IMG/VR virus record: IMGVR_UViG_3300032116_009846
Span: 1-41,079 of that record
Strand: one strand, 5' to 3'
Length of the DNA stretch: 41,079 nt
DNA from: a virus
Of the stretch, positions 1 through 41,079 are shown in pieces. The position numbers and the translations under genes were made by a program. Every line of letters begins with the position of its first letter. Position 1 is the first letter of the stretch. The notes beneath the pieces were generated by a model. That model saw only the letters and a program-made list of their open reading frames with translations. It did no database searches and was not told the origin of the DNA.

Positions 1-48
1 GCAAAGAAGAAGTCTGGCGGTGGCGGAAAGCCACAGCAAATGCTTTAA
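1..48 (+). CDS. 3' end of an upstream gene (partial)
   Basis: The first 16 codons of the window stay open and end at TAA (46-48), encoding a Lys/Gly-rich tail (AKKKSGGGGKPQQML). A perfect terminator hairpin follows 18 nt later, which supports a real gene end. Too little is present to name it. Position beside a phage structural-type gene suggests a virion or packaging gene, but that is inference. Confidence 0.6.
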   Translation, partial: AKKKSGGGGKPQQML

Positions 49-65
49 TAGTATTTGTTTATAGG

Positions 66-98
66 ACAGGGATGGGTACTTGACATCCCTGTTTTATT
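66..98 (+). terminator. Rho-independent terminator
   Basis: ACAGGGATG (66-74) and CATCCCTGT (84-92) form a perfect 9-bp stem with a 9-nt loop, followed by TTTATT. It ends the upstream gene and physically overlaps the hsp20 promoter, whose -35 box begins in the loop. Confidence 0.85.
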
Positions 99-108
99 AT
101 GCTATAAT
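80..108 (+). promoter_or_regulatory. consensus SigA-type promoter for hsp20
   Basis: TTGACA (80-85), a 17-nt spacer and TATAAT (103-108) are both perfect, and TGC precedes the -10 box (extended -10). The predicted start near 115 gives an approximately 50-nt leader carrying AAGGAGG. It is one of the strongest promoters in the window. Confidence 0.9.
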
Positions 109-166
109 TTAGTTGTGCCTGCCCAAAGGGGGGTACAAATTGAACTCGCTTAACAAGGAGGAAATA

Positions 167-586
167 ATGGTAAGTTCATGGTCATTGGATCTTTTTAAGG
201 ATCCATTTTTTATTGGTTTCAACAGAGAGTTGGACCGCTTCTATAATATCCATCGTGAGGCAACTCGTCAATCGTATCCACCATATGATGTGGTGAAGAT
301 TGATGAAGATACTTACAAACTATCTTTGGCTATTGCTGGATTCAGCAAAGATGAGGTAGAGGTTTCTGTGGATAATGGAAGTCTTATTGTAAAGGGTGAG
401 AAAGCCGAAGAGGACGCAAATAATGTCCTGCATAAGGGTATCGCAACCAGAAAGTTCACACGCACCTTTGCTCTTGGAGAGTATATGGAGGTAGATCGTG
501 CTGAAATGGCAGACGGTATTCTTAGCGTCTTTGTGGAAAGAAACATCCCCGAAGAAAAGAAGCCCAAAACTATCAAAATCAAGTAA
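167..586 (+). CDS. hsp20: small heat-shock protein (Hsp20 / alpha-crystallin domain)
   Basis: A 139-residue chaperone of the Hsp20 family, an ATP-independent holdase that keeps unfolding proteins soluble. The alpha-crystallin domain covers roughly residues 38-130: PPYDVVKIDEDTYKLSLAIAGF, a segment reading VDNGSLIVKGEK, then the typical ARKFTRTFxL-like stretch and ADGILSVFVER near the end. The ATG at 167 is chosen because AAGGAGG (155-161) sits just upstream and the in-frame TTG at 113 would fall at or before the predicted transcription start. Phage-encoded Hsp20 is known in T4-like cyanophages, where it is thought to help virion folding. Here it is transcribed from its own consensus promoter, ahead of virion-type genes. 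Confidence 0.92.
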   Translation: MVSSWSLDLFKDPFFIGFNRELDRFYNIHREATRQSYPPYDVVKIDEDTYKLSLAIAGFSKDEVEVSVDNGSLIVKGEKAEEDANNVLHKGIATRKFTRTFALGEYMEVDRAEMADGILSVFVERNIPEEKKPKTIKIK

Positions 587-631
587 ATGATATAATAGAT
601 ACATAGCGTATGGTATCGCTGCCAACGCCCA

Positions 632-656
632 CCTGAGCATGTGGAGAAACTGCTCC
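632..656 (+). repeat. conserved hairpin element, copy E1
   Basis: CCTGAGCATG then a short variable part then AAACTGCTCC. GAGCA (635-639) pairs with TGCTC (651-655) across an 11-nt loop. It is the same element found five times on the minus strand between 18.2 and 21.8 kb, always with CCTGAGCA on the coding strand. Here it lies between hsp20 and the next gene; a TATAAT at 591-596 could start a short transcript through it. Confidence 0.75.
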
Positions 657-666
657 TTTATTGTGC

Positions 667-672
667 TATAAT
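667..672 (+). promoter_or_regulatory. -10 box of a predicted leaderless transcript
   Basis: TGCTATAAT ends 6 nt before the ATG at 679, so transcription would begin at or next to the start codon. No convincing -35 box is seen at 644-649 (GAGAAA); the TG of the extended -10 may compensate. Confidence 0.7.
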
Positions 673-678
673 TGTTTT

Positions 679-1743
679 ATGCCGTATCGTATAGGTGCTA
701 AAGGGTCCAATGGTTGTTCTGGATACCCCGCTTTAAAGGACACAGGAGAGGTTATGGGCTGCCATAATACTCGTTCTGAGGCTGCAGCACAGATCTACGC
801 TATAAACCGCTCTGAGGGCAATATAGGCAAGGCAATGGTCAAAGAGGGCGACATGGTCATGGCCCCACACGAAGAAGAAATGTATGTTGGTCGTGTTGTT
901 CATGTTATGAATGAAGGCATGCTTGGAACTCCAGGGTCAGAGTATGCTCTTGAAGCAAGTGCAGAAGATCCTGCCATACTAATACAATTATTTGAAATGG
1001 AAGAAGGCGGTCTTGAAGAGACTGAGTATTTTGTAGGTGCAAAAGCATCGGAGGTAATGGCTATGCCATCATTAGAATCAAATGTAGGAATGGATAAAGC
1101 ATACGAAGGATGTGGATGTCCAATGTGTAAAGAATTAAATGTAACATGTGAACAATGTCCTCAATGTCAATCTGGAGAAATGAAATCAGATTGCTGTGCT
1201 AATGTAAACAAACAAGCACCATGTTGGGATGGATATGTTCAGCGTGGCATGAAGCCAGGTGCAAATGGTAAGCCAGTTCCAAACTGTGTTCCTGCTGCAA
1301 AGGCTGACGATCTTTGGGAAGATGACGACACAGTTGAGTATGATACAGATGCTGTATCTAAAGCAGAAGGATATTCTCCACCTGCAGGAGCAAGGGCTGC
1401 TGCTCGTAAAGCAATTAAATTTAAAGAAGATGGTAAAGCAAAAGGTGCAGGAACTTCTGTTGGCTGGACTCGTGCAGGGCAGTTAGCAAGAGGAGAATCA
1501 TTATCTCTTAGTACTGTTAAGAGAATGTATTCATACTTCTCACGCCATGAGGTAGACAAGAAGGGTAAGGACTGGGGTAATCAAGCAAACCCATCTAATG
1601 GATACATCATGTGGTTAGCATGGGGTGGAGATGCAGGATTTTCTTGGTCAAGAGGAATTGTTAATCGTGAAAAGGATAAGGCATTGTTTGCTGACTTTGG
1701 TAAAGATTACACAAGAGTACAAACAGAAAAGCATACACTTTAA
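679..1743 (+). CDS. phage structural-region protein, multidomain (354 aa)
   Basis: Residues 1-55 (MPYRIGAKGSNGCSGYPALK, then a TGEVMGCHNTRSEAAAQI stretch) resemble the short N-terminal domain placed ahead of phage proteases and capsid-assembly proteins. A middle acidic domain holds Met-rich KEGDMVMAP and GxxYALEAS segments. A Cys cluster (CGCPMCKE, CEQCPQCQ, about 141-165) looks metal-binding. The last ~110 residues, with GWTRAGQLARGE, RMYSYFSRHEVD and WLAWGGDAGFSWS, match a conserved domain often appended to phage proteases and portal-type proteins (DUF5872-like, from memory). The ATG at 679 has no ribosome-binding site but lies 6 nt past TATAAT. It is followed by two genes with start-stop overlaps. 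Exact role unknown. Confidence 0.75.
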   Translation: MPYRIGAKGSNGCSGYPALKDTGEVMGCHNTRSEAAAQIYAINRSEGNIGKAMVKEGDMVMAPHEEEMYVGRVVHVMNEGMLGTPGSEYALEASAEDPAILIQLFEMEEGGLEETEYFVGAKASEVMAMPSLESNVGMDKAYEGCGCPMCKELNVTCEQCPQCQSGEMKSDCCANVNKQAPCWDGYVQRGMKPGANGKPVPNCVPAAKADDLWEDDDTVEYDTDAVSKAEGYSPPAGARAAARKAIKFKEDGKAKGAGTSVGWTRAGQLARGESLSLSTVKRMYSYFSRHEVDKKGKDWGNQANPSNGYIMWLAWGGDAGFSWSRGIVNREKDKALFADFGKDYTRVQTEKHTL

Positions 1744-1895
1744 TGTCAAAAAGAAAATCATCTGGCAAGTACAGATCAAAGCATCCATTTAATCCAGTTC
1801 AGATTAAAGACGGAATGATTGTTCGTTTAAGAAAAGACGGTACTGTTAAGGCAGTACTTGGTAAATACGGCGAGTATAACAAGAAAGATAAGTAA
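1743..1895 (+). CDS. small basic protein (50 aa)
   Basis: Begins MSKRKSSGKYRSKHPFNPVQ and ends GKYGEYNKKDK. The start codon overlaps the previous stop (TAATG at 1741-1745) and its own stop overlaps the next start in the same way, so all three are translationally coupled. Very Lys/Arg-rich; a nucleic-acid or virion-binding role is possible but not shown. Confidence 0.75.
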   Translation: MSKRKSSGKYRSKHPFNPVQIKDGMIVRLRKDGTVKAVLGKYGEYNKKDK

Positions 1896-2146
1896 TGAAG
1901 GAATTAATACACTTTACGGCAGATTGGTGTAATCCCTGTAAAAGAATGGCTCCAGTTATAGAGCAATTTTTGCTAGACAATACAGATATACACTATGACA
2001 AAATTGATGTAGACACGGATTTTGATAAAGCAGAGGCTTATAATGTTCAAACAATTCCGACGATGATATCAAAAATTGACGGAAAGATTCATGATCGTGT
2101 TTCTGGTGCTGTATCTGAGTTTAAACTTAGGTCTATGTTCTCATGA
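1895..2146 (+). CDS. thioredoxin-like protein
   Basis: An 83-residue thioredoxin-fold protein, slightly shorter than normal thioredoxin (~105). The active site is WCNPC (Cys12 and Cys15) after FTADW, and the cis-proline lies in QTIPTM (Pro55). It should reduce disulfides in the cytosol, possibly supporting ribonucleotide reductase or virion assembly. Start overlaps the previous stop; its last bases overlap the sulfotransferase start (ATGA). Confidence 0.9.
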   Translation: MKELIHFTADWCNPCKRMAPVIEQFLLDNTDIHYDKIDVDTDFDKAEAYNVQTIPTMISKIDGKIHDRVSGAVSEFKLRSMFS

Positions 2147-2880
2147 AGTATAACAAAGTTTATTTTTTGCATATACCAAAAACTGGCGGTAGATTTTTAA
2201 CAAAATATATACTCAGACCAATGGAAGAAACTCTATCTAAGCATGGCATTGAGTACCTTAGAATGCCAGAAGATATGAGACAGCATGGAGGTTGGCCATT
2301 TTTTATAGATGATGAAACATATGTTATTTCGGTCTTTAGAGAGCCTTGTGAGTTTTTTGTTAGTGCAGTATGTCATGCTGCTGCAGGTAGGGCAGAACTA
2401 ATAGACAAAGAAAATTGGCATGTCATAAAAGGGGAAAACCTTATTGTTGAAAAAGAGGAACTTTTTGAAAAGTTAAATACTTGGAATTATATTAAAGATT
2501 TTCAGTCTCATAATTTTTCTTTAAGTCCAGATCCAGCAGCAATGTCTGTTATTAAAGAGGCACAATTTTTTCATGATGAAGGAAAAGAATATGATAAAGG
2601 TTTGATATATGATAGGATAAAGAGAACTAATCTTTTTATTAGAACCAATGAATTAAAGTCAATGGACTACAGTTTATTAGTTAAAAAAATATCAGATGAT
2701 TTGGGAATTGAAATAAATATAGATCTATCAGAGATTAACAAAACACATTTTAAAAATGATGCCTCAGAAAAACTATTTAACTCTTTAGATCAAAATGAAA
2801 AAAATATGATACTTAAAAACTTTCCTTTAGATAAAGAAATATTTGACAATGATTCTTTGTTTTGGAACCCTAATCGTTAG
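2143..2880 (+). CDS. sulfotransferase-family protein
   Basis: A 245-residue protein with the PAPS 5'-phosphosulfate loop HIPKTGGRFL (residues 10-19) and a 3'-phosphate-binding segment VFREPCEFFVS (Arg66, Ser74). These are the two signatures of the carbohydrate-sulfotransferase fold. It would move sulfate from PAPS to a glycan or small molecule; the substrate is not visible. Coupled by ATGA overlap to the thioredoxin-like gene. Its end overlaps by 11 bp a convergent minus-strand gene. Confidence 0.8.
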   Translation: MKYNKVYFLHIPKTGGRFLTKYILRPMEETLSKHGIEYLRMPEDMRQHGGWPFFIDDETYVISVFREPCEFFVSAVCHAAAGRAELIDKENWHVIKGENLIVEKEELFEKLNTWNYIKDFQSHNFSLSPDPAAMSVIKEAQFFHDEGKEYDKGLIYDRIKRTNLFIRTNELKSMDYSLLVKKISDDLGIEINIDLSEINKTHFKNDASEKLFNSLDQNEKNMILKNFPLDKEIFDNDSLFWNPNR

Positions 2881-3028
2881 ATAAATATTTTTTTATAAGT
2901 TCCATGATTGCAATAGTGTATTTGTCATAGTCTATTTCAATAATAAGGTTGCCATCTATTAATTTATGTACCTTTATCTCTTTACCAATCTCAAATAATA
3001 TATTTTTGATTTCAGTTTCTAAATTCAT
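2870..3028 (-). CDS. hypothetical protein (52 aa)
   Basis: Starts MNLETEIKNILFEIGKEIKV and ends MELIKKYLSND. Its ATG overlaps the stop of the upstream glycosyltransferase gene (TAATG), so it is translated as the second gene of that operon. Predicted mixed helix/strand; no family recognised. Confidence 0.7.
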   Translation of the reverse strand: MNLETEIKNILFEIGKEIKVHKLIDGNLIIEIDYDKYTIAIMELIKKYLSND

Positions 3029-4089
3029 TATTCGTTTCCAATAGGATAATTTATTTGTTTTTTTACTTTGTTAAGTGATTCATAATCTGTTGCTCCCCAA
3101 TATCCAAAATATTTTCCAGATATTATATTTTTAAAATTTAATTTTGAGTTAAAATTTTTTGTAGTTAAATAGTCTATTCCAACTTGATTTGAGTTATATG
3201 TTCGCCAGTTATGATCTTTGTCTAATGGCTCACCACTTGATTTGCCAGAATCTTTATCTACAAAAATTTTATTTAAAGTAGCAATGGTTGGATATTTTGG
3301 ACTAAAAATTTTATACCCTCTGCTCAAAAGTCTAATAGAATAGTTTGTTTGATCACCGTGCCAGTGGTCTTCTGGATCATGCATAACATCTCTGTTTAAA
3401 TTTGCTTTAGAAAACATAAATGCTGCATGTATACATTTGGATTCTTCATACTCTTTTTTATTCATATATTCACGACCATATACTGTTGGAAAATTTAAAA
3501 GATCTTCAATAAAAAAATTACCCTGCTTTCCATCATAAATAAAATCAATTGTGACCATGCCCCTATCTATTAAATTCTTAGCATTTTTTTCTAGATTTAG
3601 TGGATCTATTTCAAATATGTCTTGATTGTCGTTAGTTGTAGCATAAACTTTGTTAGGTTCGTCTTCATAATAAGTCCAAAAAAATCCAGTAGTTGCAGAC
3701 AAAACTAATTTATTTTCATCAATACCATTATCATTTTTAATTTTATTAAAAATAGTTATTAGTTCTGTGTCCCATTTTTTTGGAAAAAATGTATGAGCAT
3801 CTATTTGAAACATATATTCAAAGTTTTTAAATTGTAGCAGAGAGGCATTCATTCTTGCAAATCCAGTCCCCATGGGTGCTGGGGTCATTAATTCAGCATA
3901 GAATATTTGATCGTTATTAGTTAAAAAATTATTATTTAGCAGCGAGTGCTCTTGTTTTAATATATTATTAAATATTCCAAAGTAAATATTTTCTGGATTA
4001 TCTGCATTTGATAACGCACTACGAACTGTTTGCTCTATAAACCTTTCTTCGCATGCTGCTATAGATATAAAAATTGAGTCCTTAATCAT
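3028..4089 (-). CDS. glycosyltransferase, PF11397 (GlcNAc-transferase-like)
   Basis: A 353-residue cytosolic glycosyltransferase. IFISIAACEERFIEQTV at the N-terminus, the metal/nucleotide-sugar motif QIDAHTFF (Asp97-x-His99, replacing the usual DxD) and the C-terminal DPEDHWHGDQTNYSIRLLSR segment are typical of the PF11397 family. The likely reaction is addition of a sugar to a protein or cell-surface acceptor. Its Shine-Dalgarno AGGAGG (4100-4095) lies inside the acceptor stem of the upstream tRNA-Thr gene, 5 nt before ATG. It forms a two-gene operon with 2870-3028. Confidence 0.82.
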   Translation of the reverse strand: MIKDSIFISIAACEERFIEQTVRSALSNADNPENIYFGIFNNILKQEHSLLNNNFLTNNDQIFYAELMTPAPMGTGFARMNASLLQFKNFEYMFQIDAHTFFPKKWDTELITIFNKIKNDNGIDENKLVLSATTGFFWTYYEDEPNKVYATTNDNQDIFEIDPLNLEKNAKNLIDRGMVTIDFIYDGKQGNFFIEDLLNFPTVYGREYMNKKEYEESKCIHAAFMFSKANLNRDVMHDPEDHWHGDQTNYSIRLLSRGYKIFSPKYPTIATLNKIFVDKDSGKSSGEPLDKDHNWRTYNSNQVGIDYLTTKNFNSKLNFKNIISGKYFGYWGATDYESLNKVKKQINYPIGNE

Positions 4090-4092
4090 TTG

Positions 4093-4164
4093 AGCCTCCT
4101 GTAGGATTTGAACCTACGACAACCCGCTTACAAGGCGGGTACTCTACCCCTGAGTTAAGGAGGC
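4093..4164 (-). tRNA. trnT: tRNA-Thr (anticodon TGT)
   Basis: Full cloverleaf: acceptor GCCTCCT/AGGAGGC, D-arm ACTC/GAGT, anticodon arm CCCGC-CTTGTAA-GCGGG, T-arm GTAGG-TTCAAAT-CCTAC. CCA is not encoded. Reads ACA, a codon favoured in A/T-rich genes. Its 3' acceptor strand doubles as the ribosome-binding site of the next gene. Confidence 0.95.
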
Positions 4165-4172
4165 AATCCATA

Positions 4173-6212
4173 TTATTTTACATCAAACCTATCAAGCATC
4201 ATAACTTTATTCCATGCCAAAGCAAAATCATTGATAAATTTTTCTTTAGCATCATCAGAGGCATACACTTCTGAAATTGCTCTAAGTTCTGAGTTAGAGG
4301 CAAGAATAAGGTCTACACGAGGAACACCTACTGCCTGATCTGCATTGGTATATGAAAGAAGGTTGGCTAGATATGTATTGTCTAGGCTATTATTTTCCAA
4401 ACTTCTCATTCCAGAAAGAAGAAGGACCATCTCAACTGGTGTTAGTCCAAGCAGGTTGGACTTTTCTACAAGCAAGACTTCTTCTTGAACGACTATTGAT
4501 GAATCAACATAGTTGCGGAATGCATCAAACATTGGCTCTAAAACTGCAAACGACTCTATGTCTGTTTGCTCTTGAGTAGCATCAGTTCTTCCAATAGTAA
4601 ATGGAACCTTAACACTTTCTCCAGAAGCCTTTTCAATCGCAGAACATCCAGCCAATACAATCAAGTCGGCAATCGATAGTTTATATTCTCTCTGTAGAGA
4701 CTCTAGGTATGACAATACATCTGAAATAATTTTATGATTGTTAATCTTCCAATTATTTTGTGGCTGCAGCCTAATGCGAGCACCATTTGCACCACCACGC
4801 TTGTCTGTCTTGCGAAATGTGGATGCAGAAGCCCATGCAGTATAAACAAAATGATATGCAGGAATATCAGAAGACTTAATTCTATTCTTCACATCATTAA
4901 CATCTAAATCTACATGTTCATATTGTGGAACTGGATCTTGCCATATAAGTTGTTGAGAAGGAACTTCCTTACCAAGATATCTAGATATAGGACCCATATC
5001 TCTGTGTGTCAACTTAAACCAGGCACGAGCAAATGCATTTGAGAAATAATCAAAATCTTCAAGGAATTTGCGTGAAATCTTTTCATACTCTGGATCAAAC
5101 TTGAGAGCCAAATCTGCTGTTGTCATTACTGGAGCATGGAACTTACCTTCGATATGTGCATCTGGAACTAAATTAGCAGCAGACTCGTCTGTAGGAATCC
5201 ATTGTGTTGCACCAGCAGGTGACTTTACCTGCTTCCAATCATACTTAAACAAAATCTTTAAGTAAGAGTTGTCCCACTTGGTTGGCGTAGGAGTCCATGC
5301 ACCTTCAATACCACTTGTGATGGTATCTTCTGCATTACCCTTGCCAAATGAATTCTTCCAGCCAAGTCCCATATCTTCAATAGGGGCAGCCTCTGGATTA
5401 GGACCAACATGCGAAGGATCTCCTGCGCCATGTGCTTTACCAAAAGCGTGACCGCCTGCAATAAGGGCAACGGTTTCTTCATCATTCATGGCCATTCTTG
5501 CAAATGTCTCACGAATATCTTTTGCTGAAAGAAGTGGATCTGGATTGCCATTTGGACCTTCAGGATTTACATAAATCAATCCCATTTGTACAGCAGCAAG
5601 AGGATTCTCTAACTCACGATCACCGCTATAACGGTTGTCTGCAAGCCATTCTTTTTCGCTGCCCCAGTATGTGTCATCTGCTTCCCAAACATCTTCACGA
5701 CCTCCACCAAAACCGAAAGTCTTGAAGCCCATATTTTCAAGAGCAACATTACCAGCAAGAATCATTAGGTCAGCCCATGAAATCTTTCTACCATACTTTT
5801 GTTTAATTGGCCAAAGAAGTCTACGAGCCTTGTCAAGGTTTCCATTGTCAGGCCATGAGTTCTGTGGAGCAAAACGATGTAGTCCTTCTCCAGCCCCACC
5901 ACGACCATCAGTTGTTCTGTATGTCCCTGCGCTGTGCCATGCCATACGGATAAAGAATGGACCATAGTTGCCATAATCAGCAGGCCACCAATCTTGCGAG
6001 GTAGTTAGAAGTGTATCAATATCCTTCTTTACTGCATCAAGATCTAAATTGTTAAACTCTTCAGCATAGTTAAAACCATCTGGCATTGGGTCAGACTTTT
6101 CTGAATGCTTTCTTAACGGGGACAAGTCTAGTTGATTTGGCCACCAGTCCTTGTTTGTTGTTGCTTCGGTTGTATATGTTTTACCAGTGTATGGACACTT
6201 TACTTCACTCAT
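4173..6212 (-). CDS. katG: catalase-peroxidase KatG, shortened C-terminal domain
   Basis: Bifunctional haem catalase-peroxidase that removes H2O2. All catalytic residues of the N-terminal haem domain are present: distal Arg89, Trp92 and His93 in [13 protein letters not shown]; the Met-Tyr-Trp adduct residues Trp92, Tyr214 ([10 protein letters not shown]) and Met240 (ARMAMNDEE); proximal His255 ([10 protein letters not shown]); and Arg411 (GPISRYLG). At 679 residues it is about 50 shorter than usual KatG. The missing part is mainly in the C-terminal domain, between the MRSLENN and [16 protein letters not shown] segments. Starts 5' to AGAGAAAGAGAAC. It follows a structured leader and its own promoter, so it is expressed separately from the carbamoyltransferase upstream. 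KatG is unusual in a phage. Confidence 0.95.
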
Positions 6213-6299
6213 GAGTTCTCTTTCTCTTAAAAATAGGGGGTGTAGTGTTGCAACATAGGCTATATATGTTTCCCGACAAATATAGGCTAACTACACCTT
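6213..6299 (-). promoter_or_regulatory. structured 5' leader of katG
   Basis: About 87 nt separate the predicted transcription start from katG. GGTGTAGT at the very 5' end (plus 6290-6297) pairs perfectly with ACTACACC (plus 6239-6246), closing a ~60-nt domain that also holds TAGCCTAT twice (plus 6282-6289 and 6255-6262) and the palindrome GTTGCAAC (6247-6254). A CCCCTATTTTT run follows the closing stem, so termination or attenuation is conceivable. The direct repeats could instead be a regulator's site. Confidence 0.6.
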
Positions 6300-6305
6300 A
6301 GTATA

Positions 6306-6334
6306 ATTATAGCATCTCACCTGCAGATTGTAAA
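6306..6334 (-). promoter_or_regulatory. katG promoter
   Basis: TTTACA, 17-nt spacer ending TGC, then TATAAT (plus 6306-6311). The -35 box lies inside the 3' end of the carbamoyltransferase gene. Confidence 0.8.
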
Positions 6335-7738
6335 GTTATATTGTTTTTCCCACTTTAAAATGTCATTCTCATCATTTAGGAGTGGCTGGCCCTTTATATT
6401 TAGGCTAGTATTTAATAGGATTGGCACACCAGTTTCAAGATAAAATTTATTTAAAACCCTGTATAAACCACGATGCTGTTCCCTATTGACTGTTTGAACT
6501 CTAGATGTGCCGTCAGCGTGAACAACAGAGGGTATTTTGTCTGGCTGAAGACATTTAACTGTATACTGCATATAAGGGCTTTTAAAGTCCATATCAAACC
6601 ACTTAGACGCACACTCTTCCAAAACTACTGGAGCAAATGGTCTAAACAATTCTCTTTGCTTAATTAAATTAACTTTGTCTTTAATGTTTGGATCTCTTGG
6701 GTCAGCAAGAATAGATCTATTGCCAAGTGCTCTTGGACCATATTCTGCTCTACCTGTTGCTACTGCTACGATTCCATCTTTTAATATGCCGTCGATAATT
6801 TTCTGAACAGGATAATCTCCACCAAGATCGTAGCCAAGATATGGTGTTTTCCAGTTTATGTGCTTACCGTACAAAGCAGCGGCGGCACCTAAAGAAGAAC
6901 CAGCATCACCAGGATTAGGCATAATCCAAACATCTTTAAATATATTCCAAAGCAAGGTGTTAGCAGAAGAGTTAAGAGCACAACCACCCATAAACACAAG
7001 GTTTGTTTTACCAGTTATGGAATAAGCCATGTGCATAAACTCGTTTAATCTTTGCTGATATACCATTTGAACTGCTGCTGCTATATCAAATTTATCTTGT
7101 TCTGATTCAACATGCCCCCAGTCATGAATTCCTTTATGAAAATTATACTTTTGTTTATGATATGATGGAAAATATTCATCTACTTTTCTATAATACTTTG
7201 TCCAATCCCCATACGCAGCCATGCCCATCATAATATATTCTTCTTGGTTTGGCATTAAACCTATTAATTGTGTAAATGCAGAATAAAACAATCCAAAACT
7301 TACTGGATAGTTTTGTTTGTATTTTAGTTTAATCTTTTCTCCTTCTCCTACCCATATAGTTGAAGTGTTGTACTCTCCTATAGCATCAAGAACAACTATG
7401 ACTGCATCGTTAAACTTGCTGGTATAGTATCCTGCAGCAGCGTGTGAATAGTGATGGCTGAAATATTTTATAGGAAGATCCATTGGTATATTCGGTTTCC
7501 AGTCTGCACTTCCACCTCTTAAAAATATTCTAGACCTTTTAAGTTGTGGTTTTTCATAGTACGCTATGTGTGTTGGTGTGCCATAATTTAGCATATCTAA
7601 ATAAATATCTCTGTTGTTATACCAGTCATTTTTTTGTTTGCTATATCTTTCAGCATGTCCTGCAAAAAGAATTTCTCCATCTTTAATTAAAGATATAGAT
7701 GCATCATGTGATGTTTCATTGATACCAAGAATAATCAT
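6317..7738 (-). CDS. carbamoyltransferase (NodU/CmcH/TobZ family)
   Basis: A 473-residue O-carbamoyltransferase. Residues 1-290 form the ASKHA/Kae1-like adenylation domain: INETSHDAS at the start, metal ligands in SHHYSHA (His95, His99), LDAIGE, and VFMGGCALN. The C-terminal domain that handles carbamoyl phosphate shows GRAEYGPRALGNRSILADP (330-347) and LLNTSLNIKGQP. It is shorter than the 550-600 residues typical of the family, ending soon after the last motif. It would carbamoylate a hydroxyl on a sugar or nucleobase; related viral enzymes act on 5-hydroxymethylcytosine. Neighbours (glycosyltransferase, SGNH hydrolase, oxygenase) fit either surface or DNA modification. Confidence 0.9.
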   Translation of the reverse strand: MIILGINETSHDASISLIKDGEILFAGHAERYSKQKNDWYNNRDIYLDMLNYGTPTHIAYYEKPQLKRSRIFLRGGSADWKPNIPMDLPIKYFSHHYSHAAAGYYTSKFNDAVIVVLDAIGEYNTSTIWVGEGEKIKLKYKQNYPVSFGLFYSAFTQLIGLMPNQEEYIMMGMAAYGDWTKYYRKVDEYFPSYHKQKYNFHKGIHDWGHVESEQDKFDIAAAVQMVYQQRLNEFMHMAYSITGKTNLVFMGGCALNSSANTLLWNIFKDVWIMPNPGDAGSSLGAAAALYGKHINWKTPYLGYDLGGDYPVQKIIDGILKDGIVAVATGRAEYGPRALGNRSILADPRDPNIKDKVNLIKQRELFRPFAPVVLEECASKWFDMDFKSPYMQYTVKCLQPDKIPSVVHADGTSRVQTVNREQHRGLYRVLNKFYLETGVPILLNTSLNIKGQPLLNDENDILKWEKQYNFTICR

Positions 7739-7816
7739 TAGTATATAAATTGTTTCTTTTTCTTTTTTCTATTTTTAAAAAATAAAAAAATTTTATAAAA
7801 AAACCATCTGATGTTG

Positions 7817-8731
7817 TTAATCATTAAAAATCTCCTTATATCGCTTTAAAAATTTTTCTGCTATCTGCCTGTTTGTCATTACACCCCAATGACCCATTCC
7901 TGTTTTTTTATTAAAGTCTGCAGCAAACATTAGTAACTTATTTTCTATTGATTCATCAAGCAGCGATCTTCTTGATTCTAGGTTAGACTCCCATATTTGT
8001 ATAATATCTGATGTTCTTAAAAAATTTTTTAATACTTCTTTATCATTATCTTCTAAATATTCATTAATTTTATCAAACTCATCATAGATGCTCCAAATAA
8101 ATTTAATGTTATTTGATTCACAATATTGTTCTAGCATTTTTATAAACATAAAATTATAAAATAATGTAAACTCTTTTGGAATTACATATGCTGGATCATG
8201 AGGAGCCTTAGAAAATTGTGCTATATCGTAATTAAAATATGCCATTGCTGGCACTGCCCATGCTAGTTCATCGGCACTTGATTTTCCACTAACATTTAAA
8301 GAACCGTGCGGATGAATAAACTCTTTTGGAATTGCAGGATACTCTAATCTATATAATGGAAATAATGCTAAAACTATTTTTGGATTTCCAATTTCTTTAA
8401 AATAATTAAAGGCTTTGTAGACCTGTCCATTTATGCTATCTCCTGCATATGCTATTCTGGAATATTTTTTATTTATTGTTTTACAAAAAATATCTGACCA
8501 GGTAAACTCGTTCGGCAATCCAGACCCATATGTTTGAGAACAGCCTAAAATTAAAACTTCATTATCCTTGTTAAATGAATCAGATCTATATCCATGTTCA
8601 TTTATATAATATGGAACCTTTACTACTGTGTCGTCATCAGAATATATTACTTTATTTAGATCAGAAAATGGTCTATTCATTGCAGATTGAGACAGGCTTC
8701 TGTTAAATAAAAATTTATAAAAACTTCTCAT
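7817..8731 (-). CDS. SGNH/GDSL-type hydrolase-like protein
   Basis: A 304-residue protein. Block I reads VLILGCSQTYGSGL (nucleophile Ser in GCSQT, about residue 85), GDSINGQ gives the block-II glycine region, and GMGHWGVMTN near the end supplies a possible catalytic His. SGNH enzymes of this sort remove or add acetyl groups on glycans. The ATG is 6 nt after TGCTATAAT (plus 8738-8743), with no ribosome-binding site, so a leaderless mRNA beginning right after tRNA-Arg is predicted. A 78-nt very A/T-rich gap with no gene (7739-7816) separates it from the carbamoyltransferase gene. Confidence 0.7.
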   Translation of the reverse strand: MRSFYKFLFNRSLSQSAMNRPFSDLNKVIYSDDDTVVKVPYYINEHGYRSDSFNKDNEVLILGCSQTYGSGLPNEFTWSDIFCKTINKKYSRIAYAGDSINGQVYKAFNYFKEIGNPKIVLALFPLYRLEYPAIPKEFIHPHGSLNVSGKSSADELAWAVPAMAYFNYDIAQFSKAPHDPAYVIPKEFTLFYNFMFIKMLEQYCESNNIKFIWSIYDEFDKINEYLEDNDKEVLKNFLRTSDIIQIWESNLESRRSLLDESIENKLLMFAADFNKKTGMGHWGVMTNRQIAEKFLKRYKEIFND

Positions 8732-8744
8732 TATCTAATTATAG

Positions 8745-8816
8745 CACCCCTGGCAGGAATCGAACCTGCGACAAACGGATTAGAAGTCCGCTACTCTTCC
8801 GCTGAGTTACAGAGGT
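8745..8816 (-). tRNA. trnR: tRNA-Arg (anticodon TCT)
   Basis: Acceptor ACCTCTG/CAGGGGT, anticodon loop CTTCTAA between GCGGA and TCCGT, T-arm GCAGG-TTCGATT-CCTGC; no CCA encoded. Reads AGA, which is common in the phage genes here. The -10 box of the next gene starts 2 nt after its end. Confidence 0.95.
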
Positions 8817-8825
8817 ATTGTTGTG

Positions 8826-9620
8826 CTACTCTCTGTATCCCCATATTCCAACAAATTTCCTATCTATTGGATTGAACCCACCCGTTACTGCGTGAGCAAG
8901 TCTAAAAAGATCTGTAACAACAAGGTCTCCTTTTTGCCATTTATGAACCATTCTTAACTCTTCGTTTGTAATAACTTCATTATTAAACCAACTACAAATA
9001 TCTTTAAATGTTTTTTCCTCTTGCTCTGTAGGGGTTTTTCCATTTATAGAAACAAGTTTGTTAGTGGCACCATCTAACTTATCTAACCTTAGTCTTATAA
9101 CTGGCTTATTTGTTATCCAATGATAACCTATTGGCTTATAGTCATCAAATTTTAAATCATTATCAAATTTACCCATGCCAACAACAGAAACATCTAAGAA
9201 ATTTTTCCATTCATCGCTTAATTTTTCGTACAATTTTGATGAATCAACAAAATAAGTTTTTCCATTTTTATTGTCTGTATTAAAAATTAACATATTCCAA
9301 GTGGCAGCAACAATTGGGTTTTTGTAGTAAACATGTTCTATATGCCAAAAAACTACAATATCGTCACCACCTGTTGTTAAAATATCTGCAATTCTGGCAT
9401 GATCTTCTACATAGTTGTCAACTTCTCCAGAGTTTCTTTCAAAGTTTAACCAACCAATTTTTTCTCCAAAAAACTTATTTATTTCAACATGCTCTTCATG
9501 TGTTAAGTTGGCATTTCTAAAAACAATAACGGAGTCTTTTACAAACTTATCTTTATAAAAATTAAAATTGTCTTTAATTTCTTGTATACTTGTAAATTCT
9601 AATGGAACTATTTCTATCAT
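8826..9620 (-). CDS. TauD/TfdA-type Fe(II)/2-oxoglutarate dioxygenase
   Basis: A 264-residue oxygenase. The iron triad appears as His93-x-Glu95 (FWHIEHVYYKNP) and His243 (FRLAHAVTGG), with Arg254 (NPIDRKF) placed to bind 2-oxoglutarate. Glu replaces the more common Asp of HxD. The product is a hydroxylated small molecule, lipid, sugar or base; the substrate is unknown. GGAGGT lies 5 nt upstream of ATG and TATAAT at plus 9638-9643 gives a very short leader. Its promoter follows tRNA-Glu directly. Confidence 0.85.
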   Translation of the reverse strand: MIEIVPLEFTSIQEIKDNFNFYKDKFVKDSVIVFRNANLTHEEHVEINKFFGEKIGWLNFERNSGEVDNYVEDHARIADILTTGGDDIVVFWHIEHVYYKNPIVAATWNMLIFNTDNKNGKTYFVDSSKLYEKLSDEWKNFLDVSVVGMGKFDNDLKFDDYKPIGYHWITNKPVIRLRLDKLDGATNKLVSINGKTPTEQEEKTFKDICSWFNNEVITNEELRMVHKWQKGDLVVTDLFRLAHAVTGGFNPIDRKFVGIWGYRE

Positions 9621-9650
9621 TGTTTACCTCCAAAACAATTATATCATGAG

Positions 9651-9723
9651 CATCTCCAACGGAATTCGAATCCGTGTTGCTGCCGTGAAAGGGCAGAGTC
9701 CTAGGCCACTAGACGATGGAGAC
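9651..9723 (-). tRNA. trnE: tRNA-Glu (anticodon TTC)
   Basis: Acceptor GTCTCCA/TGGAGAT (G-U at 1:72), D-arm GTCT-AGTGGCCTA-GGAC typical of Glu, anticodon loop CCTTTCA, T-arm ACGGA-TTCGAAT-TCCGT; CCA not encoded. Confidence 0.95.
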
Positions 9724-9727
9724 ATGG

Positions 9728-9801
9728 TAGAGCAGGTAGGACTTGAACCTACGATAACCGAATTATGAGTTCGGGGCCTTGACCAACTTGGCTACTGCTC
9801 C
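9728..9801 (-). tRNA. tRNA with CAT anticodon (elongator Met or Ile2)
   Basis: Acceptor GGAGCAG/CTGCTCT, anticodon arm CCGAA-CTCATAA-TTCGG, T-arm GTAGG-TTCAAGT-CCTAC. The anticodon stem lacks the three G-C pairs of initiators. Sequence alone does not separate Met from lysidine-modified Ile(AUA). It abuts the stop codon of the gene upstream (9802). Confidence 0.92.
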
Positions 9802-10095
9802 TTAGTCTTTCAACCTTCTAAGTATCTCAGAAGTGTTAGGATCTGTCAATATTTGATCTATTGCATCAGACACCTCTGGTCTTATTTCTGGCAAGGTATA
9901 CAAATCATTTTTCGTAATCTTATGTAATAACTGCCTTAGCCTTTCACAATCATCATGCTTCCACCATGTATAACAGTATAATCTTTCGTCTGCCTCAACC
10001 ATATTAAGACAAGACCTATACTCCTCAATAATCTGGTCTATAATGACTTTCTGAGCCTTTTTACAGCCATTACAGGGACAAATCCAGTTAGACAC
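9802..10095 (-). CDS. Cys-containing hypothetical protein (97 aa)
   Basis: Begins MSNWICPCNGCKKAQKV: a CPCNGC cluster that could bind metal, with later Cys in YCYTWWKHDDCERL. The GTG at 10095 is preferred because it overlaps the end of the upstream gene by 8 nt; the in-frame TTG further up would overlap by 32 nt. No family recognised. The stop directly adjoins a tRNA gene. Confidence 0.7.
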   Translation of the reverse strand: MSNWICPCNGCKKAQKVIIDQIIEEYRSCLNMVEADERLYCYTWWKHDDCERLRQLLHKITKNDLYTLPEIRPEVSDAIDQILTDPNTSEILRRLKD

Positions 10096-10273
10096 CTTGA
10101 GCCTTTTTGACTGCTTCAATTACAAGCATTTTCATTCCAAGTGAATTTAGTTTGCCATCAGAAATATCTATTGCTTCTATATCTTCAATAATTTTATCTT
10201 TGACAGCCTTAACTACTTTGTGTGTGCCAACGCATTGTGGATACATTGTTGAAAAGCCACATGTACAAAACAT
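10088..10273 (-). CDS. CDGSH-like iron-sulfur small protein (61 aa)
   Basis: Residues 3-18 (CTCGFSTMYPQCVGTH) fit the CDGSH pattern C-x-C-x2-S/T-x3-P-x-C-D-G-S/T-H at every position except the Asp, which is Val. CDGSH proteins bind a [2Fe-2S] cluster through three Cys and one His (here Cys3, Cys5, Cys14, His18). The rest is a helical tail. AAGGAG lies just before ATG. Second-shell Asp loss may alter the cluster; a zinc site is the alternative. Confidence 0.72.
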   Translation of the reverse strand: MFCTCGFSTMYPQCVGTHKVVKAVKDKIIEDIEAIDISDGKLNSLGMKMLVIEAVKKAQGV

Positions 10274-10283
10274 ACTTATCTCC

Positions 10284-10547
10284 TTAGTAGACTATTTCTT
10301 TTTTAATTACTGCATCAAATATATCGCTTAAGTGTTTTTCTGGAATATCATGGAAATAATACGATCCATCATCTTTAATTCCCCAACCACGCCAACCATC
10401 TTCTTCACACCAAAAAGCAGAAGCGGTCTTCATAGAATCTGGATCGTTCAATGTTCTAGTAATTGAATTATGCCAATCTACTTCAGAAAAAATTGCAAGA
10501 CGAAGTTTTTCCCAAGAAAATATTATTCTAATTATATTATCTAACAT
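10284..10547 (-). CDS. hypothetical protein (87 aa)
   Basis: Begins MLDNIIRIIFSWEKLRLAIF and contains AFWCEEDGWRGWGIKDDG. The start overlaps the end of the upstream gene by 11 nt, and the downstream CDGSH-like gene starts 10 nt after its stop with a ribosome site between. No family recognised; probably soluble. Confidence 0.72.
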   Translation of the reverse strand: MLDNIIRIIFSWEKLRLAIFSEVDWHNSITRTLNDPDSMKTASAFWCEEDGWRGWGIKDDGSYYFHDIPEKHLSDIFDAVIKKEIVY

Positions 10548-10707
10548 TGGCTGTCATACTTTGCAACGATGCGCCCAATATCTCTGTTCTTTTTGCAATT
10601 TGTTGGCGTTCAAACTTAGAAAGATATGGCTTATCTTTAAGCCTTTTCTTGTTTTTAGCATAACGCTTTGCTTTATGTTGTGACACTTTATTATTAGTCT
10701 TTTTCAT
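10537..10707 (-). CDS. small highly basic protein (56 aa)
   Basis: Begins MKKTNNKVSQHKAKRYAKNK and is about one third Lys/Arg, so nucleic-acid binding is likely. The ATG lies 6 nt after TATGAT of a well-formed promoter, predicting a leaderless mRNA. First gene of the short operon that runs to 9802. Confidence 0.75.
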   Translation of the reverse strand: MKKTNNKVSQHKAKRYAKNKKRLKDKPYLSKFERQQIAKRTEILGASLQSMTANVR

Positions 10708-10713
10708 ATACTA

Positions 10714-10742
10714 ATCATATCATAGCAAACCATTAAGGTCAA
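10714..10742 (-). promoter_or_regulatory. leaderless promoter
   Basis: TTGACC, 17-nt spacer, TATGAT (plus 10714-10719), then 6 nt to ATG. The TGA stop of the HAD gene is embedded in the -35 box. Confidence 0.8.
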
Positions 10743-11188
10743 CTACGATCTCCATCCCATGTGCCTATTTTTGTAGTAGGGATATTATTTTCTTCCCAAA
10801 GTTTTATTACATGTGGGTTATCGTCAACTGCATGGGTTACTTCCCATAGTTCGTTTATCTTATTTAAGATATCTTTTTTAACTTCATAATCAGGCCTGTT
10901 GTCGTCGTCTGCTCTCATGAATAGTGCATGACTTCTTATATTGTTTTTATGTAACCATAAAGATGTTATTCCACGATACTTTTCTTTTCTTGATGTAACA
11001 ATAATTACAGAATATTTATCGCTGTAAGAATTGTTTAACATTTCTACAACCTCAGTATTTGGCAGGGCATCAATAGAAGAATAGTGAAATGCATCGTAAT
11101 CTTTATTACCACCACGAACATGATGCAAGAACGGATCTACATTGGCAAGAGTGCCATCTACATCATAAATATGTGCTAATGGTTTCAC
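10739..11188 (-). CDS. HAD-superfamily phosphatase
   Basis: A 149-residue haloacid-dehalogenase fold protein: motif I IYDVDGTLA (Asp9, Asp11), motif II IIVTSRKEKYR, motif III/IV AVDDNPHVIKLWEEN. It resembles the 3'-phosphatase domain of T4-type polynucleotide kinase, so nucleic-acid end repair is plausible, as is nucleotide dephosphorylation. The start is GTG, overlapping the upstream stop as GTGA. Confidence 0.85.
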   Translation of the reverse strand: MKPLAHIYDVDGTLANVDPFLHHVRGGNKDYDAFHYSSIDALPNTEVVEMLNNSYSDKYSVIIVTSRKEKYRGITSLWLHKNNIRSHALFMRADDDNRPDYEVKKDILNKINELWEVTHAVDDNPHVIKLWEENNIPTTKIGTWDGDRS

Positions 11189-11289
11189 TTGTGCTCTTTA
11201 CTGTGCCTAGACAAGGACTCATTTGCCATGATACCCCACCTAAGTTCCCACTCTTTTTTACATACTGGGCAAACAACTAATCTACTCAT
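11185..11289 (-). CDS. C2H2-type mini zinc finger (34 aa)
   Basis: MSRLVVCPVCKKEWELRWG then a tail with ESLSRHSKEHK: CPVC plus two spaced His gives a single C2H2 finger. Stop and next start overlap (GTGA), coupling it to the HAD gene. Too small for ordinary gene callers. Confidence 0.7.
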   Translation of the reverse strand: MSRLVVCPVCKKEWELRWGIMANESLSRHSKEHK

Positions 11290-11291
11290 AA

Positions 11292-11381
11292 TTAGTTTTG
11301 ATCTACTTTGTATGTCATTACAAAATAACACGCAACATATCCAGCAATAAATGCAGGGACTAAAAAGAATACGCTTATCAT
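11292..11381 (-). CDS. single-span membrane miniprotein (29 aa)
   Basis: MISVFFLVPAFIAGYVACYF forms one hydrophobic helix followed by a short polar tail (VMTYKVDQN). TAGGAGA lies 6 nt before ATG and overlaps the stop of the upstream membrane gene. Function unknown. Confidence 0.65.
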   Translation of the reverse strand: MISVFFLVPAFIAGYVACYFVMTYKVDQN

Positions 11382-11391
11382 ATACTATCTC

Positions 11392-11640
11392 CTATAATGG
11401 TAATTCGTTGACTGGTTCTTTTGACCAATGGATATAAGACTTAACATATACTGCTGCGTATGCGAGTGCAGAAACGATAAAACCATATTGTTTAGTAATA
11501 ATGGCATAGGTAATCCATAGTGCCTCATTAAAAAGCAATACATTCCATCCCCACTTATCTTTGCGACCAACAAAGTATATGCCTGCTACGCCTATAACAG
11601 CCAACACCCATGAGCCGTATGTATATATTAGTTCTTCCAT
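11392..11640 (-). CDS. small membrane protein, three predicted helices (82 aa)
   Basis: Hydrophobic segments at about residues 9-25 (GSWVLAVIGVAGIYFVG), 34-50 and 53-71, with Trp-rich loops. The pattern is PnuC-like but far too short to claim transport. The ATG lies 6 nt after TATACT with no ribosome site. It heads a membrane/zinc-finger/HAD operon. Confidence 0.75.
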   Translation of the reverse strand: MEELIYTYGSWVLAVIGVAGIYFVGRKDKWGWNVLLFNEALWITYAIITKQYGFIVSALAYAAVYVKSYIHWSKEPVNELPL

Positions 11641-11646
11641 ATTTCA

Positions 11647-11675
11647 AGTATACCTTACTGTGATTGGTTTGTCAA
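11647..11675 (-). promoter_or_regulatory. leaderless promoter
   Basis: TTGACA, 17 nt, TATACT (plus 11647-11652), 6 nt, ATG. The upstream gene's TGA stop is part of TTGACA. Confidence 0.85.
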
Positions 11676-11902
11676 TTATCTCTACCCTTGGTCTTAAACC
11701 AAGAGCCAATTGTGCCATTTAAAACTTTGTTTCTTAATACTTCGGCAAATGTCCCATGAGGGATTTCTGAGCCTAGATATTCTTGTCCTGTTTCAAGGTC
11801 TATCAGTTTCCATTTGGCTGGAGCCTTTGTGTGAATAATTAAATCAATAGGCTTATCATATGAATCAACTTGCGATCCATCTTTCAGTATTCTTTTATTC
11901 AT
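11672..11902 (-). CDS. hypothetical protein (76 aa)
   Basis: Begins MNKRILKDGSQVDSYDKPID, with ETGQEYLGSEIPHGTFAEVL in the middle. Soluble, mostly beta by appearance. AAGGGAG sits upstream of ATG; 12 nt after the previous gene's stop. No family recognised. Confidence 0.72.
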   Translation of the reverse strand: MNKRILKDGSQVDSYDKPIDLIIHTKAPAKWKLIDLETGQEYLGSEIPHGTFAEVLRNKVLNGTIGSWFKTKGRDN

Positions 11903-11914
11903 TTTCTCCCTTTA

Positions 11915-12040
11915 CTAGGATACAAATTCGACGGAAAGATGATCGAGGCAAACATCGCCCACAATGTATTCGGCGTTTTTTAGCACAACATCGTAATACT
12001 GTGCTTCATTGTCGCAAAAATGACACTTTGATTTTTCCAT
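11915..12040 (-). CDS. zinc-finger miniprotein (41 aa)
   Basis: MEKSKCHFCDNEAQYYDVV, then VGDVCLDHLSVEFVS. CxxC and CxxH pairs spaced by ~22 residues make a treble-clef-like zinc site. The ATG is 6 nt past TATAAT. Confidence 0.75.
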   Translation of the reverse strand: MEKSKCHFCDNEAQYYDVVLKNAEYIVGDVCLDHLSVEFVS

Positions 12041-12046
12041 ATCTAG

Positions 12047-12052
12047 ATTATA
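12047..12052 (-). promoter_or_regulatory. -10 box of a leaderless transcript
   Basis: TATAAT on the minus strand, then CTAGAT, then the ATG at 12040. The -35 region is weak. Confidence 0.7.
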
Positions 12053-12090
12053 TCATGCTTTAAAGTTCGGCGGAAAATAGAAAAGAAAAC

Positions 12091-12609
12091 CTACTTATGC
12101 CCTACAAGGGCACTATCGGTTACTTTTTCATGTGTTGGCCAATAATATTTACATGGGAGTTTGCGTTCAGGACAGCAAGGGGAGTTAAAGAAACTATTAA
12201 CATGTGGTTGAAACCTTGCATAGTACAATGGATCTTTGTTAAACAAACTAACTCTGTGTGTAGTAGTAACTCTAGAAAGTTTCTCGTTATCAAACCAAAA
12301 TGACGGAGCATCGCTACCCCAATCATCCCAACACTGATCTTTAAGTCTATTAAGGTTTGCCTCATTGTTCTCTGTCTTAATGCCACGAGACTTGGCTTCT
12401 ACAATCATAGCCTGGACATACGCCCATAGGCCACGCTCAAAGCCACGCCACATCAATACTGCTGGATGATTACGCCATCCACCTGTAGGCGACTTGCCAG
12501 ATAGAACATTGAGAATTTGGTAGCACTCTAGGATTTGCTTGTTAAGGCGCTTTGAGTCTAGGATTTGGGCAGACTGCGTAAAGTCTTGAGATGGTAGGAA
12601 AGTTTGCAT
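12091..12609 (-). CDS. MSMEG_6728-like conserved phage protein (172 aa)
   Basis: Starts MQTFLPSQDFTQSAQILDSKRLNKQ and carries GWRNHPAVLMWRGFERGLW, the hallmark of a family also annotated in mycobacteria as MSMEG_6728 and often grouped with pyrimidine-dimer glycosylases (PF03013). DNA repair is therefore a guess from family grouping, not from visible catalytic residues. Leaderless: the ATG is 6 nt after CATACT. Confidence 0.78.
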   Translation of the reverse strand: MQTFLPSQDFTQSAQILDSKRLNKQILECYQILNVLSGKSPTGGWRNHPAVLMWRGFERGLWAYVQAMIVEAKSRGIKTENNEANLNRLKDQCWDDWGSDAPSFWFDNEKLSRVTTTHRVSLFNKDPLYYARFQPHVNSFFNSPCCPERKLPCKYYWPTHEKVTDSALVGHK

Positions 12610-12615
12610 ACTACT

Positions 12616-12644
12616 AGTATGACAGGTTTATGGTTATATGTCAA
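12616..12644 (-). promoter_or_regulatory. leaderless promoter
   Basis: TTGACA, 17 nt, CATACT (plus 12616-12621), 6 nt, ATG. TTGACA includes the TGA stop of the upstream 31-residue gene. Confidence 0.82.
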
Positions 12645-12736
12645 GCAAGGATGGCTGCGATTACAGTTACTGCAATAAATATGCCAAATAAAACTGTTAA
12701 GGCTTTTATGCTTTTTTCTATTTTTTCTTCGTTCAT
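12641..12736 (-). CDS. single-span membrane miniprotein (31 aa)
   Basis: MNEEKIEKSIKALTVLFGIF continues as a hydrophobic helix ending AAILA. The ATG is 6 nt after TATAAT (plus 12743-12748), so it has its own leaderless start. One transmembrane helix with a charged N-terminus. Confidence 0.68.
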   Translation of the reverse strand: MNEEKIEKSIKALTVLFGIFIAVTVIAAILA

Positions 12737-12750
12737 ATATTAATTATACA

Positions 12751-12993
12751 CTAACCCATACTGGGTTCCCAAACAAGATTACATTTTGTACAAACAATGC
12801 CCTGTTTTCTCATATACCATGTATGCTTACATTCCATTTTATAAGTATGTGTCTTGTATCCTTTTTTCTTTTGCTGTTGTCTAAATTTACCATTAGGATC
12901 ATGAACATGACAAAATCCGTTAGTTCTCCAAGGATCAACACCGATTGGACATGGCTTTTTCTTTTTTGTTATAGCCTTACATGCTTTCTGCAT
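12751..12993 (-). CDS. Cys/His-rich zinc-binding protein (80 aa)
   Basis: The N-terminal half (ACKAITKKKKPCPIG, then CHVHDPNGKF) follows a phage pattern Cx(8)C...CxxHD. The C-terminal half (MECKHTWYMRKQG, then CTKCNLVW) looks like a second zinc ribbon. Very Lys-rich linker; probably nucleic-acid binding. The ATG lies 7 nt after GATAAT of a strong promoter. Confidence 0.75.
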   Translation of the reverse strand: MQKACKAITKKKKPCPIGVDPWRTNGFCHVHDPNGKFRQQQKKKGYKTHTYKMECKHTWYMRKQGIVCTKCNLVWEPSMG

Positions 12994-13000
12994 ATATCCA

Positions 13001-13036
13001 ATTATCCCTTATTTGGCAGGGTATGTCAAGTATAAT
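13001..13036. promoter_or_regulatory. abutting divergent promoters
   Basis: Minus: TTGACA (plus 13024-13029), 17 nt, GATAAT (plus 13001-13006) for the 80-residue gene. Plus: TATAAT at 13031-13036, 6 nt before the GIY-YIG start. The two cores touch, so the polymerases should exclude each other. Confidence 0.8.
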
Positions 13037-13042
13037 AGAACT

Positions 13043-13357
13043 ATGACCCTATTGTATATACTCTATAGCCCTATATATAAGGCCGTCAAGGTAGGTATAT
13101 CAGATGTCTCAGGTAGAAGGTTTGCAAGCCATAGGACCAAGGGTTGGATACTTATCAAGTATTGGGCATTTTCTCGGCGGGATCAAGCAAGAGCCGTAGA
13201 AACCCTAGTACTAAACACACTAAGAGATAAACATGGACATTTCCTGGATAAGGACGATATGCCCCAAGGTGGTTATACAGAGACATTTGATGCCTCAAAG
13301 ATAACTCGTAAGGGTTTGATCCGTATGGTCAATAGGGCTATAAAGGAGTGTTCGTAA
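13043..13357 (+). CDS. GIY-YIG-like protein (T5orf172 / MUG113 type)
   Basis: A 104-residue protein with YILYSPIYKAVKVGISD (the GIY-YIG equivalent), RRFASHRTKGW and a helix ending in AVETLVLNTLRDK; the Glu in that helix (about residue 53) matches the metal-binding Glu of the fold. Proteins of this family are single-domain nicking nucleases or homing-type accessory genes. The ATG at 13043 has no ribosome site but lies 6 nt after TATAAT, so an upstream in-frame start inside the promoter is rejected. Confidence 0.8.
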   Translation: MTLLYILYSPIYKAVKVGISDVSGRRFASHRTKGWILIKYWAFSRRDQARAVETLVLNTLRDKHGHFLDKDDMPQGGYTETFDASKITRKGLIRMVNRAIKECS

Positions 13358-13395
13358 TCTTTATTTGCCCTGCGATTTTGTGATAGACTAGATAC

Positions 13396-13653
13396 ATGGA
13401 TCCCAAATTATGTAATGCCAGTCCTCAAGGCATAGGCCATGCTGGAGAGTATGGAAAGATAGGGTTTTGTAGGTGTGGTAGGTTTATCTCACATGAGGCC
13501 AAGAATAGGTGTGAGGTTTTAGATACTGCTCAGACTAAGGAATATCTACCCAAACCAGATGACTGCCAATGTATGGCTACAAATTGTCCTTGTGGAGAGT
13601 TTTTATCTCATAGTGTATTTGATCCATGTACAGTCCAAAAATCTATAGATTAG
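13396..13653 (+). CDS. duplicated Cys-rich protein (85 aa)
   Basis: Two copies of the pattern C-x-C-G-x-F-[IL]-S-H-x(5)-C: CRCGRFISHEAKNRC and CPCGEFLSHSVFDPC. Each could hold a metal ion. The ATG lies 6 nt after TAGACT (13384-13389). The 3' end overlaps the convergent GT32 gene by 11 bp. No named family. Confidence 0.72.
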   Translation: MDPKLCNASPQGIGHAGEYGKIGFCRCGRFISHEAKNRCEVLDTAQTKEYLPKPDDCQCMATNCPCGEFLSHSVFDPCTVQKSID

Positions 13654-14296
13654 GGCTTAGGTGGTTTTCGTTTAAAAAGTCTACATAATTCATTTCTTGG
13701 CCATAATAGTTGACTGTGTGCTTTTTGTATGCAAACCTTGTTTTATAAGTCATATCATGAAATGCAGCATCGAATAGTTGAGATACGGTATATCGATATG
13801 GTCGATAGACAATGTCTACAAATGATTCAAATGCATGTGTGGGGGTTGGGTTTGCTTTTCCGTCTCCCTTTTTTATTGCATCTACTACAAGTTTCATAGT
13901 AGGGGAATTGGCTTTTGCCAGAAAGTTGTGAGTGTTACCGATTCTTCTATTCTTTGGTACTGTAATGATTTCTGGATTACCCCCGATAGTTTCTATCATG
14001 TAGTCTAGAGGTTTATGACAGACAGAGTCCATATCTGCATAGCATCCACCCTCTTCATAGGTTACGATAAATCTCCAGATATCTGATTGAACTACAGGAA
14101 GCCTGTATTTATATATTTCATAGATTTCTGGATACTGACGAACCTTCTCATCTCTTTGGACTTGATCCACATACCTATACTCCCATCCAGGGTTAAGGTT
14201 TACCCATGTTGCTGCTATTTGGTTTAGGTGGTGTGGTAGCCATTCTTTCTTGTGGTTGTGGGTTTGCCAGATAATCTTAGGAAATGAATGAGACAT
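13643..14296 (-). CDS. GT32-type glycosyltransferase
   Basis: A 217-residue enzyme of the Och1/capsular-sugar transferase family: FPKIIWQTHNHKKEW at the N-terminus, VVQSDIWRFIVTYEEGGCYADMD (split here by the acceptor pocket) and the DxD metal site Asp-Met-Asp in YADMDSVC. It would add a hexose to a glycan. The ATG lies 6 nt after TATAAT (plus 14303-14308). This is the second glycosyltransferase in the window. Confidence 0.88.
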   Translation of the reverse strand: MSHSFPKIIWQTHNHKKEWLPHHLNQIAATWVNLNPGWEYRYVDQVQRDEKVRQYPEIYEIYKYRLPVVQSDIWRFIVTYEEGGCYADMDSVCHKPLDYMIETIGGNPEIITVPKNRRIGNTHNFLAKANSPTMKLVVDAIKKGDGKANPTPTHAFESFVDIVYRPYRYTVSQLFDAAFHDMTYKTRFAYKKHTVNYYGQEMNYVDFLNENHLSPNL

Positions 14297-14316
14297 GTAT
14301 TGATTATAGCAGTATA

Positions 14317-14436
14317 TTATTCTTCAAAGGATGATTGCTCTTGAAACAATTTATCTTCGCAGTTGGGGCATAAAGACTTGGTATCGTAATCTCTTTCGAA
14401 GATTACCCCACACTTATAGCATAGTATTCTAATCAT
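14317..14436 (-). CDS. rubredoxin-like zinc ribbon miniprotein (39 aa)
   Basis: MIRILCYKCGVIFERDYDTK followed by SLCPNCEDKLFQEQ. Two CxxC knuckles separated by 17 residues make a classic zinc ribbon. GGTGG lies near the start. A TACAAT box 9 nt upstream could make it near-leaderless. Confidence 0.78.
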   Translation of the reverse strand: MIRILCYKCGVIFERDYDTKSLCPNCEDKLFQEQSSFEE

Positions 14437-14457
14437 AATACCACCATTGTATCATAG

Positions 14458-14542
14458 TTATCCACAGGTTTATCCACAGAAAAATGTTACTGATAATATT
14501 ATTAGATAGGGTTAAAGTGGAGTGAAGTGGAGAATAGTGGAG
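14458..14542. other. candidate replication origin core
   Basis: Two perfect DnaA boxes TTATCCACA (14458-14466, 14470-14478) 12 bp apart, then an A/T-rich stretch (14479-14510), then GTGGAG repeated at exact 10-bp steps (14517, 14527, 14537). It lies at the edge of an intergenic region of about 400 bases. No gene is visible here. Origin function is inference. Confidence 0.55.
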
Positions 14543-14559
14543 TAGGGAGCGCTTACCAT

Positions 14560-15215
14560 AGATGGCTCGTAATGTCAAATCGAAAAACCTTCATATCCCA
14601 AACCTTCAAACCTTTGTACCACATATGCCCGATATTGTCAAACCATCATATCCCGATATAAGGTTTGGGCATTATACATGCAAAATAGTGGTTTGTCAAG
14701 TGTCTTATATGCATGAAATTGCCCATAAAAATCTACCAAAACCAGGGGAAAATTTGCCAATATCGTAATGTTTTTTAACAAAACTTTATAAAATATATAG
14801 GAAACCAGGAGAAAAGGTTTGTTATTCTATAAGGGGTAGGATTGCTACTCTTTATCCCCCGCATTTTCGAGCGGGATCGGATAAGGTGCGGGGCTGCCCG
14901 CTTGATCGGCGTTTTTGGCGGGGGATTTAGAAGGAAAGAAAACCTTAAGGGTAACAATAGAATACAACATACCTGTTATAGTATTCATGTCTTCAGTAAA
15001 TTGATCATATTCTCTTTTAGAGTCATGCCTATGAGACTTCTGGCTATAAAGGTTTGCAAAGTGTCTTGGCATATATAAATTATACACCTTGTTTGACAAA
15101 CCTGGATATCTGTGATACAAGGTTTGGGGATATAAAGGTTTGGATCGTAATGTTCAGCAGGGGGAAAGTTTTAGGGGTTCGTAATGTCTTTTCGTAATAA
15201 GGTTTGATGGTTTGA
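14560..15215. repeat. AAGGTTTG and TCGTAATG iteron region
   Basis: At least nine copies of (A)AGGTTTG or its complement lie in both orientations (for example 14599-14614, 14661-14668, 15119-15126, 15136-15143, 15200-15207), with TCGTAATG about five times (near 14568, 14763, 15145, 15180; a variant at 15192). ATGCCC (14626) pairs with GGGCAT (14667) around inner AAACC/GGTTT arms, making a long hairpin. 14437-14844 holds no convincing gene. Confidence 0.6.
14845..15072 (-). CDS. hypothetical protein with hydrophobic segment (75 aa)
   Basis: MPRHFANLYSQKSHRHDSKR, then TITGMLYSIVTLKVFF (hydrophobic, possible membrane contact), then a Pro/Ala-rich tail. The ATG lies 6 nt after TATAAT (plus 15079-15084). 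Its last ~27 codons are markedly more GC-rich than the surroundings and contain inverted CCCGC/GCGGG arms. Gene reality is likely but not certain because it lies in the iteron region. Confidence 0.58.
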   Translation of the reverse strand: MPRHFANLYSQKSHRHDSKREYDQFTEDMNTITGMLYSIVTLKVFFPSKSPAKNADQAGSPAPYPIPLENAGDKE

Positions 15216-15233
15216 CAAATACCCAAAAGTATG

Positions 15234-15243
15234 GCACGTGCGG
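15234..15243. promoter_or_regulatory. CACGTG motif, copy 1
   Basis: GCACGTGCGG, 3 nt beyond the stop of the 88-residue gene. It is one of eight CACGTG motifs, all intergenic, between 15.2 and 26.6 kb. Confidence 0.6.
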
Positions 15244-15245
15244 TT

Positions 15246-15512
15246 TTACGACTCTTCTTCCTCCAGAAGGTCGGTGATATCTTCAAACCCCGTATCCTCA
15301 ATACCTAAGCCCTCTAGCAATAAGAACCAGGACTCGTTGATATACTGCTCTAGTGTGGGAGTACTATTAATTATACCCTCGGCAAATGCAAAAGCAAGCG
15401 GCAGCCCCAAGTCATTGTACTCAAAGAAATCTGACAACTCATCATCTGTTTTATAGTTTAACCAAAGTTGTCCCAGAATTAGTGCTCTGTTCTCAAAAGT
15501 TGTTGGTTGCAT
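15246..15512 (-). CDS. acidic hypothetical protein (88 aa)
   Basis: MQPTTFENRALILGQLWLNY, then LPLAFAFAEGIINSTPTLEQ, ending in a Glu run. Acidic helical phage protein; no family name known to me. Overlaps the upstream 68-residue gene by 20 bp, so the two form an operon. Confidence 0.72.
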   Translation of the reverse strand: MQPTTFENRALILGQLWLNYKTDDELSDFFEYNDLGLPLAFAFAEGIINSTPTLEQYINESWFLLLEGLGIEDTGFEDITDLLEEEES

Positions 15513-15699
15513 AGTTGGTCCCCTCCTTGGTTTCCTTTGCTGACTCTGCTATTACCTGTAAACGATTATACACCACATAAGGCTGTGACTGTGCCAAGTA
15601 TTGTCCCACTAGTTCTAAATCTACTCTGAGGTCAGAAATCTCGTTACCAAGTTTGTTGGCAACTTTTTCCTCTGCTGTTAGTGTTCGTCTTATACGCAT
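15493..15699 (-). CDS. helical hypothetical protein (68 aa)
   Basis: MRIRRTLTAEEKVANKLGNE then a long amphipathic helix; likely coiled coil. GGAGGAGG precedes the start and a TTGCCC-17-TACAAT promoter drives it. Confidence 0.72.
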   Translation of the reverse strand: MRIRRTLTAEEKVANKLGNEISDLRVDLELVGQYLAQSQPYVVYNRLQVIAESAKETKEGTNYATNNF

Positions 15700-15716
15700 A
15701 GTCCTCCTCCATTATC

Positions 15717-15745
15717 ATTGTACCAAAAGTTGGTGGAAAGGGCAA
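15717..15745 (-). promoter_or_regulatory. promoter
   Basis: TTGCCC, 17 nt, TACAAT (plus 15717-15722). About 15 nt from the transcription start to the ATG at 15699, with GGAGGAGG in the leader. Confidence 0.65.
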
Positions 15746-15787
15746 CCCCACGCTGCCCCCTCCACCCAAGATCTAGGTGACCCATAC

Positions 15788-16147
15788 CTAGACCTTCGCA
15801 ACAGAATTCGTGTAATATGAGATAAAGTCCTCAATGTTGTGCCAGTCTTCACCGCTGCCGACGGTCATATCAGTTAAATCAATTGTGATTGGGTGGTCCA
15901 GAAACCCTTGGTCCGACGGGTCCATTGCAGTAATGCCGTACCCAGTCTCTTCCAGGATTGAGTCTTGGATGATGTAACTGATTGCCATTCTAGTAGCATA
16001 TGGGATATCTCCCATTTGCAGCCTAGGACGAGCATGCTGCAGGGCTGCTGCAAGCAACTCATGCATATGGTCCTCATCCCAGTGGCTGTACAAGGCCACA
16101 GCATGGTCCTCTGATTGTTTAAATACGAAGTTGCAACGGGCTCCCAT
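15788..16147 (-). CDS. conserved phage hypothetical (119 aa)
   Basis: MGARCNFVFKQSEDHAVALY, then SHWDEDHMHELLAAALQ and ISYIIQDSILEETGYGI. Phage genomes often carry this compact protein; no biochemical role known. Its ATG overlaps the upstream stop (TAATG). Confidence 0.8.
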   Translation of the reverse strand: MGARCNFVFKQSEDHAVALYSHWDEDHMHELLAAALQHARPRLQMGDIPYATRMAISYIIQDSILEETGYGITAMDPSDQGFLDHPITIDLTDMTVGSGEDWHNIEDFISYYTNSVAKV

Positions 16148-16473
16148 TAGTCTAGGTCCTCACCTTCAAAAACAATAACAACCTTGACAATTCGGTTGTC
16201 GTCATTGTATTGGGCATAGACAGGATAAACTCCGTCACCATAGCCTGTGTTGAATACAACTGATGAACCTGAACCTAACTCGCCAGCGTTTTGTGAAATG
16301 GTAGTAGCACAAGCACCAAGATAAGAATACTCACCTTGCTTGCCGTCTAACTCAAATGGTTCGCCTTCGTTGGTTTTCCATTGGTCGAGATAGCATGGGT
16401 CGCCTACCATAGCCTGACCGCTATCTACAGAAAATGAACCTACTAACTGTAGGTCGTCTAATACATACTTCAT
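16147..16473 (-). CDS. conserved phage hypothetical (108 aa)
   Basis: Contains VDSGQAMVGDPCYLDQW and VVFNTGYGDGVYPVYAQY, the recurrent core of a phage family that looks like a small beta-barrel. Leader has AAAGGAG. Own promoter within the end of the upstream gene. Confidence 0.82.
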   Translation of the reverse strand: MKYVLDDLQLVGSFSVDSGQAMVGDPCYLDQWKTNEGEPFELDGKQGEYSYLGACATTISQNAGELGSGSSVVFNTGYGDGVYPVYAQYNDDNRIVKVVIVFEGEDLD

Positions 16474-16498
16474 TGGGTCTCCTTTGTTGGTTTATTCT

Positions 16499-16527
16499 AT
16501 TATCTCATTAGGCACGGACATTGTCAA
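16499..16527 (-). promoter_or_regulatory. promoter
   Basis: TTGACA, 17 nt, GATAAT (plus 16499-16504). Lies partly inside the upstream YubB-like gene. Confidence 0.82.
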
Positions 16528-17248
16528 GTCTGTGCTCAGGTAGGTGTTCTTTATCTAGATATACTTTGTGAATCTCACAATCTGAGACACAATCTAGGTC
16601 CGCTTCACCCATGTAGTGACACTCATTACAAATCTCACCACAGTCATTCTCACAATATTCAAGGGTATTCAATGAGTCACAATCTCTACATTTATTATCG
16701 TATGACTCTTCCTCTGTAGCAATGCCATTATTGAAATTGATAGAGCCACCCCAACCTGTTTCTTCCTCATAGGATAGATTCATCTCTAGGCTAGGATATT
16801 GCTCTGATAGTTTAGTTATAGCCTCAGTAGGTGGAGACCAAGCGGTATTGAATTTATACCCCAAAACCGTAGTGCTCTCCTCATATAACTCAGTATCAGG
16901 ATATTCTTCTCCGTCTCTAACAGCAACATCCCATTTGGTTCCCCAGTTACGAACATTCCAGTCGTACCAATGATTACCCTTGAACATAAGGGCTTCCTCT
17001 AAAGGCATGCTATGGTCAGGTTGCTTGATGTATTCCTCGTCAGATATACCGTCTTGTCTATGATTATATATATTATGAAATGCAAACACAGGACTAGAGT
17101 AAGTAGTTTGAGATACTTCCATTTGTCCAGTTGCAGGATTCCATGAATCATGGTCTTTTGCGAATGGCTTATTGAGTTGTCTTTTGATATCTGCAATCAG
17201 GGTTTCGTCACCTGAAATGTCAAGATAGTTGTAGCACCAGTTTGGCAC
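16508..17248 (-). CDS. YubB / Api92-like ferredoxin-fold protein (246 aa)
   Basis: Begins MPNWCYNYLDISGDE and contains HWYDWNVRNWGTKWDV, both hallmarks of the YubB ferredoxin-like (DUF1281-type) domain common on phages and plasmids. A C-terminal Cys-rich insert (CRDCDSLNTLEYCENDC, then CNECHYM) probably binds zinc and is not part of the core domain. Function unknown. Confidence 0.85.
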   Translation of the reverse strand: MPNWCYNYLDISGDETLIADIKRQLNKPFAKDHDSWNPATGQMEVSQTTYSSPVFAFHNIYNHRQDGISDEEYIKQPDHSMPLEEALMFKGNHWYDWNVRNWGTKWDVAVRDGEEYPDTELYEESTTVLGYKFNTAWSPPTEAITKLSEQYPSLEMNLSYEEETGWGGSINFNNGIATEEESYDNKCRDCDSLNTLEYCENDCGEICNECHYMGEADLDCVSDCEIHKVYLDKEHLPEHRLDNVRA

Positions 17249-17278
17249 AGGGGGTCCTTTCTATTGGGTCGTAATGCA

Positions 17279-17307
17279 ATTTTAGCAGAATCGGGAAAAT
17301 AAATCAA
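17279..17307 (-). promoter_or_regulatory. promoter
   Basis: TTGATT, 17 nt ending TGC, TAAAAT (plus 17279-17284), ~25 nt upstream of the YubB-like start; AGAAAGG in the leader. Confidence 0.72.
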
Positions 17308-17351
17308 GCCTTCTTAATATGATTTCGTAAATCTGTTTAGATCTATGCCGC

Positions 17352-17630
17352 TCATTGCTTGCTTCTTCGCTCCGAGATTGCAAAGGCCAGAGCATAGGTC
17401 AAACCATAAACATGAGACAGTGCGTCACACTGGCCTTCCCAGTACTTCCGCTCCATAGATTCCATGGCGTCGCTGTAGTCATTCTCTTCCTCAATGCGTT
17501 GGGCCTCAATCAATTCATTTTCAGCCTCATACATAAGGTTTTTGAGTTCACCGTGGAGAATATCAGTGCCTGATTCCCCTAGGTCGATTAGTTTCTGCAG
17601 TCTTGGTTCTAGTTCTGTTGTATTCATCAT
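17352..17630 (-). CDS. acidic helical hypothetical (92 aa)
   Basis: MMNTTELEPRLQKLIDLGES, then an acidic helix and YGLTYALAFAISERR. Overlaps the previous gene's stop (ATGA). Likely a coiled-coil protein; no family. Confidence 0.75.
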   Translation of the reverse strand: MMNTTELEPRLQKLIDLGESGTDILHGELKNLMYEAENELIEAQRIEEENDYSDAMESMERKYWEGQCDALSHVYGLTYALAFAISERRSKQ

Positions 17631-17848
17631 CCAAGTATATCCTCTACCACTGACAAAATATGGCGGGTAGCAAGAACCTGTCCACTCATATGATTATACT
17701 CAAAGTCCAACTCATTATAATCCTTAGAGGCAGGGTCAAGTGCTTCCATTTCACTAGAGATTTGCTCTAGGTCCTGCTCTAGGCTGATGATATGTATCTT
17801 TATATATTCTTTTATGTGATTAGTTCTATTGATATATTCTGATTCCAT
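17627..17848 (-). CDS. coiled-coil hypothetical (73 aa)
   Basis: MESEYINRTNHIKEYIKIHI, with heptad-like ISLEQDLEQISSEMEAL. The start overlaps the upstream stop (TAATG) and its stop overlaps the next start; the middle gene of a three-gene operon. Confidence 0.75.
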   Translation of the reverse strand: MESEYINRTNHIKEYIKIHIISLEQDLEQISSEMEALDPASKDYNELDFEYNHMSGQVLATRHILSVVEDILG

Positions 17849-18009
17849 TATTCCCCCCAGTATTGCATGATAGTATTCATAGTGTTATGTAGGTGGCAGT
17901 CACAGGGCTCTCCACCCATGTTCTCCTCAAATTCAAAGTGCGATAGGTTGTCCTCATAGATTTCTGTCACCAGTTCATCTATGGTGTATGGTTTGTATGT
18001 TTGGGTCAT
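17848..18009 (-). CDS. small acidic protein (53 aa)
   Basis: MTQTYKPYTIDELVTEIYED, then GGEPCDCHLHNTMN. CxCxLH may bind metal. First gene of the operon; leaderless, ATG 6 nt after CATAAT. Confidence 0.75.
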   Translation of the reverse strand: MTQTYKPYTIDELVTEIYEDNLSHFEFEENMGGEPCDCHLHNTMNTIMQYWGE

Positions 18010-18015
18010 GTATAA

Positions 18016-18044
18016 ATTATGGCAGAAAATCAGGGAAATGTCAA
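18016..18044 (-). promoter_or_regulatory. leaderless promoter
   Basis: TTGACA, 17 nt ending TGC, CATAAT (plus 18016-18021), 6 nt to ATG. A CACGTG motif (18151-18156) lies further upstream, next to tRNA-Asp. Confidence 0.82.
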
Positions 18045-18165
18045 CTCTATCGTAATTGTTTTTGGTTTTGATATTTTTGGGGATTTATTTCGTTCTTCGT
18101 AATTTAATTTAAGATTGACATTTTTATGTCCAATTTGTCTGATTTGTCCACACGTGCGGTTTTTG

Positions 18166-18239
18166 CGATCCCAACGGGACTTGAACCCGTAGCCTCTACC
18201 GTGACAGGGTAGCGATCTAACCAATTGATCTATGGGACC
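18166..18239 (-). tRNA. trnD: tRNA-Asp (anticodon GTC)
   Basis: Acceptor GGTCCCA/TGGGATC with discriminator G, D-arm GATC/GATC, anticodon arm CTACC-CTGTCAC-GGTAG, T-arm ACGGG-TTCAAGT-CCCGT; CCA not encoded. Located between the DUF932 gene's 3' hairpin E2 and a CACGTG motif, so probably cut from a longer transcript. Confidence 0.95.
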
Positions 18240-18242
18240 AGC

Positions 18243-18267
18243 GGAGCAGTTTTGAATCATGCTCAGG
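18243..18267 (-). repeat. conserved 3'-UTR hairpin, copy E2
   Basis: On the coding strand: CCTGAGCATG ... AAAACTGCTCC; GAGCA pairs with TGCTC around 11 nt. Begins 10 nt after the DUF932 stop and ends 3 nt before tRNA-Asp. On the plus strand it is followed by TTTTTTT and would resemble a terminator for antisense transcription. Confidence 0.75.
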
Positions 18268-18277
18268 ATTTTTTTTG

Positions 18278-19294
18278 TTATGCTAGTTGCATTACATTCT
18301 GCACAACTTTTAGCAAACGATTTTTTTCTGCATTGATAGCAGGGTCAAAACCACTTGCAGATGCAAGGATTGATTCGTTAGAACCACCACGAGCAGAGCG
18401 GTACCAATCAAGGCGTTCAGTTAGTGCATTGAAAGCACCCCAAGCGTTTCCAGCAATCATACCATTGAATTCGCCTGTATAGATGTCATTGATAACATCA
18501 ACCTTGTTTTCCCACTTCTTGATTGAACCCTTAGCATCTTTATCAGGCTTTGGGTAAGCAGCAAGAATAATGTCATTGAATTGTTTAGCATTGACTTCCT
18601 TCTCGAACATAGCCTTAGCCATGATGTCGAATTCGTCCATGTAAGCATTAGCAAGACCAAGAGTTTCACGAGCAATCTGCACTTTACCATTGGCAGTTTG
18701 AGTGTGGCGAATCTTGAATGATTGCTTGATGCCATTCTTCTTTTTCTTGCCACCTAGTGCAAGATTGAGAGTGTTAGCGCATACAACACGAACAGGCGTG
18801 ATTGATGCTTGAATAGCGATTGAGCCGTCATGTGATGTATTGATGAGAAGATAAGTCTTTACCTTATCTGCAACACCACTAGGGTCTAGTACGGTTTCAC
18901 GCTCTAGTGCAAGTGAGCCGAATACAACACGACCACCCTTGATTGCACCAGCAGTTTCCCAACGACCTCCGCCGTCAAGAATATTATCACCGAATGAAAA
19001 TAGGTCTTCATTCTGCAGAACATGATAACGCTCACCAACGACACCAAGAATGTCGGTTTGTGTGTTATCGGTAGGGTTAGTGCGAACAACATATTGGTAT
19101 TGCTTGTCGCTTGTTAGATGAGATGGGATAGGCATATCTTCAAGACGAACATTCCAACCATTGAGGTTTGCAGCCTCTAGCATTTCTGCAGTTGTTTTTT
19201 CTTCTGTAAAGACAGTACCCAATCCATGCCATGCAGGTTCACGGAAAGATGCGAAAGATGTCTTACCGTTTTGTGTTTCTAGGTCATGTGCCAT
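18278..19294 (-). CDS. DUF932 protein (phage/plasmid-like TIGR03299)
   Basis: A 338-residue DUF932 protein: MAHDLETQNGKTSFASFREP and AWHGLGTVFTEEKTTAEMLE at the N-terminus, VVCANTLNLAL and the AFNALTERLDWYRS region later. Full length for the family, which is widespread in actinophages and plasmids and has no established activity. GGAGAAAAC precedes ATG. Driven by the promoter at 19325-19353, upstream of which lies the full regulatory block. Confidence 0.9.
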   Translation of the reverse strand: MAHDLETQNGKTSFASFREPAWHGLGTVFTEEKTTAEMLEAANLNGWNVRLEDMPIPSHLTSDKQYQYVVRTNPTDNTQTDILGVVGERYHVLQNEDLFSFGDNILDGGGRWETAGAIKGGRVVFGSLALERETVLDPSGVADKVKTYLLINTSHDGSIAIQASITPVRVVCANTLNLALGGKKKKNGIKQSFKIRHTQTANGKVQIARETLGLANAYMDEFDIMAKAMFEKEVNAKQFNDIILAAYPKPDKDAKGSIKKWENKVDVINDIYTGEFNGMIAGNAWGAFNALTERLDWYRSARGGSNESILASASGFDPAINAEKNRLLKVVQNVMQLA

Positions 19295-19324
19295 GAGTTT
19301 TCTCCTTTTGTTAGTTGAATTTCA

Positions 19325-19353
19325 AGTATAGCAGTCTAGTCTGACAAATGCAA
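19325..19353 (-). promoter_or_regulatory. promoter with internal TTGTCAG operator-like site
   Basis: TTGCAT, then TTGTCAGACTAGACTGC as the 17-nt spacer, then TATACT (plus 19325-19330). TTGTCA lies exactly 11 nt before the -10 box, as in seven other promoters here. Confidence 0.75.
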
Positions 19354-19376
19354 ATCTGGATAATTAGATAAGGGAT

Positions 19377-19446
19377 AAATCGGACATCTCGTAAATGTGA
19401 GCAAATTCACACCTGTGGATAACCCTGTGGATAACGGCACGTGCCG
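19377..19446 (-). promoter_or_regulatory. regulatory block of the DUF932 gene
   Basis: In transcription order: palindrome CGGCACGTGCCG (19435-19446), two DnaA boxes TTATCCACA (19426-19434 and 19414-19422), perfect Crp/GlxR-like TGTGA-N6-TCACA (19396-19411), ATGTCCGATTT (19377-19387). Proteins that bind are not known. Confidence 0.7.
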
Positions 19447-19457
19447 ATTTTTGAGGT

Positions 19458-19497
19458 GGAGCAGTTTAGACACTAAAGGATTTCCTCCATACTCAGG
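19458..19497 (-). repeat. conserved 3'-UTR hairpin, copy E3 (long loop)
   Basis: CCTGAGTATG ... TAAACTGCTCC on the coding strand. The first arm is GAGTA instead of GAGCA; pairing with TGCTC is kept by a G-U pair. The loop is 26 nt and contains an inner GGA/TCC hairpin. Confidence 0.6.
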
Positions 19498-19578
19498 TGT
19501 TAGGGAGTGCCAGGGGACTTTCGCAGATAGATCTGCCTTGAACGCAGGCTGTCACCCAATTCTATTTAGTTTTATTGG
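19498..19578 (-). other. non-coding stretch with small hairpins
   Basis: Between hairpins E4 and E3. Read on minus it has GCCT-GCGTTCA-AGGC and GCAGA-TCTA-TCTGC in tandem and GC content above its surroundings. No ORF with a start is convincing. A small structured RNA is possible; I do not recognise it. Confidence 0.4.
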
Positions 19579-19603
19579 TGAGCAGTTTTATTTCTTGCTC
19601 AGG
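19579..19603 (-). repeat. conserved 3'-UTR hairpin, copy E4
   Basis: CCTGAGCAAG ... AAAACTGCTCA; GAGCA/TGCTC with an 11-nt loop, 9 nt past the stop of the 139-residue gene. Confidence 0.72.
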
Positions 19604-19612
19604 AAAGTTTTA

Positions 19613-20032
19613 TTACAAGTATCGGGCGATAGCGTTGTAAGTAGAAGTAGAAACTACTTCCTCATCTGTCATCTTGAGAATACGAATTGCGTTCTCAATT
19701 TCATCTACCATTTCTTTGTATTGCCACTCATGGTAAGTATCAAAATCCTTCTGTGGTTCAGCAGGTAGGTCAATCGCACCTTTGGGAAGGTTGAAATCAA
19801 CATTTATCATGCCGTTGTAGCGAAGGTTAGCAGATAGATTTTCTGCCTTTGCGATAGCACCGAGAGCAAGTTTAGCAACATCTTTAGACCACTTTTCGTG
19901 AGCCTTGTTGAACTTTTCCTCGTTAGTTGCTTGATTAGCCTTATCCTTTTGGATTTGCGCTAACTTTGTTTCAAGAGCCTTGATTACCTTTGTAGTGGCA
20001 ATCTTGACATTTATGGCTTTACCTCTTGACAT
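19613..20032 (-). CDS. helical phage protein (139 aa)
   Basis: MSRGKAINVKIATTKVIKAL followed by a long Lys/Glu helix (LAQIQKDKANQATNEEKFNK), then LPAEPQKDFDTYHEWQYKEM and a C-terminal helix. Likely coiled-coil dimer; no family named. TTGATT-17-TAGACT promoter, GAAAGGAC in the leader. Confidence 0.8.
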   Translation of the reverse strand: MSRGKAINVKIATTKVIKALETKLAQIQKDKANQATNEEKFNKAHEKWSKDVAKLALGAIAKAENLSANLRYNGMINVDFNLPKGAIDLPAEPQKDFDTYHEWQYKEMVDEIENAIRILKMTDEEVVSTSTYNAIARYL

Positions 20033-20064
20033 TGGGTCTGTCCTTTCGTTAGTGGGGTGTATCT

Positions 20065-20093
20065 AGTCTAGCATTTTTATACTAGAAAATCAA
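20065..20093 (-). promoter_or_regulatory. promoter
   Basis: TTGATT, 17 nt ending TGC, TAGACT (plus 20065-20070). Begins 3 nt after hairpin E5 of the upstream gene. Confidence 0.72.
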
Positions 20094-20096
20094 GTT

Positions 20097-20122
20097 GAGC
20101 AGTTTTAGTAGTCATGCTCAGG
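20097..20122 (-). repeat. conserved 3'-UTR hairpin, copy E5
   Basis: CCTGAGCATG ... AAAACTGCTCA; 13-nt loop. Starts 19 nt past the stop of the 54-residue gene. Confidence 0.72.
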
Positions 20123-20141
20123 ACTTTTCCTGTATTAGGAA

Positions 20142-20306
20142 TTACTTTGCTGTCCAAGTGGTATAGCGTGACTTACCATTGACATCAAGTTTCACACGAA
20201 CATTACCATTGGCTTGTGGTGTAATCTCTGTGATTACTCCTGTGACCTTTGACTTCTGTGTGGTGTAGGTGTCGCCTACCTTGTAAGTTGCGGTTGCTAC
20301 TGACAT
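20142..20306 (-). CDS. small beta-barrel protein, paralogue A (54 aa)
   Basis: MSVATATYKVGDTYTTQKSK, then VTGVITEITPQANGNVRVKL. The YxVGDxxTTxKxxVTGxI pattern suggests a KOW/SH3-like fold. It shares this pattern with the neighbouring 56-residue gene, so they are tandem duplicates. Each has its own promoter and AGAAAGG ribosome site. Confidence 0.8.
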   Translation of the reverse strand: MSVATATYKVGDTYTTQKSKVTGVITEITPQANGNVRVKLDVNGKSRYTTWTAK

Positions 20307-20343
20307 TGTGTTGCCTTTCTGTTAGGGGGTTATTTACTATCTA

Positions 20344-20372
20344 AGTATGACATTATTGGAGAAAAATGTCAA
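20344..20372 (-). promoter_or_regulatory. promoter
   Basis: TTGACA, 17 nt, CATACT (plus 20344-20349). The leader is about 30 nt with AGAAAGG. Confidence 0.75.
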
Positions 20373-20403
20373 ATCTAGGTCTGACATTTCTCACATTTTG
20401 AGA

Positions 20404-20574
20404 TTACTTGCTGGTCTTTACCATAGCCAAACGGCGAGAGCCATTTGCCAAGACAAGACTAACTCTAGTAACACTGTTAGACATTGGTGCGAAACTTGCG
20501 ATACGACCTGTAACGCCTGTCTTGCTGGTGGTGAATAGGTCACCAATCTGATAAGTGTATCCTCCGAGGGTCAT
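20404..20574 (-). CDS. small beta-barrel protein, paralogue B (56 aa)
   Basis: MTLGGYTYQIGDLFTTSKTG, then VTGRIASFAPMSNSVTRVSL and ANGSRRLAMVKTSK. Aligns along its length with paralogue A (YxxGDxxTTxKxxVTGxI, NG near the end). A small hairpin TCTCA/TGAGA follows the stop. RNA- or protein-binding by analogy to KOW folds only. Confidence 0.8.
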   Translation of the reverse strand: MTLGGYTYQIGDLFTTSKTGVTGRIASFAPMSNSVTRVSLVLANGSRRLAMVKTSK

Positions 20575-20605
20575 TGTGTTTCCTTTCGTTGTGGGGTTAT
20601 TGCTT

Positions 20606-20634
20606 ATAGTATAAGTCTAGCAGAAAAATGTCAA
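20606..20634 (-). promoter_or_regulatory. promoter
   Basis: TTGACA, 17 nt, TACTAT (plus 20606-20611). TAGACT in the spacer is an alternative -10. Confidence 0.75.
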
Positions 20635-20672
20635 AAATACAATTCAGCGGGGATCTGCAGGGGGTTTTATAA

Positions 20673-20729
20673 AGTGTTTATAATCACATTATAATGACTT
20701 GACAAATCAAAGATTTTGCCCACGTGCCG
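20673..20729 (-). promoter_or_regulatory. regulatory block upstream of paralogue B
   Basis: CACGTG (20721-20726), TTGTCA, and a degenerate Crp-like TGTGATTATAAACACT (20673-20688), in the same order as the other blocks. No gene is supported in 20635-20801 otherwise; a 20-codon hydrophobic ORF near 20790 is too weak. Confidence 0.55.
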
Positions 20730-20801
20730 CCCTTCATTGATATAAAAAGAAAATAAATAAAAAGAACATTAGCAATACAATTTGTTTGGTATCCATTTAT
20801 C

Positions 20802-21524
20802 TCATTTCTTACTCGCAGAGAAAATTATGTCGCTCTTAGAGTATACACAAAGTGAGCACGAAACGCAAGCCGAGCCCTTAGTTGAGATTAGTGGAATTTG
20901 TTTTGCATTTTCAGGACACTTAGCAGCAGGTCTTCCAATCATTTCTTTTACATCTGCTTTACCAGTTGCAAAGTTTTGTGCAAGGTATGCCATGCGTACA
21001 CCATGGTTTAGTTTTAGGTCTACAGCGGTTTTGACATTTTCACTATCTGCAGAATAGTATAATGATAAATTATCCATACCCTTGAGAATTAGAGCAGCAG
21101 ATTTCACTCTAGTGTATACCCAGAATTGAACATCAGGATTATTTAGGATGACATGCTTCCAGGCCCTTGCGTATTCGTCATTGAAGAAATCTCCGTCCCA
21201 GTGAATGCGGAATAGTTTAGGAGCGTCTTTCTTTTCACAATCAACAATAAACTCTTTTATCATTGCAGAAAGTAAATCATACATCTCTTCATAGTTAGCG
21301 TCTTTTAGTAAATTCCAATTGTGTAATAGATTATCTCTTACACCTTTATAGATCTTTTCGAGTTTTCCTGCGTAGCATACTTTGCTGCATACAGAGGTCT
21401 CACCAGGACATGAGTAAGCCTTACCACTAGGCAATCCAAAAGTGTTGGCAATTGTTGGGGTTTTTCCGTTTTTTGATACAGCATTAGCCACTTTCCTATC
21501 ATTAGAGCGTTTTAGTTTAGTCAT
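20802..21524 (-). CDS. GP88-family phage protein (240 aa)
   Basis: MTKLKRSNDRKVANAVSKNG, then FGLPSGKAYSCPGETSVCSKVCYAGKLEK (split motif: Cys cluster CPGxTSVC-CYAGK), FRIHWDGDFF and a C-terminal Cys group CPENAK / CVSCSLC. These are the recurring signatures of mycobacteriophage GP88 (PF17338). The Cys sets suggest an iron-sulfur or zinc enzyme; the reaction is unknown. Its start lies inside the end of a 49-residue gene. Confidence 0.85.
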   Translation of the reverse strand: MTKLKRSNDRKVANAVSKNGKTPTIANTFGLPSGKAYSCPGETSVCSKVCYAGKLEKIYKGVRDNLLHNWNLLKDANYEEMYDLLSAMIKEFIVDCEKKDAPKLFRIHWDGDFFNDEYARAWKHVILNNPDVQFWVYTRVKSAALILKGMDNLSLYYSADSENVKTAVDLKLNHGVRMAYLAQNFATGKADVKEMIGRPAAKCPENAKQIPLISTKGSACVSCSLCVYSKSDIIFSASKK

Positions 21525-21666
21525 GTGGGGCCCTTTCTTTCCTCAATTGTATCAGGGAGGACTGACTTTTCTTTCTATTGTATTTCTTTTTTGAGGGTAC
21601 GGCAGAGGCAGCATTGCTACGGCGTAATTCCATAAGCCTGCGTAATTCCTCTGGTGTTTTCTTCAT
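21517..21666 (-). CDS. small basic protein (49 aa)
   Basis: MKKTPEELRRLMELRRSNAA, then VPSKKKYNRKKSQSSLIQLR. Arg/Lys-rich helix, overlapping the GP88 start by 8 nt. Leaderless: ATG 6 nt after TAAGAT. Confidence 0.7.
   Translation of the reverse strand: MKKTPEELRRLMELRRSNAASAVPSKKKYNRKKSQSSLIQLRKERAPHD
21546..21568 (-). promoter_or_regulatory. promoter-like AGTCAGTC-TACAAT inside the 49-residue gene
   Basis: AAGTCA, 11 nt, TACAAT (plus 21546-21551), matching the TTGTCAG-N11-TAnnnT arrangement and placed ~22 nt before the GP88 start, with GAAAGAAAGGG in the leader. It would give GP88 its own transcript. Confidence 0.5.
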
Positions 21667-21672
21667 AAAATA

Positions 21673-21701
21673 ATCTTATCATAAACACAAAAAAATGTCA
21701 A
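21673..21701 (-). promoter_or_regulatory. leaderless promoter
   Basis: TTGACA, 17 nt, TAAGAT (plus 21673-21678), 6 nt, ATG. Lies 10 nt downstream of the Crp-like site at 21711-21726. Confidence 0.82.
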
Positions 21702-21710
21702 AATCTAAAA

Positions 21711-21735
21711 TGTGATAAAGATCACACCGCACGTG
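21711..21735 (-). promoter_or_regulatory. regulatory block: CACGTG + Crp/GlxR-like site
   Basis: CACGTG (21730-21735) then perfect TGTGATCTTTATCACA on minus (21711-21726). The site lies just upstream of the -35, a classic activator position. Confidence 0.7.
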
Positions 21736-21739
21736 GGCA

Positions 21740-21764
21740 GGAGCAGTTTATAGACTTGCTCAGG
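21740..21764 (-). repeat. conserved 3'-UTR hairpin, copy E6
   Basis: CCTGAGCAAG ... TAAACTGCTCC; GAGCA/TGCTC, 11-nt loop; 7 nt past the stop of the 150-residue gene. Confidence 0.75.
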
Positions 21765-21771
21765 TCTTTTT

Positions 21772-22224
21772 TTATAGCGTGGTTATGTTATCAACCTCTG
21801 CGTCAGCGTTTATCTCATATGAATAAGAATCAACACTAACAAACAAATCAAGTGAATCAATATCAAAATCTTTTAGTTCTGATAGTGAAACATTTACTGT
21901 TCCAGTAATTGTTGCGGTTGCTTCAAACTCAATTTCTTTAGTTGGATTGAATCCAAAGATACTACAAATATCTGAAACAATATCTTCTGAATCCATATCA
22001 AGATAATCAGCAAGACGGTTTTCTAACTGTCCTACCTTATCAGAATACTCAGATAGTCTTTTAGACTTTTTGCGGGCTTGTTCTAAATCCCATTCAATTT
22101 CTGTTACCTTTACGGTTGGATATGAAATTGTTTGGTCTGTTGCGTCCAAGTCAATTACTTTGTAAGTAACTAACTGGTTGGGGTTGTAGTGAGCAGGAAC
22201 TACGATTTCGTTATTCGTTTCCAT
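21772..22224 (-). CDS. hypothetical protein (150 aa)
   Basis: METNNEIVVPAHYNPNQLVT; a coiled coil over ARKKSKRLSEYSDKVGQLEN; a C-terminal beta region with TATITGTVNVSLSEL. Overlaps the upstream gene by 14 bp. No family known. Confidence 0.75.
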   Translation of the reverse strand: METNNEIVVPAHYNPNQLVTYKVIDLDATDQTISYPTVKVTEIEWDLEQARKKSKRLSEYSDKVGQLENRLADYLDMDSEDIVSDICSIFGFNPTKEIEFEATATITGTVNVSLSELKDFDIDSLDLFVSVDSYSYEINADAEVDNITTL

Positions 22225-22486
22225 TTGTTATGTCCTTTCCTAATGCGTCAAATTCTTTGATAGTTTCTATCATCTCATCTATTTGGCTTTCTGTCAAGCA
22301 AGCATGAGATACTAGGGTAGCGGTAAGTGCTGATAGATGAGCAGAATACATGAATAGTGCTTTAGCAAAATCCTCTGTTGTCATTTCATCTTTGTTATGA
22401 TACATAGCAGAAGCCATTACCATAACACTTTCGTCCATTACTGCGTCTTGTGTCGCAGTTTGTATTGCGAGTGCGGTTGATAACAT
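22211..22486 (-). CDS. helical hypothetical (91 aa)
   Basis: Start chosen at MLSTALAIQTATQDAVMDES because ACGAAAGGCAAC lies just before it and a promoter lies upstream; the longer open frame runs through the regulatory block. All-helical; no family. Confidence 0.75.
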   Translation of the reverse strand: MLSTALAIQTATQDAVMDESVMVMASAMYHNKDEMTTEDFAKALFMYSAHLSALTATLVSHACLTESQIDEMIETIKEFDALGKDITNGNE

Positions 22487-22511
22487 TTGTTGCCTTTCGT
22501 TTAGATAAATA

Positions 22512-22540
22512 ATCTTATCAGAAGCGACTGACAATATCAA
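22512..22540 (-). promoter_or_regulatory. promoter with internal TTGTCAG
   Basis: TTGATA directly followed by TTGTCAGTCGCTTCTGA (17 nt) and TAAGAT (plus 22512-22517). Confidence 0.75.
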
Positions 22541-22570
22541 TCCAGGGAGGGATTTCGGGGGGCTTTTTAA

Positions 22571-22649
22571 TGTGATCTTAAACACATGAGAACAATTGGT
22601 ACAAATCGGACAGCACGTGCGGCATTTTGTGCAGGGAAGCACACAAAAT
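22571..22649 (-). promoter_or_regulatory. regulatory block
   Basis: After the upstream stop: perfect 8-bp hairpin ATTTTGTG/CACAAAAT (22624-22649), GCACGTGC (22613-22620), TGTCCGATTTGT (22601-22612), Crp-like TGTGTTTAAGATCACA (22571-22586). Same order as at 19.4, 21.7 and 25.0 kb. Confidence 0.65.
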
Positions 22650-22658
22650 ACTTTTTAC

Positions 22659-22901
22659 TTATTCCATTGTTTCGATAAAAGCATAAAGAGGAATAGTTTC
22701 AGTATGATAAAAACTAAAAGTTTCTTTTTCACCAAACTCATCTTTAGTTTCAATAAACCAATTATCAGCAGCGCCATCGCTAGAAATTCCAATAACTTCT
22801 AGAATGTCTTCACCAATTTTTATTAGGTCGCCTTCCATTAGTTGGTCTGGCTTTAGTAGATCCGCTGGAACTAACTTCATGCTATTTATTGTATCAGACA
22901 T
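22659..22901 (-). CDS. hypothetical protein (80 aa)
   Basis: MSDTINSMKLVPADLLKPDQ, LMEGDLIKIGEDILEVIGIS. The LxxGDLIxIGxDxxEVxGI pattern suggests a small beta-barrel. The ATG starts immediately at the upstream gene's end. Confidence 0.75.
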   Translation of the reverse strand: MSDTINSMKLVPADLLKPDQLMEGDLIKIGEDILEVIGISSDGAADNWFIETKDEFGEKETFSFYHTETIPLYAFIETME

Positions 22902-23111
22902 TTAGCGCACCACTACCTCTCCATTACGATAAAAAGTTTTAGTATACATTTTACCTGTCGGGTCTGAAAGATTATAAGTTGCGTATTCTTTAGCATCTCC
23001 GCAGTCTACGCATTTAGTCCAAGCATCAACCGCAGTCATCATGTCTGAAACTCGCAGGGTATTTACCAATTCTCCGTCATAGGAAGTAGTAAGTGAGTAA
23101 GTGTATTCCAT
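22902..23111 (-). CDS. hypothetical protein (69 aa)
   Basis: MEYTYSLTTSYDGELVNTLR, with CVDCGDAKEYATYNL. The ribosome site GGAGG is inside the end of the upstream 46-residue gene. No family. Confidence 0.72.
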   Translation of the reverse strand: MEYTYSLTTSYDGELVNTLRVSDMMTAVDAWTKCVDCGDAKEYATYNLSDPTGKMYTKTFYRNGEVVVR

Positions 23112-23112
23112 T

Positions 23113-23253
23113 TTAGATTTCCTCCATTGGTATTAGATTATCGCCTTCAAGTCTGAAACCTGTTGAGATTACTACCTCGCCTGTTTCATCATCGTGGAAT
23201 AGTGCTTCAGGAAATAACTGAAGAACACTCCCAACCATTTCATCAAAAGTCAT
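23113..23253 (-). CDS. hypothetical protein (46 aa)
   Basis: MTFDEMVGSVLQLFPEALFH, then DDETGEVVISTGFRL and ends GDNLIPMEEI. Acidic. ATG overlaps the upstream stop (TAATG). Common size and look for actinophage small genes. Confidence 0.7.
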   Translation of the reverse strand: MTFDEMVGSVLQLFPEALFHDDETGEVVISTGFRLEGDNLIPMEEI

Positions 23254-23552
23254 TAGACTTCCTCTCTTTCAATAATCCACGCATCTAGGTGGTGTTGTTC
23301 AATAATAGCCCATGCTGGCGCAGTAGTCAAACCCTTATAGGTAACTCCTTCAGGCATAGGAATTTCCAAGTCCCAAAGTCCCGCATCATTGACGGCATCT
23401 ATCGCTTCAATACAAACGGGAACCATAAATTTAGGAACGGGTGGATAATGATTAGACGATAAGTGAATTCCTATCTGAGTTTCCAAATCTAGGTGAATAC
23501 CTAAATCATCTAACACGCCACTAGCCATTTCATTAGCAAAATTACTTCCCAT
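23253..23552 (-). CDS. hypothetical protein (99 aa)
   Basis: MGSNFANEMASGVLDDLGIH, then PVPKFMVPVCIEAIDAVNDA and WAIIEQHHLDAWIIERE. Starts right after the upstream stop. No family. Confidence 0.72.
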   Translation of the reverse strand: MGSNFANEMASGVLDDLGIHLDLETQIGIHLSSNHYPPVPKFMVPVCIEAIDAVNDAGLWDLEIPMPEGVTYKGLTTAPAWAIIEQHHLDAWIIEREEV

Positions 23553-23553
23553 T

Positions 23554-23766
23554 TTAGTTAGCCTCTCTTGTCAAAAATAATTCTGGCTCACTTAGCAAAC
23601 CATTATCATAGATTACTGAGCCGTCATCATCTAGAATAATTCCGTAGATATTACACTCGCAGTCCTCAATATCAAAGTCCTCGCCATTAGCCCAACCTTG
23701 ATAACCCTTGCCATAGCATAGGTCGCAGTTAGCAATAACCTTTAGTGCGTATTCTAATTTATCCAT
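23554..23766 (-). CDS. DnaJ-type zinc-finger-like protein (70 aa)
   Basis: CDLCYGKGYQGWANGED and EDCECN: a CxxCxGxGY knuckle paired with CEC, as in half a DnaJ zinc domain. The plus-strand 38-residue gene at 27040 has the same pattern (CSACSGRGY ... CEC). Promoter at 23795-23823. Confidence 0.75.
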   Translation of the reverse strand: MDKLEYALKVIANCDLCYGKGYQGWANGEDFDIEDCECNIYGIILDDDGSVIYDNGLLSEPELFLTREAN

Positions 23767-23794
23767 TTTTCATTTCCTTTCGTTCAATACCTAG

Positions 23795-23823
23795 AGCCTA
23801 TCATGGGGGACTGACAAAATCAA
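23795..23823 (-). promoter_or_regulatory. promoter with internal TTGTCAG
   Basis: TTGATT directly followed by TTGTCAGTCCCCCATGA (17 nt) and TAGGCT (plus 23795-23800). GAAAGGAAA in the leader. Heads the five-gene run 23766 to 22659. Confidence 0.78.
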
Positions 23824-23837
23824 ATCCCCCGAAGCCT

Positions 23838-24335
23838 TTACCACGATGAAGTGTAGTAAAAGGACAATTTGGACATATCGGGCAGAGCCAAAACTCTGTC
23901 GATTTTCTTGATAGTGTCCTTGATATCCTGCCAATACCATTCATCGATATCATATGAGCCAAAGAAAAATCCTGCCTGTGGTGGCAATAATGAAGGGTCT
24001 TTAGCGAATAAGGCTTGACGACAAGTTTCTCTAAGTTGATTTAGTTTCTCATTAGAAACATAGTATTCACCGCAGTTATCGTTACCGCCTTGAACATTAT
24101 CAACAAACCATTTATGAATTTGATTAGCCTTGCGCCAATAAGCACAAGTTACTTCAACATGAACGCCATAGATATCGGTAGCGACATCTGACATTCCAGC
24201 GGTATCGACAATTTCATTCCAAAGTGGATTTACCACTTCTGGACTATCTAAACCAATATCGTTATCACGATCAAGTTTATCCCAATTGATTTTTTCCACA
24301 TACTTCTTAGCATGAAGATACATATCTAGTCCCAT
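23838..24335 (-). CDS. conserved phage hypothetical (165 aa)
   Basis: MGLDMYLHAKKYVEKINWDK, then YWRKANQIHKWFVDNVQGG and LPPQAGFFFGSYDIDEWYW. A widespread phage protein family recognised by these blocks; no function known. Starts right after the 50-residue gene's stop. Confidence 0.85.
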   Translation of the reverse strand: MGLDMYLHAKKYVEKINWDKLDRDNDIGLDSPEVVNPLWNEIVDTAGMSDVATDIYGVHVEVTCAYWRKANQIHKWFVDNVQGGNDNCGEYYVSNEKLNQLRETCRQALFAKDPSLLPPQAGFFFGSYDIDEWYWQDIKDTIKKIDRVLALPDMSKLSFYYTSSW

Positions 24336-24488
24336 TTAGTTTTTCTCCTCTACAACATCTTGAACATCAAAAACTTCCATATTAGCAACATAGTGTTCAG
24401 GGAGAAGATACATCAACGCCCGAACATGAGAAACCGCCTTTAGGTCGGTATCAGCATCAACACGATAAGAAATAAGAACATTTTTCAT
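24336..24488 (-). CDS. hypothetical protein (50 aa)
   Basis: MKNVLISYRVDADTDLKAVS, then ALMYLLPEHYVANMEV. Begins directly after the stop of the zinc-ribbon gene; GGAAAGGAAAAC upstream. Ferredoxin-like alternation possible; no family. Confidence 0.75.
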   Translation of the reverse strand: MKNVLISYRVDADTDLKAVSHVRALMYLLPEHYVANMEVFDVQDVVEEKN

Positions 24489-24617
24489 TTAGTTTTCCTT
24501 TCCATAAGTTTTTTCAAAATCAGCAAGGGTCATCATGCCCTTATAGTCATTACAAATAACACAAATTCTAGTGCCAGCAATAAATTCTTTTTCGCAGAAG
24601 CAACAAATCATTTTCAT
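24489..24617 (-). CDS. zinc ribbon miniprotein (42 aa)
   Basis: MKMICCFCEKEFIAGTRICV followed by ICNDYKGMMT. Two CxxC knuckles (Cys6/Cys8 group and CVIC). AAAGGATAAC before ATG. Confidence 0.75.
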   Translation of the reverse strand: MKMICCFCEKEFIAGTRICVICNDYKGMMTLADFEKTYGKEN

Positions 24618-24641
24618 TAGTTATCCTTTCTTTCTTTTCTA

Positions 24642-24670
24642 ATCCTAGCATTAGGGTCTGACATTTAGTC
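24642..24670 (-). promoter_or_regulatory. promoter-like element with internal ATGTCAG
   Basis: GACTAA (weak -35) directly followed by ATGTCAGACCCTAATGC and TAGGAT (plus 24642-24647). Overlaps the end of the upstream gene. Confidence 0.6.
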
Positions 24671-24877
24671 AGACACCTTGACGGCTATGGTAGCCCAATT
24701 TTCTTTTAGGGACTGATGAACACGATAGCGAATTGAATAGGCTTGATAGTCTGTGCCTACCCATACATCATCACGCTTAGTTGCGTAGTTGATTTCCCCA
24801 CCCATAAATCGGCGGGCTAACGAAGTAGGCTTATAATACTGACCTACTAATAAATCTTCAATTGAATAACTTCTCAT
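24665..24877 (-). CDS. small phage protein, paralogue of 26001-26195 (70 aa)
   Basis: MRSYSIEDLLVGQYYKPTSL, ending NWATIAVKVSD. The Y-[SN]-IE-x-LL-[VI]-G-x-x-Y start and Y-x-[VI]-R-x-R/YR middle match the gene at 26001. Own TTGAAA/TTGTCAG/TAGGCT promoter. Function unknown. Confidence 0.78.
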   Translation of the reverse strand: MRSYSIEDLLVGQYYKPTSLARRFMGGEINYATKRDDVWVGTDYQAYSIRYRVHQSLKENWATIAVKVSD

Positions 24878-24908
24878 TGAAAACTCCTTTCTTACTTTCT
24901 AGGCTTCC

Positions 24909-24937
24909 AGCCTACCATTTTGGTCTGACAATTTCAA
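24909..24937 (-). promoter_or_regulatory. promoter with internal TTGTCAG
   Basis: TTGAAA directly followed by TTGTCAGACCAAAATGG plus TAGGCT at 11 nt from TTGTCA (AGCCTA at plus 24909-24914). Confidence 0.75.
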
Positions 24938-24950
24938 ATCGAAAATCATA

Positions 24951-25061
24951 ACAAATCGGACATTTTGAAAAATATTTTTTGTGGGAAAAATCACATCGCT
25001 GCGTAAAGTGAGAAACATCACAAAATTGCCCTGTGGATAAACCTGTGGAAAACCCCACGTG
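24951..25061 (-). promoter_or_regulatory. regulatory block with two DnaA-like and two Crp-like sites
   Basis: In transcription order: palindrome TTGAAATTTCAA just before the block, CACGTG (25056-25061), TTTTCCACAGG (imperfect DnaA box), TTATCCACA (25032-25040), TGTGATGTTTCTCACT (25007-25022), TGTGATTTTTCCCACA (24980-24995), CAAAATGTCCGATTTGT (24951-24967), then the promoter. Confidence 0.65.
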
Positions 25062-25083
25062 CGGCTTTTTGTTGAAATTTCAA

Positions 25084-25179
25084 TTATTGTTTAGCAGCGC
25101 ACACAAAACATTTTAGATCTGCGATAAAAATTCTACCGCAGACCTTACATGTTTCAAATCTAAATTTCTTTTTTGGCAA
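25084..25179 (-). CDS. zinc ribbon miniprotein, TTG start (31 aa)
   Basis: MPKKKFRFETCKVCGRIFIA followed by DLKCFVCAAKQ: CKVC and CFVC knuckles 9 residues apart. The start (TTG) lies inside the end of the 28-residue membrane gene. No clear ribosome site, so the start is uncertain, but the double CxxC is hard to explain by chance. Confidence 0.55.
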   Translation of the reverse strand: MPKKKFRFETCKVCGRIFIADLKCFVCAAKQ

Positions 25180-25246
25180 TTCTAATTATCCAATAAATAG
25201 AAAGTAACAAAGAAATTTGAACAAGTATTGTTAGAAATCTGCTCAT
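25160..25246 (-). CDS. single-span membrane miniprotein (28 aa)
   Basis: MSRFLTILVQISLLLSIYWI then IRIAKKEI. One hydrophobic helix with a basic end. The ATG overlaps the upstream stop as ATGA. Confidence 0.62.
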   Translation of the reverse strand: MSRFLTILVQISLLLSIYWIIRIAKKEI

Positions 25247-25434
25247 ACTGGTATTAGTCCTAACTCATCAATTCCGCAAGCCTTTTCGAATTTTGCTTTA
25301 TCAAATCTTTCGTTATCTGCTTGAAAGTATTGTGCGAATTCTTCCACCAAATCTTCAAAGACTTGCGGATGAATTTCATCAGCAAATCCTTTTAGAATGT
25401 TTGAAGTTTTGATATAGTCTTTTCTAGTCATCAT
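25243..25434 (-). CDS. hypothetical helical protein (63 aa)
   Basis: MMTRKDYIKTSNILKGFADE, then FEDLVEEFAQYFQADNERFD and KFEKACGI. Recurs on phages and plasmids; function unknown. Overlaps the previous stop (TAATG). Confidence 0.78.
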   Translation of the reverse strand: MMTRKDYIKTSNILKGFADEIHPQVFEDLVEEFAQYFQADNERFDKAKFEKACGIDELGLIPV

Positions 25435-25697
25435 TACTTATTTTCTCCTAACGCAATAAACGCATAACTTCCGCCGTCGTTTAGTTTGTTTAGTTCATCT
25501 TGAATCTGTTGAAGATTATCAAGTGAAATTTCTACATCTGAAAGATATTCTGAAAGGGCCATTGAATTTATATTCACGAATTCTTGTTCAGTTAGTTTAC
25601 TAATTGCGTTGTAGATAGGGTGAGTGGTATCTACTTTAGAAATAAAGTTTATGCCCTTGAAATTGAAGGGGTAGTTTTTGAACTGTGTGTTAGTCAT
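25434..25697 (-). CDS. hypothetical protein (87 aa)
   Basis: MTNTQFKNYPFNFKGINFIS, then a coiled helix DVEISLDNLQQIQDELNKL. Ribosome site GGAAAATAA. Same operon as 25715-25912. No family. Confidence 0.72.
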   Translation of the reverse strand: MTNTQFKNYPFNFKGINFISKVDTTHPIYNAISKLTEQEFVNINSMALSEYLSDVEISLDNLQQIQDELNKLNDGGSYAFIALGENK

Positions 25698-25714
25698 TTA
25701 TTATTTTCCTATTC

Positions 25715-25912
25715 TTAGTTTGAGTTTGTTGGGATAAGTGTGCCACGAATTGTGCCACGAATTGCGAGAGTGTCGCAGGATACTTTTACCGCTACGCCCA
25801 CAGGTAGTTGGCTTGGGTAAGTAGTGATGAATTGAGCAACCGCACCTTTAGAAGGCAGGCTAATTTTTTTAGTTGAACCATTGAAGGTTTCTAGTGTCAT
25901 AGTGTAAGTCAT
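25715..25912 (-). CDS. hypothetical beta protein (65 aa)
   Basis: MTYTMTLETFNGSTKKISLP then a helix and VAVKVSCDTLAIRGTIRGTL. The start at 25912 is chosen because CGAAAGGAAGTC precedes it and a promoter lies upstream. No family. Confidence 0.75.
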   Translation of the reverse strand: MTYTMTLETFNGSTKKISLPSKGAVAQFITTYPSQLPVGVAVKVSCDTLAIRGTIRGTLIPTNSN

Positions 25913-25944
25913 TTTGACTTCCTTTCGTTTTTTGTTATGTAGTA

Positions 25945-25973
25945 AGTCTAGCAGGGGGGTCTGACAAATTGGG
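25945..25973 (-). promoter_or_regulatory. promoter with internal TTGTCAG
   Basis: TTGTCAGACCCCCCTGC directly before TAGACT (plus 25945-25950). The hexamer at -35 (CCCAAT) is poor, so TTGTCAG may matter more here. Confidence 0.6.
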
Positions 25974-26000
25974 GGATTTTGGGGGTATTGGGAATGTGAC

Positions 26001-26195
26001 TTACGCCACACTCACCGCCACTATGCGATAGGTATCACGGAGCCCATGAGTAGGACGGATACGGACACGATACGCCTCAGCGTCAGCGTAAAAGACATCT
26101 GACTTCTCAGCGTCTTGGATAATGCCCTCAACAGAGCGAGAGCGGTAAGCCTTACCGATTAGCAGGCTTTCGATATTATATAGATTAGCAGACAT
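26001..26195 (-). CDS. small phage protein, paralogue of 24665-24877 (64 aa)
   Basis: MSANLYNIESLLIGKAYRSR, then DVFYADAEAYRVRIRPT and YRIVAVSVA. Start chosen at 26195 because AGAAGG lies before it; an in-frame ATG 18 nt upstream is less likely. Promoter TTGACT-17-AATAAT. Confidence 0.75.
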   Translation of the reverse strand: MSANLYNIESLLIGKAYRSRSVEGIIQDAEKSDVFYADAEAYRVRIRPTHGLRDTYRIVAVSVA

Positions 26196-26227
26196 TTTGC
26201 TACCTTCTTTCATTTTGTTATAGTAGT

Positions 26228-26256
26228 ATTATTTCATATTTAGTTATAAAAGTCAA
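26228..26256 (-). promoter_or_regulatory. promoter
   Basis: TTGACT, 17 nt ending TGA, AATAAT (plus 26228-26233). A GGCG-ACA-CGCC hairpin sits just upstream, after the previous gene's stop. Confidence 0.68.
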
Positions 26257-26270
26257 GGCGACACGCCGAT
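26257..26270. repeat. GGCGACACGCCGAT hairpin repeat, copy 1
   Basis: GGCG-ACA-CGCC hairpin right after the stop of the minus-strand 55-residue gene. An identical 14-mer lies at 26813-26826, just after the stop of the divergent plus-strand gene. Confidence 0.7.
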
Positions 26271-26437
26271 CAGTTTGTGTGACTTGCCTCACACTCAGGC
26301 GCACACTTAGAGGGTAGTTTGGCGAGATACTTTATCAACGCCATTCTCTCAGATAGTGAGATTTCAGGGTGATGATTTTGGACACCGCCGTGTTGGTATT
26401 CATAGACGATTTTATTTAGTGTTTTTTCAGTGAGCAT
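26270..26437 (-). CDS. hypothetical protein (55 aa)
   Basis: MLTEKTLNKIVYEYQHGGVQ, then HHPEISLSERMALIKYLAKL and a CAPEC tail. AAGAAAGGGG precedes ATG. First minus gene left of the divergent region. Its 3' coding end contains a perfect TGTGA-N6-TCACA (26278-26293). Confidence 0.72.
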   Translation of the reverse strand: MLTEKTLNKIVYEYQHGGVQNHHPEISLSERMALIKYLAKLPSKCAPECEASHTN

Positions 26438-26512
26438 TTTAGCCCCTTTCTTTTATTTTCTTACTCTGTAAGTATCCCACACTTTACCGAAAAAAGCAAA
26501 TCCAAAATGCGT

Positions 26513-26620
26513 ACAAATCGGACATTTTGAGTGTGATTCTTATCACATTAGTTATGCACAGCCTGTGGATAACTCGCACGTGCGGAAATCGGACATTTTG
26601 GACATGTGATGAAGGTCACA
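26513..26620. promoter_or_regulatory. divergent regulatory centre
   Basis: ACAAATCGGACATTTTG (26513-26529), TGTGATTCTTATCACA (26532-26547), TTATGCACA-like box, DnaA box TGTGGATAA (26564-26572), CACGTG (26577-26582), AAATCGGACATTTTG (26586-26600), TGTGATGAAGGTCACA (26605-26620). It lies between leftward and rightward gene arrays and is the densest copy of the repeated block. Confidence 0.7.
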
Positions 26621-26657
26621 AAAATAGTTTTGCGACACGCCCGAAAAACAGGCTAAT

Positions 26658-26680
26658 TTGTCAGTGGTCTATGTTAGGAT
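26658..26680 (+). promoter_or_regulatory. promoter with TTGTCAG, plus strand
   Basis: TTGTCAGTG (26658-26666) with TAGGAT (26675-26680) exactly 11 nt after TTGTCA, the same geometry as on the minus strand. GAAAGGAC follows in the leader. Confidence 0.68.
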
Positions 26681-26708
26681 AGTATTAGTTAGTTAGAAAG
26701 GACAAAAT

Positions 26709-26801
26709 ATGTCAGACTATTTAGATTATATGGACGAAATCTATGAGGAACTCGTTGAGGAGTTCGGTCATGAGATTGAGAGTGAATGTATCCACAAGTG
26801 A
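26709..26801 (+). CDS. acidic miniprotein (30 aa)
   Basis: MSDYLDYMDEIYEELVEEFG then HEIESECIHK. Strongly acidic amphipathic helix, a shape also seen in small anti-repressors and DNA mimics, but nothing more can be said. First plus gene of the rightward array. Confidence 0.68.
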   Translation: MSDYLDYMDEIYEELVEEFGHEIESECIHK

Positions 26802-26812
26802 TACACCTCACA

Positions 26813-26826
26813 GGCGACACGCCGAT
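26813..26826. repeat. GGCGACACGCCGAT hairpin repeat, copy 2
   Basis: Identical to 26257-26270; lies 12 nt past the stop of the 30-residue gene. Confidence 0.7.
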
Positions 26827-26892
26827 ACGCCTCCCCAAAATGTCGGCGGAATAAGATAAGATTAGATTACTAAGAAAGGTTAGGTAGCAAAA

Positions 26893-27039
26893 ATGCTAAC
26901 ACTAAATTACACAATAGAAAAAGACGGAATTGAACTTTCCGAAATAAATAAACTCATGATAAATGAGAGTCAGATAAATGACCTCATGGATAGCCTTGTT
27001 GCTCATGGCTATGATGTTCTAAGCATGGAGGTCAAGTAA
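26893..27039 (+). CDS. hypothetical protein (48 aa)
   Basis: MLTLNYTIEKDGIELSEINK, then INDLMDSLVAHGYDVLSM. AAAGGTTAGG ahead of ATG. Followed without a gap by the next ATG. Confidence 0.7.
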   Translation: MLTLNYTIEKDGIELSEINKLMINESQINDLMDSLVAHGYDVLSMEVK

Positions 27040-27156
27040 ATGAAAATGTATCAAACACTAAAATTTGATTGCTCGGCATGTAGTGGTAGAGGTTATGTCT
27101 TTTATGGAGATAACGAAGACTACGCCATAGAGCCTTGCGAGTGTGTTGCGGTTTAG
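27040..27156 (+). CDS. DnaJ-type zinc-finger-like miniprotein (38 aa)
   Basis: MKMYQTLKFDCSACSGRGYV, then a loop and IEPCECVAV. CxxCxGRGY plus CEC matches the pattern of the minus-strand gene 23554-23766. Last gene before a strong terminator. Confidence 0.75.
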   Translation: MKMYQTLKFDCSACSGRGYVFYGDNEDYAIEPCECVAV

Positions 27157-27188
27157 CACCCGCCACTCTAGTTTATTACTAAAGATCG

Positions 27189-27223
27189 ATAGTCGCCCTT
27201 AGTTTATGGGCGCACTATTTTTT
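27189..27223 (+). terminator. Rho-independent terminator
   Basis: ATAGT-C-GCCC pairs with GGGC-GC-ACTAT (one bulge), followed by TTTTTT. Ends the small rightward operon. Confidence 0.82.
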
Positions 27224-27322
27224 CTTGTGTTTTTTTATTTATTTATGTATCGTACATCTGGACAAAATATTCAGATTTTAGTGTTTTTGAAATTTTTTTC
27301 AGAATTGTGTTATAATTGACCA

Positions 27323-27433
27323 ATGACCGAAGATATCAAGACAGTAGATCCAATTGAGGCTGGAGACAAGTGCTGTACTTCATGCACCTGCACAGACCCT
27401 CATAGATCAAAACCAGCCACAGACGCAGAATAG
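27323..27433 (+). CDS. CCxxCxC miniprotein (36 aa)
   Basis: MTEDIKTVDPIEAGDKCCTS then CTCTDPHRSKPATDAE. The CCTSCTC cluster resembles metallothionein or copper-binding motifs. Leaderless: ATG 6 nt after TATAAT (27311-27316). Its stop overlaps the GTG start of the sulfotransferase (TAGTG). Confidence 0.72.
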   Translation: MTEDIKTVDPIEAGDKCCTSCTCTDPHRSKPATDAE

Positions 27434-28101
27434 TGCAAGAAGTTTTTCTATTCAACTCACCACCTAGATCAGGTAACGTGTTTCTCATGTTCCTATATAG
27501 AACTTTTATAGGCGGAGAAGTAAACAAATGTTTAGATATAAAAAAATATTCAGATAAATCCCAAAAGCAGGCGGTATTCTTTAGAAATCCCTATGACTCA
27601 ATTCCATCTGCAATAGTTAAAGCAAGAGTTGATACTGGTTTATCATTTGAGCCAGGGGAACTAGATAACATAGACGCTACTATCGAGTGGTACGCAAAAG
27701 AATACCTGGAAGCAATAAAAGAGGCTAAGGCAAATCAATCAAACATATATCTTGGCAGATCCGAAGATGCAATGCAAGACCCCATATCAGTCATAACCGA
27801 TATAGCCCAATTCTTTGGTTTGAAAATCCAATCTAAACAACTATCAAACGATCAAGTAATCGAGCAAATTAGAAAAACCATGCTTGATACAGAAAAAACC
27901 AGGGATAATAACGGAACCGTAATAGTAGAACACCTTATGACCGATCACGATGGCCATTTACCTAGAGAAAAGATTCCTGGCAGGATACTTATGGACGAAA
28001 TCGTAAAAAACTCAAAATCCGAAACCCTAAAAGAATGCTATAATGAATATGCTTCAATTAATCCTACAAATGCAAAGGAAGGTCAGAGATGGGTTTCTTA
28101 G
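27433..28101 (+). CDS. sulfotransferase-family protein (second)
   Basis: A 222-residue protein with PPRSGNVFL (residues 10-18, PAPS 5' loop) and FFRNPYDSIPSAI (Arg51, Ser59, 3'-phosphate site), spacing typical of sulfotransferases. Distinct from the one at 2143. GTG start, coupled to the preceding Cys miniprotein and to the following one, suggesting a functional group. Confidence 0.82.
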   Translation: MQEVFLFNSPPRSGNVFLMFLYRTFIGGEVNKCLDIKKYSDKSQKQAVFFRNPYDSIPSAIVKARVDTGLSFEPGELDNIDATIEWYAKEYLEAIKEAKANQSNIYLGRSEDAMQDPISVITDIAQFFGLKIQSKQLSNDQVIEQIRKTMLDTEKTRDNNGTVIVEHLMTDHDGHLPREKIPGRILMDEIVKNSKSETLKECYNEYASINPTNAKEGQRWVS

Positions 28102-28280
28102 AAAACTTGGAAAATTCTCTAAATGACGATTTTCAATTTGAATCAGGCACTATTCCAGAAACAGATAGCATGGGCAGAGAAAAATTTTGGGAAGATCTAG
28201 GAAGACCAGAGTATCCAAACTTGGCTGCAAAAATATTTTCAGAAACCTGCTGTCAGAATTGTAGTTGCAAAAATGGATGA
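28089..28280 (+). CDS. hypothetical protein with CCxxCxC tail (63 aa)
   Basis: MGFLENLENSLNDDFQFESG ... ETCCQNCSCKNG. The end repeats the CCxxCxC cluster of the 36-residue gene on the other side of the sulfotransferase. Overlaps the sulfotransferase end by 13 bp. Confidence 0.72.
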   Translation: MGFLENLENSLNDDFQFESGTIPETDSMGREKFWEDLGRPEYPNLAAKIFSETCCQNCSCKNG

Positions 28281-28437
28281 ACAAAAATTAACACCTGAGC
28301 AAGCACAAGCAATTTTGCTATTTCAGATTGAGCAAAAACTTAGAAATGTAATTGCAAAACAGGTTGAGCAAAAGTTCCACGGTATGTATCATAACGCATC
28401 ACACGATATAGCACAATTTATCCGCAATATGGCTTAG
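28273..28437 (+). CDS. helical hypothetical protein (54 aa)
   Basis: MDEQKLTPEQAQAILLFQIE, then LRNVIAKQVEQKFHGMYHNA. All helix. Its start lies inside the end of the previous gene; its stop overlaps the convergent minus gene by 4 bp. Confidence 0.7.
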   Translation: MDEQKLTPEQAQAILLFQIEQKLRNVIAKQVEQKFHGMYHNASHDIAQFIRNMA

Positions 28438-28637
28438 TCTTCAACCTTATCAAATTCCCACATACGAACATCTAGATATCCGATTCTGGACTTATCTGCA
28501 ACTTCACGAGAATCTGCTTCAACTACAACACGGACATTCTCTTCTATGTTAATAAGAGGCTTAAACTCTTCTCCAGCATTTTCCTTGTACACTTCGTTAA
28601 TCAAAGATACAACTGGCTTATAATAAAACTTAGGCAA
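28434..28637 (-). CDS. hypothetical protein (67 aa)
   Basis: MPKFYYKPVVSLINEVYKEN, then VRVVVEADSREVADKSRIGY. Beta-rich. Overlaps the upstream gene by 8 bp; second gene of a two-gene operon. Confidence 0.7.
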   Translation of the reverse strand: MPKFYYKPVVSLINEVYKENAGEEFKPLINIEENVRVVVEADSREVADKSRIGYLDVRMWEFDKVED

Positions 28638-28815
28638 TTACTCCACCATCTTTCAACTTATCATAAATATTGCCCATCATAAATACAAGGCTTGGCTGAC
28701 TTTGGTCAATCTGTGCCTTAAGGTCATCTTCCTTCAAACCAGCCTGCAAACCAAGTGCAAGGTTATCTGCGTTGATGGAATCCATCATAATTTTTACTGC
28801 TTCATCTTTTGTCAT
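28630..28815 (-). CDS. hypothetical protein (61 aa)
   Basis: MTKDEAVKIMMDSINADNLA, then DLKAQIDQSQPSLVFMMGNI. Helical, acidic. GAAAGGGT before ATG and a TTGCAC-17-TACAAT promoter. Confidence 0.72.
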   Translation of the reverse strand: MTKDEAVKIMMDSINADNLALGLQAGLKEDDLKAQIDQSQPSLVFMMGNIYDKLKDGGVIA

Positions 28816-28839
28816 GCTATACCCTTTCGTAGATATACA

Positions 28840-28868
28840 ATTGTATCATAATCAGTTCCATGGTGCAA
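28840..28868 (-). promoter_or_regulatory. promoter
   Basis: TTGCAC, 17 nt ending TGA, TACAAT (plus 28840-28845). The -35 lies inside the end of the DHH-like gene. Confidence 0.65.
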
Positions 28869-29622
28869 GTTCATCATATGTCACACTATATTCTCCTGTG
28901 AATATTTCCGCATATGAAATTATATCCTTATTATACCTTTTAAGGGTGTTTAGGCCCACTTTGTCGCAGAGGTACTTACTACCCCTAGTTAGTGGTTTAA
29001 ACTTCATCCCCTGCGCTTCTAGGGCCTTATTTAGGGTATCTAGATATCGTTCCTTGCCATATCGTTTTGAGGTAAAAGATTGATCAACATATTCAAACCT
29101 TGCTTCTGCATCATTTTGTTTTGCAATGTCCGAATTGTCCATTATGTACCGAACTGCAGGATGATCCATCCTATCAGACCAGTTTCGCATGTTGTTGCTG
29201 TATTTCTCCATGTTGCGTAAAGTTGAATCAGCAAAGGCCATGCGTATTAGGTCTGTAGTGGAGGTTTGAACCTCTGTTGCGAACGAAATCAAAAAAGCGG
29301 TTGCGAAAGGAAACTTGTCGCTATATGTCGTTACGCCGAAGTGTACATTCGGATTGAAAGACTTATATGACATACTGTCTTCTAGTAAGCGCATGTGATT
29401 TCCGAGCGAAACAAAGTTGTATCTATTCATGTCGCAGTCCAGGAACAAGCAATCTTCTGGATTGATCCTGTCGGCGAGACATAAAATATTTTTGTCATAC
29501 GAACCGACTATTTGCGAACCGTTAAAACGCTCCAATAATTTTGCGGACATAAAACCGTCCATATCTGGGGATATTATTAGATTTCGAGAATGCTCAAGCG
29601 TTGCAAGTATGTCCGTTTTCAT
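28852..29622 (-). CDS. DHH-like phosphoesterase-fold protein (256 aa)
   Basis: NLIISPDMDGFMSAKLL (Asp20, Asp22) matches the first DxDGxxSA motif of DHH enzymes; LFLDCDMNR and LGNHMRLL look like motifs II and III, with Asn-His-Met in place of Asp-His-His. DHH proteins cleave phosphodiesters or small nucleotides. The missing Asp could reduce metal binding. TATATT 8 nt before ATG; divergent from the membrane gene at 29657. Confidence 0.72.
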   Translation of the reverse strand: MKTDILATLEHSRNLIISPDMDGFMSAKLLERFNGSQIVGSYDKNILCLADRINPEDCLFLDCDMNRYNFVSLGNHMRLLEDSMSYKSFNPNVHFGVTTYSDKFPFATAFLISFATEVQTSTTDLIRMAFADSTLRNMEKYSNNMRNWSDRMDHPAVRYIMDNSDIAKQNDAEARFEYVDQSFTSKRYGKERYLDTLNKALEAQGMKFKPLTRGSKYLCDKVGLNTLKRYNKDIISYAEIFTGEYSVTYDELAPWN

Positions 29623-29656
29623 ATTTTTAAAATATACCCCTTATAATATTTCAGTT

Positions 29657-29923
29657 ATGACAATTCAAGACTGGGCCTCGTTAATTGTAGCAATTCTTAC
29701 AATTGTATCATCAATTGCTTTTGGAATCAAGTGGCTAGTAAAACATTATCTTGTCGAACTTAAGCCGAATTCAGGATCCAGTCTTAGAGATGCTGTTTCA
29801 AGACTTGAGACCGCAGTTGATGAACAAAGAATTGATTCTATAAAATCAAGAGAACGTCAAGAAAAGAAACTTGATGAAATGTATAAAATTTTAATTGACC
29901 ATATTGCTAATTCTAAAAAATAA
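29657..29923 (+). CDS. membrane-anchored coiled-coil protein (88 aa), possible holin/spanin
   Basis: WASLIVAILTIVSSIAFGIKWLV (about 6-28) gives one membrane helix near the N-terminus; residues 40-85 form a charged coiled coil (SRLETAVDEQ, then KSRERQEKKLDEMYKI). The layout is seen among phage holin-like and inner-membrane proteins. Start chosen at the ATG at 29657, 9 nt after TATAAT. Next to fibre genes, lysis is plausible but unproven. Confidence 0.72.
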   Translation: MTIQDWASLIVAILTIVSSIAFGIKWLVKHYLVELKPNSGSSLRDAVSRLETAVDEQRIDSIKSRERQEKKLDEMYKILIDHIANSKK

Positions 29924-29940
29924 TTTTGCTATATACTATA

Positions 29941-29999
29941 TATAATATATAAGATAGTTTTTAAAACTATAAGGATATCTTTCTTTCTTATATATATTA
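29941..29999. repeat. nested A/T palindromes
   Basis: TATAATATATAAGA (29941-29954) and TCTTATATATATTA (29986-29999) are near-perfect inverted arms enclosing ATAGTTTTTAAAACTAT (29954-29970), itself a palindrome. It may form a cruciform or RNA hairpin. It opens the ~270-base gap 29924-30196. Confidence 0.6.
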
Positions 30000-30041
30000 A
30001 AGTATACACCATCCCAATCCTGGCATAAAAGACATATCTTG

Positions 30042-30096
30042 ACAAATCGGACATTTTGAATTGTAACAATTTGGTAAACTTTAATATCAATGTCCG
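30042..30096. promoter_or_regulatory. operator-like AAATCGGACATTTTG with inverted partner
   Basis: ACAAATCGGACATTTTG (30042-30058) follows directly from TTGACA (overlapping it), and CGGACATT (30048-30055) is inverted as AATGTCCG (30089-30096), with ATTGTAACAAT between them. This is the only copy outside the 19-27 kb array, placed ahead of the fibre operon. Confidence 0.55.
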
Positions 30097-30124
30097 TTTT
30101 GTCCTTTATGGTATAATTTTATTG

Positions 30125-30180
30125 TTGGCTAATACCTTGGTTTGTCTCATACCCACCAGCCTTGGTATTAGTCAATTTTT
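30125..30180 (+). terminator. hairpin + U-tract ahead of fibre operon
   Basis: TTGGCTAATACC (30125-30136) pairs with GGTATTAGTCAA (30164-30175; one G-U), then TTTTT. A TATAAT at 30112-30117 lies just upstream, so this may be a short attenuated leader. Its 3' arm overlaps the -35 of the next promoter. Confidence 0.65.
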
Positions 30181-30190
30181 ATGGTATAAT
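30162..30190 (+). promoter_or_regulatory. leaderless promoter of the fibre operon
   Basis: TTGGTA, 17 nt, TATAAT (30185-30190), 6 nt, ATG at 30197. Confidence 0.78.
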
Positions 30191-30196
30191 CACAGT

Positions 30197-30592
30197 ATGC
30201 CTATTCACAATACCCTTGCTTTTGGTGCAGATCCTGTCACTATGCAATGGAGTGTTGTTAGAGGAGATACAGGAACCCTTCGTGTGGAATTCTATGAGTC
30301 TAACGAAGTAGATTTTTATGATACAACTGGATGGATTTTTAGAGCAACCGCCTATGACCAATCTGGAAATGTCTTAGATGCCTTAGATTGCGAACCTGGT
30401 GAAGGATTTGTCGACATTACTGCATATCCTTCTGTTACAAAAAATTGGGGATCTAAATATTCTTCAGTCGTGGCTCAATTACCATTTGACCTACAGGTAA
30501 TTATTCCAGAAGAAATCGAAGACATTGTTTGGACTCCAGTTATAGGCACAATACAAGTTTTAGGTGACGTTACACCAGGGGGTACACTATAA
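30197..30592 (+). CDS. baseplate/fibre N-terminal-domain protein (131 aa), paralogue of 39403
   Basis: MPIHNTLAFGAD, then MQWSVVRGDTGTLRVEF and a beta-rich body ending GTIQVLGDVTPGG. The VxRGDxxxxRVxF ... TVxKGxxxxLxDVT frame is shared with the gene at 39403 and resembles the N-terminal anchoring domain of baseplate upper proteins. Leaderless ATG. Next gene starts on its stop (TAATG). Confidence 0.78.
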   Translation: MPIHNTLAFGADPVTMQWSVVRGDTGTLRVEFYESNEVDFYDTTGWIFRATAYDQSGNVLDALDCEPGEGFVDITAYPSVTKNWGSKYSSVVAQLPFDLQVIIPEEIEDIVWTPVIGTIQVLGDVTPGGTL

Positions 30593-31401
30593 TGGCAGTT
30601 ATTAAGATTGTTCCTATGCCAGGCGCAGAAGGACAAAAGGGAGATACAGGTGCAGCAGGTCCGCAGGGTCCACAAGGAGCAACTGGTGCACAGGGACCAG
30701 CAGGTGCAGATGCAGTATGGTACTACAATGGTGCATACAATCCAGGAGCATCATATGCAGTTGGTGATGTTGTAACATACGAAGGACAAACCTGGTATCG
30801 CAAACACGCCAATGGCGGTAATGTTGGAGATACTCCATCCGAAGGTCCATTCTGGGATTTAGTTGCTAGTAAAGGAACTGATGCATCTTCATTTATAAGT
30901 TATGGAACTTGGGACACCGAATTTTTATCATTGTCTGATCTAGAAGGAACTTTTACAAGCCCAGACAGAAGTTTTGGTCAATATACTAAAATTGGAGACT
31001 TGGTGTTTTTTGAAGTAAACATAGTTGGACCATTTGTAACTAATTGGGGATCAAGCACAGGTTGGCACATTAAATTACCTTTTCCAATAGCGCCCGTATG
31101 GCAAACTGGTGTTAATCCAAACATTGCAAGAGATATGGCTGTTGGAAGATTTTTTGGAAATAGTGATACTTCTTTGGGATTGACTACAAACGGATATGGT
31201 TGGATACCTTTGTTTGGTGTTATATATACTGATGCCATACATGGTGCAACATGTTCTTTACATGCACAAGATGTTCAAGATATACACACCCTTTATGATT
31301 CTTTGAAACAGGTAACATCTACTTGGCCTTGGGATTTCACTCAATCTGGAAATGATTACGTTAGATTTCATATAAGTGGAACATATAGGACAGTATCATA
31401 A
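30592..31401 (+). CDS. collagen-like tail fibre with chitin-binding-type domain (269 aa)
   Basis: Residues 10-42: collagen-like Gly-x-x repeat (AGPQGPQGATGAQGPAG). Residues 43-90: WYYNGAYNPGASYAVGDVV and GQTWYRKHANGG ... FWDLVA match the ChtBD3/CBM5-12 carbohydrate-binding fold (aromatics exposed). Residues 100-269: a beta receptor-binding domain with YTKIGDLVFFEVN and LPFPIAP, also found in the gene at 31682. A host-glycan-binding fibre. Part of a run of TAATG-coupled genes. Confidence 0.85.
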   Translation: MAVIKIVPMPGAEGQKGDTGAAGPQGPQGATGAQGPAGADAVWYYNGAYNPGASYAVGDVVTYEGQTWYRKHANGGNVGDTPSEGPFWDLVASKGTDASSFISYGTWDTEFLSLSDLEGTFTSPDRSFGQYTKIGDLVFFEVNIVGPFVTNWGSSTGWHIKLPFPIAPVWQTGVNPNIARDMAVGRFFGNSDTSLGLTTNGYGWIPLFGVIYTDAIHGATCSLHAQDVQDIHTLYDSLKQVTSTWPWDFTQSGNDYVRFHISGTYRTVS

Positions 31402-31682
31402 TGGCACAACATTCTATCGTATCGCTAACAAGTTCAACACCAGTAAGACTTACTCCAAACGGTAAGCATGGCGGCATGGATATAACTTTACAAAACGTAA
31501 ATGATTCTGGATATATCTATGTTGGCGCTAACGAAAGCCTGTCATCAACAAATTATGGTTTTAGAATTATGCCAAACCACTCAATCTCTTTTGAACTTCC
31601 AAGTTTTGATGCGTTGTATGCCATAGGCTCAACATCAATGAATCTAGCAATAATCCAGACTGGTCTAGAGAGTCAGAACTAA
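31401..31682 (+). CDS. small virion-type beta protein (93 aa)
   Basis: MAQHSIVSLTSSTPVRLTPN, then ITLQNVNDSGYIYVGANESL. The pattern of a short beta-sandwich decoration protein found between fibre genes. Start and stop both overlap neighbours (TAATG). Confidence 0.75.
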   Translation: MAQHSIVSLTSSTPVRLTPNGKHGGMDITLQNVNDSGYIYVGANESLSSTNYGFRIMPNHSISFELPSFDALYAIGSTSMNLAIIQTGLESQN

Positions 31683-32125
31683 TGGCAAGATTTACGCATC
31701 CCGCATTTGGTGATGTAGGTGGGCTTACTACAAAAATTAATTCTTATAATCCAGTTTGGTCTGGTACAGGATTAACATTTACAAACTCTCCAGCAACTGG
31801 TTCTTATGTAAAAATTGGTAATTTAATAATTGTTCAAATAGATGTTTTGTATACTAATGTTACAAACTTTGGCACAGGTCAATACTCCTTGACACTACCA
31901 TTTGCATCTAAGTATCATACGGATGTTTATGGTGGATCTGCTCATGATACCCTGCCAAATTTAAAACACTATAGTTTAAAAGGACATTTAACTCCATCAA
32001 GTTCTGTTATGACATTGTGGCAGCATGCTGGATCTTCAGAGGATGTTCCAATGACAAAAACTGTTCCGTTTAACGCTACAACAGAAGACAAATTCCACAT
32101 GTCATTTTCCTATATTTCTGAATAA
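31682..32125 (+). CDS. fibre tip / receptor-binding domain protein (147 aa)
   Basis: YVKIGNLIIVQIDVLYTNVT then TGQYSLTLPFASKY: same blocks as the C-terminal part of the 30592 fibre (YTKIGDLVFF ... LPFP). It lacks the collagen stalk, so it may be a free tip or a split fibre. Confidence 0.78.
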   Translation: MARFTHPAFGDVGGLTTKINSYNPVWSGTGLTFTNSPATGSYVKIGNLIIVQIDVLYTNVTNFGTGQYSLTLPFASKYHTDVYGGSAHDTLPNLKHYSLKGHLTPSSSVMTLWQHAGSSEDVPMTKTVPFNATTEDKFHMSFSYISE

Positions 32126-32142
32126 TGTGAGATAATGAGTCC

Positions 32143-32862
32143 ATGCCAGTATCTAAATCCATGGACTTCCCTAGCGCAAAAAAATCATCTTATGCTGCAC
32201 AAGTTGTAGAAACTCAAACAACTAATGCTGATGTATTAATTAATTACGTTCCAGTTCCTGGACCAATGGGACCACAAGGACCTATCGGGCCCGCAGGACC
32301 GCAAGGACCTTCTGGCAAAGATGGATCTCCAGGACCAAAAGGAGAAAGAGGAACTCCTGGGAAAGATGGACTAAGTTCTTTATCCTCCTCTGGGCAGCAA
32401 GCAGGGTGGGCATCTTACTTTAATCTAAATAGAAAGCCAGTAAGTCTCGGTGTTAACTATGGAGATGATGGATGGGTAAAGGTTTGGGTAGATTCCAAGG
32501 GTAGCAATACAAACGAAAAATACCTACCAGAAGGATGTACCAGTCTTTGGAATGCAGAACAGAGAATGCTTAACTTCCATGGCCTTAAGGTTGGATCTCA
32601 GGTATTTGTGACATACAACTTTGAACTTACTACCAACTCTAATAATACTGAGGTTTGGATGAGGACATTTTTTCCTAAATCTACCACCGAAATTTCGCAG
32701 TTCGTGGCATCCCTAAAATATCAGTATGTCTATAATATGTATGTGACGCAGCATTTCTTTATAGAGGATAACGCTATGTGGAATTCTGGTGCGGTACCTC
32801 AAATTAGAACCGACTACGACTCATCCGTAATTATGAATTCTATCTACGTCAGCGTGGTATAA
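32143..32862 (+). CDS. collagen-like tail fibre (239 aa)
   Basis: Residues 35-77 are a Gly-Pro-x collagen tract ([19 protein letters not shown], then [18 protein letters not shown]), followed by a ~155-residue beta domain with [10 protein letters not shown] and [12 protein letters not shown]. Trimeric fibre stalk plus head. Leaderless: ATG 6 nt after GATAAT. Confidence 0.85.
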
Positions 32863-32869
32863 TAATTGC

Positions 32870-34015
32870 ATGGCATTTCCAGCGACCTACAACTTTGACT
32901 ACTATAAGGGTGATACCTTTGAGTTTCGTATCTATCCTAAGAAGAATGACGGCACGGTTTTTATGCTTAGAGATTTTCAAAATCAATTAAATTCTTTTGT
33001 TCTTCCAACTGATGTTGCGAATGCCCCAGATTATGTTAATGATAATTCTGCCCCATATGATAGTGCCCAGTTTACAATTGCCAAGGTTAGAGGGCCAATA
33101 ACTTCTACGGCACCTGAAGATCAGCCAATTAGATGTTTTGCAAGAGTTTCAGATGATGGGACATATGTTCTGTGTGCAATAAGGCCATCTGATGCAGATA
33201 AACTACAGGCTGGAATAGAATATATTTATGATGTTGAGGTTAGAAGGCCGTCTTCGCTCCCAGGGTCTGGAAGTTATGAATTAGTGTACACTTTAGTTAC
33301 AGGAGCAATAACAGTAACAGATCAAGTAACTGGTGCAAATGCTGCAACTAGAACAACATTATCTGACTATACTATTTCTGGTTTAACAATACCAGCAACA
33401 TGCGCTAATCCAGATATGGATATTATTTCTGAAACATCAGAGTACACTGCACAAGTAATATCATGGTATGAAAATGGATCTCTAATATCAGATCCATCTA
33501 CTTTTGAATTTGCTCCAGATACAACATATATGGCGAAAATAAGAGTAACTCCAAAGTCACCATATCAACTTAAGGGAACTCCAAGAGATAAATTTATAGT
33601 TCAAGGTGCAGAAGCAGTAACAAATCCAGCATATACCACTGAAACACAGTTTGCAGACATAGAGGTTAAATTCCCCAAAACACAAAAGGTTGTATCTTTG
33701 CTATCAATAAGCGGAGTCACAGTTCCAGTAAAAGGTCAAGTCCCAAATACCTCTGTTGCAGCAACAGAACAATATACCGTATCTTTGTCGTGGAAAGAAA
33801 AATCATTAACAGATCCAGTTGTTTATGAAAACTTTACTGGAAACTTTAAAGCAGAAAGAACATACGCAGCAGTTATATCATTAACTCCTAAAACTGGATA
33901 TACGCTTTGTACAGGAATTGCAGAAGACTCTTTCTCTGTTGTCGGTGCTTTAAACTATACTAATAGTGAAAACTCAGGAATCATTATTGCAGAATTTCCT
34001 GTAACAGAGGCTTAA
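32870..34015 (+). CDS. baseplate/fibre protein with Ig-like repeats (381 aa)
   Basis: N-terminal MAFPATYNFDYYKGDTFEFR resembles the baseplate-anchoring fold. The C-terminal half holds two repeats of ~90 residues: (ISGLTIPATCANPD, SETSEYTAQVISWYEN) and (ISGVTVPVKGQVPN, AATEQYTVSLSWKE), each ending in a K-x-G/YxL-x-x-x-x-F-x-V-x-G-A strand pair. Leaderless: ATG 6 nt after TATAAT (32858-32863). Confidence 0.78.
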   Translation: MAFPATYNFDYYKGDTFEFRIYPKKNDGTVFMLRDFQNQLNSFVLPTDVANAPDYVNDNSAPYDSAQFTIAKVRGPITSTAPEDQPIRCFARVSDDGTYVLCAIRPSDADKLQAGIEYIYDVEVRRPSSLPGSGSYELVYTLVTGAITVTDQVTGANAATRTTLSDYTISGLTIPATCANPDMDIISETSEYTAQVISWYENGSLISDPSTFEFAPDTTYMAKIRVTPKSPYQLKGTPRDKFIVQGAEAVTNPAYTTETQFADIEVKFPKTQKVVSLLSISGVTVPVKGQVPNTSVAATEQYTVSLSWKEKSLTDPVVYENFTGNFKAERTYAAVISLTPKTGYTLCTGIAEDSFSVVGALNYTNSENSGIIIAEFPVTEA

Positions 34016-34016
34016 A

Positions 34017-34631
34017 GTGGCAGACATCTTATTATCTACTGATGATTTAACAATTTTTGGTGGTCCAGAAACAATCAGCCTTGACCTAGATATTGGTCCA
34101 CAAGGAGATCGTGGAAGTATTATTATTGAAGTCAATGGAGACCCAAGAAGTACTGCTGTTGCTAATCAGATTGTACAAGAAACACAGGCTTTAGATCTTG
34201 CAATAGATACCCAAGAATTATCAGACACATATAAAACCATTTTTCAAAAAGTTTCTACTGGTGGATCTTTGCAATGGCAGCCAATGCTTAGTTTAAAAAC
34301 AAACTACTATTCTTCGGTTAAAGATGTGACCGCTGTTCCAAATACGGAAACGGGTGTTGGAACATTAACGATTCCGCCAATAAATGTAACAGAAATATAC
34401 GGAACATCTGGCTTAAATGTTGTAACTGAAAATATTTTTAAGATTCAGTATTCAGTATCTTCTCCAGAGTCATCTGGACCATTGGCTACAAACCTTATAG
34501 TAAAAGAACTAAGTAGAACTCAGGGATTCTTAGCACTACCACTTGAAATAAAGGGTGTAGAATATGTTAATAACGCTTGGCAGCCTATGGCTGGTCCTAA
34601 GCGTGTTCATTTATTCATTACAGTGGTATAA
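34017..34631 (+). CDS. structural protein, phage fibre region (204 aa)
   Basis: MADILLSTDDLTIFGGPETI and LDIGPQGDRGSIIIEVNGDP, the latter a short collagen-like break; then beta strands to VHLFITVV. GTG start with AGAGG 8 nt ahead, 1 nt after the previous stop. Likely a baseplate or fibre-attachment protein. Confidence 0.72.
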   Translation: MADILLSTDDLTIFGGPETISLDLDIGPQGDRGSIIIEVNGDPRSTAVANQIVQETQALDLAIDTQELSDTYKTIFQKVSTGGSLQWQPMLSLKTNYYSSVKDVTAVPNTETGVGTLTIPPINVTEIYGTSGLNVVTENIFKIQYSVSSPESSGPLATNLIVKELSRTQGFLALPLEIKGVEYVNNAWQPMAGPKRVHLFITVV

Positions 34632-34650
34632 TGACGAGAGGTGATTTATA

Positions 34651-36603
34651 GTGGCAGCAGAGAATATTGACAAGACCGCAAACGGTACTGGTCCATTCAA
34701 CACTAAAATCCCAGGTCTTTCAGATCCAGCAGATATTCAAGCAGCACTTAGACTTTATCACTATGGGTCAGAGTCATATGATTCAGCAGCACCTACACCA
34801 CCTCCACTTTTAAATAATTCTATTGCAAAACACCTTCAAAATTTAGTTGATGCAGATAATGCAGAAGTAACAAATAGAAATAATGCAATTTCAGCACATA
34901 ATGCATTAACCACAAATGTCCACGGTATCGAAAACACAGCAAACCTGGCAACACAGTCATTCGTTAATTTATCAATAACAAACGCAATCAGTGGTGCTAC
35001 TGGTGGATACCCTGCGCTTGCAGGAAATGGTATTGATTGGAATTCGGTAGACGAGCAGTTTGACCTTGAGCCAGCAATTCTAAACAATAATTCTGTTATA
35101 TCAAAGTCTTCAGCATTTACGCTAGACCCACAAGATGTTAATAAAACAATTCTTTTATCTACATCATCGTCGATGAATTTAACTATTCCGTCAAATTCTT
35201 CGGTTAATATTCCTATTGGATATAAATATACTTTAATTGAAGTTGGCACTGGGGTTACAACTTTTGTGCCAGAATCTGGTGTTTCGGTTAATAGCAAAAA
35301 CTCTCAACTTTTTATTGATGCAAGATATGGTCATGCCGTTTTGATAAAAATTGCAGAAGACTCATGGGTTGCATATGGAGATATTTATGAAAACGCAGGA
35401 GTTACTCCAGTTACCCCAGCAGTAACGCCTGCAGTTACCCCAGCAGTAACGCCTGCTGTTACACCTGCTGTTACACCTGCTGTGACACCTGCAGTTACAC
35501 CAGTTACACCTGCAGTTACACCAGTTACACCTGCAGTTACACCAGTTACTCCTGCAGTTACACCAGTCACTCCAGCAGTTACACCTGCAGTCACTCCAGC
35601 AGTTACACCTGCAGTCACTCCAGCAGTTACACCTGCAGTCACTCCAGCAGTTACACCTGCAACACAAACAACAGTTTACTACGGATATTGTGATCAAGGA
35701 ACGCTTGCTCCAGTGGGACCATACTCTTATTCTTCAACTGGAACTGTAACAGAGATATGTAATACACTCTATAATGATTTTGATTACACTAATGGATATC
35801 CTCCAGTATACTGGGCATGTGGTGCCACTCAGCAAGAAGGAACTCCAAACTGTTCTCAGGTTACCCCTGCAGTAACGCCTGCTTCTGGAACTAACTACTA
35901 CACATTTACTTATTACGATGGAAAGTGTAATTATGCAGTATACGACTACCTTGATAACTATTTAGGAACATACTCAACAAACCTTTGCCAAAACTCAGGA
36001 ACAGACGCTTCAGGAGCAACACTTCCAAGTTGCACCAATGCAAACTGTACTCCTCCTGCAGTTACACCCGCAGTAACTCCTGCAGTAACGCCTGCTGTGA
36101 CACCAGCAGTTACACCCGCAGTTACCCCTGCAGTAACTCCTGCAGTTACTCCAGCCCAAGTTTGGTATTGCTCAACAACAGACTTGGGTCCAGACGGAAT
36201 GTATCAAGGAACATGGAACTCTGACTTGTCTTCTGAGTTGTGCGGTTCCTACAAGACAGTATGCTCTACTTCTGGATACCCACCATATCCAACAGTTCCT
36301 GCTTGCCCAGTTACCCCTGCCGTGACACCTGCCGTGACACCTGCTGTAACACCAGCAGTTACACCAGCAGTTACCCCTGCTGTGACGCCAGCAGTTACCC
36401 CAGCAGTAACACCAGCAGTTACCCCAGCAGTTACACCAGCAGTTACCCCTGCTGTGACGCCAGCAGTTACCCCAGCAGTTACCCCAGCAGTAACGCCTGC
36501 AGTTACCCCAGCAGTTACACCAGCAGTAACACCTTGTACTGGATGCGTTAGAAATTATTGTTGGGAACCATGCCCATCATGTTGTGCTTCATGCGGATGT
36601 TAG
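34651..36603 (+). CDS. (VTPA)n repeat tail fibre with Cys domains (650 aa)
   Basis: Residues 1-250: fibre-type N-terminal region (FNTKIPGLSDPADIQAALRL, then helices and a beta domain). Residues 251-337, 471-502 and 554-628 are Val-Thr-Pro-Ala/Val repeats, 8 to 18 units long. Between them lie three related Cys-containing modules (YYGYCDQG ... YPPVYWACG; YYTFTYYDGKC ... PSC; WYCSTTDLG ... YPPYPTVPAC). The end (CTGCVRNYCWEPCPSCCASCGC, split after residue 10) has ten Cys in about 22 residues. Extended rigid linkers carrying cross-linked or metal-bound tips are the likely design. GTG start behind GAGAGGTG. Confidence 0.85.
   Translation: MAAENIDKTANGTGPFNTKIPGLSDPADIQAALRLYHYGSESYDSAAPTPPPLLNNSIAKHLQNLVDADNAEVTNRNNAISAHNALTTNVHGIENTANLATQSFVNLSITNAISGATGGYPALAGNGIDWNSVDEQFDLEPAILNNNSVISKSSAFTLDPQDVNKTILLSTSSSMNLTIPSNSSVNIPIGYKYTLIEVGTGVTTFVPESGVSVNSKNSQLFIDARYGHAVLIKIAEDSWVAYGDIYENAGVTPVTPAVTPAVTPAVTPAVTPAVTPAVTPAVTPVTPAVTPVTPAVTPVTPAVTPVTPAVTPAVTPAVTPAVTPAVTPAVTPAVTPATQTTVYYGYCDQGTLAPVGPYSYSSTGTVTEICNTLYNDFDYTNGYPPVYWACGATQQEGTPNCSQVTPAVTPASGTNYYTFTYYDGKCNYAVYDYLDNYLGTYSTNLCQNSGTDASGATLPSCTNANCTPPAVTPAVTPAVTPAVTPAVTPAVTPAVTPAVTPAQVWYCSTTDLGPDGMYQGTWNSDLSSELCGSYKTVCSTSGYPPYPTVPACPVTPAVTPAVTPAVTPAVTPAVTPAVTPAVTPAVTPAVTPAVTPAVTPAVTPAVTPAVTPAVTPAVTPAVTPAVTPCTGCVRNYCWEPCPSCCASCGC
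35401..35661. repeat. 12-bp minisatellite encoding VTPV/VTPA, tract 1
   Basis: 87 codons of Val-Thr-Pro-Ala or Val-Thr-Pro, unit GTTACACCTGCA and variants. Synonymous codons vary between units, so the peptide is under selection. Confidence 0.95.
36061..36156. repeat. VTPA minisatellite, tract 3
   Basis: Exactly eight 12-bp units. A two-unit piece (tract 2) lies at 35860-35883. Confidence 0.95.
36310..36534. repeat. VTPA minisatellite, tract 4
   Basis: Eighteen VTPA units plus VTP, 225 bp, ending at the Cys-rich tip. Confidence 0.95.
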
Positions 36604-36647
36604 TGTATAATAGATATTAAAGATTAACTGCGTAGAAAAGGGTATAA

Positions 36648-36887
36648 ATGTCAGAAGAACTAAGTCCTTGGCAAAGATATAAAAAAAATCTGGGAGAAAC
36701 TAGGCCTTGGGATATTGTTAATCCTGCAACAGAGTGGACTTCTGCCGAGGTAGCAGAAGAAAGATATTCTATATGTAAGGCTTGTCCAGAGTTAATTAAA
36801 TTAACAAGTCAATGTAAAAAATGCGGTTGTTTTATGATAGCAAAAACAAAATTAGAAAAAGCAACATGTCCATTAGGAAAGTGGTAA
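36648..36887 (+). CDS. zinc-ribbon phage protein (79 aa)
   Basis: MSEELSPWQRYKKNLGETRP, then ERYSICKACPELIKLTSQCK and CGCFMIAKTKLEKATCPLG. CxxC...CxxCGC...C forms a zinc ribbon seen in small proteins next to phage fibre and hydroxylase genes (DUF6171-like). AAAGGG lies before ATG; TATAAT at 36605-36610 provides a promoter just after the fibre stop. Confidence 0.78.
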   Translation: MSEELSPWQRYKKNLGETRPWDIVNPATEWTSAEVAEERYSICKACPELIKLTSQCKKCGCFMIAKTKLEKATCPLGKW

Positions 36888-36888
36888 T

Positions 36889-37560
36889 ATGGAAAAGGTA
36901 TTTTGGGAAAATTCAACAGGCGTAATATTTAATAAATATAGATCAATAGTTAGAACTGAGATAGCACCTGGAATAATGTCTTATGAAGATGTAATGCCTA
37001 AAGAAATATTTGATACGTTCGTAAATGATATTGAAGAAGGTATGAGTTCGGCAAAAATAGAATGGGGATCTGCCTATGTAAAGGCTGGGTCTGGAGATGA
37101 AGTAAAAACTAAAGTAGATACTGAATCAAGGGATACTCAAACTATTGTAATTCCATATTCTGCAATAGAAAAAGATGATTATTCAACTTTAGGGGCAGCA
37201 TTTCATACCTCCATATCTAACATTTTTTTGGAAAACATAGACCCAATAGAAAAAGATTATCAAAGACATTTTCATATAGGATGTTCGTGGCACGATTCTT
37301 ACTCAATATTAAAATATGGGGTTGGACAAAAATTTGTAAATCATATAGACGATCATCCAGATTTTCATAGAAGAATATCAACACTTTATTATATTAACGA
37401 CGACTACTCTGGTGGAGAAATAAACTTTCCAAGATTTAATCTTTCTTTTAAACCTAAAGCAAATCAGATGATTGTTTTCCCTTCAACCTATGTTTATAAT
37501 CATTCTGTTTCTCCAGTTACAGAAGGAACAAGATATGCGGTGGTTAGTTGGCTGAGATGA
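36889..37560 (+). CDS. prolyl-4-hydroxylase-like Fe(II)/2OG oxygenase (223 aa)
   Basis: The P4H core reads KYGVGQKFVNHIDDH ... RRISTLYYINDDYSGGEINF ... NQMIVFPSTYVYNHSVSPVT: iron ligands His152, Asp154, His205 and 2-oxoglutarate-binding Arg215 in the EGTRYAVVSWL strand. All catalytic positions are intact. It likely hydroxylates a protein side chain, with Pro the family's best-known target. It starts one base after the zinc-ribbon gene and is coupled by ATGA to a second oxygenase. Upstream is the Pro-rich VTPA fibre and two collagen-like fibres. Confidence 0.88.
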   Translation: MEKVFWENSTGVIFNKYRSIVRTEIAPGIMSYEDVMPKEIFDTFVNDIEEGMSSAKIEWGSAYVKAGSGDEVKTKVDTESRDTQTIVIPYSAIEKDDYSTLGAAFHTSISNIFLENIDPIEKDYQRHFHIGCSWHDSYSILKYGVGQKFVNHIDDHPDFHRRISTLYYINDDYSGGEINFPRFNLSFKPKANQMIVFPSTYVYNHSVSPVTEGTRYAVVSWLR

Positions 37561-38132
37561 GCATAGATATGGGCCTTGTAAGACAGGCAATTATAGAAAA
37601 AAGAATTCATGTTTTTAAAAATCCTTTTCCAGAACTACCTTCCCTAGATACAATAATGTCAATGGTTTCTCAATATGTTGATGAAGATCTAGAAAAATTT
37701 CCACACAGATCATATCTTTTGAATGATTTTGTTGAGGGCGAATCTTCAGATATGAGTCTTAAGTGTAGATTTTGGTCAAGGATGGCATTTCAATTATATG
37801 ATCCAAAAGACCTGTATATGTCAATAATTCCAGAATTGGCTCCAGTAACAGAGTGGGGATTGTCCGAATATTCATCTGATATCTATCAGGGTAATTTTTG
37901 TTTAGTTTCTCTTATGAAAAACAGAGGAGTTGTAGGAAGCAAGCATAGTGACTATGTTGATCAATTCCAATGGGTGGTTAAGGGCGAGATGATTTGGAGA
38001 ACAGGTCCAAACCTAGAAAATGAAACACATGTTGTTGAGGGTGATTTTATATTTGTTCCAAAAAATCTAACTCATGAGGTTGAAACCTTAAAAGCACCAA
38101 GAGTAGCAATAAATCTGATTTTAAGAAACTAA
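37557..38132 (+). CDS. cupin/JmjC-type Fe(II)/2OG oxygenase (191 aa)
   Basis: VGSKHSDYVDQFQWVVKGEM and VEGDFIFVPKNLTHEVETL form a cupin core with His130, Asp132 and His173 as iron ligands, as in protein hydroxylases of the JmjC/cupin_4 group. The ATG at 37557 overlaps the preceding stop (ATGA); an earlier in-frame TTG is less likely. Probably acts with the P4H-like enzyme on the same virion protein. Confidence 0.78.
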   Translation: MSIDMGLVRQAIIEKRIHVFKNPFPELPSLDTIMSMVSQYVDEDLEKFPHRSYLLNDFVEGESSDMSLKCRFWSRMAFQLYDPKDLYMSIIPELAPVTEWGLSEYSSDIYQGNFCLVSLMKNRGVVGSKHSDYVDQFQWVVKGEMIWRTGPNLENETHVVEGDFIFVPKNLTHEVETLKAPRVAINLILRN

Positions 38133-38164
38133 AAAGCACCTACAGATTTTCCATAGGTGCTTTT
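38132..38164. terminator. bidirectional terminator
   Basis: AAAAGCACCTA (38132-38142) and TAGGTGCTTTT (38154-38164) are perfect 11-bp arms with U-tracts on both strands, between convergent genes. Confidence 0.92.
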
Positions 38165-38177
38165 AGGTTGTTTTTAC

Positions 38178-38738
38178 TTACTTAGGAAATTTTTTCATCC
38201 ACATCTTGGTCTTTGGGGTAATACCCTTCCAGGAAGACCAATCTTCTCCACCGTTTGTCATATAGTATGCAATCTCTGCATTCTTTACGGGATTAAATAG
38301 TTCAGCATTAGAGTCCAAGTCAAACTTAGTTCTACGGTCTGGCCCTAACTCATCGATCATATTAATTTGGAATACCCCATATGAGGAGTCCCCAGTCTTG
38401 TGGTTGCCATTAAATGCAAGTGGGCGACCATTAGATTCCTTCTTGGCAATAGCCCAGGCCACAACCAAGTCTTGACCCCTAAACCCAACAAGGTGCAAGA
38501 GTTGTTTTAATTCAACATCTGTTAGAGAAGTCTTATTTTCAAAACTCTCTAGTTTTTTGGCCTTAGAAACCAAAAAAACCTCTTTCGAGGTGTCTTCTGC
38601 CTTCTGAGCCTGTTCAGTACTTAAATTGTTCTTAGTAGTTATTTCTTCAGCATTAGCAGCGTTTGACAAAGTCACTACTAAAGCCAATATACTGAGTGTG
38701 CTAATGATCTCTTTGTTTCTTTCGATAAATTTAATCAT
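38178..38738 (-). CDS. secreted lysozyme/transglycosylase-like protein (186 aa)
   Basis: A Sec signal peptide covers residues 1-30 (basic start, hydrophobic IISTLSILALVV, cut near ANA). Residues 72-186 are a lysozyme-like domain: AWAIAKKESNGRPLAF (catalytic Glu101), GDSSYGVFQINM and NPVKNAEIAYYM ... WSSW. It would cut peptidoglycan outside the membrane. The start at 38738 is set by AAGGAGG. It is the only minus gene in the fibre region and has its own promoter and a structured leader. Confidence 0.85.
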   Translation of the reverse strand: MIKFIERNKEIISTLSILALVVTLSNAANAEEITTKNNLSTEQAQKAEDTSKEVFLVSKAKKLESFENKTSLTDVELKQLLHLVGFRGQDLVVAWAIAKKESNGRPLAFNGNHKTGDSSYGVFQINMIDELGPDRRTKFDLDSNAELFNPVKNAEIAYYMTNGGEDWSSWKGITPKTKMWMKKFPK

Positions 38739-38759
38739 AGTTTCCTCCTTAGAAAACAA

Positions 38760-38787
38760 TAACACCTTGGTAGGTGTTACTACCAAG
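38760..38787 (-). promoter_or_regulatory. leader with two competing hairpins
   Basis: Right after TATACT, CTTGGTAG-TAACAC-CTACCAAG and TAACACCT-ACCA-AGGTGTTA each form perfect 8-bp stems but share bases and cannot coexist. AAGGAGG follows ~12 nt later. A switch controlling lysozyme translation or RNA stability is possible. Confidence 0.65.
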
Positions 38788-38841
38788 TATAACACAAAAT
38801 TATGTCAAAAGTCAACTTGATAGGGTGGTATAATAAAGATT

Positions 38842-39390
38842 ATGCCACAATACGCATCTAACTACCCTAACTCACTTTCGTATCCCGTTGCATCAGATCC
38901 TGTTAATGTACACGGAGACTTTAAAGTATTGGTTGATGCTTTGAACAATATTCTCCCTCCTCTGGGATATGGCGCAGCATATATTGATGTAAGAAATACT
39001 ACAGGCACAACAATTTCTCAGGGCATTCCAGTATTTATTAGTGGTAGTGTTTCTGGAAAATCTTTAATACAAAAATATGATCCATCTAGTCCAACCCACA
39101 ATCCAGATGTTCCAATTTTAGGTTTAGTAAAAAATGATATTCCAAATAACTCTAATGGCCTAGTTATTGTTTCTGGTGTTATTCAAATGAATACAACAGA
39201 TTTTGGTGCTGCTGGAACAAAGGTTTATGTAGATAATACTGGAACTCTTGTTGCAGGTCGCCCATCAACTGGACCAGCAAGATATATTGCTGTTGTTGCT
39301 ATTCAGGCAACACTTGCTAATGGTGGAATGTTGATTGTTCAAACAAAAGGCAACGGTACATGGGGAGCCCTCAAAGACGGGCTGTCGTGA
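38842..39390 (+). CDS. fibre-region structural protein (182 aa)
   Basis: MPQYASNYPNSLSYPVASDP, then VDVRNTTGTTISQGIPVFIS-like strands and AAGTKVYVDNTGTLVAGRP. This repeats a beta module typical of phage fibre or capsid-decoration proteins. Near-leaderless: ATG 7 nt after TATAAT. Confidence 0.75.
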   Translation: MPQYASNYPNSLSYPVASDPVNVHGDFKVLVDALNNILPPLGYGAAYIDVRNTTGTTISQGIPVFISGSVSGKSLIQKYDPSSPTHNPDVPILGLVKNDIPNNSNGLVIVSGVIQMNTTDFGAAGTKVYVDNTGTLVAGRPSTGPARYIAVVAIQATLANGGMLIVQTKGNGTWGALKDGLS

Positions 39391-39402
39391 TATAATACAA
39401 TT

Positions 39403-39792
39403 ATGGCTACCTTTAGAAATCAACCCACAGATTCTTATGCTCTTGGTTCAGCACCGCCAGAGGTTCGTTGGACGGTAGTTAGAGGAGACTCTGCAGCATT
39501 TAGAGTATATGTAACAAACGATGCAAGAGAGCCAATTTATTTAGAGGACTGGGAAATCAAGATGGATATTTATCGTCCATCAACAGATGAGGTTATTGTT
39601 ACTTTGTCTCCAGAACCAATTGAGTTTCAAGACACAGAAGGAAGTTTCACGGTAAACCTAACATCTTCACAATCAGAACTTTTAGAGACAGGAGATATCT
39701 TTGATATTCAACTCACAGAACTTTTGTCTGAGGGAAGAGTCTGGACGGTAGCCAAAGGTTCTATGGTTATCCTTGAAGATGTTACACAATGA
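39403..39792 (+). CDS. baseplate/fibre N-terminal-domain protein (129 aa), paralogue of 30197
   Basis: VRWTVVRGDSAAFRVYV, LEDWEIKMDIYRP and VWTVAKGSMVILEDVT line up with the 30197 protein. Leaderless: ATG 6 nt after TATAAT (39391-39396). Next gene starts within its stop (ATGA). Confidence 0.78.
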   Translation: MATFRNQPTDSYALGSAPPEVRWTVVRGDSAAFRVYVTNDAREPIYLEDWEIKMDIYRPSTDEVIVTLSPEPIEFQDTEGSFTVNLTSSQSELLETGDIFDIQLTELLSEGRVWTVAKGSMVILEDVTQ

Positions 39793-40037
39793 TAAATCAA
39801 AATTTACTTCCAATAAGTGAACAAGTCTATAATACAACTCACAAAGTAGCACATGCTCAAATAAAAGAGTTAGACAAAAAATATGTCAGAATTAACTATA
39901 TACAACCAAAAGCAAAAATAGAAGAGGTTTTGCCTTTTCGTGTACAGTTTATTAATGTTAGCGTGTTTGGGTATTCTAAGAATAATCCACCCCCAATACC
40001 GTTGCAAATTATAGGATATAGCAATTATATTTTATAA
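39789..40037 (+). CDS. hypothetical protein (82 aa)
   Basis: MINQNLLPISEQVYNTTHKV, then LPFRVQFINVSVFGYSKNNP. Possibly a short baseplate-attachment protein; no family known. ATGA-coupled to the gene before. Confidence 0.7.
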   Translation: MINQNLLPISEQVYNTTHKVAHAQIKELDKKYVRINYIQPKAKIEEVLPFRVQFINVSVFGYSKNNPPPIPLQIIGYSNYIL

Positions 40038-40060
40038 TAAAAAGGAGTTATAATATCACC

Positions 40061-40507
40061 ATGGCCAAGATATCAATACCTAATCTAAAGACAAAGTTTG
40101 AGACTGGGGATCGCCCCACGCAGCAAGACTATGAGGACTTAATTGATTCTGCCTCAGCCCGTTCAACCGACCTTGGTTCAATGGGTAATAATGAAAATAC
40201 AATTTCTGGTATTGAAAATGCCACAGTAATTGATAATTTTGACGCCACAGAATGGCGAATGGTTAAATATATTGTTTCTATTGCTAAGACAACAGCAGGG
40301 GACAATAAGTTCTACGCAACAGAGTTGACCATACTTGTAGACGGTACAAATGTAAACGTCTCTGAGTATGGCACGATAGACAATGATGGGAATATTGGCA
40401 CCATTAGCGTCTCCAGGGCTGGAAATACAGTATCCTTAACGGTTACTCCAGATCCTGCGATTAAGCCAGTCACAGTTCGTTATGCACGAATTGGACTTAA
40501 GGCATAA
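40061..40507 (+). CDS. fibre-region structural protein (148 aa)
   Basis: MAKISIPNLKTKFETGDRPT then QQDYEDLIDSASARSTDLGS; C-terminal beta strands. The first ~40 residues recur in cyanophage and other T4-like fibre genes. Both AAGGAG (14 nt ahead) and TATAAT (6 nt ahead) lie before ATG, so leaderless initiation is likelier. Confidence 0.75.
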   Translation: MAKISIPNLKTKFETGDRPTQQDYEDLIDSASARSTDLGSMGNNENTISGIENATVIDNFDATEWRMVKYIVSIAKTTAGDNKFYATELTILVDGTNVNVSEYGTIDNDGNIGTISVSRAGNTVSLTVTPDPAIKPVTVRYARIGLKA

Positions 40508-40523
40508 CTAAGGAGATAAAAAA

Positions 40524-41079
40524 ATGGCAACAGTAACAAAAGACTTTAAAGTAAAGAATGGTCTCATTGTCGAAGGCACAACAGCAACAGTAAACAATTT
40601 TGACGTTCTTACAAAGAAGACAGACGATCAAAACTATATCGTCAATTTAATTGGTGGTACAGCCACCTCAGCAAACGAAGCAAACAAGGTCGTAAAGCGT
40701 GATGCTAACGGAGATTTTTCTGCAGGCACAGTAACAGCAGACCTCGTTGGTGATGTAACTGGTAATGCAGATACAGCAACAGCACTTGAGACTTCTCGTA
40801 CAATTACATTGGGCGGAGACCTTTCAGGTTCCGTTTCATTTGATGGTACAGCAAACGTAACATTGACAGCAACAGTTGCTTCATCTTTTGCAACAGATGC
40901 AGAAGTTGCAACAGCAAAGTCTGAGGCAATTTCAGATGCTGCAGCAGATGCCACATCTAAGGCTAACGCAGCACAAGCAGCAGCAATTTCTACAGCAGCA
41001 TCAGATGCTACTACAAAGGCTAACGCTGCTGAAAATGCTGCTAAGGCATATACAGATGCTCGTGAAACTGCTATTACAA
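40524..41079 (+). CDS. tail fibre with Ala-rich coiled-coil repeats (partial, runs off the end)
   Basis: The first 185 codons of an open frame starting at MATVTKDFKVKNGLIVEGTT behind AAGGAG. Contains GDVTGNADTATALETSRTIT and LGGDLSGSVSFDGTANVTLT, the T4-like/cyanophage short-fibre signature, then repeats of roughly A-x-A-x-x-x-A-x-x-A-A (DAAADATSKANAAQAAA). No stop before the window ends. Confidence 0.85.
   Translation, partial: MATVTKDFKVKNGLIVEGTTATVNNFDVLTKKTDDQNYIVNLIGGTATSANEANKVVKRDANGDFSAGTVTADLVGDVTGNADTATALETSRTITLGGDLSGSVSFDGTANVTLTATVASSFATDAEVATAKSEAISDAAADATSKANAAQAAAISTAASDATTKANAAENAAKAYTDARETAIT

Follow-up and report, generated by a model that had tools for sequence, protein, structure and literature searches.

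Most known glycoproteins of the hydroxyproline type come from plants, algae and protists. In the hydroxyproline-rich glycoproteins of plants, the extensins and arabinogalactan proteins, a prolyl 4-hydroxylase (P4H) acts first, sugars are then attached, and the sequence motif determines the modification. Enzymes with a P4H fold also act on unrelated targets such as EF-Tu, Skp1 and HIF. The P4H of PBCV-1 and the collagen hydroxylase of mimivirus are encoded by viruses and are thought to modify virion proteins. In the Skp1 pathway of Dictyostelium and Toxoplasma, the P4H-fold enzyme PhyA is paired with Gnt1, a glycosyltransferase of family GT60, and the target is a single proline in a ubiquitin-ligase subunit. 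GT60 comprises both the Skp1 hydroxyproline GlcNAc transferase and a protist mucin transferase (PMC6939170, PMC8724618). O-glycosylation of virions is known from mycobacteriophages (Freeman et al. 2023, cited in PMC11652166), in which actinophage enzymes decorate capsid and tail; as far as PMC11652166 describes that system, it includes neither prolyl hydroxylation nor repeat-matched oxygenases. In cyanophage ACG-2014f, a glycosyltransferase and a 2-oxoglutarate (2OG) oxygenase lie between a collagen-repeat protein and a tail fibre; however, no TP-type repeat fibre is found near these tail-region enzymes. In Baltic water, genes resembling P4H belong to the most abundant accessory genes of viruses, and their viral use "remains cryptic" (PMC9301287).

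The window, i.e. the whole stretch of DNA that was analysed, is a virus record of 41 kb. In it, a fibre gene is followed by genes for a Zn-ribbon protein, a P4H and a cupin, and by a transglycosylase-like gene on the opposite strand. The relevant features are:

3028-4089, minus strand: PF11397 (GT60-type) glycosyltransferase (PF11397 9e-23), outside the cassette
30592-31401, plus strand: collagen-like protein 1, about 10 GXY triplets and a CBM_5_12-like domain (Pfam Collagen 5e-5)
32143-32862, plus strand: collagen-like protein 2, about 13 GXY triplets, Pro mainly in the X position (Pfam Collagen 5e-7)
34651-36603, plus strand: fibre protein of 650 aa, the proposed substrate, preceding the enzyme cassette
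36648-36887, plus strand: Zn-ribbon protein (DUF6171) of 79 aa (PF19668 3e-6), head of the cassette
36889-37560, plus strand: P4H-type Fe(II)/2OG oxygenase of 223 aa (PF13640, E=7e-17)
37557-38132 (ATG start) or from 37548 (TTG start), plus strand: JmjC-type cupin oxygenase, coupled to the P4H
38178-38795, minus strand: transglycosylase-like gene closing the cassette, with tblastn matches among proteins of Streptomyces and Prochlorococcus phages

Together, the Zn-ribbon, P4H and cupin genes probably form a maturation cassette for the fibre that precedes them, by which the phage would hydroxylate its own repeat fibre. In some relatives, a P4H-fold enzyme and a GT60 enzyme are encoded together as in the Skp1 pathway, with adjacent genes in cases such as L103, where the GT60 gene (PF11397 2e-36) directly follows the P4H gene. 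However, the target would be a repeat fibre instead of one proline, and the cassette of the window lacks GT60 or any other glycosyltransferase, the PF11397 gene being located elsewhere in the record. With the hydroxyproline-rich glycoproteins of plants, the fibre has Pro/Thr/Ala/Val-rich repeats in common, but this likeness is an analogy only, as the glycosyltransferases differ and the protein is a phage protein. The phage system differs from those of PBCV-1 and mimivirus in that TP-type repeat fibres, rather than collagen-like proteins, are what the P4H tracks.

The first-pass annotation had placed a P4H-type enzyme with complete HxD/H/R residues 285 nt behind the fibre gene. The coordinates are correct, but the gap is not empty, since it contains the 79-aa Zn-ribbon gene, the end of which runs onto the P4H start (TAA-T-ATG). 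Six Cys residues of the Zn-ribbon protein are kept in 69-70 of 70 relatives aligned with MAFFT, and in another relative (L278) the DUF6171 Zn-ribbon is fused to a GT60 glycosyltransferase. The P4H exceeds the curated cut-off of PF13640 (62.6 bits vs 27), and its nearest solved relative is the P4H of Bacillus anthracis (3itq/5hv0, phmmer 3e-8), with PHD2 next. The catalytic residues proved to be complete: the HxD...H metal triad is present, the basic 2OG residue R215 lies 10 residues after the distal His, and H152, D154, H205 and R215 are conserved in 70, 71, 72 and 69 of 72 relatives, respectively. The coupling of the cupin to the P4H, which had also been proposed, is borne out by the overlap of its ATG at 37557 with the P4H stop codon (ATGA). 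The HxD...H residues of the cupin are invariant; H133, D135, H176 and R185 are identical in all 42 sequences.

An AlphaFold2 model of the cupin derived from the 42 relatives (pLDDT 89) places the triad on a cupin barrel, and Foldseek matched the model to YcfD, MINA53, NO66 and FIH (prob 1.00). Profile matches of the window cupin are weak and below the cut-off for Cupin_2, Cupin_8 and JmjC_2, and a distant homologue (L093) is above the cut-off for JmjC_2 and Cupin_8. Because the model matches JmjC protein hydroxylases and the four residues are invariant, the cupin appears to be another protein hydroxylase rather than a sugar cupin, although the match to YcfD, MINA53 and NO66 (E about 1e-6) reaches TM-scores of just 0.5-0.58, which permits doubt. 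No cupin relatives were found in GTDB cellular genomes or, by tblastn, in the annotated phage collection, in which positions 1-25000 of the window had no DNA match either. The position of the transglycosylase-like gene is conserved in relatives, and this closing gene was used as a neutral anchor for sampling and for a tree.

The fibre protein consists of a conserved N-terminal part of about 250 aa, (VTPA)n arrays interrupted by short Cys/Tyr/Gly-rich segments, and a Cys-rich C-terminus. Residues 150-245 have weak PHROG matches to minor tail or fibre proteins, and homologues were found at more than 100 loci. The 650 residues contain 46 VTPA motifs, compared with 0.18 expected for a shuffled composition. 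Synonymous codon positions vary within the repeat; thus, it is maintained at the protein level, and a role at the DNA level is unlikely. The repeat was also considered as a sufficient signal for the enzyme; this was rejected, as no PF13640 gene was found in about 20 unrelated phages of higher GC content, whose VTPA stretches sit in other virion proteins. VTPA by itself therefore does not require the enzyme.

In scans of the 2.9 million contigs of IMG/VR, 78 contigs carried the cupin and 76 four consecutive VTPA motifs, 48 being found in both sets. Where enough sequence is available, a repeat fibre and a Zn-ribbon gene precede nearly all P4H loci. Between the P4H and the closing gene, relatives encode GT61 enzymes, often fused to the cupin, GT60/PF11397 enzymes, GDP-sugar epimerases, radical SAM/SPASM proteins, weakly O-fucosyltransferase-like proteins and a second oxygenase of about 193 aa, which is modelled as a PHD/P4H fold. 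Since glycosyltransferases occupy the same slot in relatives, hydroxylation may serve to attach glycans and not, as originally suggested, to stiffen the fibre.

The kinds of enzymes behind the fibre change with the kind of repeat, which makes it probable that the phage chemically decorates its own fibre. For this comparison, fibres were classed by repeat and near-copies were merged, reducing 228 units to 83 non-redundant clusters. The co-occurrence check proposed in the first-pass annotation revealed that the cupin tracks VTP repeats (25/26 clusters) and that the canonical P4H tracks Pro repeats, with which it is found in 48 of 58 clusters, compared with 0/14 clusters of Thr-rich or Gly-rich fibres, a count that leaves out two ambiguous units. 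Among VTP clusters, 23/26 carry the P4H and 3/26 lack it. Fibres with (TP)n repeats (TPTP clusters) are accompanied by P4H in 15/17 and by GT60 in 9/17 clusters and never by the cupin (0/17), and PVAP clusters by the second P4H-fold oxygenase of about 193 aa in 13/15 and by P4H in 10/15 cases. Thr-rich mucin-like fibres are followed by GT60 in all five clusters and by the canonical P4H in none; two of these five include both FFP segments and a short protein of 2OG type. Behind fibres that are Gly-rich or free of repeats, such enzymes are practically absent, and 4 of 7 Pro-bearing FTP fibres are without a nearby oxygenase. Oxygenases that are equally frequent without repeat fibres were looked for at the fibre locus of this phage group and were not found. 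The queries for the cupin, the P4H and VTPA could each have retrieved mismatched loci, so the way in which loci were gathered cannot by itself create this pattern. In a sample of loci fetched by the closing gene only, any oxygenase was found with 28/30 Pro-repeat fibres vs 3/13 others (p=8e-6) and the cupin with 10/10 VTP fibres vs 1/41 others (p=9e-10), in Fisher tests that assume independent clusters, an assumption that holds incompletely.

A similar contrast is found at a second fibre gene, which relatives carry about 6 kb downstream. There, PF13640 2OG oxygenases accompany 6/6 clusters with FFP repeats and 0/15 with the Pro-free AFG repeat. Fibres with [ST]PFG repeats are followed by HDH-motif proteins, which resemble 2OG oxygenases by motif; these were not tallied as oxygenases, since neither Pfam nor PDB profiles supported that assignment.

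Shared descent could also place particular enzymes behind particular fibres. The neutral-gene tree contains 38 changes of the repeat label, and supported branches force no fewer than 6 changes of VTP. Six supported independent pairs gave a score of 4.8 for the cupin changing with VTP and 0 for the opposite direction; in the P4H tree, the P4H being located between repeat and cupin, the score was 3.5 with and 0 against, of 5. The sign tests controlled for the tree gave p of about 0.06 and 0.125, both above 0.05. These comparisons are suggestive and favour functional matching; gene adjacency stays a confounder, as a single recombination can move the adjoining fibre and enzyme genes together, so that descent and function are incompletely separated.

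It is conceivable, though we consider it unlikely, that the oxygenases modify host or other phage proteins, for instance EF-Tu, ribosomal proteins or, more generally, targets in host take-over, and that their proximity to the fibre reflects linkage and descent. The closest fold relatives of the cupin are indeed ribosomal oxygenases, the Foldseek matches include a P4H of Pseudomonas putida whose structure was solved with EF-Tu, related phages hold many more PF13640 genes, and the suggestive outcome of the tree-controlled tests would fit this explanation as well. However, the enzyme type tracks the repeat and not the phage background, the cassette changes repeatedly on the neutral-gene tree and remains matched, the second locus repeats the contrast with different repeats, and the cupin can be fused to a glycosyltransferase. 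Still less probable is that mucin-like glycosylation of Thr is the main process and that the oxygenases act not on the polypeptide but on the sugar, on the linkage or on a nucleotide sugar. The association of Thr-rich fibres with GT60 and not with the canonical P4H would agree with this, as would the cupin-GT61 fusion and the fact that GT60 includes protist mucin-type GlcNAc transferases (PMC6939170, PMC8724618), but the window cassette contains no glycosyltransferase, and both the P4H and the second P4H-fold oxygenase accompany Pro repeats rather than Thr-rich ones. That the P4H stabilises triple helices, as in animals, of the two collagen-like proteins 4-6 kb upstream, whose collagen-like stretches had been recognised by the first-pass annotation and are real but short, is very improbable despite the link between viral P4H and collagen in the literature (PMC9301287), because such proteins lie upstream both in 13/15 units that lack P4H and in 24/24 that carry it, and Pro is almost always in the X and not the Y position (0-4 GxP per run). 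Collagen was thus rejected as the main substrate, the P4H does not track the collagen-like proteins as in a viral collagen-P4H system, and these proteins are probably bystanders.

The proposal that the phage hydroxylates its own fibres is accordingly supported by the repeat-matched enzymes and unsupported for the collagen-like fibres as target. What is observed in favour of a fibre maturation cassette is the gene content, the catalytic residues, the predicted cupin fold and an enzyme set that covaries with the repeat type. As we infer from the genes, the P4H-type enzyme would depend on Fe(II), O2 and 2-oxoglutarate to hydroxylate Pro of the (VTPA)n arrays, and the JmjC-type cupin would add a second, VTP-specific hydroxylation on Val, Thr or the same Pro. 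The Zn-ribbon protein might serve in docking or as an adaptor. The hydroxyls so formed (or Thr) would then be glycosylated in relatives by GT60, GT61 or fucosyltransferase-like enzymes of the cassette; in this phage, hydroxylation might be the final product, or the distant GT60-type gene at 3028-4089 is a possible trans-acting partner. Substrate, chemistry and order are thus deduced, and so is any consequence for binding to the host or for the stability of the virion.

The ribonucleotide reductase of the group shares 61% identity with its counterpart in Actinomycetia phage DSL-LC01, which was assembled from a lake metagenome; this points indirectly to a freshwater actinobacterium as the probable host. 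A literature search, with most subscription papers outside its scope, found no paper on repeat-matched hydroxylase cassettes in phages, which backs novelty weakly. The large natural data set would link the viral P4H to a single class of substrates, Pro-repeat fibres of the phage itself, and it brings in glycosyltransferases whose kind goes with the type of repeat. A wider reading, whose chances we judge to be even, is that exchangeable fibre-plus-enzyme cassettes in freshwater, probably actinobacterial, phages obey a repeat code, in which VTP would stand for P4H and the JmjC hydroxylase, to which GT61 may be added, PVAP for another P4H-fold enzyme and fucosyltransferase-like enzymes, (TP)n for P4H and GT60 or GDP-sugar enzymes, and Thr-rich repeats for GT60 alone. 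The products would be counterparts of hydroxyproline-glycoproteins and mucins that vary the virion surface. If true, phages make hydroxyproline-type glycoproteins and swap them as modules, and a distinct mass shift would be expected for every class of repeat.

Behind the fibres of related phages, the Zn-ribbon protein DUF6171 is tied to the modification machinery by its fusion to a GT60 glycosyltransferase in a single 394-aa gene (L278), and radical SAM/SPASM and GT60 genes replace the P4H gene behind the Thr-rich, mucin-like fibres of L260, L291 and L304. Hint/intein-like domains terminate the relatives' repeat fibres at five loci, in place of the Cys-rich tail of the window fibre, which suggests that the fibre C-terminus is self-processing in these relatives. 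Whatever its repeat type, the second fibre has a DUF6065-like gene behind it in almost every class (L338 and other loci).

L278, 10669-11853, minus strand: DUF6171-GT60 fusion
Repeat fibres with a terminal Hint/intein-like domain:
L038, 4672-7371
L050, 5379-7973
L061, 7475-8740
L127, 18754-20280
L253
L338, 8013-8729: DUF6065-like gene behind the second fibre

In the unrelated higher-GC phages L161, L174, L194, L197 and L216, (VTPA)n lies within proteins of about 1500-1800 aa, and these phages lack any PF13640 gene. Nine PF13640 oxygenase genes are found on one phage fragment of 76,885 bases (G003, the record of L153).

The window itself carries further enzyme genes:

3028-9620, minus strand: PF11397 glycosyltransferase, haem peroxidase, carbamoyltransferase and TauD-type 2OG oxygenase genes in a single block
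27433-28101, plus strand: sulfotransferase-like gene (PF00685, 7e-5)

Tyr-rich fibre segments might be a target of the sulfotransferase-like protein, which is pure guesswork. The gene combination of the block is unusual for a phage.
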